From Alphaproteobacteria bacterium (GTDB taxonomy: Bacteria > Pseudomonadota > Alphaproteobacteria > UBA6615), in NCBI GenBank assembly GCA_039980135.1, contig JBDXCV010000006.1, forward strand, positions 62,001-126,000: a stretch of 64,000 nt of DNA, given 5' to 3'. Positions 1-64,000 of this stretch are shown in pieces. The position numbers and the translations under genes were made by a program. Below the pieces are notes generated by a model, which saw only the letters and a list, made by a program, of their open reading frames with translations, was not told the DNA's origin and did no database searches. The stretch's first letter is position 1. Every line of letters begins with the position of its first letter.

Positions 1-71
1 CGTTGACGCCGCTGCTCGTCGCGGCCACGGTGATTATTCTTTTCGGCGTCGGGCTCGTGCAACGGCGTTGA
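1..71 (+). CDS. EamA/DMT-family transporter, C-terminal fragment (5' end outside window)
   Basis: Only the last 22 codons are present, in frame 3 and ending in TGA. They encode a hydrophobic helix ending LVQRR. The stretch LTPLLVAATVIILFGVGLV closely parallels the C-terminus of the next gene (LTPTLLLATFVILAGVVLV), so this is almost certainly the end of a paralogous EamA (drug/metabolite transporter) protein. It lies 16 bases upstream of that gene on the same strand, which suggests a tandem duplication in one operon. The substrate cannot be inferred. Confidence 0.7.
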   Translation, partial: LTPLLVAATVIILFGVGLVQRR

Positions 72-87
72 AGCCTCGCGAGCGCCG

Positions 88-975
88 ATGTCCGAGATTA
101 ACCGCACCCGCCTCTACACCTTCGCGCTGATCGCGGTCTTCATCTATGGCGTGACCCCGGTCTTCACCAAGATCGGGACCCTGACCGCGGACGGCATCAC
201 GGTCGGCGCGTTGCGCGCGGTCGTCGCGGCGCCGGTGGCCGCAATGGTGATCGCGATCATGGGATGCCGGATCCCGTTGCGTCGGGATGCGATTGTCCTG
301 CTGTTGGTGTCGGGCCTGGGCGGGTTGGTCCTGTTCCCCGTCATCTTCAGTTGGGGCGTACAGTTTACCACCGCCGGGCACGCCGCCGCGGGCACGGGAG
401 CAGGCGCGGTGATGGCGGGTGCGATCATGGCCGTGGTGAACCGCCGGATGCCGGGCTGGGCCTGGTGGATCGGCGTGGCAGTCGGGTCGGCGGGGGCGCT
501 GTTGCTGATCCAGGAGGCGCTCGGCCTGACGGTGGCCGGTGTGACCTGGCAGGGCGATGCGCTGGTGTTTCTCGGCATGTTCATGGGGGTCGTGGGCTAT
601 GTCGCGGGGGCCAGACTTACGGCCGAACTCGATGCCCTGACGGTCACCATGTGGTCGGTCCTCGTGGCTGCCATCTTCCTCGCGCCGGTGGTCGTGTTTC
701 ACGCCGGCGTCGCGACTCTCACGGCGATCGATATGCGGGGCTGGCTCGCAATCTGTTCACTGGCCTGGGGGACGACGATTCTCGCCTATCTCCTGTGGAA
801 CCGGGCGCTTGCCGACGGCGGGGTCGCCCGCATCGGAGCCTTGCAACTCCTGCAGCCCGTTATCGGGATCGGCCTGGCACCGGTCATCCTCGGCGAGCCG
901 CTGACCCCGACATTGCTGCTGGCGACCTTCGTGATCCTGGCCGGTGTGGTGCTGGTGCAGCGCGAGCGGGCATAG
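88..975 (+). CDS. EamA/DMT-family inner-membrane transporter
   Basis: A 295-residue protein made almost entirely of hydrophobic helices, consistent with the ten-TM, two-repeat EamA fold (each repeat about 140 residues). The first repeat opens with TFALIAVFIYGVTPVFTK, and the second contains the typical LLWNRALADGG and LQPVIG segments before the last helices. Members of this superfamily export amino acids or other metabolites, but the substrate is not predictable here. The gene follows a paralogue cut by the window edge. ATG 88 is the first plausible start after the preceding stop. Confidence 0.85.
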   Translation: MSEINRTRLYTFALIAVFIYGVTPVFTKIGTLTADGITVGALRAVVAAPVAAMVIAIMGCRIPLRRDAIVLLLVSGLGGLVLFPVIFSWGVQFTTAGHAAAGTGAGAVMAGAIMAVVNRRMPGWAWWIGVAVGSAGALLLIQEALGLTVAGVTWQGDALVFLGMFMGVVGYVAGARLTAELDALTVTMWSVLVAAIFLAPVVVFHAGVATLTAIDMRGWLAICSLAWGTTILAYLLWNRALADGGVARIGALQLLQPVIGIGLAPVILGEPLTPTLLLATFVILAGVVLVQRERA

Positions 976-1094
976 CGGCGCTCCGTTTTGCGCAAGAACC
1001 GGGTGGGGCCGACCGATGCGGCCGCCTAGTTTGATGCGCGTGCGAAACGGATCGCACAGACCCGCCGGCCGGGTGTAAAAAGGAGATGCGGAAG

Positions 1095-1994
1095 ATGGCC
1101 ATGATCGACACATTCGAGCCCGAAACACTCGATAACAGTTTTGACGATGACTACGGCTTCGCCCTGGTCGGCCGCCTGCTCACCTGGCTGAGCGAGAATT
1201 ATCGCGATCAGCCCAGTCTCGAGCGAATCGCCGCTGAGGCGGGCCTGAGTGCCTTTCACCTGCAGCGGCTGTTCACCCGCTATGTCGGCGTCAGCCCCAA
1301 GAAATACGTCCAGTACCTGACCCTCGAACACGCCAAGCGGGCGCTCAACGAATCCCGAAATGTCCTCGACGTGGCCTTCGAGACCGGGTTGTCGGGCGCG
1401 GGGCGTCTGCATGATCTGTTCGTGACCCATGAGGCGGTCACGCCGGGGGACTGGAAGCGCCGCGGCGAGGGGCTGGAGCTGCGCTATGGCTGGCATGACA
1501 GCCCGTTCGGCGAGTGCCTGATCGTGGCGGGTGCGCGCGGGGTATGCGGGCTGGCGTTCAATGGTATTGGCGACCGCGCCGCGACCCTGGCCGACCTGTG
1601 CGGGAGTCTCGATGCGGCCGCGCTGGTCGAGGACCCGGACGTGACCCGCGCCTATGCGGCGGCGGCGTTTGGCGAAGGCGACATCCACCTGATGCTGCGG
1701 GGAACACCGTTTCAGCTCAAGGTCTGGGAAGCGCTCCTGTGCATCCCGGAGGGCGCGGTCCTGACTTATTCGGATCTCGCGGAACGTATCGGTGCGCCGG
1801 GCGCGGCCCGCGCGGTGGCCGGGGCGGTGGCGCGTAACCCCGTGTCCTGGCTGATCCCGTGCCACCGGGTGATCCGGAACGGCGGCGGCATCAGCGGGTA
1901 CCGCTGGCACCCTGACAAGAAGCGCCTGATCCTGGCCTGGGAGGCCGCCCGGTCGGAGGCAACGCCAACCGTCCCGGGGCCGCCCGTGGCCTGA
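1095..1994 (+). CDS. AraC-type HTH / methylated-DNA-protein cysteine methyltransferase fusion (Ada-like, lacking the Ada zinc domain)
   Basis: The protein has 299 residues. The N-terminal ~110 residues form an AraC-family double HTH (LERIAAEAGLSAFHLQRLF ... VAFETGLSGAGRLHDLF). The C-terminal half is an O6-alkylguanine-DNA alkyltransferase with the acceptor-cysteine motif IPCHRVI and the downstream GGISGYRW. It removes alkyl groups from guanine by transfer to its own cysteine. E. coli Ada has an additional N-terminal zinc domain that senses methylphosphotriesters; that domain is absent here. An ATG at 1086 abuts the ribosome binding site AAAAAGGAG (1077-1085), so the ATG at 1095, nine bases downstream, is the better start; a third ATG at 1101 is also possible. 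Confidence 0.88.
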   Translation: MAMIDTFEPETLDNSFDDDYGFALVGRLLTWLSENYRDQPSLERIAAEAGLSAFHLQRLFTRYVGVSPKKYVQYLTLEHAKRALNESRNVLDVAFETGLSGAGRLHDLFVTHEAVTPGDWKRRGEGLELRYGWHDSPFGECLIVAGARGVCGLAFNGIGDRAATLADLCGSLDAAALVEDPDVTRAYAAAAFGEGDIHLMLRGTPFQLKVWEALLCIPEGAVLTYSDLAERIGAPGAARAVAGAVARNPVSWLIPCHRVIRNGGGISGYRWHPDKKRLILAWEAARSEATPTVPGPPVA

Positions 1995-2062
1995 CGCCGG
2001 CCGCACTTTATTCGCGCGAAGCGAAGGGGTAGGGTCCGCGCCTGAATTTCGGGAAGAGGCTC

Positions 2063-2521
2063 ATGGCAGCGCGATATTGGGAAGATTATTCGGTCGGCGA
2101 GGTCTTCGAGACCGAGCCGGTCACGGTCTCGGAAGAGCAGATCATCGCCTTCGCCGAGAAATACGACCCGCAGGTCTTTCACACCGATCCCGTGGCCGCG
2201 CAAGACAGCGTTTACGGCGGTTTGATCGCCAGCGGCCATCAGACGATCGGCCTGGCCTTCGCGCAGTTCGTCCGGCTTGGCCTGTTCGAAGAGAACGCGC
2301 TCGGCGGCCCCGGCATGGACGAGATCCGCTGGACGGCTCCTGTGCGCCCCGGCGACACGCTGCACACTACCGCCGAGGTCGTGGAACTGCGTGCTTCGAA
2401 ATCGCGCCCGGACCGCGGAATCATTCGCGTACGTCTCTCGATTCGCGTCGGGGATCAGGATGTTTCCAGCTTGATCACGACGACATTCCTGCGCCGGCGG
2501 CCGGCGGAGGACGCGGCATGA
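2063..2521 (+). CDS. MaoC-like hot-dog (R)-hydratase, copy 1
   Basis: A 152-residue single hot-dog MaoC-like domain of the type that hydrates enoyl-CoA or acts as an acyl dehydratase. The N-terminus YWEDYSVGEVFETEPVTVS, the catalytic-type segment DPQVFHTDP followed by GGLIASGHQT, and the C-terminal VRPGDTL region are typical. In this family the Asp/His pair around FHTDP and the downstream SGH segment form the active site. The ribosome binding site is GAAGAGG. The stop overlaps the start of a paralogue by four bases (ATGA), so the two are translationally coupled and could form a heterodimer. Confidence 0.88.
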   Translation: MAARYWEDYSVGEVFETEPVTVSEEQIIAFAEKYDPQVFHTDPVAAQDSVYGGLIASGHQTIGLAFAQFVRLGLFEENALGGPGMDEIRWTAPVRPGDTLHTTAEVVELRASKSRPDRGIIRVRLSIRVGDQDVSSLITTTFLRRRPAEDAA

Positions 2522-2973
2522 CCGGTCTGTATCTTGAGGACTACACGGTCGGCCGGGTCTTCGAGACCGAACCGGTAAGGCTCGACGCGGAGGAGATCAT
2601 CTGGTTCGCCGAGTTGCATGACCCCCAGGTCTTTCATACCGATCCGGAACGCGCGAAAGAATCGGCATTCGGCGAACATGTCGCGAGCGGGTTCCAGTCC
2701 GTGGCCATCGCGACGGGCCAGTTCATCCGGACCGGTGCGGTGGAGGGCACGGGCATGGGCGGGCCGGGCTTGGACGAGGTCCGCTGGACCGCCCCCGTGC
2801 GTCCCGGAGAGAGCCTGCAGACCCGCGTGGAAGTGATCGAGGCACGGGCCACGCGCTCGAATCCGGGGCGTGGGGTCGTGACCTTGGGGTTCGCCGTGGC
2901 GACGGAATCGGGCCCGGTCCTGACATTTAAGGCCACGATCTTCGTGCGCGCCCGCGCGGGCGAGAAGGCATAG
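2518..2973 (+). CDS. MaoC-like hot-dog (R)-hydratase, copy 2
   Basis: A 151-residue MaoC-like protein, clearly paralogous to the preceding gene: both share LEDY/WEDY-x-VG, VFETEPV, HDPQVFHTDP, RWTAPVRPG and a Thr/Ser-rich C-terminal strand. Copy 1 has SGHQT after the hydratase core, whereas this copy has SGFQS, so a histidine next to the active-site loop is replaced by phenylalanine. This may mark one active and one supporting subunit. The start ATG lies inside the upstream stop (ATGA). The frame stays open upstream, but that extension is only the shadow of copy 1. Confidence 0.87.
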   Translation: MTGLYLEDYTVGRVFETEPVRLDAEEIIWFAELHDPQVFHTDPERAKESAFGEHVASGFQSVAIATGQFIRTGAVEGTGMGGPGLDEVRWTAPVRPGESLQTRVEVIEARATRSNPGRGVVTLGFAVATESGPVLTFKATIFVRARAGEKA

Positions 2974-3030
2974 AAATCTGCCGCGTGGTAGAATGGAAGC
3001 CGTTTCCAATCTCCGGCCTGCGTAGAGAAG

Positions 3031-4905
3031 ATGTTCAGTTTTATCGCCGATATGGACCCGAGCCAGCTCGGGATGTGGATGACCTTCGCCGTGATCGTTG
3101 TGGCGCTGGTCATGTACACGCTCGAACGGCTGACCTTCGAGCTGACATCGCTCGGCGTGATCTGCGTTCTGCTGGTGTTCTTCCACTTCGTTCCCGTGAT
3201 CGACGCCGACGGTAACAACATCCTCAACCCGACGCGGCTGCTGGCCGGTTTCGCCAACCCCGCGCTGCTGACCGTAATCGCGCTGCTCGTGATGGGCGAG
3301 GGACTCGCCCGTACGGGCGTTCTGGAGGCCGGCGCGCAATTATTCTTCCGCTACGGGCGCGGCCACGCGGCACTCGCGACGGGGCTGGCCTTTGTGGCGG
3401 TGCTGGTGGTCAGCGGGTTCATGAACAACACGCCCGTGGTGGTGATCTTCATCCCGATCATGCAGGCGCTGGCGTCGCGCCTGGGGCAATCGCCCTCGCG
3501 GCTGATGATGCCGCTGTCGTTTGCCGCAATCCTGGGCGGGATGGTGACCCTAATCGGCTCGAGCACCAACCTTCTGGTGTCCGGCATGCTGATCGAGCTG
3601 GGCAATGAGGGCTTTTCGTTCTTCCAGTTTGCCGTGCCCGGCGCCGCTCTGGCGCTGGTGGGGGTCGTCTATGTGATTTTCGCCTGCCCGCGGTTGTTGC
3701 CGGAACGCGCGTTGCTGACGAATGCAATCGCCGGCGGCGGCCGCCAGTTCATGGCCGAAATCGCCGTGACCGAGGATTCCAAATTCTACGGCATGCAGCC
3801 GCGCGGCGGATTTTTCCCGGATTTGAAGGACATGACGGTCCGGTTGATCCTGCATGACGGTGAATCCTTCATTCCGCCATTCGACGATGATTTTCAGCTC
3901 GCCGACGGGGATACGATTGTGGTCGCGGCGACCCGCGCGGCGCTCACCGAGGCCCTCAAGGGGGAGCCCGAGCAGTTTCATCCCGAGCTGGATCAGGACT
4001 GGGAGCGGTTCGAAACCGAGGATGGCAATCAGCGCTGGCAGGTCGGCAACCAGGTCCTGGCCGAGGCGATGGTCACACCGGCCTCGCGGCTGGTCGGCCA
4101 GAACCTCAACCAGATCGGATTCCGTTACCAGTATCATTGCGTTGTGCTGGGCGTTCAGCGCCGATCGCAGATGATCCGGGCGCGGGTGACGGACATTCGC
4201 CTCGAACCGGGGGACGTTCTCCTGATGCAGGGGCGCGCCAGCGACGTCGAGGGGCTGCGCGGCAATCAGGACATCCTCCTCGTCGAATGGACCGCCGCCG
4301 AAATGCCGGCTGTGCATCACGCCAGCAGCACCCTGGTGATCTTTGCCGCGGTGATTGCCTCGGCCGCGCTGGGCGTCGTGCCCATCGAGATCGCAACACT
4401 GGTCGGTGCCGGCGCGATGCTGGCGACCGGCGTGCTGAACATCCGTCAGGCCACCCGCGCCATCGACCGGACCATCGTCATGATGATCGCCGCCGCGCTG
4501 GCGCTCGGCAGTGCGCTGCAGGCCACGGGCGGGGCGGAGTTCCTCGCGGGCCTGCTGTTGAGCGTCGTGGGCGATGCGTCGCCGGCGGTGATCCTGTCCG
4601 CCTTCTTCCTGCTGGTGGCGGTGCTGGCCAACATCATCAGCACCAAGGCCACGGCGGTGCTGTTCACACCGATCGCGGTGGGGCTGGCCAACGGCCTGGC
4701 GCTGCCCATCGAGCCGTTCGCCGTGGCGGTGGTGTTCGCCGCGAACTGCTCATTTGCGTCGCCGGTCGGTTACCAGACCAACCTGCTGGTGATGGCGCCG
4801 GGCAACTACCGATTCGTCGATTTCGTCCGGGTCGGATCGCCGCTCCTGATCATCGTCTGGCTGATCTTCAGCCTGGTCGCACCCTGGTACTACGGCCTTA
4901 TCTGA
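3031..4905 (+). CDS. SLC13/DASS-family permease with two RCK_C (TrkA-C) domains
   Basis: A 624-residue inner-membrane transporter of the divalent anion:sodium symporter/CitT type. The N-terminal membrane half (about residues 10-215) contains VSGFMNNTPVVVIFIPI and the family motif GSSTNLLVSG. A cytosolic insert (about 215-425) carries two TrkA-C-like regulatory domains (LADGDTIVVAATRAAL and LEPGDVLLMQGRASDV). The second membrane half ends with NCSFASPVGYQTNLLVMAPG. Substrates in this family include dicarboxylates, sulfate and other anions; nothing here decides between them. A start at the internal ATG 3052 is also possible because the ribosome binding site is weak. Confidence 0.88.
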   Translation: MFSFIADMDPSQLGMWMTFAVIVVALVMYTLERLTFELTSLGVICVLLVFFHFVPVIDADGNNILNPTRLLAGFANPALLTVIALLVMGEGLARTGVLEAGAQLFFRYGRGHAALATGLAFVAVLVVSGFMNNTPVVVIFIPIMQALASRLGQSPSRLMMPLSFAAILGGMVTLIGSSTNLLVSGMLIELGNEGFSFFQFAVPGAALALVGVVYVIFACPRLLPERALLTNAIAGGGRQFMAEIAVTEDSKFYGMQPRGGFFPDLKDMTVRLILHDGESFIPPFDDDFQLADGDTIVVAATRAALTEALKGEPEQFHPELDQDWERFETEDGNQRWQVGNQVLAEAMVTPASRLVGQNLNQIGFRYQYHCVVLGVQRRSQMIRARVTDIRLEPGDVLLMQGRASDVEGLRGNQDILLVEWTAAEMPAVHHASSTLVIFAAVIASAALGVVPIEIATLVGAGAMLATGVLNIRQATRAIDRTIVMMIAAALALGSALQATGGAEFLAGLLLSVVGDASPAVILSAFFLLVAVLANIISTKATAVLFTPIAVGLANGLALPIEPFAVAVVFAANCSFASPVGYQTNLLVMAPGNYRFVDFVRVGSPLLIIVWLIFSLVAPWYYGLI

Positions 4906-4934
4906 CCGGCGTACGCCCTGCGACAATGCGGCTA

Positions 4935-5010
4935 TTGACCCCGCGTGAAATACGTCTAGTTTCTGCGGCGGGCCACACCTCCCCAACGAGGTGCGGCGTT
5001 CTGTAAGGAG
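4935..5010 (+). promoter_or_regulatory. serC 5' leader: strong hairpin next to the ribosome binding site (serC RNA motif-like)
   Basis: The 111-base gap before serC contains a strong hairpin at 4972-4997. Its stem is CACCTC (4976-4981) with GAGGTG (4988-4993) and loop CCCAAC, extended across an A/C mismatch by GCC/GGC. The ribosome binding site TAAGGAG (5004-5010) starts six bases after it and lies six bases before the ATG. A published alphaproteobacterial serC leader motif (Corbino et al.; Rfam serC) is described as having its final stem near or over the serC ribosome binding site in serC-serA operons. The position and shape agree here, but I could not run a covariance model. TTGACC at 4935 is a possible but weak -35 element. 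Confidence 0.55.
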
Positions 5011-5016
5011 CGCGTC

Positions 5017-6198
5017 ATGACGCAAACATCGAATAAGCCGGGCACCCGTCCGGTATCCCCACTCTTTTCCTCTGGCCCCTGCGCCAAGCGACCCGGCTGG
5101 TCGCTGGATGCGCTGAGCGATGCGAGCATCGGCCGTTCGCATCGCGCCAAGGGCCCCAAGGCCAAACTCCTGCGCGTGATCGAGGACAGCCGGTCGATTC
5201 TGGGAATTCCCGAGGATTACCGGATCGGCATTGTGCCCGCCTCGGATACGGGCGCGTTCGAGATGGCCATGTGGTCCGCTCTCGGCGCACGGCCGATCGA
5301 TATTCTTGCCTGGGAAAGCTTCGGCCAGGGCTGGGCCACGGACGTGGTCAAGCAGCTCAAGCTGGACGATGTCCGGCTGCTGGAGGCGGACTATGGCGCG
5401 CTGCCGGATCTCGATGCGGTCGATTTCGACAAGGACGTAATTTTCACCTGGAACGGCACGACATCGGGTGTCCGTGTGCCCGACGGGGACTGGATTCCCG
5501 ATGCGCGCGCGGGCCTGACCCTGTGTGACGCCACGTCCGCGGCCTTCGCCATGGAGCTGCCTTGGGACAAGCTCGATATTGTGACCTGGTCCTGGCAGAA
5601 GGTCCTGGGCGGTGAGGGACAGCATGGGATGCTCGTGCTCAGCCCGCGCGCGGTCGAACGACTGGAAAGTTACGCGCCGGCGTGGCCGCTGCCGAAAATC
5701 TTCCGCCTGACCAAGAGCGGCAAGCTGAACGAGGATATCTTCAAGGGCAGCACGATCAACACGCCCTCGATGCTCTGTGTCGAAGACCATCTCGACGCGC
5801 TCGACTGGTCGCGCGAGATCGGCGGCCTCGACGCGCTGGTTGCCCGTTCGAATGCCAACTTCGGCGTTATCGATGCCTGGGTGTCCGGCTCGGACTGGGC
5901 GGCGTTTCTCGCGGACGACCCGGACCAGCGGTCGACCACGAGCGTGTGCCTCAAGGTCGTTGACCCCTGGTTCACTTCGCTCGATGACGACGATCAGGCG
6001 GCAACCGCGAAGGCGGTGGCGAACCTGCTCGATTCCGAAGGCGTCGCGTTCGATGTCGGGGCCTATCGCGATGCCCCGCCGGGCTTGCGGATCTGGGCCG
6101 GCGCGACCGTCGAACAGTCGGATCTCGCGGCGCTGATGCCGTGGCTCGACTGGGCGTTCGAGAGCGTCAAGGCCGACCGCACCGCTGCCGCCGCCTGA
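5017..6198 (+). CDS. serC: Phosphoserine aminotransferase
   Basis: This PLP enzyme of 393 residues converts 3-phosphohydroxypyruvate and glutamate to O-phosphoserine, the second step of serine biosynthesis. Recognisable features are the N-terminus [14 protein letters not shown], the arginine/histidine segment [33 protein letters not shown], and the PLP-lysine region [15 protein letters not shown]. The sequence type matches the longer alphaproteobacterial/archaeal-type SerC rather than the E. coli form. serA follows after 63 bases, so the two genes form one operon preceded by a structured leader. The ribosome binding site TAAGGAG is well placed. Confidence 0.95.
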
Positions 6199-6261
6199 CC
6201 GGGCCGCGGCCACACCATCTCAATTACGTTGAAACCCGCCCGAACGCGGAAGGATGACCCC

Positions 6262-7839
6262 ATGCCGAAAGTACTGATTTCCGACAAAATGAGTGACCGT
6301 GCGAAGGAGATTTTCGCCGAACGCGGGATCGAAGTCGATGTGACGACCGGCCTGTCCGAAGAGGAGCTGATCGCCATCATCGGCGAGTATGACGGGCTGG
6401 CTATCCGCTCGGCCACCAAGGCGACCGCGAAGGTCCTGGCGGCGGCGACCAATCTGAAGGTGATCGGGCGTGCCGGCATCGGGGTGGACAATATCGACCG
6501 GGACGCGGCCACGGCGCGCGGGATCGTTGTCATGAACACGCCGTTCGGCAACGCGATCACCACGGCGGAACATGCCATCGCGATGATGATGGCGCTCGCG
6601 CGGCAGATTCCCGAGGCCAACAAATCCACACAGGAAGGCAAATGGGAGAAGTCCCGCTTCATGGGTGTGGAGTTGACCGCCAAGACCCTCGGATTGATCG
6701 GCTGCGGAAATATCGGCTCGATTGTGGCCGAACGCGCGCTGGGCCTGAAGATGAAGGTGGTGGCCTTCGATCCGTATCTCAGCGATGAACGCGCGCTGGA
6801 ACTGGGGGTGGAAAAAGTGGAGCTGGATGTCCTGCTGCGGCGGGCCGACTTCATCACCCTGCACACCCCGATGACCGACCAGACCCGTGGCATTATCGAC
6901 GCCGAGGCGCTGGCCAAGACAAAGCCGGGTGTGCGCATCGTCAACTGCGCGCGCGGCGGCCTCGTGGTCGAGGCGGATCTGAAGGTGGCGCTCGAATCCG
7001 GGCATGTCGCCGGCGCGGCGCTCGACGTGTTCGAAGAGGAGCCGGCCAAGGAAAACGCCTTGTTCGGCACGGAGAATCTGGTCTGCACGCCTCATCTGGG
7101 CGCGAGCACGACCGAGGCGCAGGTCAATGTCGCGATCCAGGTCGCCGAGCAGATGGCCGACTATCTGCTTACGGGCGCCGTGGTGAACGCGCTCAACATG
7201 CCGTCGGTCTCCGCCGAGGATGCGCCACGCCTGATGCCCTACATGAAGCTTGCCGAGCTGCTCGGCAGCTTCGCGGGTCAGCTCGTCGAATCCAGTCTCA
7301 AAAGTGTGACCATCGAATATGAGGGACATGCGGCAGAATTGAACACCAAGCCGCTCAGCGCGGCCGCATTGAAGGGGTTGCTCTCACCGGTGCTCGAAAG
7401 TGTGAACATGGTCAACGCGCCCGTCATGGCGCAGGAACGCGGAATCGACGTGTCCGAGGTGCGGACCGCGCGCGAGAGCGACTATCAGACGCTGATACGC
7501 CTGACCGTCGTGACCGAAAACCACACCCGCAGTGTTGCCGGGACCCTGTTCGGCGGCGACCGCCCGCGGGTGGTAGACGTGAAGGGTGTGCCCATGGAAG
7601 CCGAACTCGGTGCGCACATGCTCTACGTCAACAACGAGGACAAGCCGGGCCTGATCGGGAACCTGGGAACGGTGCTCGGCGATGCGGGGCTGAATATCGC
7701 GACGTTCCAGCTCGGCCGCACCGCGGCGGGCGATGACGCGATCGCGCTGGTCGAGGTCGACCAGGAGGTCCCGGCCGACGTGCTGGCCGCCGTAGCCGCT
7801 CTTCCGAGCGTCGTTCAGGCCAAGGCGCTCAACTTCTGA
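6262..7839 (+). CDS. serA: D-3-phosphoglycerate dehydrogenase
   Basis: This 525-residue NAD-dependent enzyme catalyses the committed step of serine biosynthesis. The substrate/NAD domains occupy about residues 1-310, with Rossmann motif GCGNIGSIVAERALG, catalytic Arg in NCARGGLV, Glu in DVFEEEP and His in CTPHLGAST. An intervening domain follows, and the C-terminal ACT domain (about 450-525, LYVNNEDKPGLIGNLG) is the usual site of serine feedback. The start MPKVLISDKMS at 6262 follows an AAGGA ribosome binding site; an upstream in-frame extension is unlikely to be used. The stop TGA overlaps the next start (ATG at 7839), so translation is probably coupled. Confidence 0.96.
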   Translation: MPKVLISDKMSDRAKEIFAERGIEVDVTTGLSEEELIAIIGEYDGLAIRSATKATAKVLAAATNLKVIGRAGIGVDNIDRDAATARGIVVMNTPFGNAITTAEHAIAMMMALARQIPEANKSTQEGKWEKSRFMGVELTAKTLGLIGCGNIGSIVAERALGLKMKVVAFDPYLSDERALELGVEKVELDVLLRRADFITLHTPMTDQTRGIIDAEALAKTKPGVRIVNCARGGLVVEADLKVALESGHVAGAALDVFEEEPAKENALFGTENLVCTPHLGASTTEAQVNVAIQVAEQMADYLLTGAVVNALNMPSVSAEDAPRLMPYMKLAELLGSFAGQLVESSLKSVTIEYEGHAAELNTKPLSAAALKGLLSPVLESVNMVNAPVMAQERGIDVSEVRTARESDYQTLIRLTVVTENHTRSVAGTLFGGDRPRVVDVKGVPMEAELGAHMLYVNNEDKPGLIGNLGTVLGDAGLNIATFQLGRTAAGDDAIALVEVDQEVPADVLAAVAALPSVVQAKALNF

Positions 7840-8894
7840 TGCCGGGTCGGGTCACTGCATATGTTGCGGTGGCCCTGGCGTTCATACTTGCCGGTCCCTT
7901 CGATCTGCGCGCTGCGGAAATCGTACGCGCGCCGGGTCTGCAGGACGGGGATGTGATCGTGCGCTTGCCCGGTACTGAGGGCGGGATCAGCCAGTCTCCA
8001 TCGGCGGTCGGGGTGCGTGGCGCGGATGGCCTGGTCCGGACACTTATTCTGAAGGACGGCCGTCTCTCGCTGTCCGAAGAAGTGATCCCCGACGATGCTT
8101 CGGCCTCACGCCCGGCCGACATACTGGAAGATGGCGACGTGACCTACGGCGGGTCCGATATTGCCCGCGCCTGGCTGACGGACCCGACGGAACGGTATGC
8201 CCATGGTGTCCTGGGCGACGCCATTGAAGCCGGCGGGTTGGCGCTTGAACGCGCCGATGGCGGGATCGCGCGCTACAAGCTGGACGCGGGCTCGGTGTTC
8301 GAGGACCGCCGGGTGCGGCTGATCGATCTCGATGGTGACGGACGCGACGAGGCGATTGTCGTGCAATCCTATCTGGATGCGGGTGCGGCCCTGGCGGTGT
8401 TCGGCCTCGCCGATTCGGGCGTGGCCTTCCTGTCCGAGGTGCCGGCGATCGGCCGCGCGAACCGCTGGCTCAACCCGGTGGGGGCCGCCGATTTCGACGG
8501 CGACGGGTGGACCGAGATTGCTTTCGTCGAAACGCCGCATATCGGCGGGACCCTGCGCCTGTACGAGTTTCGTGATCGCACGCTGCATGCCGATCACGCC
8601 GCACGCGGGTTTTCCAATCACGGCATCGGCAGCCGGGAGCAGGATCTGGCGGCGGTGCATGACTGGACCGGCGACGGGGTGGCCGATATCGCGGTGCCCG
8701 GTGCGCGGCGGCGCGCCCTGCGCTTCGTGACCTTCGCCGACGGGCGTTTGCACGATTTCGACGGGATCCCCCATGATCAACTGATCGTGACGGCGGTACG
8801 GCCCGCCACGCTCGACGGGAGCGGCGTCGTGTATGCGGTTTATGGCCTCGCGGACGGTACAATTATTGCAGCGCGCCCGACGGGCGCTGAATAA
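7839..8894 (+). CDS. Secreted FG-GAP/VCBS-repeat protein, function unknown
   Basis: The 351-residue protein begins with a signal peptide (VTAYVAVALAFILAGPFDLR, cleavage near RAAE). It then carries several FG-GAP-type beta-propeller repeats with calcium-binding loops: DLDGDGRDEAIVV, DFDGDGWTEIAF and DWTGDGVADIAV. These repeats usually form extracytoplasmic propellers that bind ligands or proteins. The gene is joined to serA by a one-base stop/start overlap, so it is co-translated with serine biosynthesis for no obvious reason. No catalytic motif is visible, and the specific role is unknown. Confidence 0.75.
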   Translation: MPGRVTAYVAVALAFILAGPFDLRAAEIVRAPGLQDGDVIVRLPGTEGGISQSPSAVGVRGADGLVRTLILKDGRLSLSEEVIPDDASASRPADILEDGDVTYGGSDIARAWLTDPTERYAHGVLGDAIEAGGLALERADGGIARYKLDAGSVFEDRRVRLIDLDGDGRDEAIVVQSYLDAGAALAVFGLADSGVAFLSEVPAIGRANRWLNPVGAADFDGDGWTEIAFVETPHIGGTLRLYEFRDRTLHADHAARGFSNHGIGSREQDLAAVHDWTGDGVADIAVPGARRRALRFVTFADGRLHDFDGIPHDQLIVTAVRPATLDGSGVVYAVYGLADGTIIAARPTGAE

Positions 8895-8962
8895 GGCCGA
8901 ATTTGCAAAGTCATGAAAATGCTGTTTAAAACGGCTCGCCAGCACGAAATATTGGCGCTAAT

Positions 8963-9496
8963 GTGCCGTTAACAATTTGGGTGCTCAATGCGAACCCTGT
9001 TGCTGATGGGTGGGGAAAGACGCTGAACTGTTCGACCAAATTTCGAGGACTTCTCGCCGGGGCATGCTGTGCCGCGGCGATAACGGTTCTGGCGCCGGCG
9101 CATTCCGCCCGGGCGCTTGAGATCAGCAATCCCGACGAGCGAATGGCCGTGCGCGCGCGGGTGGTCCAGAGCGAAATGATGGTCGCGGCGTTGTCCTGCG
9201 GCCTCCGCAACCAGTACAACGCCGTCGTGGCCGAGTTCGAGACCGAACTCGTGTCCCACGGTCGTGTTCTGCGGTCGATGTTTACCCGGACCCATGGTGC
9301 AGGTGGCCAACTGGCCCTCGACCGGTTCGTGACGAAACTTGCGAACGACGCATCCAGTCGCAGCAATCGGGCGCGTCACGCCTATTGCGCAAGCGCCAAA
9401 CGCAGCTTCGCCGAGGTACTCTCACGGCGCGTGCGCTTGGTGGATTCGGGCGTTCGTATCGTCCAGGAAGCCGCGAACGGACTGACTGCGCGCTAG
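8963..9496 (+). CDS. Hypothetical exported alpha-helical protein
   Basis: A 177-residue unrecognised protein. After a hydrophobic signal-like segment (GLLAGACCAAAITVLAPA, ending ARALE) the mature part is alpha-helical, with two cysteines (AALSCGLR and AYCASAKR) that could pair. The only in-frame starts are GTG at 8963 and GTG at 8981, and neither has a clear ribosome binding site. It runs convergently into the OmpA-type gene. The coding call rests on the signal peptide, codon pattern and lack of a competing frame. No function is assigned. Confidence 0.55.
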   Translation: MPLTIWVLNANPVADGWGKTLNCSTKFRGLLAGACCAAAITVLAPAHSARALEISNPDERMAVRARVVQSEMMVAALSCGLRNQYNAVVAEFETELVSHGRVLRSMFTRTHGAGGQLALDRFVTKLANDASSRSNRARHAYCASAKRSFAEVLSRRVRLVDSGVRIVQEAANGLTAR

Positions 9497-9587
9497 CTTT
9501 TTACCGTCGGTACGCGCCTGGCATCACCCCGACAATCCCTTTCGGAAAAGTATTTCCCGGAACAAAGAGGTTCAGGACAGCCTCGTC

Positions 9588-10670
9588 CTAATTCAGGATA
9601 ATGCTGACCCGCCGGTTTTGCGGTTCGCGGACACCGTCGGGTGTTGCGACCAGCGGATCGGTCTCACCCTTCGCCAGAGTGGCAATCTCGCCTCCCGCGA
9701 TACCCAGGCGGACGAGCTCGCCGCGCACGGCGTCGGCGCGGCGCTGGGACAGGCCCACATTGTAGGATGCGGGTCCCGAGCGGTCGGCATGCCCGGTTGC
9801 GACAACGCGCACGCCGTCGAGCGTCTTGGCCGCGTCCGAGGCCTGGCGGAGAATGGCCAGAGCCTGTGGCGTCAAGGCACTGCTGTCCCAGTCGAAGAAG
9901 ACCAGGAAGTTGCGCGTGACCGGCGGCGGTGTCGGCGCCGGGGCCGGCGCGGGCGGCGCCGGCTGTGCCTGTGCGACCGGTGCGGGCTTCGGTGCCGGCT
10001 TGCGCGGCGGGTTCAGCGCGAAACGCAGCCCGACGAAAATGGCATGGTCGTTATAGTCGGCTTCGACCCCGACCCCGGATGCGGTCGTGTAGTCCAGGTC
10101 CTGCACCGACAGGAAACGGTAATCCACGGTCAGCTTGAGCCGCTCGTTCAGCGGGTAGGCGACGCCCGCGGCCGCCTGCAGGGCGTAACCGTAGTCATCA
10201 TCGTCGATCGACGTGGTCGAAACCGGGCTGAAACCATCCGCCGAGACCCGCGCCAGGCCCAGACCGGCACCCACATAGGGCTCGAAAACGCTGTCGATGT
10301 TGATGTCGTAGAAGACGTTCGCGATCAGGCTCAGCGCGTCGCTGTCACCACTGCTCGCGGTGCCGGAGATACTGTCGACATCGCCATCGCGGTACCCTGC
10401 TTCCACCTCGGCGCGCCAGTTGCTGCTATAGTCGAAGCCGATGCCGACCAGCGCGGCGGGACCCCAATCGAATTCCGCCTCGGCAGCGATCCCGGCGCCG
10501 TCGATATCGGAGTCATTCGCCTTGTTGAGACCGACAAGGCCGGAGATGTACCAGCCGCGATCGGCGCCGCGCATCTCCATCTTGTCGGCCTGTGCCTGGA
10601 CAGCCTGGCCGGCCAGCAAGAACAGGCTCGCGGCGGCGGTTGCTGAGACAATGGCGTTGCGGATTTTCAT
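9588..10670 (-). CDS. OmpA-family outer-membrane protein (beta-barrel plus peptidoglycan-binding domain)
   Basis: A 360-residue porin-like protein. It has a signal peptide (SATAAASLFLLAGQAVQA), then an eight-stranded OmpA-type barrel (about residues 38-222, from RGWYISGLVGLNKAN to AIFVGLRFAL). A Pro/Ala linker follows (about 223-255). The C-terminal OmpA/MotB peptidoglycan-binding domain is marked by FFDWDSSALTPQA, VVATGHADRSG and LSQRRADAVRGEL. It tethers the outer membrane to the cell wall. A GGAG ribosome binding site lies seven bases before the ATG. It is transcribed away from hisZ. Confidence 0.92.
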   Translation of the reverse strand: MKIRNAIVSATAAASLFLLAGQAVQAQADKMEMRGADRGWYISGLVGLNKANDSDIDGAGIAAEAEFDWGPAALVGIGFDYSSNWRAEVEAGYRDGDVDSISGTASSGDSDALSLIANVFYDINIDSVFEPYVGAGLGLARVSADGFSPVSTTSIDDDDYGYALQAAAGVAYPLNERLKLTVDYRFLSVQDLDYTTASGVGVEADYNDHAIFVGLRFALNPPRKPAPKPAPVAQAQPAPPAPAPAPTPPPVTRNFLVFFDWDSSALTPQALAILRQASDAAKTLDGVRVVATGHADRSGPASYNVGLSQRRADAVRGELVRLGIAGGEIATLAKGETDPLVATPDGVREPQNRRVSIILN

Positions 10671-10841
10671 CGCGCACTCCGTTGGTCGGTTTTGGTTCGT
10701 GACACCAGTATGTCAAATGTCCTTATCGACCCTAAAGGGGGCGAGAGCAAGGCCGATATGCCCCGCGTTCGCGCATATCCGACTCTCTGTGCCGGGCGTA
10801 CCATTGCCGACACATGCCAAACCGTTTAAACCCCGCGCGTC

Positions 10842-12026
10842 ATGACTGATTCAGGTGAAAACAGGGCACTGCTGCCGGCGGGCCTCCACGATCTCCTGCC
10901 GCCGCGCGCGGCGCAGGAATCCGCGACCATTTCCGGGATCATGGACACCTTCCGCGCCTGCGGCTACGAGCAGGTCAAACCGCCGCTCGTGGAGTTCGAA
11001 TCCACGCTCGTGGGCAACGGCACGAATGGTGGCGGCAGCCTCGCGGGTCAGATGTTCCGGATGATGGACCCGGTCAGCCAGCACATGATGGCCGTGCGGG
11101 CCGATATCACGTTGCAGGTCGCCCGGATTGCCGAAGCGCGGTTGCACGATGAACCGCGGCCGTTGCGCCTGTCCTATGCGGGACAAATCCTGCGGGTGCG
11201 CGGCAACCAGCTGCGGCCCGAGCGCCAGTTTGCCCAGGTCGGTCTCGAGCTGGTCGGCGCCGCGGACATCAGCGCGGATGTCGAGGTGATCTCACTGGCG
11301 GCGGACGCGCTTGTGGCCGCCGGTGTGCCGCGGCCCACGGTCGATCTCAATTCGCCGGCCCTGGTGGCGAATATTCTCGCGCAGATCGATCTCGACGAGG
11401 CGACGACCGCCGATCTTCGCGCCGCGCTCGACCGCAAGGACGAAGACGCGACCGGCGATATTCTGCGCGGCAACGGGATCGCATTCTCGGATGCCGCAAA
11501 GGCCCTGTGTGCGTTGATCGAAACCGTGGGCCCCGCCGATGACGTGATCGGCGAGTTGCAGGCTTTGTCGCTGCCGGATGGCGCGCAGGCCGAAGTCGAA
11601 CGCCTGGCGGCCGTTGTCGCCGGACTTCATGCCGCAGTGCCCGATCTGCCGCTGACCCTTGATCCGGTCGAGTATCGGGGCTTCGAATATCACACGGGCG
11701 TAAGTTTCACCCTGTTTGCCGAGGGCGTGCGGGGAGAGCTGGGCCGCGGGGGACGCTATATCACCGGCGCGGGCGAGGCGGCGACGGGGGTGTCGCTGTA
11801 TATGGACTCGATCCTTCGCGCCTTGCCCGCTCCGGCACCTGTCGACCGGCTCTATCTGCCCCACGGCACGCCGTTTCAGGCGGGTGCGGAATTTCGTGAC
11901 GCGGGATGGATCACGGTCGCGGGGATGGCGCCGGAAGGCGATGCGGCGGCGGAGGCGAACCGATTGGGATGTAGCCATCTACTGGTTGATGGCACGCCGG
12001 CGAGAGCCGACGGCAGTGATATTTAG
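10842..12026 (+). CDS. hisZ: ATP phosphoribosyltransferase regulatory subunit
   Basis: A 394-residue paralogue of histidyl-tRNA synthetase that lacks aminoacylation activity and activates short-form HisG in the first step of histidine biosynthesis. Class II synthetase-like motifs are visible: LLPAGLHDLLPPRA at the start, MFRMMDP and AVRADITLQVARIA, then LRLSYAGQILRVR and the C-terminal VEYRGFEYHTGVSFTLFA. It precedes purA with a 12-base gap, an arrangement common in alphaproteobacteria. hisG is not in the window. No strong ribosome binding site is visible before the ATG. Confidence 0.92.
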   Translation: MTDSGENRALLPAGLHDLLPPRAAQESATISGIMDTFRACGYEQVKPPLVEFESTLVGNGTNGGGSLAGQMFRMMDPVSQHMMAVRADITLQVARIAEARLHDEPRPLRLSYAGQILRVRGNQLRPERQFAQVGLELVGAADISADVEVISLAADALVAAGVPRPTVDLNSPALVANILAQIDLDEATTADLRAALDRKDEDATGDILRGNGIAFSDAAKALCALIETVGPADDVIGELQALSLPDGAQAEVERLAAVVAGLHAAVPDLPLTLDPVEYRGFEYHTGVSFTLFAEGVRGELGRGGRYITGAGEAATGVSLYMDSILRALPAPAPVDRLYLPHGTPFQAGAEFRDAGWITVAGMAPEGDAAAEANRLGCSHLLVDGTPARADGSDI

Positions 12027-12038
12027 CGGGCAGGATTG

Positions 12039-13331
12039 ATGGCGAATGTAGCGGTGGTGGGCTCCCAGTGGGGCGATGAAGGCAAGGGCAAGATCGTCGA
12101 CTGGCTCTCGGAACGCGCCGATGTCGTGGTCCGGTTCCAGGGCGGGCACAATGCCGGGCATACGCTGGTTATTGGCGACAAGGTCTACAAGCTCAGCCTT
12201 CTGCCGTCGGGCGTCGTGCGTCCGGGCAAGATCGGCATCATCGGGAACGGCGTCGTCGTCGATCCCTGGGCGCTGCTCGGCGAGATCGACAAAATCGTTG
12301 AAATGGGGGTCGAGGTTTCCCCGGAGACCCTCAAGGTCGCGGACAATGCGAGCCTGATCCTGCCATTGCACCCCTATCTCGACCAGGCGATCGAGATCGC
12401 GCGCGGCGCGGACAAGATCGGCACGACCGGGCGCGGTATTGGCCCGGCCTATGAAGACAAGGTCGGACGGCGCGCCATTCGCGTCTGTGATCTGGCGGAT
12501 CGGGAAACGCTCGATGTGCGGATCGACCATCTGCTGTTCCATCATAATGCGCTGCTGCGCGGGCTGGGCGCAGACGAGGTCGACAAGGCGGAGTTGATGG
12601 CCCGCATCGACGAGATTACCGACCGGTTGCTGCCTTATGCCGCGCCGGTCTGGGACTTTCTCGACGATGCGCGCAAGGCCGGGAAGCGCATTCTTTTCGA
12701 AGGCGCCCAGGGCGCCATGCTCGATGTCGATCACGGCACCTATCCGTTCGTGACCTCGTCCAACACGGTGGCCGGGCAGGCCGCGGCGGGATCGGGGGTT
12801 GCGCCGAACATGATCGGATATGTGCTCGGCATCACCAAGGCCTATACGACGCGCGTGGGCAGCGGCCCGTTCCCGACCGAACAGCAGAATGAGGTCGGCG
12901 AGCTTCTGGGCGAACGGGGCCATGAGTTTGGCACCGTGACCGGCCGCCGCCGCCGCTGTGGCTGGTTCGATGCGGTGATGGTGCGCCAGGCGGTGCGGGT
13001 CGGCGGGATCAGCGGCATCGCGCTGACAAAGCTCGACGTTCTGGATGGTATCGAGGAACTCAAGGTGTGCGTCGGCTACACGATTGACGGAGTCGAAGTG
13101 CCCCGTTTCCCGGCCGGAATTCGTGCGCAGGCCAACGTGACGCCGGTCTATGAAACGATGGAAGGGTGGCAGACCAGCACCCGCGGCGCGCGGAGCTGGG
13201 CCGATTTGCCGGCAACGGCAATCAAGTATGTCCGCCGGATCGAGGAGTTGATCGATGCGCCGGTCGCGCTGTTGTCCACCAGCCCGGAGCGGCTCGACAC
13301 GATCCTGGTGCGAGACCCGTTTGCCGACTGA
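12039..13331 (+). CDS. purA: Adenylosuccinate synthetase
   Basis: This 430-residue GTP-dependent enzyme joins IMP and aspartate to adenylosuccinate in AMP synthesis. Diagnostic motifs are the P-loop [61 protein letters not shown] and [10 protein letters not shown]. The ATG at 12039 has a GCAGGA ribosome binding site four bases upstream; a TTG three bases earlier is less likely. Its close spacing to hisZ suggests co-transcription of the histidine and purine genes. Confidence 0.97.
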
Positions 13332-13423
13332 CCGGCGTTAACCTTCTTTTACCAACATCCTGCCTAAATTACCGAACTCACGGTGAGCCGCGCCGTGGGT
13401 TGAGCCATTTATGGGCGGACAGG

Positions 13424-15478
13424 ATGAGTGACGCGACACTGAGAGCCGAAGAACCGCGTGTGCCGGAAGGGGAGAGATCCCCGCCGCCGTCCATGGGTTC
13501 GAATGACGAAGTGGTGTTCGCCGGCCGGTACAAAATTCAGCCGGGCGTCCTCCTGCCGCATCTCGCAACCTCCACGGCGCGCGCATATCTGACCTATGAC
13601 GCCGAGGATCCGAACCGGGAGCTCTACGCGCTGGTGCTGGACCACAAGGTGCCGGCCCGTCTGACCGCCATCCATGCGGCAAAAGACATTCCACATGATG
13701 CGCTGATGAAACCCATCCGTTGGGGACAGGTCGATTGGTCCGGCAGTGGTCGTGAAGAGATTGTCATCATCCTGCCGCAGCCACCGGGACCGCCATTGCT
13801 GCAGAGCATGACTTCGACAACGCAATATTGGACGGTTCGTGAAATCAAACGTGATTTCCTGATGCCGATCATGGATTTGCTTGGCCGGATGCAAGATGAA
13901 CGGCTAACCCATCGAAACATCCGGCCGACAAATCTTTACAGGCGGGAAAGCGATGAATCGGTCGTGTCGGGCCAGATCTATAGCGCGCCACCGGGCTTCG
14001 AACAGCCATCCATGTTCGAGACCATCGAGCGGGCCATGTGTCCGCCGATCAGTCGTGGGATCGGTGACCTGTCGGATGAACTTTTTGCACTCGGCGTGAC
14101 GATGTTGGTGCTTGGACTGGGCTTCAACCCGGTTGCCGGGATGGATGAAGAAGAACTGCTCCGGCGTCGGATCGCGCATGGCAGTTACAATGCGCTGCTG
14201 GGCAAAAACAAGATTAACGCCGACCTGGCGCCGGCTGTTCGTTCACTGCTCCGCGATGACGAACACGAACGCTGGACGCTCCCCGACCTGTCGAACTGGG
14301 CGAACAGCGGCCGCGTCAATCCCTCACAACCGCTTCCGGAAACGCGCGCGGACAGGCCGCTGGAGTTCACCGGTCGCAGCGCCCACTCGAGGCGCGAACT
14401 GGCGTATTATCTGGCGTCCGACTGGGATGCGGCTCTAAAGTTTGCCAGTGACGACGCTATCGAGCTTTGGGTCGATCGCTCTCTCAAGAATAGCGAGCTT
14501 GCGAAGGAAATATCCGAGTGCGGCCTGATCGGTGCTTCGGGGCCACGCAACCTGACCGACGATATACGTCTGTCTCGCATCATCACGAAACTCGATCCGA
14601 CCGGCCCGATCCGTTTCCGCAGCATGGTCGTGATGCCTGACGCAATTGGCCAGGCGTCGATCCCTGCGGTGCAGAGCAAGGAAATGTCCGCCGACTATAC
14701 GGACCTGGTTCTCGGCAAGTTGATGAGTTTCTGGCACGAATGCCAGGCGCGCCCCAAGACCTGGATGCTGACCGCGTCCGAAGTCGTCGGCAAGGCGGCC
14801 ATTTTTCTGGCCGATACGGCGCCTGGATTTTCGATCGAGCGCTGCGTCTATGAACTCAATCCGGCACTGCCTTGCCTGAGCCCGCAGTTGAAGGGGCGCG
14901 TTCCGCTGCAACCTCGGGAATTGATGGAATGCATCGAACGGCATGCCGAAACCGGCGAGCTGCTGTTCGACCGCCACATCGCGGCGTTTCTCGCCGCGCG
15001 GATCACCGGGAGGATTGACCGGGAGTTGCACGATTATGGGTCGGCAACGAGCGATATCGAGAAGATCTCGGCACAGTTGCGTCTGCTGGCCTTCGTACAG
15101 AACAAGAACAGCGCCGTGGTGACCAAGGAACTCTTCAAGATATTCCTTGAGGAACTGCAGCCCGCGATTAACTGTTTTCGCAATGTGACGCTCCGCGAGG
15201 AGATAATGAAAGATTCGAAAAAGGCGGCGTCCAAGGGCAGGTTGGCCGACCTGATCAGGATCGTCGACAATTCGAAAAGGCGCCGCTGGGACGAACGCGG
15301 TGCCGCGGCGGCCGGACACCGCTATGCCGCACTCGCAGCTGAAATCAACAAGATGCAGACCGATGAAAAGCGTCTCCAGCGTCAGGCAAACCTGCTCGGC
15401 GGGCAGATCGCGGCAAACGTTTCCATTATCGTCAGTGTGCTGGTGGTCGCGGCGTTGGTCTTCTCCAGGATTGGATGA
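13424..15478 (+). CDS. Membrane-anchored protein-kinase-like protein (predicted pseudokinase)
   Basis: The protein has 684 residues. The N-terminal ~300 residues resemble a Ser/Thr kinase fold: HRNIRPTNLY aligns with the catalytic loop HRDxKPxN, and SDELFALGVTMLVL matches the helix after the activation segment. The catalytic aspartate is replaced by Asn (HRN), no glycine-rich loop is evident, and DFG is not recognisable, so it is probably inactive. The middle region is alpha-helical. A short coiled coil (EINKMQTDEKRLQRQ) precedes a C-terminal TM helix (ANVSIIVSVLVVAALVF), giving a tail-anchored topology. It lies between purA and a small membrane protein only four bases downstream. An upstream in-frame extension overlaps purA and is rejected in favour of ATG 13424. 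Confidence 0.72.
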   Translation: MSDATLRAEEPRVPEGERSPPPSMGSNDEVVFAGRYKIQPGVLLPHLATSTARAYLTYDAEDPNRELYALVLDHKVPARLTAIHAAKDIPHDALMKPIRWGQVDWSGSGREEIVIILPQPPGPPLLQSMTSTTQYWTVREIKRDFLMPIMDLLGRMQDERLTHRNIRPTNLYRRESDESVVSGQIYSAPPGFEQPSMFETIERAMCPPISRGIGDLSDELFALGVTMLVLGLGFNPVAGMDEEELLRRRIAHGSYNALLGKNKINADLAPAVRSLLRDDEHERWTLPDLSNWANSGRVNPSQPLPETRADRPLEFTGRSAHSRRELAYYLASDWDAALKFASDDAIELWVDRSLKNSELAKEISECGLIGASGPRNLTDDIRLSRIITKLDPTGPIRFRSMVVMPDAIGQASIPAVQSKEMSADYTDLVLGKLMSFWHECQARPKTWMLTASEVVGKAAIFLADTAPGFSIERCVYELNPALPCLSPQLKGRVPLQPRELMECIERHAETGELLFDRHIAAFLAARITGRIDRELHDYGSATSDIEKISAQLRLLAFVQNKNSAVVTKELFKIFLEELQPAINCFRNVTLREEIMKDSKKAASKGRLADLIRIVDNSKRRRWDERGAAAAGHRYAALAAEINKMQTDEKRLQRQANLLGGQIAANVSIIVSVLVVAALVFSRIG

Positions 15479-15482
15479 CGGC

Positions 15483-15974
15483 ATGGCCTCCACAAACAAA
15501 TCCGCGAAATCAGCTCCCGAGAAACCCGCCAAGAAGGGCGGGGGGGCCTATGTGTTTGTGCTCTTCAGTGTGATCCTCTCGGGTCTGATGATCTTTGCCG
15601 CGCCGGCCCTGCTGTTGGTTGCCGTCGGCTGTGTCCCGGCGATGGTGGCTTATATCGTGGACCGTGAGCCCGGCCGGAACGCAACACTGGCCGTCGCTGC
15701 GGCGAACGTGGCCGGGGTGGCGCCCTTCGTCGTGGAACTGCTGGTTGCCGGGCCGACGATGGCGCGGGCGATGACGATGCTGTCGGATGTGTTTGTGATC
15801 GCCATCATGTTCGGCACGGCGGGGATCGGCTGGTTGCTGGTCCTGGGAATGCCCAAGGTCGCAGTTGTCTATATCGAGGTCACGAACGAAACCAAGATCA
15901 AGATGATGCGCCGTGAACAGCAACGGCTCGTCGAGGAGTGGGGCCCCGAGGTCAAGGCGCCGGCCAAGGCCTGA
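15483..15974 (+). CDS. Small polytopic membrane protein, partner of the pseudokinase gene
   Basis: A 163-residue protein with a Lys-rich cytosolic N-terminus, about four hydrophobic helices (AYVFVLFSVILSGLMIFAA, ALLLVAVGCVPAMVAYIV, the AVAAANVAGVAPFVVELLVA region, MLSDVFVIAIMFGTAGIGW) and a charged C-terminal tail (KMMRREQQRLVEEWGPEVK). It starts four bases after the pseudokinase stop, so the two are almost certainly co-expressed and may form a membrane complex. The family is not recognised and no enzymatic motif is present. Confidence 0.7.
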   Translation: MASTNKSAKSAPEKPAKKGGGAYVFVLFSVILSGLMIFAAPALLLVAVGCVPAMVAYIVDREPGRNATLAVAAANVAGVAPFVVELLVAGPTMARAMTMLSDVFVIAIMFGTAGIGWLLVLGMPKVAVVYIEVTNETKIKMMRREQQRLVEEWGPEVKAPAKA

Positions 15975-16028
15975 CGCCGGCAGCTTCGCGCCGCAGGTTG
16001 GCGGCAACGTGGCTGCCCTATGGCCGCG

Positions 16029-16922
16029 CTATTGAGGTGCGGCGACCTGCTGTTCAATCGCCAGGTTCTTCATCGCCTTCTGCAGCTTCTCGAACGCCCG
16101 GACTTCGATCTGCCGGACGCGTTCGCGGCTGATGTCATATTCCTGTGACAAATCCTCGAGTGTCACGGGGTCCTCGCGCAACCGGCGTTCGGTAAGAATA
16201 TGGCGTTCGCGCTCGTTGAGGCCTTCCATGGCCTGATTCAGCAAACGGCGGCGATTTTCCAGCTCATCCTGTTCGACGAGCTCGGCCTCCTGGGATTCGG
16301 ATTCGTCGACGAGCCAGTCCATCCACTCGCCGTCGCCGTCGCCGTCCTTGCGCAAGGGTGCGTTGAGGGACCCGTCGGGGCCGGCGAGGCGACGGTTCAT
16401 CATCACCACGTCCTTTTCCGCGACGGACAGTTCCTTGGCGATGTACTCGACCTGCTCGGGCGGTAAATCGCCCTCGTCGAAGGCCTTGAGCTGGCCCTTC
16501 ATTCGTCGGAGATTGAAGAACAGTTTCTTCTGCGCCGCCGTGGTGCCCATTTTGACGAGGCTCCACGAATGCAGGATGTATTCCTGGATGGCGGCGCGAA
16601 TCCACCACATCGCGTAGGTCGACAGACGGAAGCCCCGATCGGGATCGAACTTCTTGACCGCCTGCATGAGGCCGACATTGCCCTCGGAAATCAGCTCGGC
16701 GACCGGCAGGCCGTAGCCGCGATAGCCCATCGCGATCTTGGCGACGAGGCGCAGATGGCTGGTCACCATCAGGTGCGCGGCCTCCACATCTTCATGCTCG
16801 ACCCAGCGTTTGGCCGCCATGAATTCCTGCTCCGGCTCGAGCATGGGGAATTTGCGGATCTCCTGCAGGTAGCGCGAGAGATTGCCGTCGGGGGTAAGCG
16901 AAGGAAGGGCCGGTGATGCCAT
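16029..16922 (-). CDS. rpoH: Heat-shock sigma factor sigma-32
   Basis: A 297-residue sigma-70-family factor of the RpoH type. Region 1.2/2.1 is LSRYLQEIRKFPMLEPEQE. Regions 2.2-2.4 contain LISEGNVGLMQAVKKFDPD and RLSTYAMWWIRAAIQEYIL. The RpoH box follows (TAAQKKLFFNLRRMK), then region 4 with the HTH VTLEDLSQEYDISRERVRQI. It directs transcription of chaperone and protease genes. The ATG at 16922 (MASPALP) has a GGGAG ribosome binding site eight bases upstream; an ATG six codons earlier lies on the other side of that site and is less likely. It is co-oriented with, and downstream of, rluD. Confidence 0.96.
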   Translation of the reverse strand: MASPALPSLTPDGNLSRYLQEIRKFPMLEPEQEFMAAKRWVEHEDVEAAHLMVTSHLRLVAKIAMGYRGYGLPVAELISEGNVGLMQAVKKFDPDRGFRLSTYAMWWIRAAIQEYILHSWSLVKMGTTAAQKKLFFNLRRMKGQLKAFDEGDLPPEQVEYIAKELSVAEKDVVMMNRRLAGPDGSLNAPLRKDGDGDGEWMDWLVDESESQEAELVEQDELENRRRLLNQAMEGLNERERHILTERRLREDPVTLEDLSQEYDISRERVRQIEVRAFEKLQKAMKNLAIEQQVAAPQ

Positions 16923-17027
16923 GTTTAGAGCTCCCGCCATCCGCGGACGCGAATGGTATGTGCTGAACGTTCGATGAGGCTCAACCTGTCACACAAATAT
17001 GGTGTTTTCATGCTGGACTGCAATATC

Positions 17028-18110
17028 TTAGAGAGATTCTAATATTTCCTTAAGATTTGCCATGTCATCGGGTAGTTCTGTTTTAAAATCAACATGTTGA
17101 CCCGTTGTCGGGTGGACAAACCCCAGGATGTGCGCGTGCAGGGCCTGGCGCGTAAACGCCGCCATTGCGCGTTTTGTGTCCGGATCAAGGCCCGACACCG
17201 CGTCGCGTCGCCCCGTCGAACGGCCATACAGGGGATCGCCGATGAGCGGGTTCCCCCGGTGGCCGAGATGCACCCGGATCTGGTGGGTGCGGCCCGTGGC
17301 CAGCCGGCACTCCACCAGCGACGCGAGCCCGTCGCCATAGACCGCCAGCGTCCGGTAGCGGGTGAGGGCATGCTTGCCGCCGGTCTCGCGAACCGCCATC
17401 TTCTTGCGGTTCTTCGGATGGCGGCCGATCGCCCCCTCGATCTCGCCCGCCGCGGGCTTGGGCAGGCCCCAGACGATCGCGTGGTAGGCCCGGTCGACGC
17501 TGCGCGCCGAGAACTGTTCGACGAGATCCGCATGGGCCACGGCTGTCTTGGCGGCGACCATGACGCCGCTGGTGTCCTTGTCGAGCCTGTGGACGATGCC
17601 CGGCCGACGCACCCCGCCGATGCCCGCGAGGCTGTCTCCGCAATGGTAGATCAGCGCGTTGACCAGGGTGCCGTCCGGATTACCCGGCGCGGGGTGGACG
17701 ACCAGCCCGGCGGGCTTGTCGAGCACGATCAAATCATCGTCTTCATAGAGGATGTCCAGCGGGATATCCTGCCCCACGGGGACCGCATCGACCGGCGCGG
17801 GGATCGTGATCTCGAAGGCGTCGCCCGCGCTGACCTTCGCCGAGGGAGAGCGCGCGACATTGCCGCCCTGGCGCACCTGGCCGTCTTCGATCAAGGCCTT
17901 GAGACGCGAGCGCGACAGCTCTTCGAGGGCGTCTGCCAGCACCCGGTCGAGCCGTTCGCCCGCCTGATCGGTGCCGGCTGTGACGTGCATGACGGTCGCG
18001 TCCGCCAGGCTGTCATCGGTCACGGTCTCGTCGAACAAGCTGTCGTCTTGCGTATCGTTGTCTTTTTGCGTCACGGCCCTAGACTGCGCTTCGGAATTCG
18101 GAGGGTCCAT
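17028..18110 (-). CDS. rluD: 23S rRNA pseudouridine synthase RluD-type
   Basis: A 360-residue RluA-family pseudouridine synthase. After an acidic N-terminal extension it has an S4-like RNA-binding domain (ERLDRVLADALEELSRSRLK). The catalytic domain carries the active-site aspartate motif GIVHRLDKDTSGVMV and the family segments LDKPAGLVVHPAPGN and TGRTHQIRVHL. It isomerises uridines in 23S rRNA helix 69 in E. coli. The annotated ATG shares a base with the TTG start of the divergent gene; an internal GTG (codon 13) or ATG (codon 41) start is also possible because no ribosome binding site is clear. Confidence 0.93.
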   Translation of the reverse strand: MDPPNSEAQSRAVTQKDNDTQDDSLFDETVTDDSLADATVMHVTAGTDQAGERLDRVLADALEELSRSRLKALIEDGQVRQGGNVARSPSAKVSAGDAFEITIPAPVDAVPVGQDIPLDILYEDDDLIVLDKPAGLVVHPAPGNPDGTLVNALIYHCGDSLAGIGGVRRPGIVHRLDKDTSGVMVAAKTAVAHADLVEQFSARSVDRAYHAIVWGLPKPAAGEIEGAIGRHPKNRKKMAVRETGGKHALTRYRTLAVYGDGLASLVECRLATGRTHQIRVHLGHRGNPLIGDPLYGRSTGRRDAVSGLDPDTKRAMAAFTRQALHAHILGFVHPTTGQHVDFKTELPDDMANLKEILESL

Positions 18111-18424
18111 TGGCCATACATGTTTTACGCACGATCGTCATCGTCCTGGGTGTTCTCATTCTGGCCGTCTTCGGCGCCATCATCTGGACGGCGTTCGACG
18201 ATGACGGCGATAGCGGCGCTGTCGCCGGGGGTGAGACGGGCGGCGCGATGCCCGACCGGCTTTCGCTCGGCCTGCCGTCGCCGGTCTGCCTGATCGAGCA
18301 GGCGACCACCAATGCCGGCCGCCTGACGATCATTACCGGCGGGCCCGCGGACCTGCCCGAATGCCGCCGCGTGTTCGTGATCCAGCTGTCGAGCGGCCGG
18401 ATTCAGGCCGAAATCCGGCCTTGA
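18110..18424 (+). CDS. Small single-TM hypothetical protein (DUF6476-like)
   Basis: A 104-residue protein with one N-terminal TM helix (VLRTIVIVLGVLILAVFGAI), an acidic linker and a compact C-terminal beta-rich tail (RLTIITGGPADLPECRRVFV ending IQAEIRP). It resembles small proteins found beside rluD in Rhodospirillales (DUF6476 family, from memory). It starts at TTG with GGAGGG four bases upstream, and its first base is also the first base of the rluD start on the other strand. Threonine aldolase follows after 10 bases. Confidence 0.65.
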   Translation: MAIHVLRTIVIVLGVLILAVFGAIIWTAFDDDGDSGAVAGGETGGAMPDRLSLGLPSPVCLIEQATTNAGRLTIITGGPADLPECRRVFVIQLSSGRIQAEIRP

Positions 18425-18434
18425 GTGTGAACCG

Positions 18435-19502
18435 GTGAGCACGACTGAAAACCCGGCGAACTTCGCCAGCGACAATGTGGCCGGCGCGCTGCCCGAGGTG
18501 ATCGCGGCGGTGACCGACGCCGCATCGACCGGCGCCATGCCCTATGGCAACGACCCGTGGACCGCACGGGTGGAAACCAGATTGCGGGACATCTTCGAGT
18601 GCGACCTCTGGGCCTTTCCCGTGGCCACGGGTACGGCGGCGAATGCGCTGGCGTTGTCCGCGATTTGTCCGCCATTCGGCACGGTGTACTGCCACCCGGC
18701 GAGCCACGCCAACACCGACGAGTGCGGCGCGCCAGAATTCTACACCGGTGGCGCGAAGCTCACCCTGATCGACGGGCCGGACGGCAGGATCGACCCGTCT
18801 GTCCTCGAAGCGGCGGTTGAGACAGCCCGGCCCCACGGGGTCCACAACATGCCCCCCGCGGCGATCACCATCACCCAGGAGAGCGAGGCGGGCACGGTCT
18901 ATTCGGCCGCGCATGTGGACGCGATTTCGGATATCGCCAGGCAGCATCAACTGGCCCTGCACATGGACGGCGCGCGCTTCGCCAACGCGCTGGCCTCACT
19001 GGACGTGAGCGCGGCGGATGCGACCTGGCGGCGCGGGGTCGATGTGCTGTCGTTCGGCGCGACCAAGGGCGGGGCGATGGCCGCCGAGGCGGTGATCTTC
19101 TTCCGCGAGGACCTCGCGGCGAACTTCGGCGAGCGGCGCAAGCGCGGTGGTCATCTGGTCTCGAAGATGCGCTTCGTCTCGGCCCAGCTCGACGGGTACC
19201 TGCAAGACGACGCCTGGCTGCGGGCGGCGCGGGTGGCGAATGCGGGCGCGGCAAAACTGGCGGCGGGGTTGGACGAGGTGTTGGGGGGCATCGACGGCGC
19301 GGCGCTGCTGCGGGCGCCGGAGGCCAATATCGTGTTCGCCAAGCTGCCGCTGGCGGTGCTCGACCGGCTGGAGGCCGACGGCTTCGGCTTCTACCGGGTG
19401 GGCGGCGACGGCACGATCCGCCTGGTGGTGCCGTGGAGCGTGAGCGACGCGGACGTGGACGGCTTCATCGCCGCCACGCAGGGCCATATGGCGGCGGGCT
19501 GA
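18435..19502 (+). CDS. Low-specificity threonine aldolase (PLP-dependent)
   Basis: A 355-residue beta-eliminating lyase/threonine aldolase-type PLP enzyme, probably cleaving L-threonine or allo-threonine to glycine and acetaldehyde. Markers are FASDNVAGALPEV at the start, TGTAANALAL (cofactor phosphate binding), ITQESEAGTVY, LHMDGARFANA (Asp for the pyridine nitrogen) and SFGATKGGAMAAEAV (Schiff-base Lys). It starts at GTG 18435, ten bases after the DUF6476-like gene. A related beta-eliminating lyase cannot be fully excluded from sequence alone. Confidence 0.88.
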   Translation: MSTTENPANFASDNVAGALPEVIAAVTDAASTGAMPYGNDPWTARVETRLRDIFECDLWAFPVATGTAANALALSAICPPFGTVYCHPASHANTDECGAPEFYTGGAKLTLIDGPDGRIDPSVLEAAVETARPHGVHNMPPAAITITQESEAGTVYSAAHVDAISDIARQHQLALHMDGARFANALASLDVSAADATWRRGVDVLSFGATKGGAMAAEAVIFFREDLAANFGERRKRGGHLVSKMRFVSAQLDGYLQDDAWLRAARVANAGAAKLAAGLDEVLGGIDGAALLRAPEANIVFAKLPLAVLDRLEADGFGFYRVGGDGTIRLVVPWSVSDADVDGFIAATQGHMAAG

Positions 19503-19534
19503 GGGCGAGCCATGCCGGGCGCGGCGAACGCGGG

Positions 19535-19563
19535 TTGAAATGCCCGGGCGGTTCGGCTATGTC
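19535..19563 (+). promoter_or_regulatory. Sigma-70-type promoter of tRNA-Glu
   Basis: TTGAAA at 19535-19540 and TATGTC at 19558-19563 are separated by exactly 17 bases. They place a start near 19570, about 20 bases upstream of the mature tRNA 5' end. This is one of the cleanest housekeeping promoters in the window. Confidence 0.65.
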
Positions 19564-19590
19564 GTCCATCCTGTTTAGCAGCGCCACGAT

Positions 19591-19666
19591 GTCCCGTTCG
19601 TCTAGTGGCCTAGGACGCTGGCCTCTCACGCCGGAAACAGGGGTTCGACTCCCCTACGGGATACCA
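19591..19666 (+). tRNA. tRNA-Glu (anticodon CTC)
   Basis: A 76-base cloverleaf with encoded CCA. The acceptor arm GTCCCGT pairs with ACGGGAT (G1-U72 wobble), the anticodon stem CTGGC pairs with GCCGG, and the loop is CTCTCAC with anticodon CTC at 19625-19627. The T-arm is CAGGGG-TTCGACT-CCCCT, and the discriminator A is followed by CCA. It closely resembles bacterial tRNA-Glu; the CTC anticodon reads GAG, the major glutamate codon in a high-GC genome. A promoter and an intrinsic terminator flank it, so it is a monocistronic unit. Confidence 0.97.
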
Positions 19667-19682
19667 ACTTTTTTGTGAATTA

Positions 19683-19704
19683 GCCGCCTTCGGGCGGCTT
19701 TTTT
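19683..19704 (+). terminator. Intrinsic terminator after tRNA-Glu
   Basis: A GCCGCC/GGCGGC six-base-pair stem with a TTCG tetraloop is followed by six T residues, 17 bases after the tRNA CCA end. It is a canonical Rho-independent terminator. Confidence 0.92.
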
Positions 19705-19753
19705 GTGCCGTTTCGGAAATGATATGGACAAATTATAGCCGGCCTTTGCCTTG

Positions 19754-19782
19754 TTGACATCGACCATCAGAAGTTTTTCTAC
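19754..19782 (+). promoter_or_regulatory. Possible promoter of the Sel1-repeat gene
   Basis: A perfect TTGACA lies at 19754-19759. With 17-base spacing the -10 would be TTCTAC (19777-19782), which is a weak match. It lies between the tRNA terminator and the Sel1 gene, which has no other obvious promoter. Confidence 0.4.
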
Positions 19783-19844
19783 CCGGGGTTGCAGAAAACC
19801 GGCCCGTCCGGGCTAAACTGTTCAGACAAAGCACGGGGGGAATC

Positions 19845-20336
19845 ATGAGAAATCTGACCGCCACCTTCTGCCTGACGATTGCCGTGTTCCTTGGAAACAC
19901 GGGAATCTCCTGGAGTGCTGATTTTCAAACGGGTGTCGCCGCCTACGAACGCCGGGATTACGCGACCGCCCTGAGCGAATGGACCCCGCTTGCCGATCAG
20001 GGGAATGCCGATGCCCAGGGGAGACTGGGTGAAATGTACCGCCAGGGAGCCGGTGTTCGGCAGAACAACAAGACGGCGGTGTTTTGGTTCAGGCGTGCTG
20101 CAGAACAAGGCGATATTTTTGCCCAGGTCAAACTGGGCGGGATGTACGCCGACGGAAACGGTGTCGCGCAAGACTATGTGTACGCCTACATGTGGTGGCA
20201 TATCGCCGCAACATCCCTGGACCGGACCGCGCTCCGAAGCAAAAAAAGCATTGAGGGGAAATTATCCAAGGTCCAGCTTGAAAGAGCAGAAGCCCTTGTC
20301 CGCGAGTGCGCCCGCAAGAGGTACAAGGGCTGCTAA
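19845..20336 (+). CDS. Exported Sel1-repeat (TPR-like) protein
   Basis: A 163-residue protein with a signal peptide (TFCLTIAVFLGNTGISWSA) and two to three Sel1-like repeats: FQTGVAAYERRDYATALSEW, ADAQGRLGEMYRQGAGVRQN and AQVKLGGMYADGNGVAQD. These helical hairpins act as protein-interaction scaffolds, often in envelope stress or secretion systems. The ribosome binding site GGGGGGAA precedes ATG 19845. It stands alone after the tRNA terminator and is convergent with the MFS gene. Confidence 0.82.
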   Translation: MRNLTATFCLTIAVFLGNTGISWSADFQTGVAAYERRDYATALSEWTPLADQGNADAQGRLGEMYRQGAGVRQNNKTAVFWFRRAAEQGDIFAQVKLGGMYADGNGVAQDYVYAYMWWHIAATSLDRTALRSKKSIEGKLSKVQLERAEALVRECARKRYKGC

Positions 20337-20385
20337 TTTCTTAGTCCTCCGACACAGTGCGGCCTGACAGTTACTCCCCACACGG

Positions 20386-21666
20386 TCACCCCCCGTTCGC
20401 CACCCCGTCCAGCCGCCAGATCTGCGCATGCCAGCGCCAGGCGATGAGGGCGGTCGCGATCATACCGAACATCCCGTAGCCGGTCGCCGTGGCGCCGAAG
20501 CCGAAGGCCTCGATGATCGGCCCGGAGGCGAGCAGGCCCATGGGCAGGCCGTAGATCGCCAGCATCCGCAGCCCCAGCACCCGGGCGCGCATGCGCGGAT
20601 CCGAGCTCTGCATCAGCATCACCGACAGGGGCACCATCCCGACCGACTGGCACAGCCCGGCGATCATCAGGACGACAATGCCGACCGCCATCACGTCCAC
20701 CCAGGCGAACACCTGCAGCATCGCGAACCAGCCGAGGGTGAAGACGATCATCATGCGGCCCGGGCGGATGACCCGCCGGTTCGCCGACAGGCCGACCGAG
20801 CCGACCAGAGCGCCGAAGGCGAAGCTCGCGGCCAGATAGCCGAGCCCGGCCTGGCCGGTGCCGTATACTTCGCGGGCGACATAGGGCAGCACGCCGCTCA
20901 TCAGCGGGTAGGCGCAGAGATTGACCAGTAACGCCAGCGTCATGCCGGCCAGCAGATGGGGCGTACGCCAGACATAGGCGAAGGCATCGGCCACATCGCG
21001 CAGGGGTGATGCGCGGGCGGTTGAAATTCCGCCGGATACCAGACCGGAGGTCTCATCCTGGGGGCGGCGCGCGGTGCCGAACGTCAGCAGCAGCGAGATC
21101 GTATACAAGGTGGTGACGGCGGCGTAGGCCCAGACCATGCCCATGCTGGCGACAAGGCTCGCCCCGGCCAGCGCGCCGGCGACGCGGGCTGAATCCGTGG
21201 TGGTGCGCGAGACGCCCATTGCCCCCATCAGGCGCTTGGAGGGAATGGTCTCGCCGACCAGGGAATAGCGGATCGCGATATCCGACGGGCGGACGATCCC
21301 CATCAGTGCGCCGATGACGAACACCTGCACCGGCCCCAGCGCGTCGAAGTAGATGAAGCCTGTCAGCATGGTGGCCTGGACCATGTAGAAGGCGCGCATC
21401 GAACAGAGAACGCTGCGCGCGCCGGCGCGGTCTCCCGCGACGCCGAACAGCGGCGCCACCAGGGTGCCGCCATATTGCAGGGCGGCGAAAAGCGTCAGTA
21501 GGAGCACCGAATCCGTCGCAACCAGGATGAACCAGCCCAGGATGAGCGTCTCCATCTCGAACGACCAGGAGGTCGCGAGGTCCGCCGGCCACTGGAAGCG
21601 GAAACTGCGGACGGCGAACGGTGCGAGGATGGATGCCGGTTTTTCCGGTGCCCCGGACATCGGCAT
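20386..21666 (-). CDS. MFS transporter
   Basis: A 426-residue major facilitator protein with about twelve hydrophobic helices. The conserved loop 2-3 motif appears as GVAGDRAGARSVLC, and a mirrored GLSANRRVIRPGRMM lies in the second half. It is of the efflux type (MFS_3-like, related to enterobactin or drug exporters). It starts two bases after the stop of the ThDP-dependent enzyme, so it is translationally linked and probably moves that enzyme's substrate or product. An alternative ATG lies two codons in. Confidence 0.83.
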   Translation of the reverse strand: MPMSGAPEKPASILAPFAVRSFRFQWPADLATSWSFEMETLILGWFILVATDSVLLLTLFAALQYGGTLVAPLFGVAGDRAGARSVLCSMRAFYMVQATMLTGFIYFDALGPVQVFVIGALMGIVRPSDIAIRYSLVGETIPSKRLMGAMGVSRTTTDSARVAGALAGASLVASMGMVWAYAAVTTLYTISLLLTFGTARRPQDETSGLVSGGISTARASPLRDVADAFAYVWRTPHLLAGMTLALLVNLCAYPLMSGVLPYVAREVYGTGQAGLGYLAASFAFGALVGSVGLSANRRVIRPGRMMIVFTLGWFAMLQVFAWVDVMAVGIVVLMIAGLCQSVGMVPLSVMLMQSSDPRMRARVLGLRMLAIYGLPMGLLASGPIIEAFGFGATATGYGMFGMIATALIAWRWHAQIWRLDGVANGG

Positions 21667-21668
21667 GC

Positions 21669-23333
21669 TCAGACGCCGCGCTCCACGCAGATATCGATCA
21701 GGTTCGGGCCCGGGTTGGCGATGGCGGCCTCAAGCGCCGCGCGCACCGCGCCCGGCTCTGTGACGCGCGTGGCCGGAACCCCCATGGACTCAGCCATCGT
21801 GACGAAGTCGATGGGCGGATCCTCGAAGTCCATGGCGATGAAGTTTTCGTTGCCGTGGAATGCCTTGAGCCGCTGCTTGATGATGCGGTAGCCCTGATTG
21901 TTGAGGATCACATAGGTCACGGGCACACGCAGATGCGCCGCGGTCCACAGGGCCTGGATCGAATACATCGCCGACCCGTCGCCCACCAGCGCCACGACCG
22001 GGCGACCCGGCTGGGCAAGCTGGACGCCGACGGCGGCGGGCAGGGACCAGCCGATGCCGCCGCTGGCGTAGGCCTGAAAGTCGTAGCGGTCGCGGAACGG
22101 CAGGTACTGGAGCAGATTCCAGCCCGTGGTCAGGCCTTCGTTGACGGTGATGGCCCCTTCCGGAAGGGCGTCGACGATGGTCATCATCAGCCAGTCGGAC
22201 TTGATCGGCGTCACGTCGGCGTCGGCGGCGAGCTCGACGGCACGACGCGCGCGATTGGCCGACCAGTTGCTGTCGGCGACGGCCGCGATGCGCTTTTCGG
22301 CCGTGTCAGCATGGGATGCGCCGCCGCGTTCCTCGATGACGGGATTTAACGCGACCAGCGTCTCGCGCACGTCGCCGCGCACGGCCATTTCGGTGGGATA
22401 GTTCTTGCCCATCTCCCAGTCGAACAGCCCCATCTGAACAATCGGCATGCCGTCGGGCAGGGGCTCGGTCTCGCTCATCACCGACATGCGCAACACATCG
22501 GCGCCGACCACGACCAGCAGGTCATAGTCTTCCAGAATGCCGCGCACTTCTTTCTGGTTGCGCGACAGCGCCCCCATGAAGGCTGGGTGTTCGGACGGGA
22601 AAAACGAGCCGTAGGCCGTGGTCTGCTGGAACGCCGGCGCGCCGAGTACTTCGGCAAACCGTGCGACCTCGTTCAGCGCGTCGGACGTGACCACCTCGTT
22701 GCCGGCAAGGATCGCGGGGCGCTTCGCCGCGAGCAACCGGTCGGCCAGGGCGGCAAGGCCGTCGTCGGACGGGCGCATGGCAGTGTCCACCCGGGTGCGG
22801 GTACCCAGATCAATGCCCTTGCGGTCGTTCAGCACGTCGCCGGGCAGCGAGATGAACACAGGACCCGTCGGCGCGGTCATCGCCACCTTGGCGGCGCGGC
22901 GGACCATTCTGGGCAGGTCTTCGAGCCGGGTGATTTCCGTGGCCCATTTGACCAGCGGTGTCGCGATCGGCACCAGCGGCTCATAGAGCAGGGGTTCGGT
23001 CAGGCCGTGGCCGGTTTCCTGCTGGCCGGCGGTGATGATCATCGGGGTGTGAGTGAAGCGCGCGTTGTAGATCGCGCCCATGGCGTTGCCGAGGCCGGGT
23101 GCCACATGGACGTTGCACGCGGTGAGTTCACCCGAGGCGCGGGTGTAGCCGTCGGCCATGGCCACGACGAGGGATTCCTGGAGCCCGAGCACATAGTTGA
23201 TGTCGTCGGTGTAGCTCGGCATGGCATCCATGAGCGGCAATTCTGTCGTGCCCGGATTGCCGAAAAGATGGGTCACACCCTCGTCGCGCAGGAGCGCAAG
23301 GAAGGCCGATGCGCCGGTGATCTCGTTCTGCAT
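21669..23333 (-). CDS. ThDP-dependent decarboxylase, benzoylformate decarboxylase-like
   Basis: A 554-residue thiamine-diphosphate enzyme with the usual three domains. The N-terminal PYR domain has the cofactor glutamate in LGLQESLVVAMADGY and a histidine in CNVHVAPGLGNAMG, equivalent to His70 of benzoylformate decarboxylase. The C-terminal PP domain has the ThDP motif GDGSAMYSIQALW ... LNNQGYR. In the benzoylformate enzyme an active-site Ser lies in GNPGS; here the sequence is GNPGTTELP, so the substrate may be another 2-oxo acid. It forms an operon with the MFS gene and is divergent from a GMC oxidoreductase. The ribosome binding site GGGGGAAA precedes the ATG. Confidence 0.82.
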   Translation of the reverse strand: MQNEITGASAFLALLRDEGVTHLFGNPGTTELPLMDAMPSYTDDINYVLGLQESLVVAMADGYTRASGELTACNVHVAPGLGNAMGAIYNARFTHTPMIITAGQQETGHGLTEPLLYEPLVPIATPLVKWATEITRLEDLPRMVRRAAKVAMTAPTGPVFISLPGDVLNDRKGIDLGTRTRVDTAMRPSDDGLAALADRLLAAKRPAILAGNEVVTSDALNEVARFAEVLGAPAFQQTTAYGSFFPSEHPAFMGALSRNQKEVRGILEDYDLLVVVGADVLRMSVMSETEPLPDGMPIVQMGLFDWEMGKNYPTEMAVRGDVRETLVALNPVIEERGGASHADTAEKRIAAVADSNWSANRARRAVELAADADVTPIKSDWLMMTIVDALPEGAITVNEGLTTGWNLLQYLPFRDRYDFQAYASGGIGWSLPAAVGVQLAQPGRPVVALVGDGSAMYSIQALWTAAHLRVPVTYVILNNQGYRIIKQRLKAFHGNENFIAMDFEDPPIDFVTMAESMGVPATRVTEPGAVRAALEAAIANPGPNLIDICVERGV

Positions 23334-23507
23334 GATTGTTTCCCCCGTGCTGGTGCGCGTTCGTCGCGCCTATTCATGTTGGTTCCATACTAGACCCGTG
23401 GCGCCGGGGTTCAAACGGATCGGAATCGATTTCATGTGCACCTGATTCATTTCCCGCGCTTCGCTATAAGAGGCGCCGGTCTGATTAATGCTTTGGAAGA
23501 ACGTCGG

Positions 23508-25199
23508 ATGAGCAGCATGTACGACTATGTGATCGTCGGGGCCGGCTCGGCCGGTTGCGTGATGGCCAGCCGCCTGTCGGCGAAGTCGGGGAACCGGGTG
23601 CTGCTGCTCGAGGCGGGCCGGGACACCGCGCCCGGGGCGGAACCCGCCGATGTACTCGACACCTATCCGATGTCCTACTTCAACCCGGCCTATGCCTGGA
23701 ATGCCCTGCGCGGCCATGCGCGCCGCCACGACAATTCCCCGGCCGCACCGTTTCGCCAGGGCCGGATCATGGGTGGCACATCCTCGATCAACGGCCTCGT
23801 GGCGCTGCGCGGTACGCCGATGGATTACGACGAATGGGCCGATATGGGGGCCGGCGGATGGGGCTGGGACGCGGTGCTGCCCTATTTCCGGATGCTGGAG
23901 ACGGACGTCGATTGCGCCGGTGACGGCCTCGTGCATGGCCGTGACGGGCCGGTTCCGATCAGCCGGGTGCCGCGTGCGGAATGGCCGCCGTTTGTGGCCG
24001 GCGTCGACGGGTGGAGCCGGAACCGCCAGGTCGCGCCGATCCACGACCTCAATGCAGAGTTCCGCGAGGGTGTCGGTGCCTTGCCGCTCACCCGGTTTGC
24101 CGACAAGCGCGCCTCGACCGCCATCTGCTATCTCGACGCCGGTGTTCGTGCGCGTCCAAACCTGACTATCGTCACCGACGCCCATGTCGAGCGGCTGGTG
24201 ACGGACGGTGCGCGGGTGGCTGGCGTGGTGGCCCAGGTCGATGGCGCGGCACGGGAATTCGCCGCCAACGAGGTGATCGTATGCGCGGGCGCCCTGCAGT
24301 CGCCAGTGATGCTGCTGCGCGCGGGCATCGGGCCCGGTGCCGCGTTGCGGGATGCGGGTGTGACGGTGGTGGCGGACCGGGCCGGGGTCGGCGCGAACCT
24401 GTTGAACCATGCGGTCGTCTATGTAGTGGCCCAGTTGCGCCGGGACGCCGCCCAGCCGGCGGCGATGAAGTCTCATTCCACCGCGACGGAGCGATTTTCG
24501 TCGGGGATTGAAGGCTGCGGGCCGCTCGACATGAGCATGTCGATTTCCAGCAAGATCGGCTGGCACGCCCTGGGACGGCGGGTCGGCGCGCTGATTCCGA
24601 CCCTGCTCAAACCCGCCTCGTCCGGCGATGTCAGTTTGGTGCGGGATGGCGCGATGGTCAGTCCACGCATCGAGTTCAATTATCTCGACAATGAACGCGA
24701 CCGGCTGCGCCTGGTCGGCGGGGTGCGCCATGCCATCGACATCCTGCTGTCGCCGGAGGTGCGCCCGTTGTGGCATTGCGCCTACCCGGTCTCGCGACCG
24801 AACAAGATGCGCGCGTTGAATGACATCACCGTGTTCAACAGCGCACGGGCGAAGATCCTCGCCGGGCTGTTCGATGCGGTACCCGCCGTGGGGCGCCCGG
24901 TGCTGGCGAGCCTCTCGGAACCGGGCGTGGACATCGCCGCGCTGGCCGACGATCCGGCGGCGCTCGACGATATCGTCGGCAAATCCGTCGCCGGGGTGTT
25001 CCACCCGGCCGGCACCTGTCGGATGGGGGCGGCGGATGATCCGGCGGCGGTGACCGACGCGGAGGGCCTGGTCCATGGTGTCGCGGGCCTGCGGGTGGTC
25101 GATGCGTCCCTGATGCCAAGCCTGCCGCGCGGCAACACCAACATTCCGACCATCATGATGGCGGAGAAAATCTCGGCGGGGATGCTGGCCGGTGCCTAG
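23508..25199 (+). CDS. GMC-family FAD-dependent alcohol oxidoreductase
   Basis: A 563-residue glucose-methanol-choline oxidoreductase. The FAD-binding N-terminus is YDYVIVGAGSAGCVMASRL, followed by GMC signature 1 (RIMGGTSSINGLVALRG) and signature 2 near GALQSPVMLLRAGIG. The catalytic His lies in VFHPAGTCRMG and the His/Asn partner in RGNTNIPTIMMAEK. It oxidises a primary alcohol to an aldehyde with FAD. The real start is ATG 23508 (MSSMYDYVIVG); a 24-codon upstream extension is non-homologous. It is divergent from the ThDP decarboxylase/MFS operon, suggesting a shared pathway. TATAAG at 23465-23470 is a plausible -10. Confidence 0.9.
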   Translation: MSSMYDYVIVGAGSAGCVMASRLSAKSGNRVLLLEAGRDTAPGAEPADVLDTYPMSYFNPAYAWNALRGHARRHDNSPAAPFRQGRIMGGTSSINGLVALRGTPMDYDEWADMGAGGWGWDAVLPYFRMLETDVDCAGDGLVHGRDGPVPISRVPRAEWPPFVAGVDGWSRNRQVAPIHDLNAEFREGVGALPLTRFADKRASTAICYLDAGVRARPNLTIVTDAHVERLVTDGARVAGVVAQVDGAAREFAANEVIVCAGALQSPVMLLRAGIGPGAALRDAGVTVVADRAGVGANLLNHAVVYVVAQLRRDAAQPAAMKSHSTATERFSSGIEGCGPLDMSMSISSKIGWHALGRRVGALIPTLLKPASSGDVSLVRDGAMVSPRIEFNYLDNERDRLRLVGGVRHAIDILLSPEVRPLWHCAYPVSRPNKMRALNDITVFNSARAKILAGLFDAVPAVGRPVLASLSEPGVDIAALADDPAALDDIVGKSVAGVFHPAGTCRMGAADDPAAVTDAEGLVHGVAGLRVVDASLMPSLPRGNTNIPTIMMAEKISAGMLAGA

Positions 25200-25319
25200 C
25201 GATGCCGTTCATACTGCGCACGGCGACGAAACTTAGCGGTTGCACCGGACCCGCCCGTTTCACCAAAATCGCGCCGATGAATTCCGGGCGTTTCACGCCC
25301 CTCAAACGTGGAGGCTAAC

Positions 25320-25886
25320 GTGGCCAAAGACATCAATATCCTCACTATCTGCGGCAGCCTGCGCGCCGGTTCCCTCAACCGCATGCTGATGAACAGCCTG
25401 CCGGAGATGGCGCCGGACGGGATGAAAATCACCGAGGCCCCGGGGATCGGCGACATTCCCCTGTTCAACGGTGACGTGCTGACTGCGGACGGTGTCCCGG
25501 CAGCCGTGACGGCGCTGGCGGATGCGGTCGCGGCGGCGGACGGCGTGATCATCGTCACGCCCGAGTATAATTTCTCGGTTCCCGGCGGCCTGAAGAACGC
25601 GCTGGACTGGGTCTCGCGCCTTCCCGATCAGCCCTTCGCGGGCAAGCCGATCGCGATCCAGACGGCCTCGCCCGGCCCGCTCGGCGGCGCGCGGGTGCAG
25701 TATCACCTGCGCCAGGTCCTGGTCTTCCTCGACGCTATGGTCATGAACAAGCCGGAGATCTTCGTCGGGCTGGCCGGCCAGCGCATCGATGCCGATTCGG
25801 GGCGCCTGACCGATGAGGCCTCGCGCAAGTTCGTCACGGACCATCTCGCGGCCTTCGCCACTTATGTCGGGCGCTACGGGTCGTAA
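25320..25886 (+). CDS. NADPH-dependent FMN reductase (flavodoxin-like)
   Basis: A 188-residue FMN-binding quinone/azo/chromate-type reductase. The phosphate-binding motif TICGSLRAGSLNRML and the signature TPEYNFSVPGGLKNALDWVS are characteristic. It reduces quinones or free FMN using NAD(P)H. The start is GTG 25320, with a GTGGAGG ribosome binding site five bases upstream; a GTG at 25308 overlaps that site and is rejected. It stands between the GMC gene and an unknown gene on the same strand. Confidence 0.88.
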   Translation: MAKDINILTICGSLRAGSLNRMLMNSLPEMAPDGMKITEAPGIGDIPLFNGDVLTADGVPAAVTALADAVAAADGVIIVTPEYNFSVPGGLKNALDWVSRLPDQPFAGKPIAIQTASPGPLGGARVQYHLRQVLVFLDAMVMNKPEIFVGLAGQRIDADSGRLTDEASRKFVTDHLAAFATYVGRYGS

Positions 25887-25990
25887 GACCGAAAGGGAAG
25901 CCGGACGCGAAGCCGAACGGGCCGTGATGCCGCCCGCGATGCGGCGCGGCTCCGAAACACCAAAGGCGGGTTTTACGATTCATTAAACAA

Positions 25991-26051
25991 CCAAAGCAAG
26001 AATACGGAACAGGATCGCATTGTGCGAAAATTGTAGACGCTCTTGCTTTGG
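25991..26051. repeat. Perfect 11-bp inverted repeat upstream of an unknown gene
   Basis: CCAAAGCAAGA (25991-26001) is the exact reverse complement of TCTTGCTTTGG (26041-26051), with 39 bases between. The repeat lies in the AT-richer 175-base intergenic region and ends 10 bases before the TTG start of the next gene. It could be an operator pair or a 5'-UTR hairpin that sequesters the start. No T-run follows, so it is not a terminator. Confidence 0.6.
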
Positions 26052-26061
26052 GTAATGGACG

Positions 26062-27096
26062 TTGGGCCAGATTCTGACTTTCAAGGCGCCGGATGTTGTC
26101 GCATTCGACCATCGGTTTTTTTCGTCCTTCCCGGACGCGCATTTCCGGCTCGACGAGAGCGAGGGCGTCCCCGTTTACGCGTTCGGCCTCGGTGCTCAGA
26201 AGGTTGCGCTGACCTTTGCCGGCATCAAGCGTGAGTTCGCCATGCGCGAATATGGCCATGACGCCGTCATGCTCAACACGGTGGAGCGCAGTCTGCAGTT
26301 TGTCAGCCTGCTGGGCATCGGCGATCCGATACCGCCGGAGATTCTGACGGGTGACGCGTCGTGGGAGCCGAGCAAGCTGCACGGCGACGCGGCCCTCAAG
26401 CGAATTGGTGCCTATCTTACCGCCTGGCAGATGGAACGACCCGTCGCCCTGAGCGACCCGATCCGGCTCGAGCGTTTCATCGCGGCGCATGTCAACGACA
26501 TCGCCGTCGGCAAGGCGCTCGCCCGGCTCGCCACGCAACTCGGGAGCGACGTCGACAACGAGACCGTCTCGGGAACAATGGACGCGGCCGTCGAGGAGAT
26601 TTCCTATATCGAGGCGTTGCGCGAGCGTTATCTCGCCGTGTGCCAGGTGGGATCCCGGTTGAAGAAGGTGCGCCGCGACTTCGCGCATCATGCGAGTGTC
26701 GTCGGGGACGTCGATCCGGTCTCGCGTCTGATTTCGATCCCCATTCACGCGCTGGGGCTCAAGCTGGCCGAAGTCGACGCGCGGCTTTCGGGTGTTGTCT
26801 CGCTGTTCGGCAATTTCGATTTTCACCGTCGGGCGATCCGCGACATCCGCGACGAGATGTTCGCACATCTGAATCCGTGGGAGGAGATCACGGAAGCCTG
26901 GGCTCGGTTGCCGGTCAATATCTCCGACCCCTATGCCGTCGCCCCCCTGTTGCGCGATCTCTATAAGTATCTGGCACCGCGCTTCATGCCCGCCGACACG
27001 TGGGCGCTTCTCCTCGCCAACGACGCGCGCCTCGACGAGAACCGCCAATATGGCCGGGTTACCACCTGGTTCGAACGCGGAGATGCGGCGGTCTGA
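26062..27096 (+). CDS. Hypothetical cytosolic protein, 344 aa
   Basis: An unrecognised protein of 344 residues with no signal peptide or TM helix, a mixed alpha/beta N-terminus and a mostly helical rest (EEISYIEALRERYLAVCQVG, then SRLKKVRRDFAHH). Codon pattern and length support a real gene. The only in-frame start before the conserved-looking region is TTG 26062, with no strong ribosome binding site. Directly upstream is a perfect 11-bp inverted repeat that may control it. No function is assigned. Confidence 0.6.
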   Translation: MGQILTFKAPDVVAFDHRFFSSFPDAHFRLDESEGVPVYAFGLGAQKVALTFAGIKREFAMREYGHDAVMLNTVERSLQFVSLLGIGDPIPPEILTGDASWEPSKLHGDAALKRIGAYLTAWQMERPVALSDPIRLERFIAAHVNDIAVGKALARLATQLGSDVDNETVSGTMDAAVEEISYIEALRERYLAVCQVGSRLKKVRRDFAHHASVVGDVDPVSRLISIPIHALGLKLAEVDARLSGVVSLFGNFDFHRRAIRDIRDEMFAHLNPWEEITEAWARLPVNISDPYAVAPLLRDLYKYLAPRFMPADTWALLLANDARLDENRQYGRVTTWFERGDAAV

Positions 27097-27157
27097 ATCG
27101 CCTTGTTTGGCCTGCTGCCGCTGACTAACGTGGCGTCTTCAGCGATAGGAGATGCGC

Positions 27158-27628
27158 GTGTCAGTTGTGATCGAGACCCGTCTGACGGAACTCGGGATCG
27201 AATTGCCGGTCCCGCAGAAAACCCGTGTGGCGAAGATCCTCCCGGCGATGATCGTCGACCGTATGCTGTATGTCTCCGGCATGGTGCCCCAGTGGAACGG
27301 CGAACTTCGATTCGTCGGCAAGGTCGGACGCGAGTTCACCCTGGAGGAGGGGCAGGCCGCCGCGCGGTTGTCCACGCTCAATGTGTTGGCCCAGGCCCGC
27401 GCCGCGCTCGACGGGGATCTCGACCGGATCGTGCGGGTGGTAAATCTCAAGGGATACGTCAACGCGATGCCGGACTTTACCGCGATTTCCGCCGTGGTGA
27501 ACGGGGCGTCGGAGTTGGTCATCGATGTGTTCGGAGACGCCGGCCAGCATACGCGCACGGCGCTCGGGGTGGCGGTGATGCCGTTCGATGTGGCGACCGA
27601 AGTCGAGGCGATCTTCGAACTGGCCTGA
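27158..27628 (+). CDS. RidA-family protein
   Basis: A 156-residue YjgF/YER057c/UK114 (RidA) family protein of the longer subgroup. It has YVSGMVPQWNGELRFVGKVG at the N-terminal half, LNVLAQARAALDG in the central helix and TRTALGVAVMPFDVATEVEA at the C-terminus, with the conserved Arg in HTRTALG. Classical RidA hydrolyses reactive enamine/imine intermediates from PLP enzymes. GTG 27158 has AGGAG six bases upstream, whereas an ATG at 27152 abuts the ribosome binding site. Confidence 0.87.
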   Translation: MSVVIETRLTELGIELPVPQKTRVAKILPAMIVDRMLYVSGMVPQWNGELRFVGKVGREFTLEEGQAAARLSTLNVLAQARAALDGDLDRIVRVVNLKGYVNAMPDFTAISAVVNGASELVIDVFGDAGQHTRTALGVAVMPFDVATEVEAIFELA

Positions 27629-27733
27629 TACGCTTGTCGGAGGTTGCCGGCATTCCGGAAGCAATTCGGCGCGTCCGGTGTTGACCGGGTGTACGGGTCG
27701 GCCGCGCCAACCAATAGAGGAACGGAACATCAG

Positions 27734-28843
27734 ATGAGTTTTTTTTCACGATCCAGCAATCGATCGGGCCGCGCACTGCGGGGAGCCGTGCTGGCTGTGC
27801 TGGCGGTGGTGGGATTGTCGCCCGGTGCGGCCCATGGCCAGGCGCAGGACCCGGCCGTCAACCTGGTCCCGTCCGGTGCGGTCGATCTGGCGGCGGGCAC
27901 GGTGACCCTGCCTCTCCAGACAGGCCGCATGGCGAGCGGCGAGAGCGTCTGGCATGTGTTGCTCGATGTGAGCGATCGCGATACGGCAGAGCGCCTGGGG
28001 ATCAACTGGTCGGGCAAGCTCGCCAATGCCGGGATCGGGCGCGCGGTGCGCGATGCCGAAATCTCTCCGGACGGCGCGCTCGTGTTCGATGCGGGCACGG
28101 TTGATTTTGCACCCGAACGCCGGGTCGAGCCGGGGCCGGCGGGCGCGTCGTTCCCCCCGTCGCTGGCGATGCCGGGGTCGGTCGGCGACGAGGACTACAC
28201 GCCACTTGTTCGGGTGACAAATGGCGGCGGTCATGTTTTCAACGCGCCGGTGGTCGCGTTCGATGTCGAGGCGGAGACGCTCGACGAATTCTGTCGCGGC
28301 GCGCCCGATTACACGCTTTTGCACGACAAGGTGGTGCATATCTGCCCCCGCGACGGGACGGTCACCTTGCAGCTAACGAGTGGTTTTTCGGGCGGAAAAC
28401 GCATCGAATATATCTCCAGCGAGGCCAATGAGGCGGTGGTGGCGGCGCTCGAGGGTGCGACCTATACCCCGCGTCTTTCGGATGTGCCGACCGACCAGGG
28501 CGATACCGCCTGGAGCGCGGTCGAGCCGATCTATGTGGTGATCAATGGCGTGACCGGGGCCGACAAAGCCGCCCGGCAGGGACTCAAGAGTGCGCTGGCC
28601 GACGGGTTGTCGCCGGGCAACGTGACCGGGGATGTGCCGACACTGGGTGGAGGTTACAGCCCGCTCTGGGCGTCCCATCCGGTGTTCTGGGACGATGACA
28701 GCCTCGACCGGCGGCGGCTGATCACCAGCGAGGCCATGGTTCGGACATTGGCGGCGGCGGGGCTTGTCCATGGACCCGGCGGCGATGCCGTCCGGTCGGA
28801 CGGAATTCTGGTAAACTGCCCGGCGATCGCGCGTCGCGACTAG
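27734..28843 (+). CDS. Secreted protein of unknown function
   Basis: A 369-residue protein with a signal peptide (GAVLAVLAVVGLSPGAAHG, cleavage near AHGQA). The mature part looks beta-rich and acidic, with the segment DEDYTPLVRVTNGGGHVFNA and several cysteines (DEFCRGAP, VHICPRDG, LVNCPAI) that could form disulfides in the periplasm. I do not recognise a family. AGAGGAA lies about ten bases before ATG 27734. The DprE1-like gene follows after 29 bases, so they are probably co-transcribed. Confidence 0.65.
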   Translation: MSFFSRSSNRSGRALRGAVLAVLAVVGLSPGAAHGQAQDPAVNLVPSGAVDLAAGTVTLPLQTGRMASGESVWHVLLDVSDRDTAERLGINWSGKLANAGIGRAVRDAEISPDGALVFDAGTVDFAPERRVEPGPAGASFPPSLAMPGSVGDEDYTPLVRVTNGGGHVFNAPVVAFDVEAETLDEFCRGAPDYTLLHDKVVHICPRDGTVTLQLTSGFSGGKRIEYISSEANEAVVAALEGATYTPRLSDVPTDQGDTAWSAVEPIYVVINGVTGADKAARQGLKSALADGLSPGNVTGDVPTLGGGYSPLWASHPVFWDDDSLDRRRLITSEAMVRTLAAAGLVHGPGGDAVRSDGILVNCPAIARRD

Positions 28844-28872
28844 ACACCCTGCAGGCAAGGGGAGAACCCGGC

Positions 28873-30207
28873 TTGAGTTGGACCGACACGACATTGACGA
28901 CCTGGGGGCGGTCGCGGTTTGCGCGGTCCGCGACCACGGCACCGTCAGACGAGGCTGGACTGCGTGATGCCGTGTGCGCGCGTCATGCCTGCGGCGTGAT
29001 CACCTATGGCGGCGGGCGCTGCTACGGCGACGCGGCGCTCGACGATCGCGGCCAGACGATCCTGACGTCGGCGCTGAACAGTATTGTCGCCTTAGACTCG
29101 ATGACCGGCGAGGTGGTCTGCGAGGCCGGGGTGAATTTTGCCTCGCTCCTCGATCGCGTCCTGCCGGAAGGATTCTGCTTTCCGGTCTCGGCGGCGACCG
29201 CCCAGGTGACGGTCGGCGGCGCGTTTGCCAACGATATCCATTCCAAGAACCATCACCGGGTCGGCAGTTTCGGCGATCACGCATCGTGGATCGATATCAT
29301 GCTGGCGAGCGGGGAACTCGTGCGCGCATCGCGCGACGAGAACGCCGATATCTTTCATGCCAGCCTCGGCGGGGCGGGCCTGACCGGCACCATCATGCGC
29401 GTCGGATTCCGGTTGATGCGGGTGCCGTCCCGCTCCGCCGACGCGGAATACCGGCCGCTGGCGAATGTCGACGCGATGATCGACATGATCGAGGCATCGC
29501 GTGACACCCATGAGTTCCTGTTTGGCTGGGTCGATGCCATGGCGACCGGAAGGGGTCTCGGCCGGGGTATCCTCGAACTGGGAAACCTCGCCAACTCCGA
29601 TGAGGGTCAGGCGCCGGAACCGGCAACGACGCGTATCCGCTTTCAGCCGCCGTCTTTTCTGCTGCACCCCGCGATCCTGCGGCGGATAACGGACCGCCGG
29701 TACCGCAAGATGCCGCCGGGCGGCCGTGCGGCGCGGGTGCATCTCCCCCAGTTCCTGTTTCCGATCGACAATATCGTGGGGTTCAACCGGGTCTATGGCC
29801 GCCGCGGGTTCTACTCGATCCACACCGGGTTTCCGCGTGCGATGCAACGCGCCGGGATCGTCGCGGTGATGGAGGCGATCACCGCAGCGCGGGCCGGCTC
29901 CTTCGCCGCCGTCATGAAGCCCATGCGCGGGCCGGGTGCGGGCCTGCTGTCGTTCCCGATGGAGGGCATGGCCTATGCGATCGACCTGCCACGGCGGAGC
30001 GGCGTCGAGGCGCTGCACAAGGAGATCGAGCGGATCACGCTCGATCACGGCGGGCGGCTTTATATTGCCAAGGATGCGCTGATGACCGCGGAGAGTTTTG
30101 CCGCGATGTTCCCGCGCCTGGATGAATTCCGCGACGTGCTGGCCCGGATCGACCCCGAGGGAAGATTTCAGTCGGATATGGGTCGGCGGTTGCGGCTACA
30201 CCCCTAG
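28873..30207 (+). CDS. FAD-binding oxidase related to DprE1 (decaprenylphosphoryl-ribose 2-oxidase)
   Basis: A 444-residue VAO-type flavoprotein. It has the FAD-binding segment GGGRCYGDAAL, the DprE1-like QVTVGGAFANDIHSKNHH followed by GSFGDHASWID, and the C-terminal GGRLYIAKDALMTAE containing the catalytic-type lysine (K418 in the mycobacterial enzyme). The region equivalent to Cys387, the covalent target of benzothiazinones, reads GMAYAIDLP, so Ala probably replaces that Cys. DprE1 oxidises the ribose 2-OH of decaprenylphosphoryl-ribose; no DprE2 partner is nearby, so the substrate may be another polyprenyl-linked sugar. It starts at TTG with GGGGAGAA upstream. Confidence 0.83.
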   Translation: MSWTDTTLTTWGRSRFARSATTAPSDEAGLRDAVCARHACGVITYGGGRCYGDAALDDRGQTILTSALNSIVALDSMTGEVVCEAGVNFASLLDRVLPEGFCFPVSAATAQVTVGGAFANDIHSKNHHRVGSFGDHASWIDIMLASGELVRASRDENADIFHASLGGAGLTGTIMRVGFRLMRVPSRSADAEYRPLANVDAMIDMIEASRDTHEFLFGWVDAMATGRGLGRGILELGNLANSDEGQAPEPATTRIRFQPPSFLLHPAILRRITDRRYRKMPPGGRAARVHLPQFLFPIDNIVGFNRVYGRRGFYSIHTGFPRAMQRAGIVAVMEAITAARAGSFAAVMKPMRGPGAGLLSFPMEGMAYAIDLPRRSGVEALHKEIERITLDHGGRLYIAKDALMTAESFAAMFPRLDEFRDVLARIDPEGRFQSDMGRRLRLHP

Positions 30208-30270
30208 GCGCTATTCGCGCGCCTTGAGGCGGGGATTTGCGAAGCGCCGGCGACCCACTATGCTCCGCCC

Positions 30271-30777
30271 ATGAACGCGGAGACGTCAGAGAATTCAGCC
30301 GAAATCGCAGCGCCGCTCACCCTGCACCGGGAGCGCGTGGACCCGGGCTGGATCGACTATAACGGCCACATGAATCTGGCCTATTACATGCTGGCTTTCG
30401 ACCATGCGACGGACGCGTTCTTCGACTTTATCGGACTCGGTGAGGCCTATCTGAAGGCCGGCAATGCTTCGACCTTCACCCTGGAAGGACACATCACCTA
30501 CGACCGCGAGTTGATGGCTGGCGCGCCCATGCGGTTCGAGACCCAGCTGCTGGCCCATGACGCCAAGCGGCTGCATTACATCCATTTCATGTATCACGCC
30601 GACGCGGGCTATCTGGCTTCGACGAACGAGCTGATCAGTCTGCATGTGGACATGACGGAACGGCGGTCGGCACCCATGCCCGAGAGCGTAATCACACGGC
30701 TCGACGCGGTCGCGGCGACCCATGATAAACTGCCCCATCCGGAACAGGCCGGGAGGGTTATTTCCATTGTCCGCTAA
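30271..30777 (+). CDS. Acyl-CoA thioesterase, hot-dog fold
   Basis: A 168-residue 4HBT/FadM-type thioesterase. The active-site Asp segment IDYNGHMNLAYYMLAFD is diagnostic, with the central beta-strand helix region ASTFTLEGHITYDRELMAG after it. Related proteins hydrolyse betainyl-CoA or aromatic acyl-CoAs; the substrate here is not determined. Its 3' end overlaps or abuts the SprT-like gene, and together with the next gene they look like one operon. Confidence 0.85.
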   Translation: MNAETSENSAEIAAPLTLHRERVDPGWIDYNGHMNLAYYMLAFDHATDAFFDFIGLGEAYLKAGNASTFTLEGHITYDRELMAGAPMRFETQLLAHDAKRLHYIHFMYHADAGYLASTNELISLHVDMTERRSAPMPESVITRLDAVAATHDKLPHPEQAGRVISIVR

Positions 30778-30790
30778 TGCGACGGCCAAC

Positions 30791-31354
30791 ATGTCCGACA
30801 ATGCATCCCTTGAGGCGAGCGTTAACGCACGCATAAAGGGGCATCGCCAGATCGGCACCGTGCGCGAGATCGCCGAGCGCTGGGGCCTGGCGGGACGGCT
30901 TGCGCGTGCGGCCGACAAGGGGCCGGCATTCCGCGAGATGCTCGATTGCGCCGTCGTGATCAGCCGCCGTGCCCGGACCCTGGCCGGGGCCGCCTATGCA
31001 GCCGACCGGCGGATCGTGCTGAACGCGCGGTTGCTGGAGAATGGCTGCGAGGCGGACCGCGACGCGACTTTCCTGCATGAATGCGCGCATGTGCTGGCGG
31101 ACCTGTTTCACGAGCGGCCCTGCCGTCATGGCGACCCGTGGCGCGAGATGATGCGGCTGCTCGGCGAGGTGCCGAATGTGCGGCACCGCATCCCCTACCT
31201 ATCGCGCGAGGCCAATGCGAAAATCGTCTGGCGCTGCACCGGCTGCGACCAGGCCTATCACTATGTGCGCCGTCCCCGGCGGCGGCTCAAGGATTGCTAC
31301 TGCGCGGAATGCGGGCCTGATCGGGGCCGCCTGCGCGAGGAAACACCGCAATGA
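30791..31354 (+). CDS. SprT-like zinc metalloprotein
   Basis: A 187-residue SprT-like protein. The zinc-protease signature is TFLHECAHVLADL (HExxH) with a downstream His (RHGDPW). A C-terminal zinc ribbon follows (RCTGCDQAYHY ... DCYCAECGPD, CxxC-x-CxxC type). SprT-like domains, as in SPRTN, cleave DNA-protein crosslinks in eukaryotes; the bacterial role is poorly defined. The alternative start TTG 30767 has GGGAGG ten bases upstream and would overlap the thioesterase stop. The 3' end overlaps the next gene by ATGA. Confidence 0.85.
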   Translation: MSDNASLEASVNARIKGHRQIGTVREIAERWGLAGRLARAADKGPAFREMLDCAVVISRRARTLAGAAYAADRRIVLNARLLENGCEADRDATFLHECAHVLADLFHERPCRHGDPWREMMRLLGEVPNVRHRIPYLSREANAKIVWRCTGCDQAYHYVRRPRRRLKDCYCAECGPDRGRLREETPQ

Positions 31355-31884
31355 ACAAACCCCGCACGGAAGGCGGCAACGCCTCCACCGAGTTACGCAT
31401 CATCGTCTGGCAATTCGTCCGGATCATGGTGCAGCTCGAGACGGTGGCTCGGGCGCGCGGCCGCGCGAAGGCCCCCACGGTTTTCGCCGACTGGCGCGCC
31501 GCCTGGACCGAGATCGACCGCACCCTGACCCGGTTGGCGGACAGCGACGCGGATGCGTTCTCCGACTTGATGATGAATCAGGAGGTCGTGCTTCGCTGCC
31601 GTGACCGCAGCCAGGTCAACGAAGTCACCCGGGCGATCGAGAATGTGATGAATCAGCTCGACCAGCAGATCCGCGCGGTGCGTGGCGAGGCCAAGGCCGA
31701 GGAAGAGTTGCGCTTCGAGCGGCGAGAGCTGAACGCCTTGCTCAAGCATTTGCGGAAAACCGGGCGCGGCGGGGCCGCCGCGCGTTCAACCGCTGCAAAG
31801 GCAACGGCGAGCCGCGGTGGTCGCGGCGGCGACCCGGCGAAAAATGCTAGTCCGCCGCGTCGCGGGCGCGGGCGGAAAGGCTAG
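31351..31884 (+). CDS. Hypothetical basic coiled-coil protein coupled to the SprT-like gene
   Basis: A 177-residue protein that starts within the SprT-like stop (ATGA), so it is translationally coupled. It is helical (ELRIIVWQFVRIMVQLETVA, VNEVTRAIENVMNQLDQQI) and ends in a low-complexity Arg/Lys/Gly/Ser tail (PPRRGRGRKG) typical of nucleic-acid contact. No family is recognised. Its last 38 bases overlap the 3' end of the convergent dehydrogenase gene. Confidence 0.65.
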   Translation: MNKPRTEGGNASTELRIIVWQFVRIMVQLETVARARGRAKAPTVFADWRAAWTEIDRTLTRLADSDADAFSDLMMNQEVVLRCRDRSQVNEVTRAIENVMNQLDQQIRAVRGEAKAEEELRFERRELNALLKHLRKTGRGGAAARSTAAKATASRGGRGGDPAKNASPPRRGRGRKG

Positions 31885-32749
31885 CCGAAAACGCGGCCAC
31901 TGCGTCTTCGAGGGTTCGCGACCGGTCGGCGGTCTCGCGGGTCTCCGACGCCAGGGATGATTCGGCGAGCAGTTGGAACACGTCCGCCGCACCCTCATGG
32001 ATTCGGGGTGTCAGTCCGACATCGGCGAAGGTCCTGGCGATTTCGAGCATTTCGCCCGACCAGCGTTCGGCGTCGGCGGCGAGCCACGGCACCCGCCGTT
32101 CGATGCGTGCCAGTATCGGGGCCTGGCTTTCCGATAGTTCCTGATGCAGTTCGCGAGATAGCCCAAGCTGTTCTGCGCCGATAAGGACGAGAGCCTCGAG
32201 GGTCATTGCGCCCTTGTTGAGGGCCGCGTAGCACATCTTGATGCCCGAGGCCGCGCCCACCCCGCCTTCCAGTGTTCGTATGACGAGGTCCGGACGCGCG
32301 AGCGCCTCCAGCCGGTCCGGGTCGTTCCCGCTGACATAGAGCCGGGTCGGCGCGCTGCGTCCCGGGGGCGCTCCGATGATGCCGCCGTCCAGATAGTCCG
32401 CCCCCGCATCCCCGATGATGGCGGCGATCGTCCGACTGGTCGCGGGTGCGATGGCGTTGCAGTCGGCGAACAGCGGCGTGGCGCCACAGGTTTTCATTAT
32501 GGCGGCGACCTCCGTGGCGAATCCGACCGCTGCGGCCGGCGGCATGACCGACACCAGAAGGTCGGCCTGGCCGATCAGGGTCGCGAGATCGCCAGCATCC
32601 TCGATGCCGCCCTGTGCCGCGAGCTTGCGGGAGCGTTCGCTGCGCCCGTCGAGCGCGGTCACGACCCGGAAGCCGCCCTCGCGCAGGGTGCGCCCGACCG
32701 CATGGCCCATGTCGCCGGTGCTGACGATACCAATGGTCTGAATAGTCAT
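31847..32749 (-). CDS. NAD(P)-dependent beta-hydroxyacid dehydrogenase-like protein (DUF1932 C-terminal domain)
   Basis: A 300-residue protein of the 6-phosphogluconate/3-hydroxyisobutyrate dehydrogenase superfamily. The N-terminal Rossmann motif is IGIVSTGDMGHAVGRTL, and VSVMPPAAA plus DGGIIGAPP are typical of the NAD domain. The C-terminal helical domain (GAASGIKMCYAALNKGAMT) matches the DUF1932 subgroup, with a catalytic-type Lys. The substrate is unknown. It is divergent from the rhodanese gene. Confidence 0.83.
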   Translation of the reverse strand: MTIQTIGIVSTGDMGHAVGRTLREGGFRVVTALDGRSERSRKLAAQGGIEDAGDLATLIGQADLLVSVMPPAAAVGFATEVAAIMKTCGATPLFADCNAIAPATSRTIAAIIGDAGADYLDGGIIGAPPGRSAPTRLYVSGNDPDRLEALARPDLVIRTLEGGVGAASGIKMCYAALNKGAMTLEALVLIGAEQLGLSRELHQELSESQAPILARIERRVPWLAADAERWSGEMLEIARTFADVGLTPRIHEGAADVFQLLAESSLASETRETADRSRTLEDAVAAFSASLSARARDAAD

Positions 32750-32780
32750 GCGGCGTTCCCCCGTAATTCCGCCGGCAAGA

Positions 32781-32809
32781 TTGATTTTCTCCGCCCGGCG
32801 CGGTTACAT
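32781..32809 (+). promoter_or_regulatory. Predicted promoter of the rhodanese gene
   Basis: TTGATT (32781-32786) and TTACAT (32804-32809) are spaced by 17 bases, giving a start near 32816 and a short leader to ATG 32853. The match to the -10 consensus is partial. Confidence 0.4.
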
Positions 32810-32852
32810 CGCGCGCATTCTAACATCGTAGCAACCGGACGGGGACAGAGTG

Positions 32853-33698
32853 ATGGCGACGGACAGACTGGTGGAGCCCGCATGGCTCGAGGAACATCTC
32901 GACGATCCGAACGTGGTGATCCTGGAGTTCAACTGGACCGGCACGGAATCCTATGACAAGTGGCACATCCCGGGGGCCCACGGTTTCTTCTGGAAGGACA
33001 TCCTGTGGGACGACGACATCCGCGACTTCCCGTCGCCGGCGCTGTTCGCCAAGCGTTGCGGTGAACTCGGAATCTCCAACGATACAACGGTCGTCTGCTA
33101 TGGCGACCCGGTGCAGTTCGGCACCTATGGCTGGTGGGTGTTTACCTATCTCGGCCACAAGGACGTGCGGCTGCTGAACGGGGCGCGGGTTTTGTGGGAG
33201 AAGGAAGGCCGACCGACCACGACCGACGTTCCGACACCCACGCCGGTGACCTACACGCCGGGCACGAGCCGCAATGACCATATGCGTGTGCGTTTCACCG
33301 AAATTCTGGAACGCCTCGACGATGTGAAGGCCGGCGGCAAGACCGCGCTGATCGATCATCGCTCGCCCGAGGAGTATCGCGGCGAGCGGGTCAACATGAT
33401 CGGTGCGGACAATGTCGGTGCCGAGCGGGCGGGGCGCATCCCCGGTGCCAAGCATCTCTTTTTCGACGAGTTGCTGAACGACGACATGACGTTCCGCGAT
33501 GAGGATGAGTTGCGCGCGCTGCTCGAAGGCGTCGGCGCGACCCCGGACAAGGACGTGATTTCCTATTGCCGGCTCAGCCACCGCGCGACGCTTTGCTATT
33601 TCACCATGACCCAGCTGCTTAGCTATGACAGCGTGCGCAGCTATGACGGCTCATGGACGGAATGGGGCAGCCTCGTGGGTGTACCGATCGAGAAATAG
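32853..33698 (+). CDS. Tandem-rhodanese thiosulfate/mercaptopyruvate sulfurtransferase
   Basis: A 281-residue two-domain sulfurtransferase. The N-terminal rhodanese domain (about residues 1-135) contains DKWHIPGAHGFFWK and is non-catalytic: its loop reads VVCYGDPVQFG. The C-terminal domain (about 150-281) has DHRSPEEYRGE and the catalytic-cysteine loop ISYCRLSHRAT. It transfers sulfane sulfur to cyanide, thiols or other acceptors. The ATG at 32853 is preferred over a GTG immediately before it. The promoter is shared divergently with the dehydrogenase gene. Confidence 0.9.
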   Translation: MATDRLVEPAWLEEHLDDPNVVILEFNWTGTESYDKWHIPGAHGFFWKDILWDDDIRDFPSPALFAKRCGELGISNDTTVVCYGDPVQFGTYGWWVFTYLGHKDVRLLNGARVLWEKEGRPTTTDVPTPTPVTYTPGTSRNDHMRVRFTEILERLDDVKAGGKTALIDHRSPEEYRGERVNMIGADNVGAERAGRIPGAKHLFFDELLNDDMTFRDEDELRALLEGVGATPDKDVISYCRLSHRATLCYFTMTQLLSYDSVRSYDGSWTEWGSLVGVPIEK

Positions 33699-33763
33699 GC
33701 CTTGCTGGCGCCCGGACCGGGCCTGGTTGTCCAGAACAAAAATCCAAACAGGGAAATGGCGAG

Positions 33764-34909
33764 ATGAATTTGAGCGGACCGGGCGTGGACAAGTATCCGC
33801 ATATCTTCGAGGCGGGCGAGCTCAGGGACGTCAGATTGGCGAACCGTTGTGTCGTCTCGTCGTTAACCCGCGCCAGCGCCACCGAGGACGGCATCGTCAC
33901 CGACCAGATGGCCGAATATTACGCGCGGTATGCGCGCGGCGGCTGGGGTCTGGTGATGACCGAGGGCGTCTATATCGATCTCAAATACAGTCAGGGCTAC
34001 ACGTTCCAGCCCGGCATCGCGACGGACGAGCAGGCGGAAAGCTGGCGCAAGGTCGTCGACGCCGTCCACGCCGGGGGCGCGCCGATCTTCATGCAGATTT
34101 TTCACTGCGGCGCGATCAACCAGGGCAACAACTGGGTCGAGGGCTCGATCTCGGCGTCTGCCGTCACGCCGATCGGCGAACAGATCCCGCGCTATCGCGG
34201 CGCAGGTACCGGCTTCCAGACCCCGCGTGAGATCACCCGCGAGGAGATGGCCGAAGTGATCGACAGCTATGCGGCCGCGGCCCGACGCGCGGTCGATGTC
34301 GGCTTCGACGGGATCGAGGTGCATGGTGCGAACGGCTATCTGCCGGACCAGTTCCTGACGGCGCACACCAATCTGCGCGAGGACGAGTATGGCGGGCCGA
34401 TCGAAAACCGGGTGAAATTCCATTGCGAGGTGATGCAGGCCGTGCGCGACGCCGTGCCGGATGTCCCCGTGGGCGTACGCATCTCCCAGACCAAGGTGAA
34501 TGACTACACCCATGAATGGGCGGGCGGCGACGACGACGCGAAGGTGGTGTTCGAAGCGATTGCCGCGACGGGCATCGATTTTCTCGATTGCAGCGCCCAT
34601 CTGGGCCTCGGCCATGTGTTCGGCACCGACCATTCCCTGTCGGGCCTGGCGCGGCGCTATTCCGGCCTGCCGGTGTTCGCCAACGGCAAGCTGCAGGACC
34701 CGTTGGCGGCGGAGCGCGCGATTGTCGAGGAGGAGGGTGACTTTGTTTCCATCGGCAAGGGTGCGCTGGCCGATTCGGAATGGCCGCGGAAGATCGCGGC
34801 CGATGAGGCGCCCTATCCGTTCGATCCGGGCATGACCATGCCGTATGCGACGCTCGACAGTAACGAGGCCTTCTGGGCCGAGAACCCGGACGGGAAGTCG
34901 AAGGCGTAA
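33764..34909 (+). CDS. Old yellow enzyme-family NADH:flavin oxidoreductase
   Basis: A 381-residue FMN-dependent ene-reductase with a TIM barrel and no C-terminal iron-sulfur or FAD domain, so it is the short OYE class. Markers are RLANRCVVSSLTRASA at the N-terminus, the substrate-binding segment GFDGIEVHGANGYLPDQFL and RVKFHCEVMQAVRDAV, with FVSIGKGALAD at the FMN phosphate site. It reduces activated C=C bonds of unsaturated ketones or esters. ATG 33764 (MNLSGPG) is the natural start; longer in-frame extensions overlap the rhodanese gene. Confidence 0.9.
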   Translation: MNLSGPGVDKYPHIFEAGELRDVRLANRCVVSSLTRASATEDGIVTDQMAEYYARYARGGWGLVMTEGVYIDLKYSQGYTFQPGIATDEQAESWRKVVDAVHAGGAPIFMQIFHCGAINQGNNWVEGSISASAVTPIGEQIPRYRGAGTGFQTPREITREEMAEVIDSYAAAARRAVDVGFDGIEVHGANGYLPDQFLTAHTNLREDEYGGPIENRVKFHCEVMQAVRDAVPDVPVGVRISQTKVNDYTHEWAGGDDDAKVVFEAIAATGIDFLDCSAHLGLGHVFGTDHSLSGLARRYSGLPVFANGKLQDPLAAERAIVEEEGDFVSIGKGALADSEWPRKIAADEAPYPFDPGMTMPYATLDSNEAFWAENPDGKSKA

Positions 34910-34974
34910 GTCGCGGCGCGAGATGTCACCGAGGGCGCGTCCAAATAGACGGTTCGAACCATTGAGGTCATAAG

Positions 34975-35002
34975 AAAAGGGCGCCTGCGGGCGCCCCTTT
35001 TT
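34975..35002. terminator. Bidirectional intrinsic terminator
   Basis: GGGCGCC (34979-34985) pairs with GGCGCCC (34990-34996) around a TGCG loop. AAAA lies on the left and TTTTT on the right, so it can terminate both the oxidoreductase transcript and the convergent cupin transcript. Confidence 0.85.
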
Positions 35003-35018
35003 GTCTGTTCAAGTCCGG

Positions 35019-35621
35019 CTATTCCGCCGCGTCGCGCCCGTCCACGACGCCGGCCTCGAAGCTGACGCCGATGCCGCGCAGCTTGTCGAGGGTCTCGTCG
35101 CCGAATTTCGCGGCGAGCTTGTCTGCCTCGATCTGCGGATGGTCGATGTCGTTGAAGGCCTCCTCGGAATCGCCGTTGATCCAGACCAGCAGGCGGGCGG
35201 TCTCGTCGCTGACATTCTCGAACCGGCGGACCACGCCCGGCGGCACGGCGATCATGTCGAGGGGATCGAGGAAAAGCTCGTTCTCGCCCTCGTCGCCCCA
35301 CTGAATCTTAAACCGGCCGTTGAGGCACAAGAACGTCTCGCGGGTGAACTGATGGGCATGGAGCAGGGGGCCGTCGCCCGGCGGGCATTCGGCGATGATA
35401 ACGCTCATCATGTCCTCTGTGGTAACCGCGGGATGCTGGGCCATCGGGCCACCCTGGTTTTCCGGCGACATCAGCAGATACAGCGTCCGCGCCGTCATCA
35501 TCTCGTAGACTTCCTGCGGGATGCCCACATCGGTGTCGTAGGTGCTGCTCTGCGGCTTGAGCGACTTGAAGCGCGCGACTCGCGCTTCCATTTCCTCGGG
35601 CGTGAAACTGGTGGTTTTCAT
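35019..35621 (-). CDS. Cupin-domain protein (quercetin dioxygenase-like)
   Basis: A 200-residue cupin. Cupin motif 1 is present as PLLHAHQFTRETFLCLNG, with the two histidines and glutamate that bind metal. Motif 2 (FLDPLDMIAVPPGVVRRFEN) has no His at the usual position, having PPGVVRRF instead of PxGxxHxx, so metal binding may be incomplete. It could be a dioxygenase-like or a non-catalytic sensor cupin. The ribosome binding site GAGGGGAAA precedes the ATG. It converges on the bidirectional terminator. Confidence 0.8.
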   Translation of the reverse strand: MKTTSFTPEEMEARVARFKSLKPQSSTYDTDVGIPQEVYEMMTARTLYLLMSPENQGGPMAQHPAVTTEDMMSVIIAECPPGDGPLLHAHQFTRETFLCLNGRFKIQWGDEGENELFLDPLDMIAVPPGVVRRFENVSDETARLLVWINGDSEEAFNDIDHPQIEADKLAAKFGDETLDKLRGIGVSFEAGVVDGRDAAE

Positions 35622-35767
35622 CTGTTTCCCCTCGTTTTGGTGCGAATGGCGTTGTCCGTCAATCGGGAACGGTTGGGGGAAAGCCTAAACCAAAGCCCGG
35701 ATCGGCGGGAGACACGATCTGGTTCTTGCAGCCATGCGCTTTTTGGCGGCGGCGGTCGCACCCGTCC

Positions 35768-37168
35768 CTATTCGAAGCGGGTTTCCGCACCGGGTCGGAA
35801 ATTCTGCCAGGCGAACCAGTAGGCGATGTGTCCCGGCAAGCGCGCCAGGGTCTTGCCCGCGTCCGAGACCAGCGCGGCCTCGGTGATGCGCCAGTTGCCG
35901 CCTGACACAAGGATCCCGGTCTCGGTGGCATGGGCAGCGAAGTCCCGGTCGCCGGCCTCATAGGCCCTCACCGTGCGCGAGTCTGCATCGCCGACGAGGA
36001 CAATCGCGCGACCATCTATCGTGTCGTTGATCACCGGCTGATCCTCGAACAGGCTGAGCGCCCAGGCTTTTTCCGCATCACGCATGCGCAGGGCGAAGAC
36101 ATAATCCTTGGGTGCGAGCCGTGTGTCATGGACGCGGGCCGGGAACATCAGGTCCGGGCTGTCGAAATAGGGCGCGTAGGGTCTGCCGGGCGTATAGTCG
36201 CGCTCGAATCCGGTATCCAGCGAGAGAACCGTCGTGTCGGGATGGCGTGCATGCCATTTCGCCCAGCTGGTGACGGCGACGGGGCGGACCTTGAGTTCGA
36301 TGTCGGCGCCGACGAGTTTTCCGGCGACCGGTTTGCCCGTGAACTGGTTCCACAGGGAGTCGGATTCCCGGTCGAACATCAGCTTGTTGGAGCGGTACAG
36401 GAAGCCGGATGAGCCGAACTCGAACGGTGCCGCGCGGCCCGCCACGTCGGTCTCGAACAGGATACCCGAGCCGCACAGTGTGCAATAGGCGAGTGCTACC
36501 GGTACGCCGCCGATCACATCGTTGAACATCTCGTGCCAGTCCATCACCCGCAGCGGGTAGGCGCGGGCGTCGCCGTTGATCTCGACGCCGAATACCAGCT
36601 CGTCGGGGGTGATGTAGTCGGCCTCGGCGGGGGGAATGTGCTTCGGATTGACCAGTGCCGGGATGCCGTCCTTGATGACGCCGCCCCATGCGATTTCCTC
36701 GAGCCGGATCGTGTGGGGCATGCCCGCATAGAGAAACGCACCCAGATTGGGGTCGATATGGGCGTAGACCCAGGATTTGTACGCGTCGAATCCCTCGAAC
36801 GGGGTGATGTCCGGCCGGCCTTCCTGCCATAGCATCCAGTCATGCCAGCGCGTGCCGTGATCCTCGCCGGTCAGGACCTTCAGCGCGTCGACGATGGTCC
36901 AGGGGTCCTGTCCCAGAAACCGGAGCGACTGGATCAGCGCGGGCACGACGTCGGTGTCACCCCGTTCCACGAGGCGGGCCATCACGCCGTTACGCTCGAG
37001 CGTGCCGAGCTGGAGAATCTGTCGGGACAGTGCCTGGACCTCGGCGTTACTGAGTTCGGCGCCCGGCAGTGGCGGTGTGTTGCCCTGTGCCAGAGACGGC
37101 GTGGCCGCCGCGAGGAACAGCGCTGTGGCGAGGGATGCGGCCCGATGCGGGTGTGAAAGCATTCGCAT
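35768..37168 (-). CDS. Secreted DUF3179-domain protein
   Basis: A 466-residue exported protein. The signal peptide (RAASLATALFLAAATPSLAQ) is followed by a helical segment and then the DUF3179 domain (about residues 150-430). That domain contains ARAYPLRVMDWHEMFNDVIG, the hallmark cysteine pair YCTLCGSGILFE, FGSSGFLYRSNKLMFDRES and WNQFTGKPVAG. The function of DUF3179 is unknown; the CxxC-type site suggests metal or redox chemistry in the periplasm. It is divergent from the maleylacetate reductase gene across 206 bases. Confidence 0.85.
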   Translation of the reverse strand: MRMLSHPHRAASLATALFLAAATPSLAQGNTPPLPGAELSNAEVQALSRQILQLGTLERNGVMARLVERGDTDVVPALIQSLRFLGQDPWTIVDALKVLTGEDHGTRWHDWMLWQEGRPDITPFEGFDAYKSWVYAHIDPNLGAFLYAGMPHTIRLEEIAWGGVIKDGIPALVNPKHIPPAEADYITPDELVFGVEINGDARAYPLRVMDWHEMFNDVIGGVPVALAYCTLCGSGILFETDVAGRAAPFEFGSSGFLYRSNKLMFDRESDSLWNQFTGKPVAGKLVGADIELKVRPVAVTSWAKWHARHPDTTVLSLDTGFERDYTPGRPYAPYFDSPDLMFPARVHDTRLAPKDYVFALRMRDAEKAWALSLFEDQPVINDTIDGRAIVLVGDADSRTVRAYEAGDRDFAAHATETGILVSGGNWRITEAALVSDAGKTLARLPGHIAYWFAWQNFRPGAETRFE

Positions 37169-37374
37169 GGTTTCAACATAGGGGCGGAGCGAGATCGGGC
37201 GTAATCACATTCTCTTGGCTGTAGGACAGCACATAGGCGGAAATGCGGCCTTTCTCGCGGCTTCCGGCGGCGGTTCGTATGGCGAACCGGTCGGTCGTGC
37301 CGGCGCTGCGTCGGCCTGTATGCGGGCATTCCGGTGTGCAATAGTTTCGCCGCGATTTCTGGGGAGGAATGTTC

Positions 37375-38439
37375 ATGCGTGAGTTCGTCTACGAAGCCCT
37401 GCCGGGTCGCGTGGTGTTCGGGCTCGGGAGCCTGGACCGGCTGGCCGAGGAGGTCGCACGCCTGGATGTTGCCAAGGCGCTGGTGCTCTCCACCCCGCAA
37501 CAACGTGAGCAGGCCGAAGACGTGGCGCGCCGGTTGGGGAACCGGTCCGCCGGGGTCTACGACAAGGCCGAGATGCATGTTCCCATCGAGGTGGCGCAGG
37601 CCGCGCGCGCAGAAGCGGAGCGGCTCGGTGCAGATGCATGTGTAGCTGTGGGCGGCGGCTCCACCATCGGTCTCGGCAAGGCTATCGCGCTCGAATTCGG
37701 GCTGCCGATCATCGCCGTGCCGACCACCTATGCCGGGTCGGAGATGACGCCGATCTGGGGCCTGACCGAGGACGGAATCAAGAAGACCGGCCGCGACACG
37801 AAGGTGCTGCCGACAACTGTGGTGTACGATCCCGCGCTGACCCGCACGCTGCCGGCGCAGATCGCCGCCCCCAGCGGCATGAACGCGATCGCCCATTGCG
37901 TCGAGGCGATGTATTCACAGACCGCCAATCCCATTGTCTCGATGATGGCCGAGGAAGGCGTGCGTGCGCTTGCGCGCGCGCTGCCGCTGGTCGTGCGCGC
38001 GCCCGACAATATGGATGCGCGCACCGATGCGCTGTATGGCGCCTATCTGTCCGGGGCATCATTGGGGGCGGTCGGCATGGCGCTGCATCACAAGCTGTGT
38101 CACACGCTGGGCGGCAGCTTCAACCTGCCCCACGCCGATACCCATACGATCGTGATCCCCCATGCGACCGCATACAATATTGGTGCCGCGCCCGATGCGC
38201 GGGAACGCCTGTCGCGGGCGCTGGAGACCGACGATCCGGCGGGCGCGCTGTTCGATCTGGCGGGCGCGATCGGCGCAAAACTGGCGCTGCGCGACCTCGG
38301 CATGACGGAGGCCGATCTCGATCGCGCCGCCGATATCGCCGTGGAAAATCCCTACTACAACCCGCGACCGGTCACGCGCGAGGGAATCCGCGCGTTGCTC
38401 GATGACGCCTTCCATGGGCGCCGCCCGACAGCGGCCTGA
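37375..38439 (+). CDS. Maleylacetate reductase (iron-containing alcohol dehydrogenase family)
   Basis: A 354-residue enzyme that reduces maleylacetate to 3-oxoadipate, feeding aromatic (hydroxyquinol or chlorocatechol) catabolism into the 3-oxoadipate route. The N-terminus REFVYEALPGRVVFGLGSL, CVAVGGGSTIGLGKAIAL and VPTTYAGSEMTPIWG are highly typical, and the histidines in AIAHCVEAMY and MALHHKLCHTLGG align with metal ligands of the superfamily. GGGGAGGA ends directly before an ATG at 37369, so ATG 37375 is the better start. The thiolase that would act two steps later follows after 26 bases. Confidence 0.9.
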   Translation: MREFVYEALPGRVVFGLGSLDRLAEEVARLDVAKALVLSTPQQREQAEDVARRLGNRSAGVYDKAEMHVPIEVAQAARAEAERLGADACVAVGGGSTIGLGKAIALEFGLPIIAVPTTYAGSEMTPIWGLTEDGIKKTGRDTKVLPTTVVYDPALTRTLPAQIAAPSGMNAIAHCVEAMYSQTANPIVSMMAEEGVRALARALPLVVRAPDNMDARTDALYGAYLSGASLGAVGMALHHKLCHTLGGSFNLPHADTHTIVIPHATAYNIGAAPDARERLSRALETDDPAGALFDLAGAIGAKLALRDLGMTEADLDRAADIAVENPYYNPRPVTREGIRALLDDAFHGRRPTAA

Positions 38440-38465
38440 CCAACGAATTACACAGGAGAGATAAA

Positions 38466-39674
38466 ATGCCCGAAGCCTATATCTGCGATGCGGTGCGCAC
38501 GCCTTTCGGCCGCTATGGCGGTTCCCTGTCGAGCGTAAGGACCGACGATCTCGGCGCCATCCCCATGAAGGCGCTGATGGACCGTAACCCCAATGTCGAT
38601 TGGGACAAGGTCGACGAGGTCTACTACGGCAATGTCAATCAGGCGGGCGAGGACAACCGCAACGTCGCGCGCATGTCGCTGTTGCTGGCCGGCTACTCCT
38701 CCGATGTTCCCGGTGCAACCGTGAACCGGCTTTGCGGTTCCGGACTCGAGGCGCTGACCGCGGCTGCCCGGGCGATCCGTACCGGCGAGGCCGACCTGAT
38801 TGTCGCCGGCGGCGTCGAGAGCATGTCGCGCGCGCCCTTCGTCATGCCCAAGGCGACCAGCGCCTTTTCGCGATCGAACCAGGTCGAGGACACGACCATC
38901 GGCTGGCGCTTCGTCAATCCGAAGATGAAGGCGGAGTACGGCGTTGACGCCATGCCGGAGACCGCCGAGAACGTGGCCGAGGAATTCCAGGTTTCGCGCG
39001 CCGACCAGGACGCGCTGGCGTTTCGGTCGCAGCAACGCACGAAGGCAGCACAGGAGCGCGGGCGTTTCGAACGGGAAATCGTATCCGTCGAAGTGCCCCA
39101 GCGCCGGGGTGATCCGGTGGTGGTCGACACCGATGAACATCCGCGCCCGGGCACGGATATGGCGGCGCTCGAAAAATTGCCGACGCCGTTCCGCGAGGGC
39201 GGCAGTGTCACGGCGGGCAATGCCTCGGGCGTGAATGACGGCGCATGTGCCATGATTATCGCGTCGGAGGACGCGGTGGAGAAATATGGCCTGTCCCCGA
39301 TCGCTCGGGTCGTCGGGACGGCGACGGCGGGTGTGCCGCCACGGATCATGGGTTTCGGCCCGGCACCTGCGACCCACAAGCTGCTCGAACGGCTCGGCCT
39401 CAAGATCGGTGATATCGATGTGATCGAGCTCAACGAGGCCTTCGCCGCCCAGGCACTGGCGGTCACGCGCGATCTCGGGCTCGCCGACGATGCCGAGCAT
39501 GTCAATCCGAACGGTGGCGCCATTTCAATCGGCCATCCGCTGGGCGCCAGCGGCGCGCGTCTCGCCACCACCGCGGCTTACGAGCTGCAGGAGCGGGATG
39601 TGAAATACGCGCTGTGCACCATGTGCATCGGGGTCGGGCAGGGCATCGCGACCGTCCTTGAGCGGGTGAAATAG
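38466..39674 (+). CDS. pcaF: 3-oxoadipyl-CoA thiolase
   Basis: A 402-residue thiolase that cleaves 3-oxoadipyl-CoA to succinyl-CoA and acetyl-CoA. The PcaF/PaaJ-specific segments NQAGEDNRNVARMSLLLAG and TTIGWRFVNPKMKAEYG distinguish it from generic acetyl-CoA acetyltransferases. Catalytic residues are visible: Cys in NRLCGSGLEAL, His in ISIGHPLGASGAR and Cys in CTMCIGVGQG. Together with the upstream maleylacetate reductase it covers the two ends of the lower 3-oxoadipate pathway; the intervening CoA-transferase is not in the window. Confidence 0.92.
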   Translation: MPEAYICDAVRTPFGRYGGSLSSVRTDDLGAIPMKALMDRNPNVDWDKVDEVYYGNVNQAGEDNRNVARMSLLLAGYSSDVPGATVNRLCGSGLEALTAAARAIRTGEADLIVAGGVESMSRAPFVMPKATSAFSRSNQVEDTTIGWRFVNPKMKAEYGVDAMPETAENVAEEFQVSRADQDALAFRSQQRTKAAQERGRFEREIVSVEVPQRRGDPVVVDTDEHPRPGTDMAALEKLPTPFREGGSVTAGNASGVNDGACAMIIASEDAVEKYGLSPIARVVGTATAGVPPRIMGFGPAPATHKLLERLGLKIGDIDVIELNEAFAAQALAVTRDLGLADDAEHVNPNGGAISIGHPLGASGARLATTAAYELQERDVKYALCTMCIGVGQGIATVLERVK

Positions 39675-39709
39675 CCGGACGGAAACCGGTATAAACGGGG
39701 GAGGGGGCG

Positions 39710-40012
39710 TTGCATTTCATCATCGTCAATACCGACAGGGACGACGGCATCGAATTGCGCAACCAGACGCGCGAGGCGCATCTCGCATATCTGCGCGATC
39801 ACGGCAAGGAGGTGAGGCTGTTGATGGCCGGGCCGACGCCCAGCGAAGACGGGTCGCGGGTCACGGGCTCGCTCATCGTGGTTGAGGGCGACACTATCGA
39901 GACCGTGCGCGATTTCGCCGCCGCCGACCCCTATTCCCAGGCGGGGCTGTTCGCCGATGTGGAGGTCCGGCCGTGGAACTGGACGGTCGGCAATCCGGAT
40001 GGGCCCCGGTAA
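39710..40012 (+). CDS. YciI-family small protein
   Basis: A 100-residue YciI-like ferredoxin-fold protein. Markers are FIIVNTDRDDGIELR, REAHLAYLRDHGKEV (His/Asp pair) and LMAGPTPSEDG, with ADPYSQAGLFADVEVRPWNW at the end. The family is related to muconolactone isomerase folds and often accompanies aromatic degradation genes; activity is unproven. It starts at TTG after a GGGGGAGGGGGCG purine run, 35 bases after the thiolase, and its TAA overlaps the next ATG by one base. Confidence 0.85.
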   Translation: MHFIIVNTDRDDGIELRNQTREAHLAYLRDHGKEVRLLMAGPTPSEDGSRVTGSLIVVEGDTIETVRDFAAADPYSQAGLFADVEVRPWNWTVGNPDGPR

Positions 40013-40623
40013 TGCGCGGCTGGATCGCAGCAACGCTGTTCGCCGCTGCGCTGGCCCTTGCCGCGCCGGGTGCGATGGCCGCGGACCTGGTCTCCGGCCT
40101 GAAGCCGGCCACGCCGCAGCCGGCGGCCGCGGAGCTGAAGCCGGGCCTCGCGGTCACCTATTACTTCAAGAAGTTCGACAACACGCGCGAGATTCCCGAC
40201 TGGGCGAAATACCGGGATGGTGTGCCCGGCGAGCCGATCCTGATCCTCGACTATTTCGTCGGCGATGGGGAAGTCCTGACCAGCGGGCGGACGGACCATG
40301 TCGGCGCGGACATTCGAGGATATCTGAATTTTCCCGTTGCGGGCACCTACACCATCGCGATGCGGTCCAATGACGGGGTGGACCTGAATATTGGCGGCGT
40401 CCGGGTCGTGCATGACCCCGATGTGCATAGCGACCGGTTCTCCGAACTGGTCCCGGTCGAGATCACCACGCTGGGCTGGTACCCGCTGCGCCTGCTCTAT
40501 TTCGAGAAGCAAGTGACGTCGACGCTCGAGCTGTACTGGCTGAAGCCCGGCGGGTCGGGCCAGCTCGATTTCGTGCCGGAAGAGGCGTTCGCACACATCC
40601 CCGGCGAAGTGCCCGGGAGCTAG
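40012..40623 (+). CDS. Exported PA14-domain protein
   Basis: A 203-residue secreted protein. The signal peptide (WIAATLFAAALALAAPGAMA) is followed by a PA14-like carbohydrate-binding domain (about residues 45-190): GLAVTYYFKKFDN, IRGYLNFPVAGTYTIAMRSN, DGVDLNIGGVRVVHD and WYPLRLLYFEKQVTSTLELY. It should sit in the periplasm or outside the cell and bind a glycan or related ligand. Its ATG overlaps the YciI stop (TAATG), so it is translationally coupled to a cytosolic catabolic-type protein. Confidence 0.82.
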   Translation: MRGWIAATLFAAALALAAPGAMAADLVSGLKPATPQPAAAELKPGLAVTYYFKKFDNTREIPDWAKYRDGVPGEPILILDYFVGDGEVLTSGRTDHVGADIRGYLNFPVAGTYTIAMRSNDGVDLNIGGVRVVHDPDVHSDRFSELVPVEITTLGWYPLRLLYFEKQVTSTLELYWLKPGGSGQLDFVPEEAFAHIPGEVPGS

Positions 40624-40638
40624 GCGCGGCGCCCGCGT

Positions 40639-42087
40639 TCAGACAACAAGATCTTCATCGTCGAACGTCAGTAGTGCGTCTGCGTGATATTCCGCGTCGT
40701 CCAGGAACAGGCAGCGTGTCAGCGCCTGGACCAGCCGGGGAACGCCATAGCGCATGGCAGGCGCCGAGGCGCCGGAGAGACCAAGGCTCGGCTTGGTCCC
40801 CAGTGAGAAACAATGGATGTGGTGCAGCCAGGGTGCGGTACCGGGCGTCTTCTCCGTGAACTCGAAGGATTTTCCCAAATAGGGGTAAGTGCCCATGGGC
40901 GCCCAGTCCTCGCCGTCCGGCGGCGTGTAGCAGTCACGCCAGAGCGCGATCTTGTCGGCAATCGCGGAAGTTTCGACCCGCAGACAGAAATCGTTGATGA
41001 AGCCCGTCGCGGCGATAACGAAATCCGCGTGCAGCGTATCGCCCGCCGCTGTCTCGATGATCACCTCGTCGTCAGCCATGTAGGCCGCCGTCATGGCCGC
41101 ACCCTCAAGCATCCGGAAGCCCGGCATCCCGGCGGCCCTGTCGAAGCTGTCCTGGGGCGGTGGCTGGTGGCTGCGCATGACATGGACAATAAGACGCCAC
41201 CGCGTGGCGTCATCCAGATCCTCGAAATGCTTGAGCCAGGTGACGCTGTCGATGGGCCGGTGGGCGTTCACGCGTGTGATTTCGTCCCGGCGCACGAGGA
41301 GGTCGACACTGGTGGCCCCGGCTTCGAGGGCCGCGGCAGCGGAATCGAAGCCGCCGGCATTTGCGCCGATCACGATCACGCGCTTGTCGCGCAGCACGGC
41401 GGTGTCGAATTCCGTGTTGGCCTGGACGTAGCGATCGGCGGGCAGATTGTCGGTCAGGATCTCGGGAATGTGCCAGACACCACATCCCTCGAGGCCATTG
41501 GAGAGAACGACTTCGCGCGCAAGTACGGTCTCGGTGTGACCGTTCGGCCCGGTGGCCGTCAGCGGTACCCGGATCAGGCTGTCGGGGTTATCGGGCTCGT
41601 CCGGCGTGAGCGGGCCGACTTCGGTTTCGTTCCAGACCGGCAGGTCGAGGATTCTGCGGTACCAGTTCAGGTACTCCTGCCAGTCGGTGCGCGGAATTCG
41701 GACCAGCGCGTCCCAGGCGGCGGGACCGTATTGCGCGGTATACCAGGCGCGCGGCGTGAGAGACGGGATACCCAGCGCGGGCCCCGCAGCGTCCTTGGGG
41801 GTGCGAAGCTGGCGCATCCTGGCGAAGGTGACCCAGGGGCCTTCCCGGCCGGCGGGGCTGCGGTCGACCGCCAAAATGTTCGTCACTTTCTCGCGACCCA
41901 GCGCGAACAATGTGCCGAGCCCGCTTTGGCCGGCACCCACCATCAACACGTCGAAGACCGGCAGCCCCGATCTGTGGTTGCGCGGCGGAACCCACGCGTT
42001 TTTCGGATGATCGAGCAGCGCAAGCTCATGGCGCACACGCGCTTCGAGGGCGCCAAGTGATTCTGCGTATACGGGATCGGTGCTCAT
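40639..42087 (-). CDS. Flavin-containing monooxygenase-like FAD/NAD(P)-binding protein
   Basis: A 482-residue flavoprotein with two Rossmann motifs: FAD-binding VFDVLMVGAGQSGLGTLFAL (about residue 45) and NAD(P)-binding KRVIVIGANAGGFDSAAAAL (about residue 235). The C-terminal ATGFINDF motif is typical of FMO/BVMO relatives. The BVMO fingerprint FxGxxxHTxxWP is not visible, so it is probably an FMO-type or DUF-type oxidoreductase rather than a true Baeyer-Villiger enzyme. It converges on the PA14 gene and is divergent from the GPH transporter. Confidence 0.82.
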   Translation of the reverse strand: MSTDPVYAESLGALEARVRHELALLDHPKNAWVPPRNHRSGLPVFDVLMVGAGQSGLGTLFALGREKVTNILAVDRSPAGREGPWVTFARMRQLRTPKDAAGPALGIPSLTPRAWYTAQYGPAAWDALVRIPRTDWQEYLNWYRRILDLPVWNETEVGPLTPDEPDNPDSLIRVPLTATGPNGHTETVLAREVVLSNGLEGCGVWHIPEILTDNLPADRYVQANTEFDTAVLRDKRVIVIGANAGGFDSAAAALEAGATSVDLLVRRDEITRVNAHRPIDSVTWLKHFEDLDDATRWRLIVHVMRSHQPPPQDSFDRAAGMPGFRMLEGAAMTAAYMADDEVIIETAAGDTLHADFVIAATGFINDFCLRVETSAIADKIALWRDCYTPPDGEDWAPMGTYPYLGKSFEFTEKTPGTAPWLHHIHCFSLGTKPSLGLSGASAPAMRYGVPRLVQALTRCLFLDDAEYHADALLTFDDEDLVV

Positions 42088-42266
42088 TTGACGCCTCTAC
42101 GAACTCTTGTCTGATTTCGGCCTTGTTTTCTCAAGGCCCTCACGTTGACCGTCAGAAAATCACGCCGGTGGCAGGTTAACAACTACGTTACAGCCACGCG
42201 CTTTCCCAGGAGCTATATCTAGGGTCCGGCAGGGGGTGTCGGATTGACAGGTGATGGGGAACGGGC

Positions 42267-43649
42267 TTGGCCCCGCGACGCGAACATATGACCGCACAGG
42301 CAGATCATGCCACGGAACGTTTGAACCTGACGACGCTGATCGTGTTCGGCTCGATTTCCATGCCGATCTCGTTGCTCGCGATCGGCATGTTCATGTTTGT
42401 GCCGCGCGTGTATTCGTCGCTCGGCAGCATGTCCATGGGTGATGTCGGAGTCATCATCCTGGTCACCCGTCTCTGGGACTTTGCAACCGATCCGTTGATC
42501 GGATGGTTGAGCGACAAGACGCGCGGCCGGTTCGGACGCCGCATCCCGTGGATGGTGCTCGCCTGGGTGCCGTTGACCTTCGCCGTCTACAAACTTTTCC
42601 TGCCGCCGCCCGATGCCGGCGCCGTCCATCTCGGGGTCTGGAGTTTCGTGCTGTTTACGTCGGGCACCGCGCTGTTCATGCCCTACACTGCGATGGGAGC
42701 GGAGCTCAGCACGGTCTATCATCAGCGCAGCCGGATATTCCTCTACCGCCATCTGTTTGCGGTGGTTGGGACATTGGGGGCGGCGTTGTTGTTTGTTGTC
42801 GCGAACCAGAGTGGCACGGCCTTCTTCCCCGCGCGCGACGCGCTGGCGCTGATCGCCGTTGTGGGAACGCTTTTGCTGCCCATTCCGATTATTGTCACGG
42901 CGCTGCTCGTGCGCGAGCCCCCTATCCCCGTCCGGCGCACGGGCGCCGACATGGACTGGCGGGCGGGCATCCGCCTCATGGCATCCAACAAGCCCTATCT
43001 GCGAATTCTCGCCTGCTACTTCGTCAACGGGCTCGCCAATGCCTTTCCCGTCACGCTGCTGTTTTTCTACGTGAAGCAGGTGATCGAACGCCCGGACTGG
43101 ACTGCCATTTATCTGGCCGTCTATTTCGTCGCCGCGATAGCGGGCACGCCGATCTGGATGTTTGTCGCGAACCGATTGGGCAAGCATGTGGCCTGGCGCT
43201 ACGCGCTGATCCTCGCGATTTTCGCATTCTCCATCGTGCCGTTCCTCGGTTCGGGCGACGTGATTCCATTCCTGTTCGTCGCGACGGTCGCCGGAATCAC
43301 GCTGGGCGCCGACCTGGCGATGCCCGCCTCGATGCTGGCGGACGTGGTGGACCAGGATGTTCTGGAGACCGGCAAGCAGCGCACCGGAATCTTCTACGCG
43401 GTCTGGGCCATGGCGGCGAAGGCCGCCGCGGCACTGGTCGTCGGGATTTCGCTCAAGCTGCTCGATATGGTCGGGTTTGTGCCCGATATGTACAACGACG
43501 CGGAATCGTTGCTCGTGCTCGCCTTTCTGTTCGCAGTCTGTCCGATCATTTTCAAGCTCGCGGCCGTTGCCATTGTTTGGCGCTATCCGCTGACGGCCGA
43601 ACGCCAGGCCCGGCTGCGCGCCGAGATCCTCGCACGGCAGTCCGTCTGA
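42267..43649 (+). CDS. GPH-type (MelB-like) MFS cation symporter
   Basis: A 460-residue twelve-TM transporter of the glycoside-pentoside-hexuronide:cation symporter family. The MelB-like N-terminal helix 2 region (VTRLWDFATDPLIGWLSD) includes the cation-site type aspartate, and the loop KTRGRFGRRIPWMV is conserved. A central basic loop separates the two halves. Substrates in this family are sugars or, in some alphaproteobacteria, aromatic or steroid compounds. The start is TTG 42267 with GGGGA six bases upstream; ATG 42288 lacks a ribosome binding site. Confidence 0.85.
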   Translation: MAPRREHMTAQADHATERLNLTTLIVFGSISMPISLLAIGMFMFVPRVYSSLGSMSMGDVGVIILVTRLWDFATDPLIGWLSDKTRGRFGRRIPWMVLAWVPLTFAVYKLFLPPPDAGAVHLGVWSFVLFTSGTALFMPYTAMGAELSTVYHQRSRIFLYRHLFAVVGTLGAALLFVVANQSGTAFFPARDALALIAVVGTLLLPIPIIVTALLVREPPIPVRRTGADMDWRAGIRLMASNKPYLRILACYFVNGLANAFPVTLLFFYVKQVIERPDWTAIYLAVYFVAAIAGTPIWMFVANRLGKHVAWRYALILAIFAFSIVPFLGSGDVIPFLFVATVAGITLGADLAMPASMLADVVDQDVLETGKQRTGIFYAVWAMAAKAAAALVVGISLKLLDMVGFVPDMYNDAESLLVLAFLFAVCPIIFKLAAVAIVWRYPLTAERQARLRAEILARQSV

Positions 43650-43729
43650 GCGAAGATCTGCGCCGGTGGTGATCGACTTGTGCGCATGCCAAACTGCCGG
43701 TTCGGACAATCGGCAGGAGCAGGGGTTTC

Positions 43730-44491
43730 ATGCGCAAGAACCGACTTCGTGAGATTTGGGCGTCGGGTCAGGCGGCGGTCAATGGCTGGCTGACGGTGCC
43801 CAGCCCCTATGTGGCCGAAATCATGGCGCATCAGGGCTGGGACAGCATCACCATCGATCTGCAGCACGGCCCCCTCGACGTGCCCGATGCCATCCCGATG
43901 ATGCAGGCCATGTCGGCGACGGATGCGGTGCCGATCATCCGGGTGCCGTGGAACGAACCATCGGTCATCATGCGGGTCCTCGATGCCGGCGCCTACGGCA
44001 TTATCTGCCCGATGATCAACAACCGGGATGACGCGGAGCGATTTGTCGGTGCGTGCCGCTATCCGCCTGACGGGTACCGATCGAACGGCGCGTATCGCGG
44101 GACACTGTATGGCGGGGCCGACTATCTCGAACACGCGAATGAGGAACTCCTCACCCTGGCCATGATCGAGACCCGCGAAGGGGTGGCGAACCTCAAGGAA
44201 ATCGCCCAGACGCCCGGGCTCGACGCGGTCTATATCGGGCCCACGGATCTGGCGTTTTCCCACGGCCATCCGCCCAAGCACGATAATTTCGAGGGCCCCG
44301 TCGCGGACCTGATCGCGCAGATTCTGGAGACGGCTCACGGCGCAGGCATTCGCGCCGGGGTCCACGCCACCCGGATCGACTATGCGGCCCGGATGATCGC
44401 GGACGGATTCGACATGGTGACCCCGACATCGGATTTGCGGATGCTGACCGGTGCGGCGCCGGAGGTTCTTGGCGCCTTGAAAGCCAGCTAG
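43730..44491 (+). CDS. HpcH/HpaI-family aldolase
   Basis: A 253-residue class II pyruvate aldolase of the HpaI type, cleaving 4-hydroxy-2-oxo acids to pyruvate and an aldehyde (retro-aldol). Markers are GWDSITIDLQHGPLD with the catalytic His, LDAGAYGIICPMINN, metal-binding Glu in LAMIETREGVANL and metal-binding Asp in AVYIGPTDLAFSHG. It follows the GPH transporter by 80 bases on the same strand, so the pair may import and cleave the same substrate. Confidence 0.9.
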   Translation: MRKNRLREIWASGQAAVNGWLTVPSPYVAEIMAHQGWDSITIDLQHGPLDVPDAIPMMQAMSATDAVPIIRVPWNEPSVIMRVLDAGAYGIICPMINNRDDAERFVGACRYPPDGYRSNGAYRGTLYGGADYLEHANEELLTLAMIETREGVANLKEIAQTPGLDAVYIGPTDLAFSHGHPPKHDNFEGPVADLIAQILETAHGAGIRAGVHATRIDYAARMIADGFDMVTPTSDLRMLTGAAPEVLGALKAS

Positions 44492-44512
44492 GGCTTCCGC
44501 CGATACCGGTGC

Positions 44513-46171
44513 CTACTGTTTCGCGACTGTATTGCCGCCGGCGACCACGGTGTTGCCGCCATTCTCCTGGATCCGCACGTTGATCTGACCGGAGGCGGCA
44601 ATGACCCCCGTTTCGGTATTGTTCAGGATCGCCGCAGACACCTTTACGTTCGCGCCGTCGGTCGGTGCCGTTGGGAAATTTGCCGTGTCGACGGCCGAAT
44701 CCCAAGTTTTCGCCACCGGGCCGTTGTCGCTGTCAAACGTTCCGGCGGTCGGGCCGGTGCCGTTTTCGTCGTTGAACACCGTCAACTGCCCGGCGCCACC
44801 GTTGAAGAAATAGCTGATGCTCGCCACCGTAAGATCGATCGTCCGTGCGCCGAAATCGATCTTGGCGGACGCGTTGTAGCTGCCGCCGCTGTTGGTATGG
44901 TCGCCACTGACATATTTCAGATCGATCGTGCCGAATTCGAAGGTCGCGGTGCCGGTCTCGATCGCCTGCAGCTGGGAAAATGTCGCGATCGTGTTGTTGA
45001 ATGACCCGGCACCTTCTTCGACCGCGGCAAGCAGGAGCTGCTGGGCCTGGTTCTGGCTGGTGCCGAGCTGGCTCAGCACGCCGGCATTCACGACGCCGGC
45101 GCCGATTGTCTGTCCCGACAATGCCGCGACCTGTCCGAGGCCGATGCCGCCGGCCGCCCCGCCGCCGACGGTGGGTGCGGCCGCCACATTTCCACCGGCC
45201 GCGGGATTGCCCGCCGTGTTCGGGCCTGCGGCCGGTCCGCTCGACGGTCCGCTCGCGGACCCTGTCGACGTGCCGGACGTTGACCCGGACGTTGATCCGG
45301 ATGCCGACCCTGCGGGCTGGGCCGTCGCCGAACCGTTGCCGTTGTCCGGGCCGGCATCACCGTTCGATTGATCGCCGTCACCGCCGCCCGATTGATCGTT
45401 TGCGTTCTGGGCATCGGACCCCGCCGCTGGCCGGGATGCGGGTCGCGCGCCGCCATTTGTGCCGAGATCACCGGTCAGGCCGGACACAACTGAGGGCTCG
45501 AAGCGCACGGGGATTGTCGGCGCGGCGTCGATGCCGGCGATGTTCGTGCCGAAGCCCGACCGCGAAATCTCTACCGAGGTGTCGGCGTTTGAGACGATGA
45601 TGCGGCCGGCGCGTTCGTTCGCATTGTTGTCGACGCCCGGGCCGAGCAGCACGATGTCGGCCGAAATTTCGCTGTCGGGATCGTTCGGGTTGGCCGGGAT
45701 GACACGGCCGGCCGCCGACGTGCCGCGAATGCCGATGGTCCCGACGGGGGTCTTCACATTCATATTGCGCGGCTCTTCCTTGGCGACGCGACCGGAGACG
45801 AAGCGGAATGCACCCTTCAGAACCGATGCGGTGACCTTGCCCGCGCTGGTCTCGGGGTCATAGACGAACTCATCGATGATTAACGCGGCATCGGGGCCGA
45901 TCGTGAAAATCGTCTCATCCATGAGCATGATCTGCAGGCCGGAGTCGGGGCCGGTCTCGATGGTGTCTCCGAGGAAAACCGGGTCGCCGCTCTGCACATT
46001 CTGGCCGACGGCGCGGCTTTCCGGGCGCGGTGCGGCCGCCACCAGGACCACATTGCCGCGCACGGCGGCGGCGACGCCGGCGCGTCCGACATTGCCCTGG
46101 CCGTGTGCGACCGAGGCCGAGGTCAATGCGATCGTGACGACAGTAAAGAGAGTGGCGGAGCGATTGAACAT
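44513..46171 (-). CDS. Secreted FecR-domain protein
   Basis: A 552-residue exported protein. The signal peptide (LFTVVTIALTSASVAHG) is followed by an N-terminal FecR domain (about residues 40-170), with DTIETGPDSGLQIMLMDETI, FTIGPDAALIIDEFVYDP and VKTPVGTIGIRGTS. A Gly/Ser/Ala/Pro low-complexity linker spans about residues 250-340, and the C-terminal region is beta-rich. It is not a TonB-system anti-sigma factor; FecR domains of this type occur in large cell-surface proteins. It lies 50 bases downstream of a 42-codon ORF under a CRP-type promoter, and next to a CHASE2 cyclase. The likely start is ATG 46171, after TTAGGATG. Confidence 0.85.
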   Translation of the reverse strand: MFNRSATLFTVVTIALTSASVAHGQGNVGRAGVAAAVRGNVVLVAAAPRPESRAVGQNVQSGDPVFLGDTIETGPDSGLQIMLMDETIFTIGPDAALIIDEFVYDPETSAGKVTASVLKGAFRFVSGRVAKEEPRNMNVKTPVGTIGIRGTSAAGRVIPANPNDPDSEISADIVLLGPGVDNNANERAGRIIVSNADTSVEISRSGFGTNIAGIDAAPTIPVRFEPSVVSGLTGDLGTNGGARPASRPAAGSDAQNANDQSGGGDGDQSNGDAGPDNGNGSATAQPAGSASGSTSGSTSGTSTGSASGPSSGPAAGPNTAGNPAAGGNVAAAPTVGGGAAGGIGLGQVAALSGQTIGAGVVNAGVLSQLGTSQNQAQQLLLAAVEEGAGSFNNTIATFSQLQAIETGTATFEFGTIDLKYVSGDHTNSGGSYNASAKIDFGARTIDLTVASISYFFNGGAGQLTVFNDENGTGPTAGTFDSDNGPVAKTWDSAVDTANFPTAPTDGANVKVSAAILNNTETGVIAASGQINVRIQENGGNTVVAGGNTVAKQ

Positions 46172-46220
46172 GAGGTGCATCCTAAGTTGTTCAGTTGGCA
46201 TCGAAAAGGCGTTCGCGTGC

Positions 46221-46349
46221 CTAAATACCGGTGGCGGCCGCCAAGATGACGAACAGGGCGCCGCCCAGGCCGCCGGTCAGCATTCCGGTCGCAATCAGGG
46301 TGCTGCGTCCGATCAGCTTTCGGGTGTTGTGTTGCGAGGTGATCATCAT
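46221..46349 (-). CDS. Small single-TM protein (42 aa) heading the FecR operon
   Basis: The ORF encodes 42 residues: a basic N-terminus (SQHNTRKLIGRS) and one hydrophobic helix (IATGMLTGGLGGALFVILAA). The ribosome binding site GGAGAG lies directly before the ATG pair. It starts about 19 bases downstream of a predicted transcription start belonging to a class II CRP-type promoter, and its stop is 50 bases before the FecR gene. It could be a membrane peptide that works with the FecR/cyclase module. The coding call rests on the ribosome binding site, hydrophobicity and position; no homologue is known to me. Confidence 0.6.
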   Translation of the reverse strand: MMITSQHNTRKLIGRSTLIATGMLTGGLGGALFVILAAATGI

Positions 46350-46374
46350 GCTCTCCGTGCTTTGTGGTGCCTTA

Positions 46375-46416
46375 AACCTAGCGACGAAAGACGGCGCGGG
46401 AAGTGACGGGGATCAC
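46375..46416 (-). promoter_or_regulatory. Class II CRP-type promoter of the small ORF/FecR operon
   Basis: Reading on the minus strand, the palindrome GTGATCCCCGTCAC (46416-46403; GTGA-N6-TCAC) is followed after exactly 22 bases by a TAGGTT -10 box (46380-46375). If that box spans -12 to -7, the palindrome is centred at -41.5 and transcription starts near 46368. The same two elements with the same spacing occur at 50762-50803. Binding of the nearby CRP-type regulator is inferred. Confidence 0.72.
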
Positions 46417-46417
46417 A

Positions 46418-46431
46418 GTGACGGGCGTCAC
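46418..46431. promoter_or_regulatory. Second CRP-type palindrome, 15 bp from the first
   Basis: GTGACGGGCGTCAC again fits GTGA-N6-TCAC and lies 15 bp, centre to centre, upstream of the first site. For the minus-strand promoter it would be at -56.5. For the plus strand it lies 22 bases before CATGTT (46454-46459), so it could also serve a divergent promoter for the 50-codon ORF at 46496; that -10 match is weak. Confidence 0.6.
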
Positions 46432-46495
46432 AGACAGGTGGGTGGGGGCAGGGCATGTTGTCCGTGGACTTCAACTGCAACCGGACGACGAACGC

Positions 46496-46648
46496 ATGAC
46501 CCGACGATCCGCCCTCACACATCATCTGGCGAGCAATGGTCTGTTCGAGAATTATGCCAACCGCACCATCCTGCGCATGTATCTGCGATGGGGGGCGGCA
46601 TCCTTTCTGGCCCTTGGCTTGATTTCGGTTGCATCGGTTGCGCTTTAG
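46496..46648 (+). CDS. Small single-TM protein (50 aa) upstream of the cyclase
   Basis: A 50-codon ORF: a polar, His-containing N-terminus (THHLASNGLFENYANR) and one C-terminal TM helix (GAASFLALGLISVASVAL). It lies between the divergent CRP-type sites and the cyclase gene and ends 52 bases before the latter. No good ribosome binding site is visible, so the call is tentative. It may be a membrane peptide co-expressed with the cyclase. Confidence 0.42.
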   Translation: MTRRSALTHHLASNGLFENYANRTILRMYLRWGAASFLALGLISVASVAL

Positions 46649-46700
46649 GCAGAGTTGCACCGGCGTTCTCCGGAATCGCACACTGGGCTAGATTGCGGGC

Positions 46701-48962
46701 ATGATCTCCTGGAAAGCCCGTATCATTCCGCTCCTGATTCTCGTGTTCGCGCTGTTGCTGCGCGTCGAAGACCCGCAGCCTGTGCAACTGGCACGACTGT
46801 GGACGTTCGATACCTATCAGCGGATCGAGCCGCGCGTATATGACAGCGCCTTGCCGGTGCGCATTCTGGACATCGACGATGAAAGCCTGGCGCGAATCGG
46901 TCAGTGGCCCTGGCCCCGCTCGCGGATCGCCGAGCTGGTCGACCGGCTGCACGCCAGGGGCGCGGCGGTGGTCGTGTTCGATATTCTCTTTGCCGAACCC
47001 GACAGGACGTCGCCGGCCAATGTGGTGGCGGATTGGCCCGACGGCCCCGACGATGCAGATCTCCGGGCGCGGGTTGCCGCGCTGCCCGACCATGATCAGC
47101 TCCTGGCCGAAGCGTTTGCGCGCGGGCGGGTGGTTGCCGGGTTTACGTTCACGCGTTCCCGCGAAACCGCGCCGCCGCCCGCGCCGAAGGCGGGTGTCGG
47201 ACTCGGCGGATCGCCGCCGCACCCGTTCCTGCCGGCCTATAGGGCGGCGATCGCCAATCTTCCCGCGCTCGGCGACGCGGCGGCCGGAATCGGCAACATC
47301 AACTTCGAAGCCGACGCCGATGGGCTGATCCGCAGAGTGCCGCTGTTTACCCAGTATGTGGCGCCGGGCACGACGCCGACCTATGACGACCCGTTCAAGC
47401 TGCCCCCGCTCTATCCGACGCTCGGAGCCGAGGCGCTGCGTGTGGCGCAGGGCGCGCAAGGGTTCAATATTCGCATGTCCGATGCGAGCGGCGAGGGTGG
47501 GGTCGATGAGAGTTCGGGAATCGCGAATATCCGGATTGGGCAGTTGCGGGTGCCGACGAGCGGCGATGGCCATGTTTGGTTGCGCTACACCGGTCATGAA
47601 CCGGCGCGCTACGTGCCGGCCTGGCGGCTCTGGTCGGCGGCCGAACCGCTCGGTGCCGAAGACGGTATCGAGGGCGCGATCATCCTGGTCGGGACGAGCG
47701 CGCCGGGCCTGTTCGACCTGCGTGCGACCCCGCTTAATTCGATCATTCCAGGGGTTGAGGTGCATGCCGAGCTTGTGGAGCAGATCCTCGATGGCAGCTT
47801 TCTGACGCGCCCGGACTGGACGCTGGGAGCGGAGCTGGCGGCGTTTGCGCTGCTGGGAGTTTTTTTGGTCCTGCTGCTGCCCAAACTTGGTGTCGCCGCG
47901 AGTGCCGTCGTTTGCCTCACGGCAATCACCGCCGGGGTGGCCGCGGGCTGGTTTGCCTTTACCTCCGTCGGGGTTCTGATCGATCCGGTGTTTCCGGCGC
48001 TGGTGGTGCTGGTGGTCTATCTGTCGAGTTCGCTGATCACCTATTTGCAATCGGAGACCCAGCGCCGCCAGATTCGCACGGCCTTCGGGCAATATCTGTC
48101 TCCGGCGCTGGTCGAACAGCTCGCCGACCAGCCCGAGCGCCTGAGGCTGGGCGGCGAGACGCGCGAGATGACGCTGTTGTTCTGCGATATCCGGGGATTC
48201 ACCTCCATATCCGAAGAACATCGCGATGACCCGCAGGCCCTGACGGCCCTGATCAACCGCCTGCTGACACCCATGACGGCCGAAATCCTGGAGCGTGACG
48301 GGACCATCGACAAGTATATGGGCGACTGCATCATGGCGTTCTGGAACGCGCCGATCGACGACCCGGCCCATGCGTCGCACGCGTGTGACGCTGCGCTCGC
48401 CATGCTGCGCGCACTCGGGCAGGTGAATGAGGCGCGTCTGGCGGAGGATCCGGAGGCGGTCGCGATCGCCGTGGGGGTCGGTCTCAACACGGGCGAATGC
48501 GTGGTCGGGAATATGGGATCAGATCAGCGGTTCGACTATTCGGTGCTGGGCGATGCGGTCAATCTCGCGGCCCGACTCGAGGGCCAGTCGCGGCCCTACG
48601 GGATGCCGATCATTGTGGGTGAGTCGACGCGCGATCAGGTGGCGGATGAATTCGCGTTCCTCGAACTCGACCTGATTGCGGTGAAGGGAAAGCGGGAGGC
48701 CGTTCGTATCTATGCGCTGCTGGGGGATGCCGATGACGCGGCGAGCGAGGACTTCAAGGCCCTGCAACGCGAGCATGGGCTGATGCTGGACGCCTATCGC
48801 GCCCGCGACTGGGATCGCGCACAAGATGTGCTCAATGTCTGCGTCGAAATGCCCGGCGCCGTCGGCGCATTTTACGATCTGTATGCCGAGCGTATTTTCC
48901 ACTATTCCTTCGATCCCCCGCCGGAGGATTGGCAGGGCGTCCACATCGCAGAAATGAAATGA
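46701..48962 (+). CDS. CHASE2-domain class III adenylate/guanylate cyclase
   Basis: A 753-residue membrane sensor. An N-terminal TM helix (IIPLLILVFALLLRV) leads into an extracytoplasmic CHASE2 domain (about residues 25-370; IDDESLARIGQWPWPRSRIA, VVVFDILFAEPDR). Three TM helices follow (about 375-445), then a class III cyclase domain (about 490-670). Metal-binding aspartates lie in LFCDIRGFTSIS and YMGDCIMAFW, the adenine-selecting Lys in TIDKYMGD, and the transition-state Asn/Arg in LGDAVNLAARLEG. The Lys favours cAMP over cGMP. It probably converts an envelope signal to cAMP for the CRP-type regulator encoded 2 kb downstream. Confidence 0.93.
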   Translation: MISWKARIIPLLILVFALLLRVEDPQPVQLARLWTFDTYQRIEPRVYDSALPVRILDIDDESLARIGQWPWPRSRIAELVDRLHARGAAVVVFDILFAEPDRTSPANVVADWPDGPDDADLRARVAALPDHDQLLAEAFARGRVVAGFTFTRSRETAPPPAPKAGVGLGGSPPHPFLPAYRAAIANLPALGDAAAGIGNINFEADADGLIRRVPLFTQYVAPGTTPTYDDPFKLPPLYPTLGAEALRVAQGAQGFNIRMSDASGEGGVDESSGIANIRIGQLRVPTSGDGHVWLRYTGHEPARYVPAWRLWSAAEPLGAEDGIEGAIILVGTSAPGLFDLRATPLNSIIPGVEVHAELVEQILDGSFLTRPDWTLGAELAAFALLGVFLVLLLPKLGVAASAVVCLTAITAGVAAGWFAFTSVGVLIDPVFPALVVLVVYLSSSLITYLQSETQRRQIRTAFGQYLSPALVEQLADQPERLRLGGETREMTLLFCDIRGFTSISEEHRDDPQALTALINRLLTPMTAEILERDGTIDKYMGDCIMAFWNAPIDDPAHASHACDAALAMLRALGQVNEARLAEDPEAVAIAVGVGLNTGECVVGNMGSDQRFDYSVLGDAVNLAARLEGQSRPYGMPIIVGESTRDQVADEFAFLELDLIAVKGKREAVRIYALLGDADDAASEDFKALQREHGLMLDAYRARDWDRAQDVLNVCVEMPGAVGAFYDLYAERIFHYSFDPPPEDWQGVHIAEMK

Positions 48963-49048
48963 TTTCTCAAGGGCTTAGGCCGCTCCCTCGCGCTTGCCCC
49001 GATTTGGCACATCATGCTTAATACCTCCATACTTTGGGGGTTTTGTTG

Positions 49049-50500
49049 GTGCGAGTGCCGAGTATTCTGTTGCGCGCATGTGGGCGAGCGCGCCGCAGTT
49101 TCCGCTATGGGTTGCTGATTGGCGGCGTGATCTCGTTCGCGTTGCCCGCGCATGCCCAGCAGTCGGCCACGGAATCGCGTGAAAGCGACGTCCGGGAATC
49201 GATCGAGACACGACGCGAAGTCGAGCGCACGGCCCAGGAGGCCCTCGACCTGGAGGCTTTCAGCAGGGGTCCGCCCGTCACATTCCAGCAGGTGCTGGAG
49301 GACCCCGACAACATCGAGCTGAATGTCCGGTATGCGCTGACCCAGATCCGCGAGGGTAATGTACGCGGCGCGGGCGCGACCCTGGAACGGGTCCTGCTGA
49401 TCCGGCCCGACCTGGCCGTGGTGCGGGTCCTGTTCGCGATTGTCCTGTTCCGGCTCGACAATCTCGATGAGGCCGAGCGCGAACTCGTCGCGTTGAAGGA
49501 GCTGGATCTGGAGGCGCAGCTGCGGCGCCAGATCGATCAGTATCTCGATCAGATTGTGGCACGCCGCAAGAAGACGATCTTCACCCTCGCGGTGAACTTC
49601 GCTACCCAGTATGACTGGAACCGCAACGCGTCGCCCAAATCGGAACTTCGCCTCGCGGCCGACTTGCCGACCCGCACCGTCGACGGTTCCTCGCGCCAGG
49701 ACGACATCGCGATGAACGGGCTGGCGCAGCTTTCCTTCGAACATGATCTCGGCCTGCAGAAGCAGCACAAGATGCTGGGCGGGCTGGTTTTCTATCAGGG
49801 CGAGCAGACCCAGCAGGATGACCTCGACCTGCGGGCGATCACCGCAGATTTCGGATATGAACTCGATTTCGCACCGTCGACGATCACGCCACGCCTCCTG
49901 TATGAGCGCATTGATCTGTCGCGTGAGAAATACCTGACCGCGATCGGGACGACGGTCGACTGGGTCTATGCCCTGTCCAACACCTGGTCGGTGTTTGCCG
50001 GCGGGACGATGAAGTATCAGTCCTACAACAACATCACGAGCAGCCTTACCGCCACGCAACGCAGCGGCCGGGAGTATGAAGCCAAGCTGGGAATGTCGCA
50101 GATTCTCACTCCGCGCCAGCGTGTGCGCGTGACGTTGACGCAGACTCGCAATATCGCGGCGCGCAGTTTCAACTCGTACGAACAAAGCGAAATCGGTGTG
50201 ACCCACACGATGCTGTTCGGCGACGGCGATTTTCTGCTCAGTTCGCTCACCGTCAACTATGACCAGTATGACGATCGAGACCCGTCGATCAGTGCGCGCA
50301 ACCGGCATGATTGGGGCGGCCGCGCACGGATGACCTACGGCATTCCTTGGGGAAGCGTGTTCACCAATGCGGGTGAATTCTGGCAGCCTTTCACGTTTAC
50401 ATTCGGCGGTGAAGCGTTCCGGCAGGTCTCGTCGATTACCAACTATACCTACAACAATTACCGGTTGTCCGTCGGCCTCAACCGCCGCTGGACGTTCTGA
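49049..50500 (+). CDS. SLAM-like outer-membrane protein (TPR plus DUF560 beta-barrel)
   Basis: A 483-residue exported protein. The signal peptide (YGLLIGGVISFALPAHAQ) is followed by a TPR-like helical region (about residues 70-165; NVRYALTQIREGNVRGAGAT, AIVLFRLDNLDEAERELVAL). A large C-terminal beta-barrel follows (about 175-483) and ends in the outer-membrane signature LNRRWTF. TPR plus DUF560 barrel is the architecture of surface lipoprotein assembly modifiers, which move surface proteins across the outer membrane. GGGGG lies eight bases before GTG 49049; TTG codons just upstream are alternatives. It follows the cyclase by 86 bases. Confidence 0.78.
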   Translation: MRVPSILLRACGRARRSFRYGLLIGGVISFALPAHAQQSATESRESDVRESIETRREVERTAQEALDLEAFSRGPPVTFQQVLEDPDNIELNVRYALTQIREGNVRGAGATLERVLLIRPDLAVVRVLFAIVLFRLDNLDEAERELVALKELDLEAQLRRQIDQYLDQIVARRKKTIFTLAVNFATQYDWNRNASPKSELRLAADLPTRTVDGSSRQDDIAMNGLAQLSFEHDLGLQKQHKMLGGLVFYQGEQTQQDDLDLRAITADFGYELDFAPSTITPRLLYERIDLSREKYLTAIGTTVDWVYALSNTWSVFAGGTMKYQSYNNITSSLTATQRSGREYEAKLGMSQILTPRQRVRVTLTQTRNIAARSFNSYEQSEIGVTHTMLFGDGDFLLSSLTVNYDQYDDRDPSISARNRHDWGGRARMTYGIPWGSVFTNAGEFWQPFTFTFGGEAFRQVSSITNYTYNNYRLSVGLNRRWTF

Positions 50501-50531
50501 TGCCGATCGCAGGCAGGACGCCTCGCAGGGC

Positions 50532-50571
50532 TGGAAAAGAAAGGCGGCCGGTCTCGTGAGAGCCGGCCGCA
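50532..50571 (-). terminator. Intrinsic terminator of the CRP-regulated small transcript
   Basis: An eight-base stem GCGGCCGG/CCGGCCGC (50544-50551 with 50563-50570) is followed on the minus strand by a T-rich CTTTCTTTT tract. It ends the transcript that carries the 29-codon ORF, giving a predicted RNA of about 220 bases. There is no T-run on the plus side. Confidence 0.65.
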
Positions 50572-50619
50572 AGTCCACAGGGAGGTTGGATCAGTGCGAA
50601 AAGATCACACCTGTCGAAG

Positions 50620-50709
50620 TCAGAAGCCCGGTGTCACCGACATTCCGAAAATCACCATCGGGGCTGCCAGGAGGAGGGCGGCGACGTTGATGCGGGTTTG
50701 TCGTGACAT
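50620..50709 (-). CDS. Small hydrophobic peptide (29 aa) under CRP-type control
   Basis: A 29-codon ORF (MSRQTRINVAALLLAAPMVI, then FGMSVTPGF): a short basic N-terminus and one hydrophobic helix. CGGAG lies about seven bases before the ATG. It is the only ORF in a transcript bounded by a class II CRP-type promoter and an intrinsic terminator. The same locus could instead encode a roughly 220-base regulatory RNA with an incidental ORF. No homologue is known to me. Confidence 0.55.
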   Translation of the reverse strand: MSRQTRINVAALLLAAPMVIFGMSVTPGF

Positions 50710-50761
50710 GGTCGGCTCCGTTTCGGTTGGTGTGCGGCGATGATCCGTCGCCGTTGATACA

Positions 50762-50803
50762 AACCTAATGCGCAACCAGCCATTCCCCAGTGACGGCAGT
50801 CAC
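50762..50803 (-). promoter_or_regulatory. Class II CRP-type promoter of the 29-codon ORF
   Basis: On the minus strand GTGACTGCCGTCAC (50803-50790) is followed after exactly 22 bases by TAGGTT (50767-50762). This puts the palindrome at -41.5 and the start near 50755, 46 bases before the ATG. An A/T-rich tract at 50812-50828 lies at about -57 to -73, where an UP element would help; it could alternatively be the U-tract at the end of the regulator gene. The geometry is identical to the promoter at 46375-46416. Confidence 0.72.
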
Positions 50804-50844
50804 AGGCCGGACAATAAAAATAAAAAAACAGACGGAACAGAGAC

Positions 50845-51543
50845 TTAAAAGTCCCTAACTTCCTCAACCAGGTCCTCGAGACGTTCGAGATCGAGGATGG
50901 CGAGGGCGTCTTTCTCGCGTTTGACCAGGCCCTGCTTGGCGAGGTCGCTCAACACGCGGGCGACCGTCTCGCGGGTCGTGCTGACCCGGGCGGCGATATC
51001 CGCGTGGACCGGAATTGGCGAGATGTGGGCGGTGTTGGCGTCCGTGTCGGCCTGCGCGCGCGCCTCGCGCAGGATTTCCGAATGTACCCTGTTGTGCGCG
51101 CCCAGGGTGCTCAGATCCATGATGCGTTCCGTCGATGTGCGCACGATCTTGGCCAGTTGCTGCATCACCCCGATGGCGAGATCAGAATGGTCGCGTAGCA
51201 AATTCAGGAACGTGTCGGGTGAAATCGTCGCCACGAGCGTATCGGCCAGCGCGACGACGGCGGCCGATCGGGGCATACCGTCGAGCGCGGCGAGTTCCCC
51301 GAAGACACCCCCGGGTTCCATTTCGTCGAAGCTGATCTCGCGCCCTGAAATGGAGAAATTCACAACCCGCACACGGCCCTCGACCACGAAGAACACGTCT
51401 CGGGATTCACTCTCCCGGTCGATGATCGTGTCGTTGGCCGAATAGCGGACCCAGCGCGCGCGCTGTTCGAGCGCGGCGCGGGATGATTCGCTCAACGGTC
51501 CGAGAAACGGGATGTCTGCGAGGCTGTGTCCGGGTCCGGTCAT
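50845..51543 (-). CDS. CRP-type transcriptional regulator (Crp/Fnr family)
   Basis: A 232-residue regulator. The N-terminal cyclic-nucleotide-binding domain (about residues 10-130) has the phosphate-binding cassette FGELAALDGMPRSAAVVAL, whose Glu and Arg-Ser match cAMP contacts in E. coli CRP (E72, R82, S83). A dimerisation helix follows (KIVRTSTERIMDL). The C-terminal winged HTH has the recognition helix STTRETVARVLSDL, retaining the Arg-Glu...Arg trio that reads TGTGA in CRP. There is no cysteine, so it is not an FNR-type iron-sulfur sensor. It follows the RND genes on the same strand (67-base gap), and matching GTGA-N6-TCAC sites lie on either side of the cyclase/SLAM genes. Confidence 0.9.
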   Translation of the reverse strand: MTGPGHSLADIPFLGPLSESSRAALEQRARWVRYSANDTIIDRESESRDVFFVVEGRVRVVNFSISGREISFDEMEPGGVFGELAALDGMPRSAAVVALADTLVATISPDTFLNLLRDHSDLAIGVMQQLAKIVRTSTERIMDLSTLGAHNRVHSEILREARAQADTDANTAHISPIPVHADIAARVSTTRETVARVLSDLAKQGLVKREKDALAILDLERLEDLVEEVRDF

Positions 51544-51610
51544 GGTGGCGCCATCGTAGCGCTGCCGACGGTCAAAGGCGAGGTGCCGCGATGCCGGTGT
51601 GGTGACGGCG

Positions 51611-54600
51611 CTATTGCGCCGGCGTTGGGCTCGGATCTGTCTGGACGGCGCGATTTCGCTCGCGCCAGCCGACGGTGATCGACATCATCGGCGGCACGAT
51701 CGCCAGGGTGAGCACTGCCGACAGCGACAATCCGCCGAGCACGACCGAACCCAGCCCGCGGTAAAGTTCGGACCCGGCGCCCGGGAACATTACCAGCGGC
51801 AACATCCCGAACACCGATGTGAGCGTGGACATGAAGATTGGCCGGACCCGGTTCTGGGTTGCCAGCATGATCGCGTCGTCGGCCTTCATGCCGTCTTCGC
51901 GAATGTGATAGAGGGTCTGATGGACCAGCAGAATCGCGTTGTTCACGACAATGCCCGTCAGGATGATGAATCCGAGCATCGTGAGCATGTCGAGGGGCTG
52001 ATTGACCCAGATATTCAACAGCGCAAGGCCTGCAATTCCGCCAGCGGCGGCGACGGGAACCGTCAGCATGATGATCAACGGATAGACAAAGCTCTCGAAC
52101 AGGACCGCCATGACCAGATAGACGATGATGATCGCCAGCGCCAGGTCGATGACCATCTCGTTCCACGTCTCAATAAGCTTGTCGGCCGTACCGGTCAGAT
52201 GGAGGCTGACGCCGTCGGGCAGGCCAGCTTCCTCCATGGGTTCGATCACCTCGCTCTGGATCAGTTCCAGCGCCTCCTGCAACGGGGTCTGCGCATTCGG
52301 TGTCACCTGCAGGGTGACCGTACGGGCGCGGTCGGCGCGCCGGATTTCCGTCGGCCCGGAAGTGATACGGACATTCGCCAGGCCTTCGACGGGCACGATC
52401 CGACCGTCGTTGGTCACGACCGGCAGCGCGCCGATGCCCTGGGTCTGGCCGATCATGTCCCGCGGGCCGGTAAGGGTCAGGTCAATACGTTTGCCATCGA
52501 CTGTAATCTCGGCCACCCGCACCCCGTCGTTGAACGCATCGACCGACTGGCCGAGCGACTGGGCCGACAGCCCGTTATCCGCGAGGCGGATGCGGTCCGG
52601 TTCAACGCGCACTTCGGGCGCCGACAGGGTCAGGCTGGGGATCGGACGGGTGCGATGCCCTTCGTTGAAGGGCAGGGTCTGGACCAGCCTGAAGAAGGTC
52701 TGTTGCGCGGTATCGTAAATCGTCTGGAGTTCGGCGCCGCGAATATCGACATCGATGGTCCGTCCGCTGCCCAGCGACCGGCCGAACAGGGATGGCTGGC
52801 GGGCGAATGCGCGGGTGCCGGGCTCATGGGAAGCGGCTTCTTCGAGCACCGGGCCCAGTTCGGCGGCCCGGTTCGGATCCACCGATGTACCCCCGATGAA
52901 GGCGCGGCCGGAGAAGGGCACGCGCATGAACCGGTCAAACTTCGGCGGTTGTCCCCGCTCGGACTCCGGACCCGTTTCGCTGGCCCAGAGATGGCGGGTG
53001 CGTTCGGCGATCCGTTCCGTTATCTCGTTCACGGTGCCGAGATTATATCCCGGCGGCACGTTGACGATGCCGAAGACGAAGTTGCGATTGCCGGTCGGCA
53101 GATAGTCGAGCTTGGGTGCGAATGTCAGGGTGAATGCGCCGGACGCCAGCGTGATCGCGCCGACCACCACCAGCGCGCGTAGTTTGGAACGCACGACCAT
53201 CCTGGTGAAATCCTGCCAGAAGGTGACGAAGGCGCGGGCGAAGTCGTCGATCACGGGAATGCGGAAGACATCGCCGCCCTCCGCAGCGCTGTTGACGAGG
53301 AGCCGGTTGGCCAGCGCCGGGATAACCGTCACCGAGACCAGCAGCGACAGCAGGACCGACACGGAGATCGCAACCGCGATATCACGGAACAATTGCCCGG
53401 CCTCGAGCTCCATGATCAGGATGGGGATGAAGACCATCACGGTCGTCAGCGATGAGACGAGCACGGCGGGCCAGACCTGCGATGCGCCTTTCTGGGCGGC
53501 ATCGGCGCGGGACAAGCCCTCCTGGCGCAGCCGGTAGATGTTTTCGAGCACGACGATGGCCGCATCGACGACCATGCCGACAGAGAATGCGATTCCGGCG
53601 AGGCTGATGACGTTGAGCGTTCTGCCGAGCGCGGCCATGGCGACGAAGGAGCCGACCACGGACACCGGTATCGCCAGCGATACAACGAGGGTGGGGCGCC
53701 AGGAACGCAGGAACAGCATCAGAACAAGGGCGGCGAGGATGCCGCCGATGACAATGTTCTGCTGGACCAGCGAAATCGCCGAATTCACGTAAAGGGTTTC
53801 GTCGAACACGTTTTCAAGCAGGAGGCCGACATCGGCCAGCGCACCGCTTGCGAGGTCGGCGGCCACCCTGTGGACCTCGTCCATTACGGTCAGGACATTC
53901 GCGCCCTGTTCGCGGGTCATGTTGAACGCCATCGCACGGTCGTCACGGCGATGGGGCAGGGCGCGGGCTTCCTTGTAGCCGAGTTCCACGTCGGCGATGT
54001 CGCGCACGGTGACGCGGCCGATTCGCCCGTTTCCGAGGTCTGCATCCGAGCGCAGCACGATGTCCAGCACCTGGTCGGTGTTGGTGAAATCGCCCTCGGT
54101 GCGCACGGTATAGCTGCGCTTGCCCTCGTCCACGTCGCCGCCGGAGATCGAGGCATTCTCGGCGCGCAGACGGTTCACCACGTCGCTGACGGTCAGGCGG
54201 AACTGGGCCAGCCGTTCAGGGTCGACGATGATCCGCATCTCGCGTTCGGTCTCGCCGAAGATATTGACCCCCGAAATGCCGGCGATCCGCTCGACCCGTT
54301 CCTGGACGACATCCTCGAGGAAGTCGCCATAGGTGATCATGTCGCGGTCGTTACCCGCCGCCCGGGTCAGCAGGAACCAGGCAATCGGATTGTCGTCGGT
54401 CCCCGACGTACGCAGGGTCGGTTCGTCGGCCTCGTCGGGATATCCCGTAACGCGATCGAGCCGGTTGGCGACCAGCAGCAGCGCCCGGTCCATATTCTGG
54501 CTCGGGCTGAATTCGAGCGTGATATCGGAACGGCCGGTGCGCGCCCGGCTCTCGATTTTCTGCACCCCCTCAATGCCCTTGAGGACTTCCTCCTGGCGGT

Positions 54601-54793
54601 TGATGATCTCGCGCTCGACCTCCAGGGGGGATGCGCCACCCCAGGATGTATCAACGATGATAACGGGTTGTCGGACATCCGGCGCGAGTTGGATGGGGAT
54701 GCGCTGCAGCGCCACCCAGCCGAACATCAAGACCATGATGACGACCGCGATGACCGCGATCGGCCGGTGAATTGAAGCCGAAATCAGGTTCAT
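51611..54793 (-). CDS. RND efflux permease
   Basis: A 1060-residue resistance-nodulation-division inner-membrane pump with twelve TM helices and two large periplasmic loops. The first helix is preceded by MNLISASIHRPIAVIAVVIM. The TM4 region VISLAGIAFSVGMVVDAAIV contains the acidic residue of the proton relay, and the next helix carries ENIYRLRQEGLSRADAA. Symmetric motifs appear in the second half (GFIILTGIVVNNAILLVHQ). It exports hydrophobic compounds together with its adaptor, which lies five bases upstream. No outer-membrane channel gene is in the window. Confidence 0.93.
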   Translation of the reverse strand: MNLISASIHRPIAVIAVVIMVLMFGWVALQRIPIQLAPDVRQPVIIVDTSWGGASPLEVEREIINRQEEVLKGIEGVQKIESRARTGRSDITLEFSPSQNMDRALLLVANRLDRVTGYPDEADEPTLRTSGTDDNPIAWFLLTRAAGNDRDMITYGDFLEDVVQERVERIAGISGVNIFGETEREMRIIVDPERLAQFRLTVSDVVNRLRAENASISGGDVDEGKRSYTVRTEGDFTNTDQVLDIVLRSDADLGNGRIGRVTVRDIADVELGYKEARALPHRRDDRAMAFNMTREQGANVLTVMDEVHRVAADLASGALADVGLLLENVFDETLYVNSAISLVQQNIVIGGILAALVLMLFLRSWRPTLVVSLAIPVSVVGSFVAMAALGRTLNVISLAGIAFSVGMVVDAAIVVLENIYRLRQEGLSRADAAQKGASQVWPAVLVSSLTTVMVFIPILIMELEAGQLFRDIAVAISVSVLLSLLVSVTVIPALANRLLVNSAAEGGDVFRIPVIDDFARAFVTFWQDFTRMVVRSKLRALVVVGAITLASGAFTLTFAPKLDYLPTGNRNFVFGIVNVPPGYNLGTVNEITERIAERTRHLWASETGPESERGQPPKFDRFMRVPFSGRAFIGGTSVDPNRAAELGPVLEEAASHEPGTRAFARQPSLFGRSLGSGRTIDVDIRGAELQTIYDTAQQTFFRLVQTLPFNEGHRTRPIPSLTLSAPEVRVEPDRIRLADNGLSAQSLGQSVDAFNDGVRVAEITVDGKRIDLTLTGPRDMIGQTQGIGALPVVTNDGRIVPVEGLANVRITSGPTEIRRADRARTVTLQVTPNAQTPLQEALELIQSEVIEPMEEAGLPDGVSLHLTGTADKLIETWNEMVIDLALAIIIVYLVMAVLFESFVYPLIIMLTVPVAAAGGIAGLALLNIWVNQPLDMLTMLGFIILTGIVVNNAILLVHQTLYHIREDGMKADDAIMLATQNRVRPIFMSTLTSVFGMLPLVMFPGAGSELYRGLGSVVLGGLSLSAVLTLAIVPPMMSITVGWRERNRAVQTDPSPTPAQ

Positions 54794-54798
54794 TCGGT

Positions 54799-56136
54799 TC
54801 AGCCTCCGCTGGCGCCGTTGACGATGTTGAGCCGCTGACCCGGGCGCAGCCCTTCGTTGCCGCGGATCACGACCATGTCCCCGGGCTTCACGCCGCCGCG
54901 CACGACGAAACGATCCCCTGTCCCGTCGCCAACCGTGACCGGGGTCGGCTGCGCGGCGCCGTTCCGGACCACAAATACGGTCATGCTGCCGTTGCGCTCG
55001 ATGATTGCGTCCTTGGAAACGGTGACCGCGTTGCGGGATTCGCCGACCGGGATCATGACCGTGACGCTCTGATTGTCGGCGAGCTGCTTGTCGATCTCGT
55101 TGAAACGCGGGGTGAACCGGACCGGCCGCGTCCGCGTGCGCGGATTTTCGTTCGGGACGATGGCGCGGACACTCGCGCGCAATGCGGCGCCGTCATCAAG
55201 GCGGACACCGACGCTCAGCCCCGGGGCGAGCGCGGCGAGACGGCCGGTCGGAACATCGGCCTCGATGTCGAGGTTCAGATCATTGATCAGGGTCACGACA
55301 GGATTGCCGACAGTCAGATAGGCCCCGACCTCCGTGTGGGTGGCGCTGACGACGCCCGGAAAGGGCGCGCGGATTTCGGCGTCCTCCAAATCGCGCTCGG
55401 CGCGCCTGAGCTGCGCTTCGGCCTGGACCAGCTGCGCACGCGTTTGCGCGACGTCGGCCGACTGCATCGCGACATTCTGTTCGGCGTCTTCGAAACGCGC
55501 CTGGGAAAAGGCGGCGGATTTGCGAATACCCTCGAGGCGCTTGAGTTCGTTCTGTTTGATGCCGAGGTCCGCGCGCGCGGCGGTCAGGCTGGCATTCTGT
55601 TGTGTGACGATGGCGGCATAGCGATCGCGTTCCAGGTCGAGGCGTTCGCGGTCGAGCACGGCGAGCGTGTCGCCTGTCTCCACACGGTCGCCGACGCGGA
55701 CCCGCAATTCGTCCACCGCGCCGCCGATCCGGGCGGCGACGGGGCCGGCCTGACGGGCGACCAAACGGCCGACGACCGGTGTCGTCTGTCCGATCACTTC
55801 TTCGATGACGGCATCGACGACGACCGTCGCAGGAGGCGGACCGCCGCGCGCGGGACCGTTGCTGCCACCCTGGAAAAACGCACTGATCTCGGCGCCATCG
55901 AGGGTGCCGCTCTTGTCCTTGTCGATGCTGTCGAAATTGGCCTGCACGGGACCGCGCGCTTCCGATTTTTCGAGCACACCGTTGCTGTTTGCATCCAGCG
56001 CCTTGGCGCGATCGGATAGTTCGGTGGACTGGGCCAGTGCGGGCACCGCGAATGTCAGCAGGAACGCCATCGTCAGCGCAGCCCCGATCATCAGGTTTGG
56101 CCTGTTCGGGAGATAAAAACCGGGAGTTATGCGCAT
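54799..56136 (-). CDS. RND periplasmic adaptor with N-terminal EF-hand pair
   Basis: A 445-residue HlyD/AcrA-type adaptor. The signal peptide (MIGAALTMAFLLTFAVPALA) is followed by two canonical EF-hand loops, DANSNGVLEKSE and DKDKSGTLDGAE (about residues 50-80), each with Asp/Asn at positions 1, 3 and 5 and Glu at 12. A Gly/Pro linker leads to the lipoyl half-domain (VAARIGGAVDELRVRVGD), an alpha-helical hairpin and the second lipoyl segment (RAPFPGVVSATHTEVGAYL), with beta-barrel and membrane-proximal domains after it. EF-hands on an RND adaptor are unusual and suggest Ca2+ dependence. A longer N-terminus to 56238 is possible but unlikely. Confidence 0.88.
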   Translation of the reverse strand: MRITPGFYLPNRPNLMIGAALTMAFLLTFAVPALAQSTELSDRAKALDANSNGVLEKSEARGPVQANFDSIDKDKSGTLDGAEISAFFQGGSNGPARGGPPPATVVVDAVIEEVIGQTTPVVGRLVARQAGPVAARIGGAVDELRVRVGDRVETGDTLAVLDRERLDLERDRYAAIVTQQNASLTAARADLGIKQNELKRLEGIRKSAAFSQARFEDAEQNVAMQSADVAQTRAQLVQAEAQLRRAERDLEDAEIRAPFPGVVSATHTEVGAYLTVGNPVVTLINDLNLDIEADVPTGRLAALAPGLSVGVRLDDGAALRASVRAIVPNENPRTRTRPVRFTPRFNEIDKQLADNQSVTVMIPVGESRNAVTVSKDAIIERNGSMTVFVVRNGAAQPTPVTVGDGTGDRFVVRGGVKPGDMVVIRGNEGLRPGQRLNIVNGASGG

Positions 56137-56160
56137 GTTAACCAACCATTTTTTCGTTTG

Positions 56161-56175
56161 TCCGCCATATGCGGA
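56161..56175. promoter_or_regulatory. Palindrome in the RND operon leader (possible operator)
   Basis: TCCGCCATATGCGGA has TCCGC/GCGGA arms around CATAT. It lies between the predicted promoter and the adaptor start, where a repressor would act. No TetR- or MarR-type repressor gene is adjacent, so the binding protein is unknown. Confidence 0.35.
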
Positions 56176-56209
56176 CATGCGCGTCGCATCGACCTGGACG
56201 CGGGTGCGG

Positions 56210-56238
56210 ACAACACGCCGAATTGATGCATCTGTCAA
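56210..56238 (-). promoter_or_regulatory. Predicted promoter of the RND adaptor/permease operon
   Basis: On the minus strand a perfect TTGACA (56238-56233) and TGTTGT (56215-56210) are separated by 17 bases. This places the start near 56203 and a leader of about 65 bases before the adaptor ATG. The -35 element is perfect; the -10 matches at three of six positions. Confidence 0.5.
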
Positions 56239-56372
56239 TAAGGATCAGATGCCGGGATACCCTGTGATTCTCACAATTTCGGGACCCGGTCGGCGCGCCT
56301 CCAATGCAATTGCTGTGGTTGCCGCCGCGGGGCGCTAGAATGGCAAACCACGCATCAACCCGGAGTCGGCGT

Positions 56373-57299
56373 ATGACGACCCGTTTCTATTTTCATCCGG
56401 TCTGCATCGAGCACGAGCCCGCACCGGGACACCCCGAATCGCCGGCGCGGTTGCGGACCATCGCCGATGTGCTGGACGCCCCGGCATTCGACGCGCTTGA
56501 GCGTCACACGCCGCCGGAAGCGACGCGCGAACATCTGAAACTGATGCACCCGGCCACCCATGTGGACCGGATATTCGGCCTCGTACCCGAAGAGGGCTAT
56601 GCCCGTGTGGATGCCGACACGATCATGTCGCCGAAGTCCGGTGCGGCGGCCTTGCGCGCGACCGGCGCGCTGATCGATGCGGTCGATGCGGTGATGATGG
56701 GTGCGGCCGACAATGCCTTCTGTGCGATGCGCCCGCCGGGGCATCACGCCGAACCGAGGCAGGCCATGGGGTTCTGCCTGTTCAACAGCGTGGCGATCGG
56801 CGCCGAGCATGCGCGCAGGGCCCATGGGGCCGAGCGGGTCGCGGTGATGGATTTCGACGTTCATCATGGCAACGGCACCCAGGCGATGTTTTGGAACGAA
56901 CCGGATTTGTTCTACGCCTCGACACATCAATGGCCGCTTTACCCGGGCACGGGTGACAAGACCGAGACCGGCGCCCACGGCAACATCGCCAACGCGCCGC
57001 TCTGGCCCGGCGCGGGCTCGGACGATTTTCGCACCGCGATGCGCGAGATCGTGCTGCCGGCCATGCGGAATTTCGGCCCCGACCTGATCCTGATCTCGGC
57101 CGGGTTCGACGCCCACCGCCGCGATCCGCTGGCGCAGCTGTCGCTCGAGACCGAGGATTTCGCGTGGGCGACCGATGAACTGCGTCGCCTGGCGGAAGCT
57201 GTGTGCGGTGGCCGGGTCGTGTCGACTCTCGAAGGGGGTTACGATTTGACGGCTCTGGGCGAATCCGCCGCCGCGCATGTGGGCGTCCTGATGGGCTGA
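56373..57299 (+). CDS. Histone-deacetylase-family amidohydrolase
   Basis: A 308-residue zinc hydrolase of the HDAC/acetylpolyamine amidohydrolase superfamily. Active-site motifs are RPPGHHAEPRQAMGFCLFN (catalytic His pair), MDFDVHHGNGTQ (zinc Asp and His), SAGFDAHRRDPLA (zinc Asp) and the C-terminal LEGGYDL. Bacterial members deacetylate polyamines, acetoin-related or protein lysine substrates. CGGAG lies seven bases before ATG 56373. It reads into xseB with a 42-base gap, an arrangement frequently seen in alphaproteobacteria. Confidence 0.93.
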   Translation: MTTRFYFHPVCIEHEPAPGHPESPARLRTIADVLDAPAFDALERHTPPEATREHLKLMHPATHVDRIFGLVPEEGYARVDADTIMSPKSGAAALRATGALIDAVDAVMMGAADNAFCAMRPPGHHAEPRQAMGFCLFNSVAIGAEHARRAHGAERVAVMDFDVHHGNGTQAMFWNEPDLFYASTHQWPLYPGTGDKTETGAHGNIANAPLWPGAGSDDFRTAMREIVLPAMRNFGPDLILISAGFDAHRRDPLAQLSLETEDFAWATDELRRLAEAVCGGRVVSTLEGGYDLTALGESAAAHVGVLMG

Positions 57300-57341
57300 A
57301 CCGATTTGACGGCGCGCACCGCGGCCGGTAGAGGATTGAAC

Positions 57342-57605
57342 ATGGCAAAAGACGAAACGAAGGTCGAGATTCCGGCGAACATCGCGAAGATGTCCTTCGA
57401 GGATGCGCTGGCGCAACTCGAAGAGATCGTGCGCAATCTCGAAGGTGGCGACAGCGCGCTTGATGACGCGATTGCCGCCTATGAGCGTGGTGCGGCGCTG
57501 AAGCGGCACTGCGAATCGAAACTCCGACAGGCGCAGGCGCGCGTCGAGAAGATATCGCTCGGTGCCGACGGCACGCCGGATACCGAACCGGTCGCCTCGG
57601 ATTGA
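57342..57605 (+). CDS. xseB: Exodeoxyribonuclease VII small subunit
   Basis: An 87-residue helical-hairpin protein that binds the large XseA subunit. The typical core is MSFEDALAQLEEIVRNLEGG, then LDDAIAAYERGAALKRHC and the LRQAQARVEKI helix. The holoenzyme degrades single-stranded DNA. GAGGA precedes the ATG. It is followed within two bases by ispA, as in many proteobacteria. Confidence 0.93.
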   Translation: MAKDETKVEIPANIAKMSFEDALAQLEEIVRNLEGGDSALDDAIAAYERGAALKRHCESKLRQAQARVEKISLGADGTPDTEPVASD

Positions 57606-57607
57606 CC

Positions 57608-58510
57608 GTGTCCAGCAGCTACGCCGACGCGCTGGCGGCCGTCGCGGCGGATGTCGATACGACGATAGCCGCGCTCCTCGATCGCCCCTCGAGCCAGGTC
57701 GACGAGGTCGCGAATCTATGGCGTGCGATGCGCTATGCATCGCTGGCGGGCGGCAAGCGCCTGCGCCCCTTCCTGGTGGTTTCTGCGGCGGAGATCTGCG
57801 GCGGTGATCGGCACGTGGCGCTGCGCGTGGCCGCGGCGGTCGAGATGATGCACACCTACTCGCTGGTCCATGACGATCTGCCGGCGATGGATGACGACGA
57901 TCTGCGCCGTGGCCAGCCGACCCTGCACAAGAAATTCGACGAGGCGACCGCGATCCTCGCCGGCGACGCGCTGCTGACGCTCGCATTCGAGGTTCTGGCC
58001 GACCCCCGGACCCACGCCGATCCGGGAATCCGCGCCGAACTGGTGCTCGGCCTGGCCCGGGCCGGTGGACCGGATGGCATGGCCGGCGGCCAAATGCTCG
58101 ACCTCCAGGCGGAACGTCAGCCGATCGATGATGACGACGAGATCATGAGGCTCGAAGCGATGAAGACCGGCGCGTTGTTCGCCTGGTCGTGCGAGGCGGG
58201 CGCGGTGTCGGCCGGGGCGGACGGCGCCGCGCGGCAACAGTTGCGGGATTTCGGGGCCGACTTCGGCCTCGCCTTTCAGATCACCGACGATATTCTCGAC
58301 GAGATCGGCGATGCCGCCGAGGTTGGAAAGGCGGTCGGCAAGGACACGGCACGCGGCAAGGCGACCTTCGTCTCTCGCCACGGCCTGGACGGCGCGCGCG
58401 AGATCGCGGAACGATATGTCCGCAAGGCGGTCGGGAACCTTGATTTCTTTGGGGAAAAGGCAGATTTATTGCGGGCTGCTGCCGAACGCTTGATCGATCG
58501 GCGCGTATGA
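57608..58510 (+). CDS. ispA: Farnesyl (geranyl) diphosphate synthase
   Basis: A 300-residue trans-prenyltransferase that condenses IPP with allylic diphosphates to make farnesyl diphosphate. The first Asp-rich motif is [15 protein letters not shown] and the second is [11 protein letters not shown]. The conserved [12 protein letters not shown] (IPP site) and the signature [15 protein letters not shown] are present. GTG 57608 is preferred; TTG 57602 would overlap the xseB stop. It lies between xseB and dxs, supplying polyprenyl precursors. Confidence 0.92.
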
Positions 58511-58541
58511 TTGTATTCAGGGCCACGATTGGACCCGTTTT

Positions 58542-60464
58542 TTGAGCGATAACAGCACAACCCCGCTTCTCGATACCGTCCGGATTCCGGCGGATATGGC
58601 GGATTTTACGCCCGAGCAGCTCAAGCAGCTTGCCGATGAGCTCCGTCAGGAGACGATCGATGCGGTCTCGATCACCGGTGGACACCTGGGAGCCGGGCTT
58701 GGCGTCGTCGAGCTGACGGTGGCGCTCCACCATGTCTTCGAGGCACCCCGCGATCGGCTGATCTGGGATGTCAGCCATCAATGCTATCCCCACAAGATAC
58801 TGACCGGCCGACGCGACCGCATCCGCACCCTGCGCCAGGGCGGTGGTCTGTCCGGTTTCACCCGCCGCGTCGAAAGCGAATACGACCCCTTCGGCGCCGC
58901 GCACAGCTCCACCTCGATTTCCGCCGGGCTGGGCATGGCCGTGGCGCGGGACCTTGCCGGGGACGACAACAATGTTGTCGCGGTCATCGGCGATGGCTCG
59001 ATGAGCGCCGGCATGGCCTATGAGGCCATGAACAATGCGGGTTCGATGGATTCGCGCCTCGTCGTCGTGCTGAACGACAACGACATGTCGATCGCGCCGG
59101 CGGTCGGTGCCATGAGCGCCTATCTGTCCCGCCTGATTTCGTCCAAGAGTTACAGGTCGTTGCGCCGGGTCGCCAAGGACATGGCCCACCGGTTCCCGAA
59201 GAGCTTCGAGGAAGCCGCACGCCGGGCCGAGGAGTATGCCCGCGGGTTTGTGACCGGCGGGACCCTGTTCGAGGAGATGGGCTTCTACTATATCGGCCCG
59301 ATCGACGGCCATAACATCGACCATCTGCTGCCGGTGCTGAAGAATGTGCGCGACAGCAAGCAGGACGCGCCGGTTCTGGTCCATGTCGTGACCCAGAAGG
59401 GCCGGGGCTTCGAATCCGACAAGGGCGGTGACGAGAAGTATCACGCCGTGTCGAAGTTCGACGTTGTCACGGGCGCCCAGGTTAAGGCGACGTCGAACGC
59501 ACCGAGCTATACCAAGGTCTTTGCCGAGAGCCTGGTCAGGGAAGCCGAGGACGACGACAAGATCGTCGCCGTGACCGCGGCGATGCCGTCGGGCACCGGA
59601 CTGGATATCTTCGGCAGCGCCTTTCCCGAACGCTGCTTCGATGTGGGCATCGCCGAGCAGCATGGCGTGACGTTCGCAGGCGGCCTCGCGACCGAGGGCT
59701 TCAAGCCCTTCGTGGCGATCTACTCCACCTTCCTGCAGCGCGGCTATGACCAGGTGGTCCACGACGTCGCGATTCAGCAACTGCCCGTGCGGTTCGCGAT
59801 CGACCGCGCCGGTCTTGTCGGCGCTGACGGCGCCACCCACCACGGATCCTTCGATGTGGCCTATCTCGGTTGTCTGCCGGGCTTCGTGCTGATGGCGGCG
59901 GCCGACGAGGCTGAACTGGTCAATATGGTGGCGACCGCCGCGGTGATCGATGATCGCCCGTCGGCGTTCCGCTATCCGCGCGGCGAGGGTGTTGGCGTGG
60001 AGATGCCCGCGCGCGGCAAGCCGTTGGAGATCGGCAAGGGACGGGTCCTGCGCGAGGGCACGGGTGTGGCGTTGCTGTCCTATGGCGGGCGATTGCAGGA
60101 ATGCCTGCGCGCCGCCGAAGACCTGGCCACCCACGGGCTGAGCGCGACCGTCGCCGATGCGCGGTTCGCCAAGCCGCTGGATACGGATCTTCTGCACCGG
60201 CTCGCGCGCGAGCATGAGGTGCTGGTCACGGTGGAAGAGGGGGCAATCGGCGGGTTCGCGACCCAGGTGATGACCGACCTGGCCAATTCGGGACTGCTCG
60301 ATGGCGGCCTCAAGTTCCGACCCATGACTCTGCCGGACATCTTCATCGACCATGAAAAGCCCGAAGTTCAGTACGAACAGGCGGGTCTCACGGCGTCGGG
60401 TATTGTCGCCAGGGTCCTGTGCGCGCTGGGCCGCGAGGAAGAGGCGACGGGCGTCCGCGCCTAG
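58542..60464 (+). CDS. dxs: 1-deoxy-D-xylulose-5-phosphate synthase
   Basis: A 640-residue ThDP enzyme that condenses pyruvate and glyceraldehyde-3-phosphate in the first step of the MEP isoprenoid pathway. ThDP/magnesium motif [38 protein letters not shown] at the N-terminus, [36 protein letters not shown] and [12 protein letters not shown] are diagnostic. The start is TTG 58542 with a weak ribosome binding site, 31 bases after ispA, so it is probably co-transcribed. Confidence 0.97.
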
Positions 60465-60601
60465 ACGTTGCCGCGCCGACCTTCGCGGGCCCACCATCTC
60501 GCCGCCGCCCACTGGACCTCAGTGCGGCGCGTCGGTATCAATTCCGCAAACACCAATTCGAACGCGCCCCCTGCTGCGGCGTGCCTGCCCGGGAGAGCAA
60601 C

Positions 60602-61789
60602 ATGAGTGGACCCTTCGTTATCGATGAAATGCAGGAAGCGATCCTGGATTCGGTCCGGCGCTTCGTCACCGACGAAATCCTGCCCGTCGCGGCCGATCTC
60701 GACGCCAACGCCGATCCGGAGGAGAGCTTCTCCTGGGATATCATCGAGAAATCGGATGAGGCCGGCATCCGCACCATGACCCTGCCCGAGGAATGGGGCG
60801 GGATCGGTGCCGACTACCTCACCACCGGGATGGTCGTCGAGGAGCTTGCCAAGGGCGATATCGGTATCTCCGTCGTCATGGCGCAGACTCTGAAGATCGC
60901 GCAGATCATGATGGAAGCGCTGTCGAAAGATCAGCAGGAGCGCTTCATTCCGCGCTTCCGCGACGATCCGCGCGGGCTGCTCGCGATCGGCATTACCGAG
61001 CCGGAGAACGGTTCCAACTATTTCATCCATGGCGACTGGGCGTTCAACACCCGCGCCGAGAAGGTCGATGGTGGCTGGAAGATCAACGGCATGAAGCATT
61101 TCGTGTCGAACTCGAACCGGGCCAACGTCTTCCTGCTGTTTGTGCAGACCGAGAAGGGCAAGGACCTGTTCAGCGGCAGCACCTGCTTCATCCTGTCGAA
61201 CGAGACGCCGGGCTTCTCCCTCGGTCAGGTCCACAACAAGATGGGTGAGCGCCTCGCGAACAATGCCGAGATGATCTTCCAGGATTGCTTCGTGCCGGAC
61301 GCCGACGTGGTCGGCGAGGTCGGCAACGGCTTCCAGATTCTGGCCGATTTCTTCCCGGCCAGTAACGCCTATGCCGGGGCCTCGGTTCTGGGCAACGCTG
61401 TCGCGACTTACGAGATGACGCTGGAATGGGCGAAGAACCGCATCCAGGGCGGCAAGCCGCTGATCGAGCATGACGGCATCCGTGTCCAGCTCGCCGAGAT
61501 GCACATGATGCTCGATATCGCGCGCACGTATATTCGCAAGGCCACCTGGGCGGCGGACAACCGGGACACCGTGCCGTGGGACCCGGCGCTCGGCGCCCTG
61601 CCGAAGATCTATGCCTCCCAGATCGGGTGGCAGATTGCGACCTGGGCCATGGAGATCCACGGCGGCAGCGGTTTCATGAAGGAGATCGGTCTGGAGAAAC
61701 GCGTGCGTGACGCGGCGGCGTTCCTGCATTCGGACGGCGTCAACCGGACACTGTTCCTCAAGGCGGCAGACTACCTCTACAAGGGCTAG
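60602..61789 (+). CDS. Acyl-CoA dehydrogenase
   Basis: A 395-residue FAD enzyme for alpha,beta-desaturation of an acyl-CoA. Typical segments are LPEEWGGIGADYLTTGMVVEE, the FAD/substrate signature IGITEPENGSNYF, GMKHFVSNSNRANVFLLF and the C-terminal IHGGSGFMKEIGLEKRVRDAAA. The usual catalytic Glu lies in the last helices, but its position cannot be fixed by eye. ATG 60602 follows GGGAGAG; a longer in-frame upstream extension runs over the dxs 3' end and is rejected. The chain length it acts on is unknown. Confidence 0.9.
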   Translation: MSGPFVIDEMQEAILDSVRRFVTDEILPVAADLDANADPEESFSWDIIEKSDEAGIRTMTLPEEWGGIGADYLTTGMVVEELAKGDIGISVVMAQTLKIAQIMMEALSKDQQERFIPRFRDDPRGLLAIGITEPENGSNYFIHGDWAFNTRAEKVDGGWKINGMKHFVSNSNRANVFLLFVQTEKGKDLFSGSTCFILSNETPGFSLGQVHNKMGERLANNAEMIFQDCFVPDADVVGEVGNGFQILADFFPASNAYAGASVLGNAVATYEMTLEWAKNRIQGGKPLIEHDGIRVQLAEMHMMLDIARTYIRKATWAADNRDTVPWDPALGALPKIYASQIGWQIATWAMEIHGGSGFMKEIGLEKRVRDAAAFLHSDGVNRTLFLKAADYLYKG

Positions 61790-61796
61790 CCCGGTC

Positions 61797-61907
61797 CTAT
61801 TTGTCGGCTGACCTGCCCTTGCGGCGGCTGGCGGCCAGCACCGGGATCGCCGTCCCGATGACGATGGCCGCAGTTGCGGCGATGGCGAGCGACAGGACCG
61901 CGGGCAT
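61797..61907 (-). CDS. Possible small single-TM protein (36 aa)
   Basis: A 36-codon ORF with one hydrophobic helix (VLSLAIAATAAIVIGTAIPV) and a basic C-terminus (ASRRKGRSADK). It is convergent with the acyl-CoA dehydrogenase gene; the ribosome binding site is weak (GGAA). Longer in-frame starts exist upstream. It is offered as a candidate only. The remaining intergenic bases up to 62090 show no other feature. Confidence 0.28.
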   Translation of the reverse strand: MPAVLSLAIAATAAIVIGTAIPVLAASRRKGRSADK

Positions 61908-62090
61908 TGCGTGATTCCGAAAATGCGTGTTGTTGTCTGAGCGCGATAATACCGCTTTCGTTCGGATTCCCGGGACGGTCATTGACGAAATAATGGGCAA
62001 TTTCGGACTGCGAACTTTCGCCGCCGGGGTGCAATCCGGCAGGCGTCGCGCGCAAGCTTTCAGAGTGGCAATGCCCGGTCTGTGAACTGC

Positions 62091-63266
62091 CTAGAGCGGC
62101 AACTCATGGGCCATGACGACATGATCGCGGGTCATGTCCTTGAGGTCCGAAAGGCCCATGACACCCATGGTGCGGCGCATTTCGGTGTGGAGAATCTCCA
62201 GCGCCCGGCACGCGCCGGCCTCGCCCGCCGCCGCGACTCCGTAGAGTGTGGCCCGACCGACGATCACGGCGTCGGCGCCGAGCGCCAGTCCCTTGAGGAT
62301 ATCCGAGCCGCGCCGGAAACCGGAATCGACGATCACGGTCATCCGGTCGCCCACTTCGCGCACGACCGACGGCAACACGTCGATCGGGGCCAGTGCGGTG
62401 TCCGAGGCGATCCCGCCATGGTTGGAGATGATCACCCCGTCCACGCCATGTTCCGCGCATTTCACCGCGTCATCGGCGTGAAGGATGCCCTTCACGATCA
62501 GGGTGCGGGGCCACATGTCCCTGATTCGCTTCAGGAACTCCCAGTCGAGCGTGTCGTTCTTGAACAGGAAGTCGCGCACCCCGGTGGGCGACAGGCCTTC
62601 GGGCATATCGATGTTGCGGTAGCGGGGCAGATGGCCCTCGGCCATAAGGTATCGCCCCATGGTGCCGAACAGCCAGCGCGGATGGGTGGCCAGGTCGTAG
62701 ATCGTCCGCGGTGTCGGGCGCACGGGGATGGTGGTGCCGTTGCGGATGTCGAACTCGCGATTGTAGGGGATCGTGGAATCGACCGTCAGCACGAGCGTCT
62801 CGAATCCGGCCGCCTCGACCCGCGGCACGACCCTGAGCGAGGCCTCCATGTCACGCCAGACATACAGGTGGTACCACTGGCGCCCGCCGCCCCGCTCCAT
62901 GATCTGCTCGAGCGGCGTGTTGGCGGTGCTGGCCAGGGTGAACGGGATACCGGCCTTCGCGGCGGCCTTCGCCAGGTCGGTCTCGGCCCGGAACCAGAGG
63001 AACCCGGCCGGGCCGGTCGGGCCGATCACCACGGGCATGTCCACGGGCTTCCCGAATAGTGTCGAACGGGTGTGCCGTTCCGATGTGTCGTTCAGCACGC
63101 GCGAACGCAGCTTGATCCGTTCCAGTGCGGCGCGGTTGTTGCGCAGGGCCACATCGTCCTCCGAGCCGCGGTCGATATAGTCGAACAACCCCTTGGTCAG
63201 GCGGCGTTTCGCCATCAGGCGGAGGTCTTCGATGTTCAGGGCTTTACGCGATAGATTGGTCATCAT
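62091..63266 (-). CDS. FMN-dependent alpha-hydroxyacid dehydrogenase-family protein with altered active site
   Basis: A 391-residue protein of the glycolate oxidase/LldD/mandelate dehydrogenase family. N-terminal NIEDLRLMAKRRLTKGLFDY, IGPTGPAGFLWFRAETDLA, VKGILHADDAVKCAEHGVDG and DSGFRRGSDILKGLALGADA (FMN site) are normal. The catalytic loop reads ISNHGGIASD, whereas family members have SNHGxRQLD: the proton-abstracting His is kept but the substrate-carboxylate Arg is Ile. The first ATG overlaps the MscS stop (ATGA); a second ATG at 63263 is better spaced from GAGG. It is probably co-transcribed with MscS. Confidence 0.87.
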   Translation of the reverse strand: MMTNLSRKALNIEDLRLMAKRRLTKGLFDYIDRGSEDDVALRNNRAALERIKLRSRVLNDTSERHTRSTLFGKPVDMPVVIGPTGPAGFLWFRAETDLAKAAAKAGIPFTLASTANTPLEQIMERGGGRQWYHLYVWRDMEASLRVVPRVEAAGFETLVLTVDSTIPYNREFDIRNGTTIPVRPTPRTIYDLATHPRWLFGTMGRYLMAEGHLPRYRNIDMPEGLSPTGVRDFLFKNDTLDWEFLKRIRDMWPRTLIVKGILHADDAVKCAEHGVDGVIISNHGGIASDTALAPIDVLPSVVREVGDRMTVIVDSGFRRGSDILKGLALGADAVIVGRATLYGVAAAGEAGACRALEILHTEMRRTMGVMGLSDLKDMTRDHVVMAHELPL

Positions 63267-64000
63267 TTCCTCAAAAACTTGCGGCGTGTGCGCCGGCGTT
63301 GGCGCGGCGCGTAGGTTTCGACCTCGTAATTGACCGTCACCATCCAGTCCGCATAGTCCGGGTCGAGCTGCCGGATTGCCTGGATCATGCCCTGGCGGAA
63401 CGCACCCTCGATGGGCGCGCCGCGGCCCGGCCAGATGCGGAACTTGATCCGCAGATAGCTGTTGCCCGCCGCGTTGGTGTGCGGACCGGTGATCTCGGCG
63501 GGCGCGCGCAGGATGCCGGGGAACTGCTCGACGGCGGCGTCGGTCATGCGCCGGGTGGTGTCTTCTGCTTTCTCGGCTGCCTCATCCGGCAGCACCACAT
63601 CGACCAGGCAGCGCACATAACCGCGCGGATAGGCGATGACGTTGGTGATCGACCGGTTGGGCACGAACACCTCCGCGCCCATCGGGTTGCGCAAAACGGT
63701 GAAGCGCATGCCGAACTTCTCGACCACGCCCACCTGGCCGCTGATCTCGACCACGTCGCCGATATCGAACAGGTCGGTGAACACCACCGTCATGCCGCTG
63801 ACCACGTCCTGCACCAGGCCCTGGGAGCCGAACGCGACGGCCAGTCCGATGATCGAGGCGCTGGCGAAATAGGTCTTGAGGGACACGCCGAGCTCCGACA
63901 GGGCGAAGCCGCCGGCACCGAAATACAAAGCGAAGATCAGCACGCTGGTGACCAGGCTGATGATCGTGCGGGACTTGGAGATATGCGCGGCGACCGCGCT
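63263..64000 (-). CDS. MscS-family mechanosensitive channel, N-terminus outside window
   Basis: A 245-codon fragment, open to the window edge. It contains the pore-lining TM3-like helix (ASASIIGLAVAFGSQGLVQD) with the GxxxG/Ala pattern and the beta domain (DLFDIGDVVEISGQVGVVEKF, FVPNRSITNVIAY). A C-terminal alpha/beta domain follows, ending in a very basic tail (RQRRRTRRKFLRK). Such channels release solutes on hypoosmotic shock. The stop overlaps the oxidase start by four bases. Confidence 0.9.
   Translation of the reverse strand, partial: SAVAAHISKSRTIISLVTSVLIFALYFGAGGFALSELGVSLKTYFASASIIGLAVAFGSQGLVQDVVSGMTVVFTDLFDIGDVVEISGQVGVVEKFGMRFTVLRNPMGAEVFVPNRSITNVIAYPRGYVRCLVDVVLPDEAAEKAEDTTRRMTDAAVEQFPGILRAPAEITGPHTNAAGNSYLRIKFRIWPGRGAPIEGAFRQGMIQAIRQLDPDYADWMVTVNYEVETYAPRQRRRTRRKFLRK

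Follow-up and report, generated by a model that had tools for sequence, protein, structure and literature searches.

Introduction

The described system closest to the present one is that of S. meliloti, in which, according to the accessible parts of the cited papers, clr (SMc02175) and the Clr target smc02178 lie close to cyaD1 (SMc02176), which encodes a CHASE2 cyclase, and to smc02177, a FecR gene (PMC5498481; CHASE2 also PMC13001267). The same partial sources state that Clr binds GTNNCNNNNGNNAC and responds to cAMP and cGMP, that 8 of its 20 confirmed targets are small proteins (<100 aa), that the cyclase gene cyaF2 is also a directly activated target, and that the small RNA SMelC181 is induced by it (PMC10127613). 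The Sinorhizobium genome contains 28 cyclases and most Clr sites are located between -42 and -76 relative to the start (PMC5498481, PMC10127613, PMC13001267, PMC7529298), with NsrA, an outer-membrane barrel, acting upstream of cyclases of this type (PMC13001267, PMC7529298). CgrA of Rhodospirillum centenum binds TGTGA-N6-TCACA, is reported to depend on cGMP and governs cyst development; in the accessible text of that paper the term "small RNA" occurs in the reference list only (PMC4681086). For E. coli, the class II rule places the CRP site centre at -41.5 (PMC10127613).

Compared with these systems, as far as the available portions of the papers describe them, the circuit analysed here belongs to a described type and has a recognition code of its own, a rigid layout and other outputs. 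As in the Clr-CyaD1-FecR arrangement of Sinorhizobium, a CRP regulator, a CHASE2 cyclase and a FecR gene lie close together in a genome with many cyclases, and, like the Clr targets, the predicted targets comprise small proteins, a cyclase gene and an RNA; the resemblance is one of arrangement. Clr combines GTNNCNNNNGNNAC with a divergent helix, whereas the E. coli-type GTGAY-N4-RTCAC goes with RETVAR here. The Clr form GT-YH-C-N4-G-RW-AC does not describe the present sites because their inner bases are GA/TC, and its GTNNC-N4-GNNAC frame fits most but not all of them. The geometry is -41.5 in the whole set found, in contrast to mostly -42 to -76 for Clr, and NsrA extends to about residue 1200 while the barrel protein here has 488 aa. 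CgrA has the same TGTGA-N6-TCACA site and differs by its reported cGMP dependence and its role in cyst development. E. coli CRP class II promoters have the -41.5 centre, no -35 consensus and a RETV(G/A)R helix, as here, but the regulator has 22% identity to E. coli CRP and its few targets are mostly of envelope or signalling type, not catabolic. We consider it probable that the sites are bound by the local CRP regulator and constitute a cyclic-nucleotide-driven class II regulon, working by the steps proposed below.

Promoters and regulator at the locus

Three TGTGA-N6-TCAC palindromes, read on the minus strand, are present in the window (the whole 64-kb stretch of DNA that was analysed), and all three match CTGTGA-N3-CCGTCACT exactly (Table 1). 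The preliminary description had reported these palindromes, two of them exactly 22 bases before TAGGTT with their centre at -41.5, and no other exact site in the window; all of this was confirmed, the last point by a scan of the 64 kb in which the exact form was absent beyond the three. With three mismatches allowed, the palindrome gave 7 matches vs 5.2 expected in the window, so only the exact form counts, and loose matching was rejected as uninformative. The gap of exactly 22 bp at both promoters A and B corresponds to class II geometry, where the centre at -41.5 assumes that the start is the seventh base after the TAGGTT hexamer. The additional element claimed near -57 was found as well: at promoter A it is the second palindrome, centred at -56.5, and at promoter B an A/T tract.

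Table 1. Features of the locus, the structured RNA and the promoter groups (window positions unless a contig is given).
Feature	Position	Strand	Remarks
FecR-domain exported-type protein, 552 aa	44513..46171	(-)	downstream of microprotein A; domain search
Microprotein A, 42 aa, MMITSQHNTRKLIGRSTLIATGMLTGGLGGALFVILAAATGI	46221..46349	(-)	comparison with relatives
Promoter A -10 box TAGGTT	46375..46380	(-)	predicted start A46368
Promoter A putative regulator site TGTGATCCCCGTCAC(T)	46402..46418	(-)	centre -41.5; same place in 4 relatives
Second palindrome at promoter A	46417..46433	.	centre 15 bp upstream of first
Small membrane-type ORF, 50 aa	46496..46648	(+)	before cyclase; in 3/4 relatives looked at
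CHASE2 class III cyclase, 753 aa	46701..48962	(+)	domain search, alignment
TPR and probable outer-membrane beta-barrel protein, 488 aa	49034..50500	(+)	TPR_19 match; start codon uncertain
Transcript B, conserved 3' region: CACTGATCCAACCTCC, followed by a GC hairpin and a T-rich run (terminator)	50535..50600	(-)	
Microprotein B, 29 aa, MSRQTRINVAALLLAAPMVIFGMSVTPGF	50620..50709	(-)	29-31 aa homologues in 5 relatives and G001
Promoter B -10 box TAGGTT	50762..50767	(-)	predicted start A50755
Promoter B putative regulator site TGTGACTGCCGTCAC(T)	50789..50805	(-)	centre -41.5; downstream of regulator in relatives
A/T tract, UP-element position, promoter B	50813..50828	.	-58 to -73; sequence and composition of 28 promoters
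CRP-type regulator, 232 aa	50845..51543	(-)	cNMP_binding and HTH_Crp_2, helix RETVAR, no Cys; domain search, alignments
Structured RNA, own genome	C9:154096-154171		
Promoter group A			41-45-aa ORF then FecR; window, G021, G022, G023, G003
Promoter group B			29-31-aa ORF downstream of regulator; window, G023, G021, G008, G003, G020, G001; G002 site only, product unread
Promoter group C			structured RNA; window genome, G021, G022, G023, G003, G001, G011
Promoter group D	C9:627321		exported-type 232-aa protein, then CHASE2 cyclase, TPR-CHAT protein; window genome; first gene also G022
Promoter group E			small exported-type protein in G007, resembles that at C3:1092094

The regulator matches PF00027 (cNMP-binding domain, 73.4 bits) and PF13545 (Crp HTH, 48.5 bits), and the earlier account of it as a cysteine-free protein with a RETVAR helix and an RSA cassette holds (0 Cys; the cassette reads PRSA). 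G82, E83, R92 and S93 are invariant in the alignment with E. coli CRP, and so are R191, E192, V194 and R196; the R-E-x-V-x-R positions are thus common to both, in agreement with the E. coli-like recognition helix that had been claimed. RVSTTRETVAR is identical in 9 aligned family members, own regulator included, and TTRETVAR is present in all 15 of the 18 outside-family loci for which a motif search, made with a related motif, returned a helix. Against the E. coli CRP equivalog model NF008732 the regulator reached 72.7 bits, below the curated cut-off of 266, and is therefore a CRP relative, not an equivalog. The residue aligned with what we take to be T127 in E. coli CRP numbering is Ala in G021.

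The promoter pattern in the genome, the family and the class

The 3.76-Mb genome as a whole contains 4 exact copies of CTGTGA-N5-GTCACT vs 0 for the reversed control, 3 of the matches being in the window; the fourth, at C3:1092094, has TACATA 22 bp away and its promoter leads into a small exported-type protein. Allowing one mismatch brings in the C3 place together with the gene of a caspase-domain (C14) protein at C10:54803, and altogether 6 promoters of this design are present at <=1 mismatch, 4 of them outside the window. At <=2 mismatches there are 36 matches vs 8 in the control (4 exact, 2 one-mismatch, 30 two-mismatch), of which the 30 two-mismatch ones were excluded from the regulon; the N5-spaced variant of the pattern (not N6), which serves as a control, gave 0 matches at 1 mismatch.

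In the 24 family genomes (an order-level search returned the same 24), TGTGA-N6-TCAC-N22-TANNNT was found 30 times vs 1 for the reversed control, and the 22-bp promoter pattern is not chance in the family. The inner Y..R of the palindrome, which the search did not demand, is present in 28 of the 30 matches (all except L043 and L057). Grouped by eye according to similar downstream genes, the matches fall into group A (5), group B (8), group C (7 plus L042 of G012), group D (2) and group E (1), together with L052 beside the G012 regulator and the single loci L040, L041, L043, L050 and L057. Conservation in related genomes had been named beforehand as a test of the promoters, and orthologous promoters do recur at the same genes.

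For the promoter alignment 29 loci were chosen and 28 aligned, L036 of G002 having failed the filter; the set by choice omits L050, L057 and also L043, a match in AT-rich G015 that was regarded as chance, and adds the own-genome loci L087 and L088. A TAnnTT box and a CA start emerge from the alignment of these promoters, which were chosen on the 22-bp gap and, many of them being orthologous, are not independent: T occupies the fifth -10 position in 24 of the 28, A occupies +1 in 19 and C occupies -1 in 16, and a -35 consensus did not appear. The stretch -64..-58 is 70% A+T vs 36-50% in nine other stretches, the highest of which are -74..-65 (50%) and -6..+33 (46%).

The layout was also found where geometry had not been selected for. 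Among the loci fetched by the regulator protein alone, GTGA-N6-TCAC lies <=133 bp past the regulator stop in 8/8 parsed family loci, with a TA-hexamer at exactly 22 bp in 7/8. This test covered 8 family and 18 outside-family loci (L172 and L181 were not parsed there); of the family loci outside it, namely L008 (truncated regulator), L011 (contig end) and L015-L018, the site is present in L016 and L018, and none was shown in L008, L011, L015 and L017. The 18 outside-family loci, fetched by regulator profile, contain TGTGA-N6-TCAC in 10 cases (15 strand matches vs a mean of 0.4 and a maximum of 3 in 50 mononucleotide shuffles); in L168 it is about 1 kb from the regulator. A TA-hexamer stands at 22 in 5 of these 10 loci, and a looser scan adds L170 and L178.

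In a class sample of 289 Alphaproteobacteria genomes, the pattern with the 22-bp gap gave 101 matches vs 8 in the control. The regulator profile matches 98 of these genomes at 1e-30, and they hold 88 of the matches (control 2), the others 13 (control 6). Counted by genome, the pattern is present in 42/98 with the regulator vs 11/191 without it (42/56/11/180, Fisher 6e-14, uncorrected for relatedness or genome size), the exact pattern being missing from 56 of the 98. Chance origin of the sites is ruled out by the reversed-pattern controls in own genome, family and class.

Proposed circuit

The sites, their rigid spacing, the orthologous promoters, the co-occurrence with the regulator and the covariation in the RNA are observations; we infer the binder, its ligand, activation, the signal and the role of every target as follows. 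The local CRP-family regulator would bind the palindromes and, from -41.5, activate the class II promoters. The activity of CHASE2 cyclases would change in response to an envelope stimulus, perhaps relayed by the TPR/barrel and FecR proteins, and the cyclic nucleotide, most likely cAMP, would load the regulator. The loaded regulator would then turn on microprotein A and FecR, transcript B (microprotein and possible regulatory RNA), a second CHASE2-cyclase operon, the caspase-domain protein, the small exported-type protein, and the structured RNA before the speD operon; the 232-aa exported-type protein of group D is without a Pfam match.

The preliminary description had seen here a circuit encoded in one locus, which did not survive: with 14 class III cyclase domains in the own genome, the cyclic nucleotide could come from several sources, the local cyclase being one, and these 14 cyclases together with the 4 of 6 promoters (<=1 mismatch) elsewhere in the genome rule out a single local circuit. 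Its two small envelope transcripts stand as to their short, small membrane-type ORFs but not as to transcript A, which would run on into the FecR gene.

For a marine lineage, the proposed circuit would amount to a testable cyclic-nucleotide regulon derived solely from sequence, in which promoter starts are predicted to single-base precision (the near relatives in named records are environmental MAGs in 5/6 loci; the match in the remaining locus is distant). It points to a wider occurrence of the cyclase-FecR-CRP circuit, known from a plant symbiont, as a module for envelope sensing. A new structured RNA and several microproteins are its candidate outputs, and the -41.5 layout could make regulon prediction practical in other Alphaproteobacteria.

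The structured RNA before speD

The RNA of group C has 76 nt and comprises two hairpins, one at the 5' side and a long one at the 3' side, joined by a pyrimidine-rich linker that contains CCC; the own-genome copy has a z of -8.6. A covariance model from 7 sequences found matches in 11/24 family genomes. Of the 24 pairs, 14 have changed on both sides in at least one of these 11 sequences and six are disrupted or gapped in one or more of them; five pairs, all in the 5' hairpin, are invariant. TGTGA-N6-TCAC ends 34 bp before the predicted RNA 5' end in 11/11, and a TA-hexamer stands 22 bp from the site. The site search supplied the 7 model sequences, and the copies in G004, G006, G007 and G008 are independent of it; all four of the latter have the site 34 bp upstream. 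An Rfam scan of the copies in L062, L035, L051 and L037 gave none above the gathering score (in L035, RF02901 matched below threshold across the RNA, 43.8 vs 97 bits, and the flank gave a comparable match on its opposite strand), and in the class sample the RNA was found, with stricter filters, in 2/289 genomes, both of the family studied here. The linker could pair with ribosome-binding sites.

Whether this RNA is the 5' leader of the speD operon or a separate small RNA is, in our estimate, evenly balanced. The next gene is speD in 8/11 genomes and a DSBA-family gene in 3/11; in the own genome the order behind the RNA is speD (AdoMet_dc), spermidine synthase, DSBA, and with DSBA behind these two genes all 11 could be one operon from which genes were lost. 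The final hairpin is without a U-run in the own genome, which also favours a leader. Against it, G012, counted in group C, has a different RNA with the same type of site before a speD-like ORF (by eye), and that RNA ends in a strong hairpin and TTTTTT. CyaR and Spot 42 of enterobacteria are CRP-controlled small RNAs; the present RNA likewise lies under a CRP site, a likeness by description, and is here linked to the speD operon.

Transcripts A and B

At its 3' end, transcript B carries AACCUCC, or a sequence close to it, and the terminator; this part is kept in 6 genomes and possibly doubles as a regulatory RNA. Small RNAs of the Rhodobacter CcsR type carry CCUCC motifs and lie downstream of small-protein genes with RpoH-type promoters; transcript B resembles them in having a small ORF and then a CCUCC 3' RNA with terminator, and differs by its CRP site. 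In several other families, short ORFs or CCUCC-terminator transcripts follow the regulator. Downstream of the regulator, 5/8 loci gave matches to the suhB/mmgR RNA family that were below threshold (24.8-29.3 bits vs 41), and they were not counted as members.

Tentatively, and with somewhat less than even confidence, we suggest that in this CRP subfamily the activated class II transcript just downstream of the regulator's own gene is, across Alphaproteobacteria, a 30-aa membrane microprotein, a CCUCC small RNA or both, with the new structured RNA added in one marine order. If true, this would be a cyclic-nucleotide-to-RNA regulatory arm in Alphaproteobacteria; in the mostly non-subscription literature searched, such an arm was not described beyond SMelC181, and CRP, small RNA, Alphaproteobacteria and class II promoter were nowhere treated together.

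The second palindrome at promoter A

The second palindrome is kept in 3/4 relatives and missing in G003. Read rightward, it has CATGTT exactly 22 bp beyond it, towards the cyclase, so that, instead of being a helper of promoter A, it might serve a class II promoter that drives the 50-aa ORF and the cyclase rightward and so close a feedback loop. This is possible, but we lean against it. The three relatives have CACTCT, CACCTT and CACTCT at the corresponding place, and joint binding of two palindromes whose centres are 15 bp apart appears unlikely, which speaks for a separate role. Yet none of the rightward hexamers begins with the T of TANNTT, the comparison covers just 4 sequences, the site is absent in G003, and the layout is one of the 30 two-mismatch matches in the own genome, in a search with 8 controls in all.

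The cyclase, its neighbours and the ligand

The cyclase is a CHASE2 class III enzyme as described beforehand: it matches PF05226 (CHASE2, 205.6 bits) and PF00211 (81.9 bits), and its metal positions, the lysine of DKYMGD and the Asn/Arg positions align as in solved adenylyl cyclases, CyaB among them. It has Ser where the adenylyl cyclase CyaB has Thr, and we take the lysine and Ser/Thr positions to set ATP preference. The FecR gene is beside the cyclase in 4/5 relatives looked at. The window gene order (CRP, TPR/barrel, cyclase, FecR) is kept in G023, G021 and G003; G022 has CRP, cyclase and FecR in order and the barrel gene was not found, and in G020 none of the cyclase, barrel and FecR genes was found within about 10 kb of the CRP fragment. 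The 488-aa neighbour is likely an outer-membrane barrel: a low-confidence model from 3 sequences has TPR helices and 14 strands of at least 9 residues, the structure models being weak (mean pLDDT 36.6 and 49.3).

The same promoters and regulator could respond to cGMP or to either nucleotide, given that CgrA is reported to respond to cGMP only (PMC4681086) and Clr to both (PMC10127613), and that the pocket residues G, E, R and S, common to E. coli CRP and named for Clr in the accessible text, do not discriminate. We regard this as unlikely in view of the DKYMGD lysine and the Ser at the CyaB Thr position, with the qualification that the local cyclase is only one of 14; cAMP rather than cGMP is the plausible ligand on these residues.

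The reader of the sites

The local CRP is the likely reader of the sites, because RETVAR is invariant in the aligned family members, the regulator is the sole one of six Crp-type HTH matches in its genome with R-E-x-V-x-R, and the pattern tracks the regulator in the class. PF13545 matches six places in the own genome, namely the regulator, an FnrL-like protein (helix ETVSR, N-terminal Cys) and four weak ones (22.3-27.7 bits) that are other HTH types by their residues.

Some relatives speak against this. G004 (98% complete) and G007 (89%) keep the RNA and a perfect site, and a regulator orthologue was not found in them; G013 (61% complete) has a regulator match with one stop codon and no pattern match; the regulator of G020 is in fragments (L069); and in G022 another sequence has taken the place of its end, the contig concerned lacking site B. 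It is highly improbable that another Crp/Fnr protein, such as the FnrL-like one, reads the sites and makes them oxygen rather than cyclic-nucleotide reporters, as G004 with its FnrL-like protein and site-bearing RNA might suggest, since the pattern tracks CRP in the class and often adjoins the CRP gene, G007 keeps the site with no FnrL-like match found either, and the ETVSR protein has TTTGACGTGCGTCAA near its own gene in the same 22-bp layout to a hexamer. We take TTTGACGTGCGTCAA to fit an FNR-type reading.

Among solved structures, those nearest to the local CRP regulator include Clr (7pza, 9.6e-17), behind 4cyd (C. glutamicum) and 3h3u, 3mzh and 3d0s (M. tuberculosis). A paralogue in G001 (42%) has the helix HREAVSR and adjoins TGTGAGTTTTCTCAC, 22 bp from a TA-hexamer; at the level of the sequences, the altered helix goes with altered inner bases of the site.

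Putative class II layouts and regulator relatives with an altered site or recognition helix

The arrangement of TTTGACGTGCGTCAA followed at 22 bp by TAGGCT, which adjoins the gene of the FnrL-like protein in the window's genome, is an FNR-type form of the class II layout. In the family genome G001 (contig C25, loci L024 and L057), a paralogue of the regulator with 42% identity carries the helix HREAVSR, and the site beside it is altered in its inner bases, TGTGAGTTTTCTCAC, with a spacing again of 22 bp. An Azospirillum brasilense plasmid (L213) encodes a relative of the regulator (41%, helix RREAVSR), and the annotation places a cyclase-domain gene alongside.

Other layouts, small ORF and RNAs

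Downstream of a putative class II site, a second CHASE2-cyclase operon of the window's genome encodes, in order, an exported-type protein of unknown kind, the cyclase and a TPR-CHAT protein, and the same promoter layout, with one mismatch, precedes a gene for a caspase-domain (Peptidase_C14) protein. The C-terminal half of the predicted 50-aa ORF was conserved in three of the four relatives inspected.

Features and their coordinates (G000, the window's own genome; C, contig; L, locus)
Feature	Location	Strand	Remark
FNR-type layout	G000:C9:654539-654581		
Second cyclase operon	G000:C9:620000-630000 (L113)		
Layout with one mismatch	G000:C10:54803-54845 (L088)		
Membrane-type ORF, 50 aa (predicted)	window 46496-46648	+	immediately 5' of CHASE2 cyclase
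serC leader RNA	window 4966-5017	+	Rfam
tRNA	window 19591-19663	+	Rfam
Structured RNA (predicted)	G000:C9:154096-154171 (L123)		precedes speD, spermidine synthase, DSBA-family gene

An Rfam search of four loci with the predicted structured RNA upstream of speD gave nothing over the cut-off, and this RNA was confined to the window's family among the genomes searched. In five of the eight loci scanned (L165, L166, L172, L177 and L181), the region 3' of the regulator matched the suhB/mmgR RNA family weakly, with scores below the threshold.
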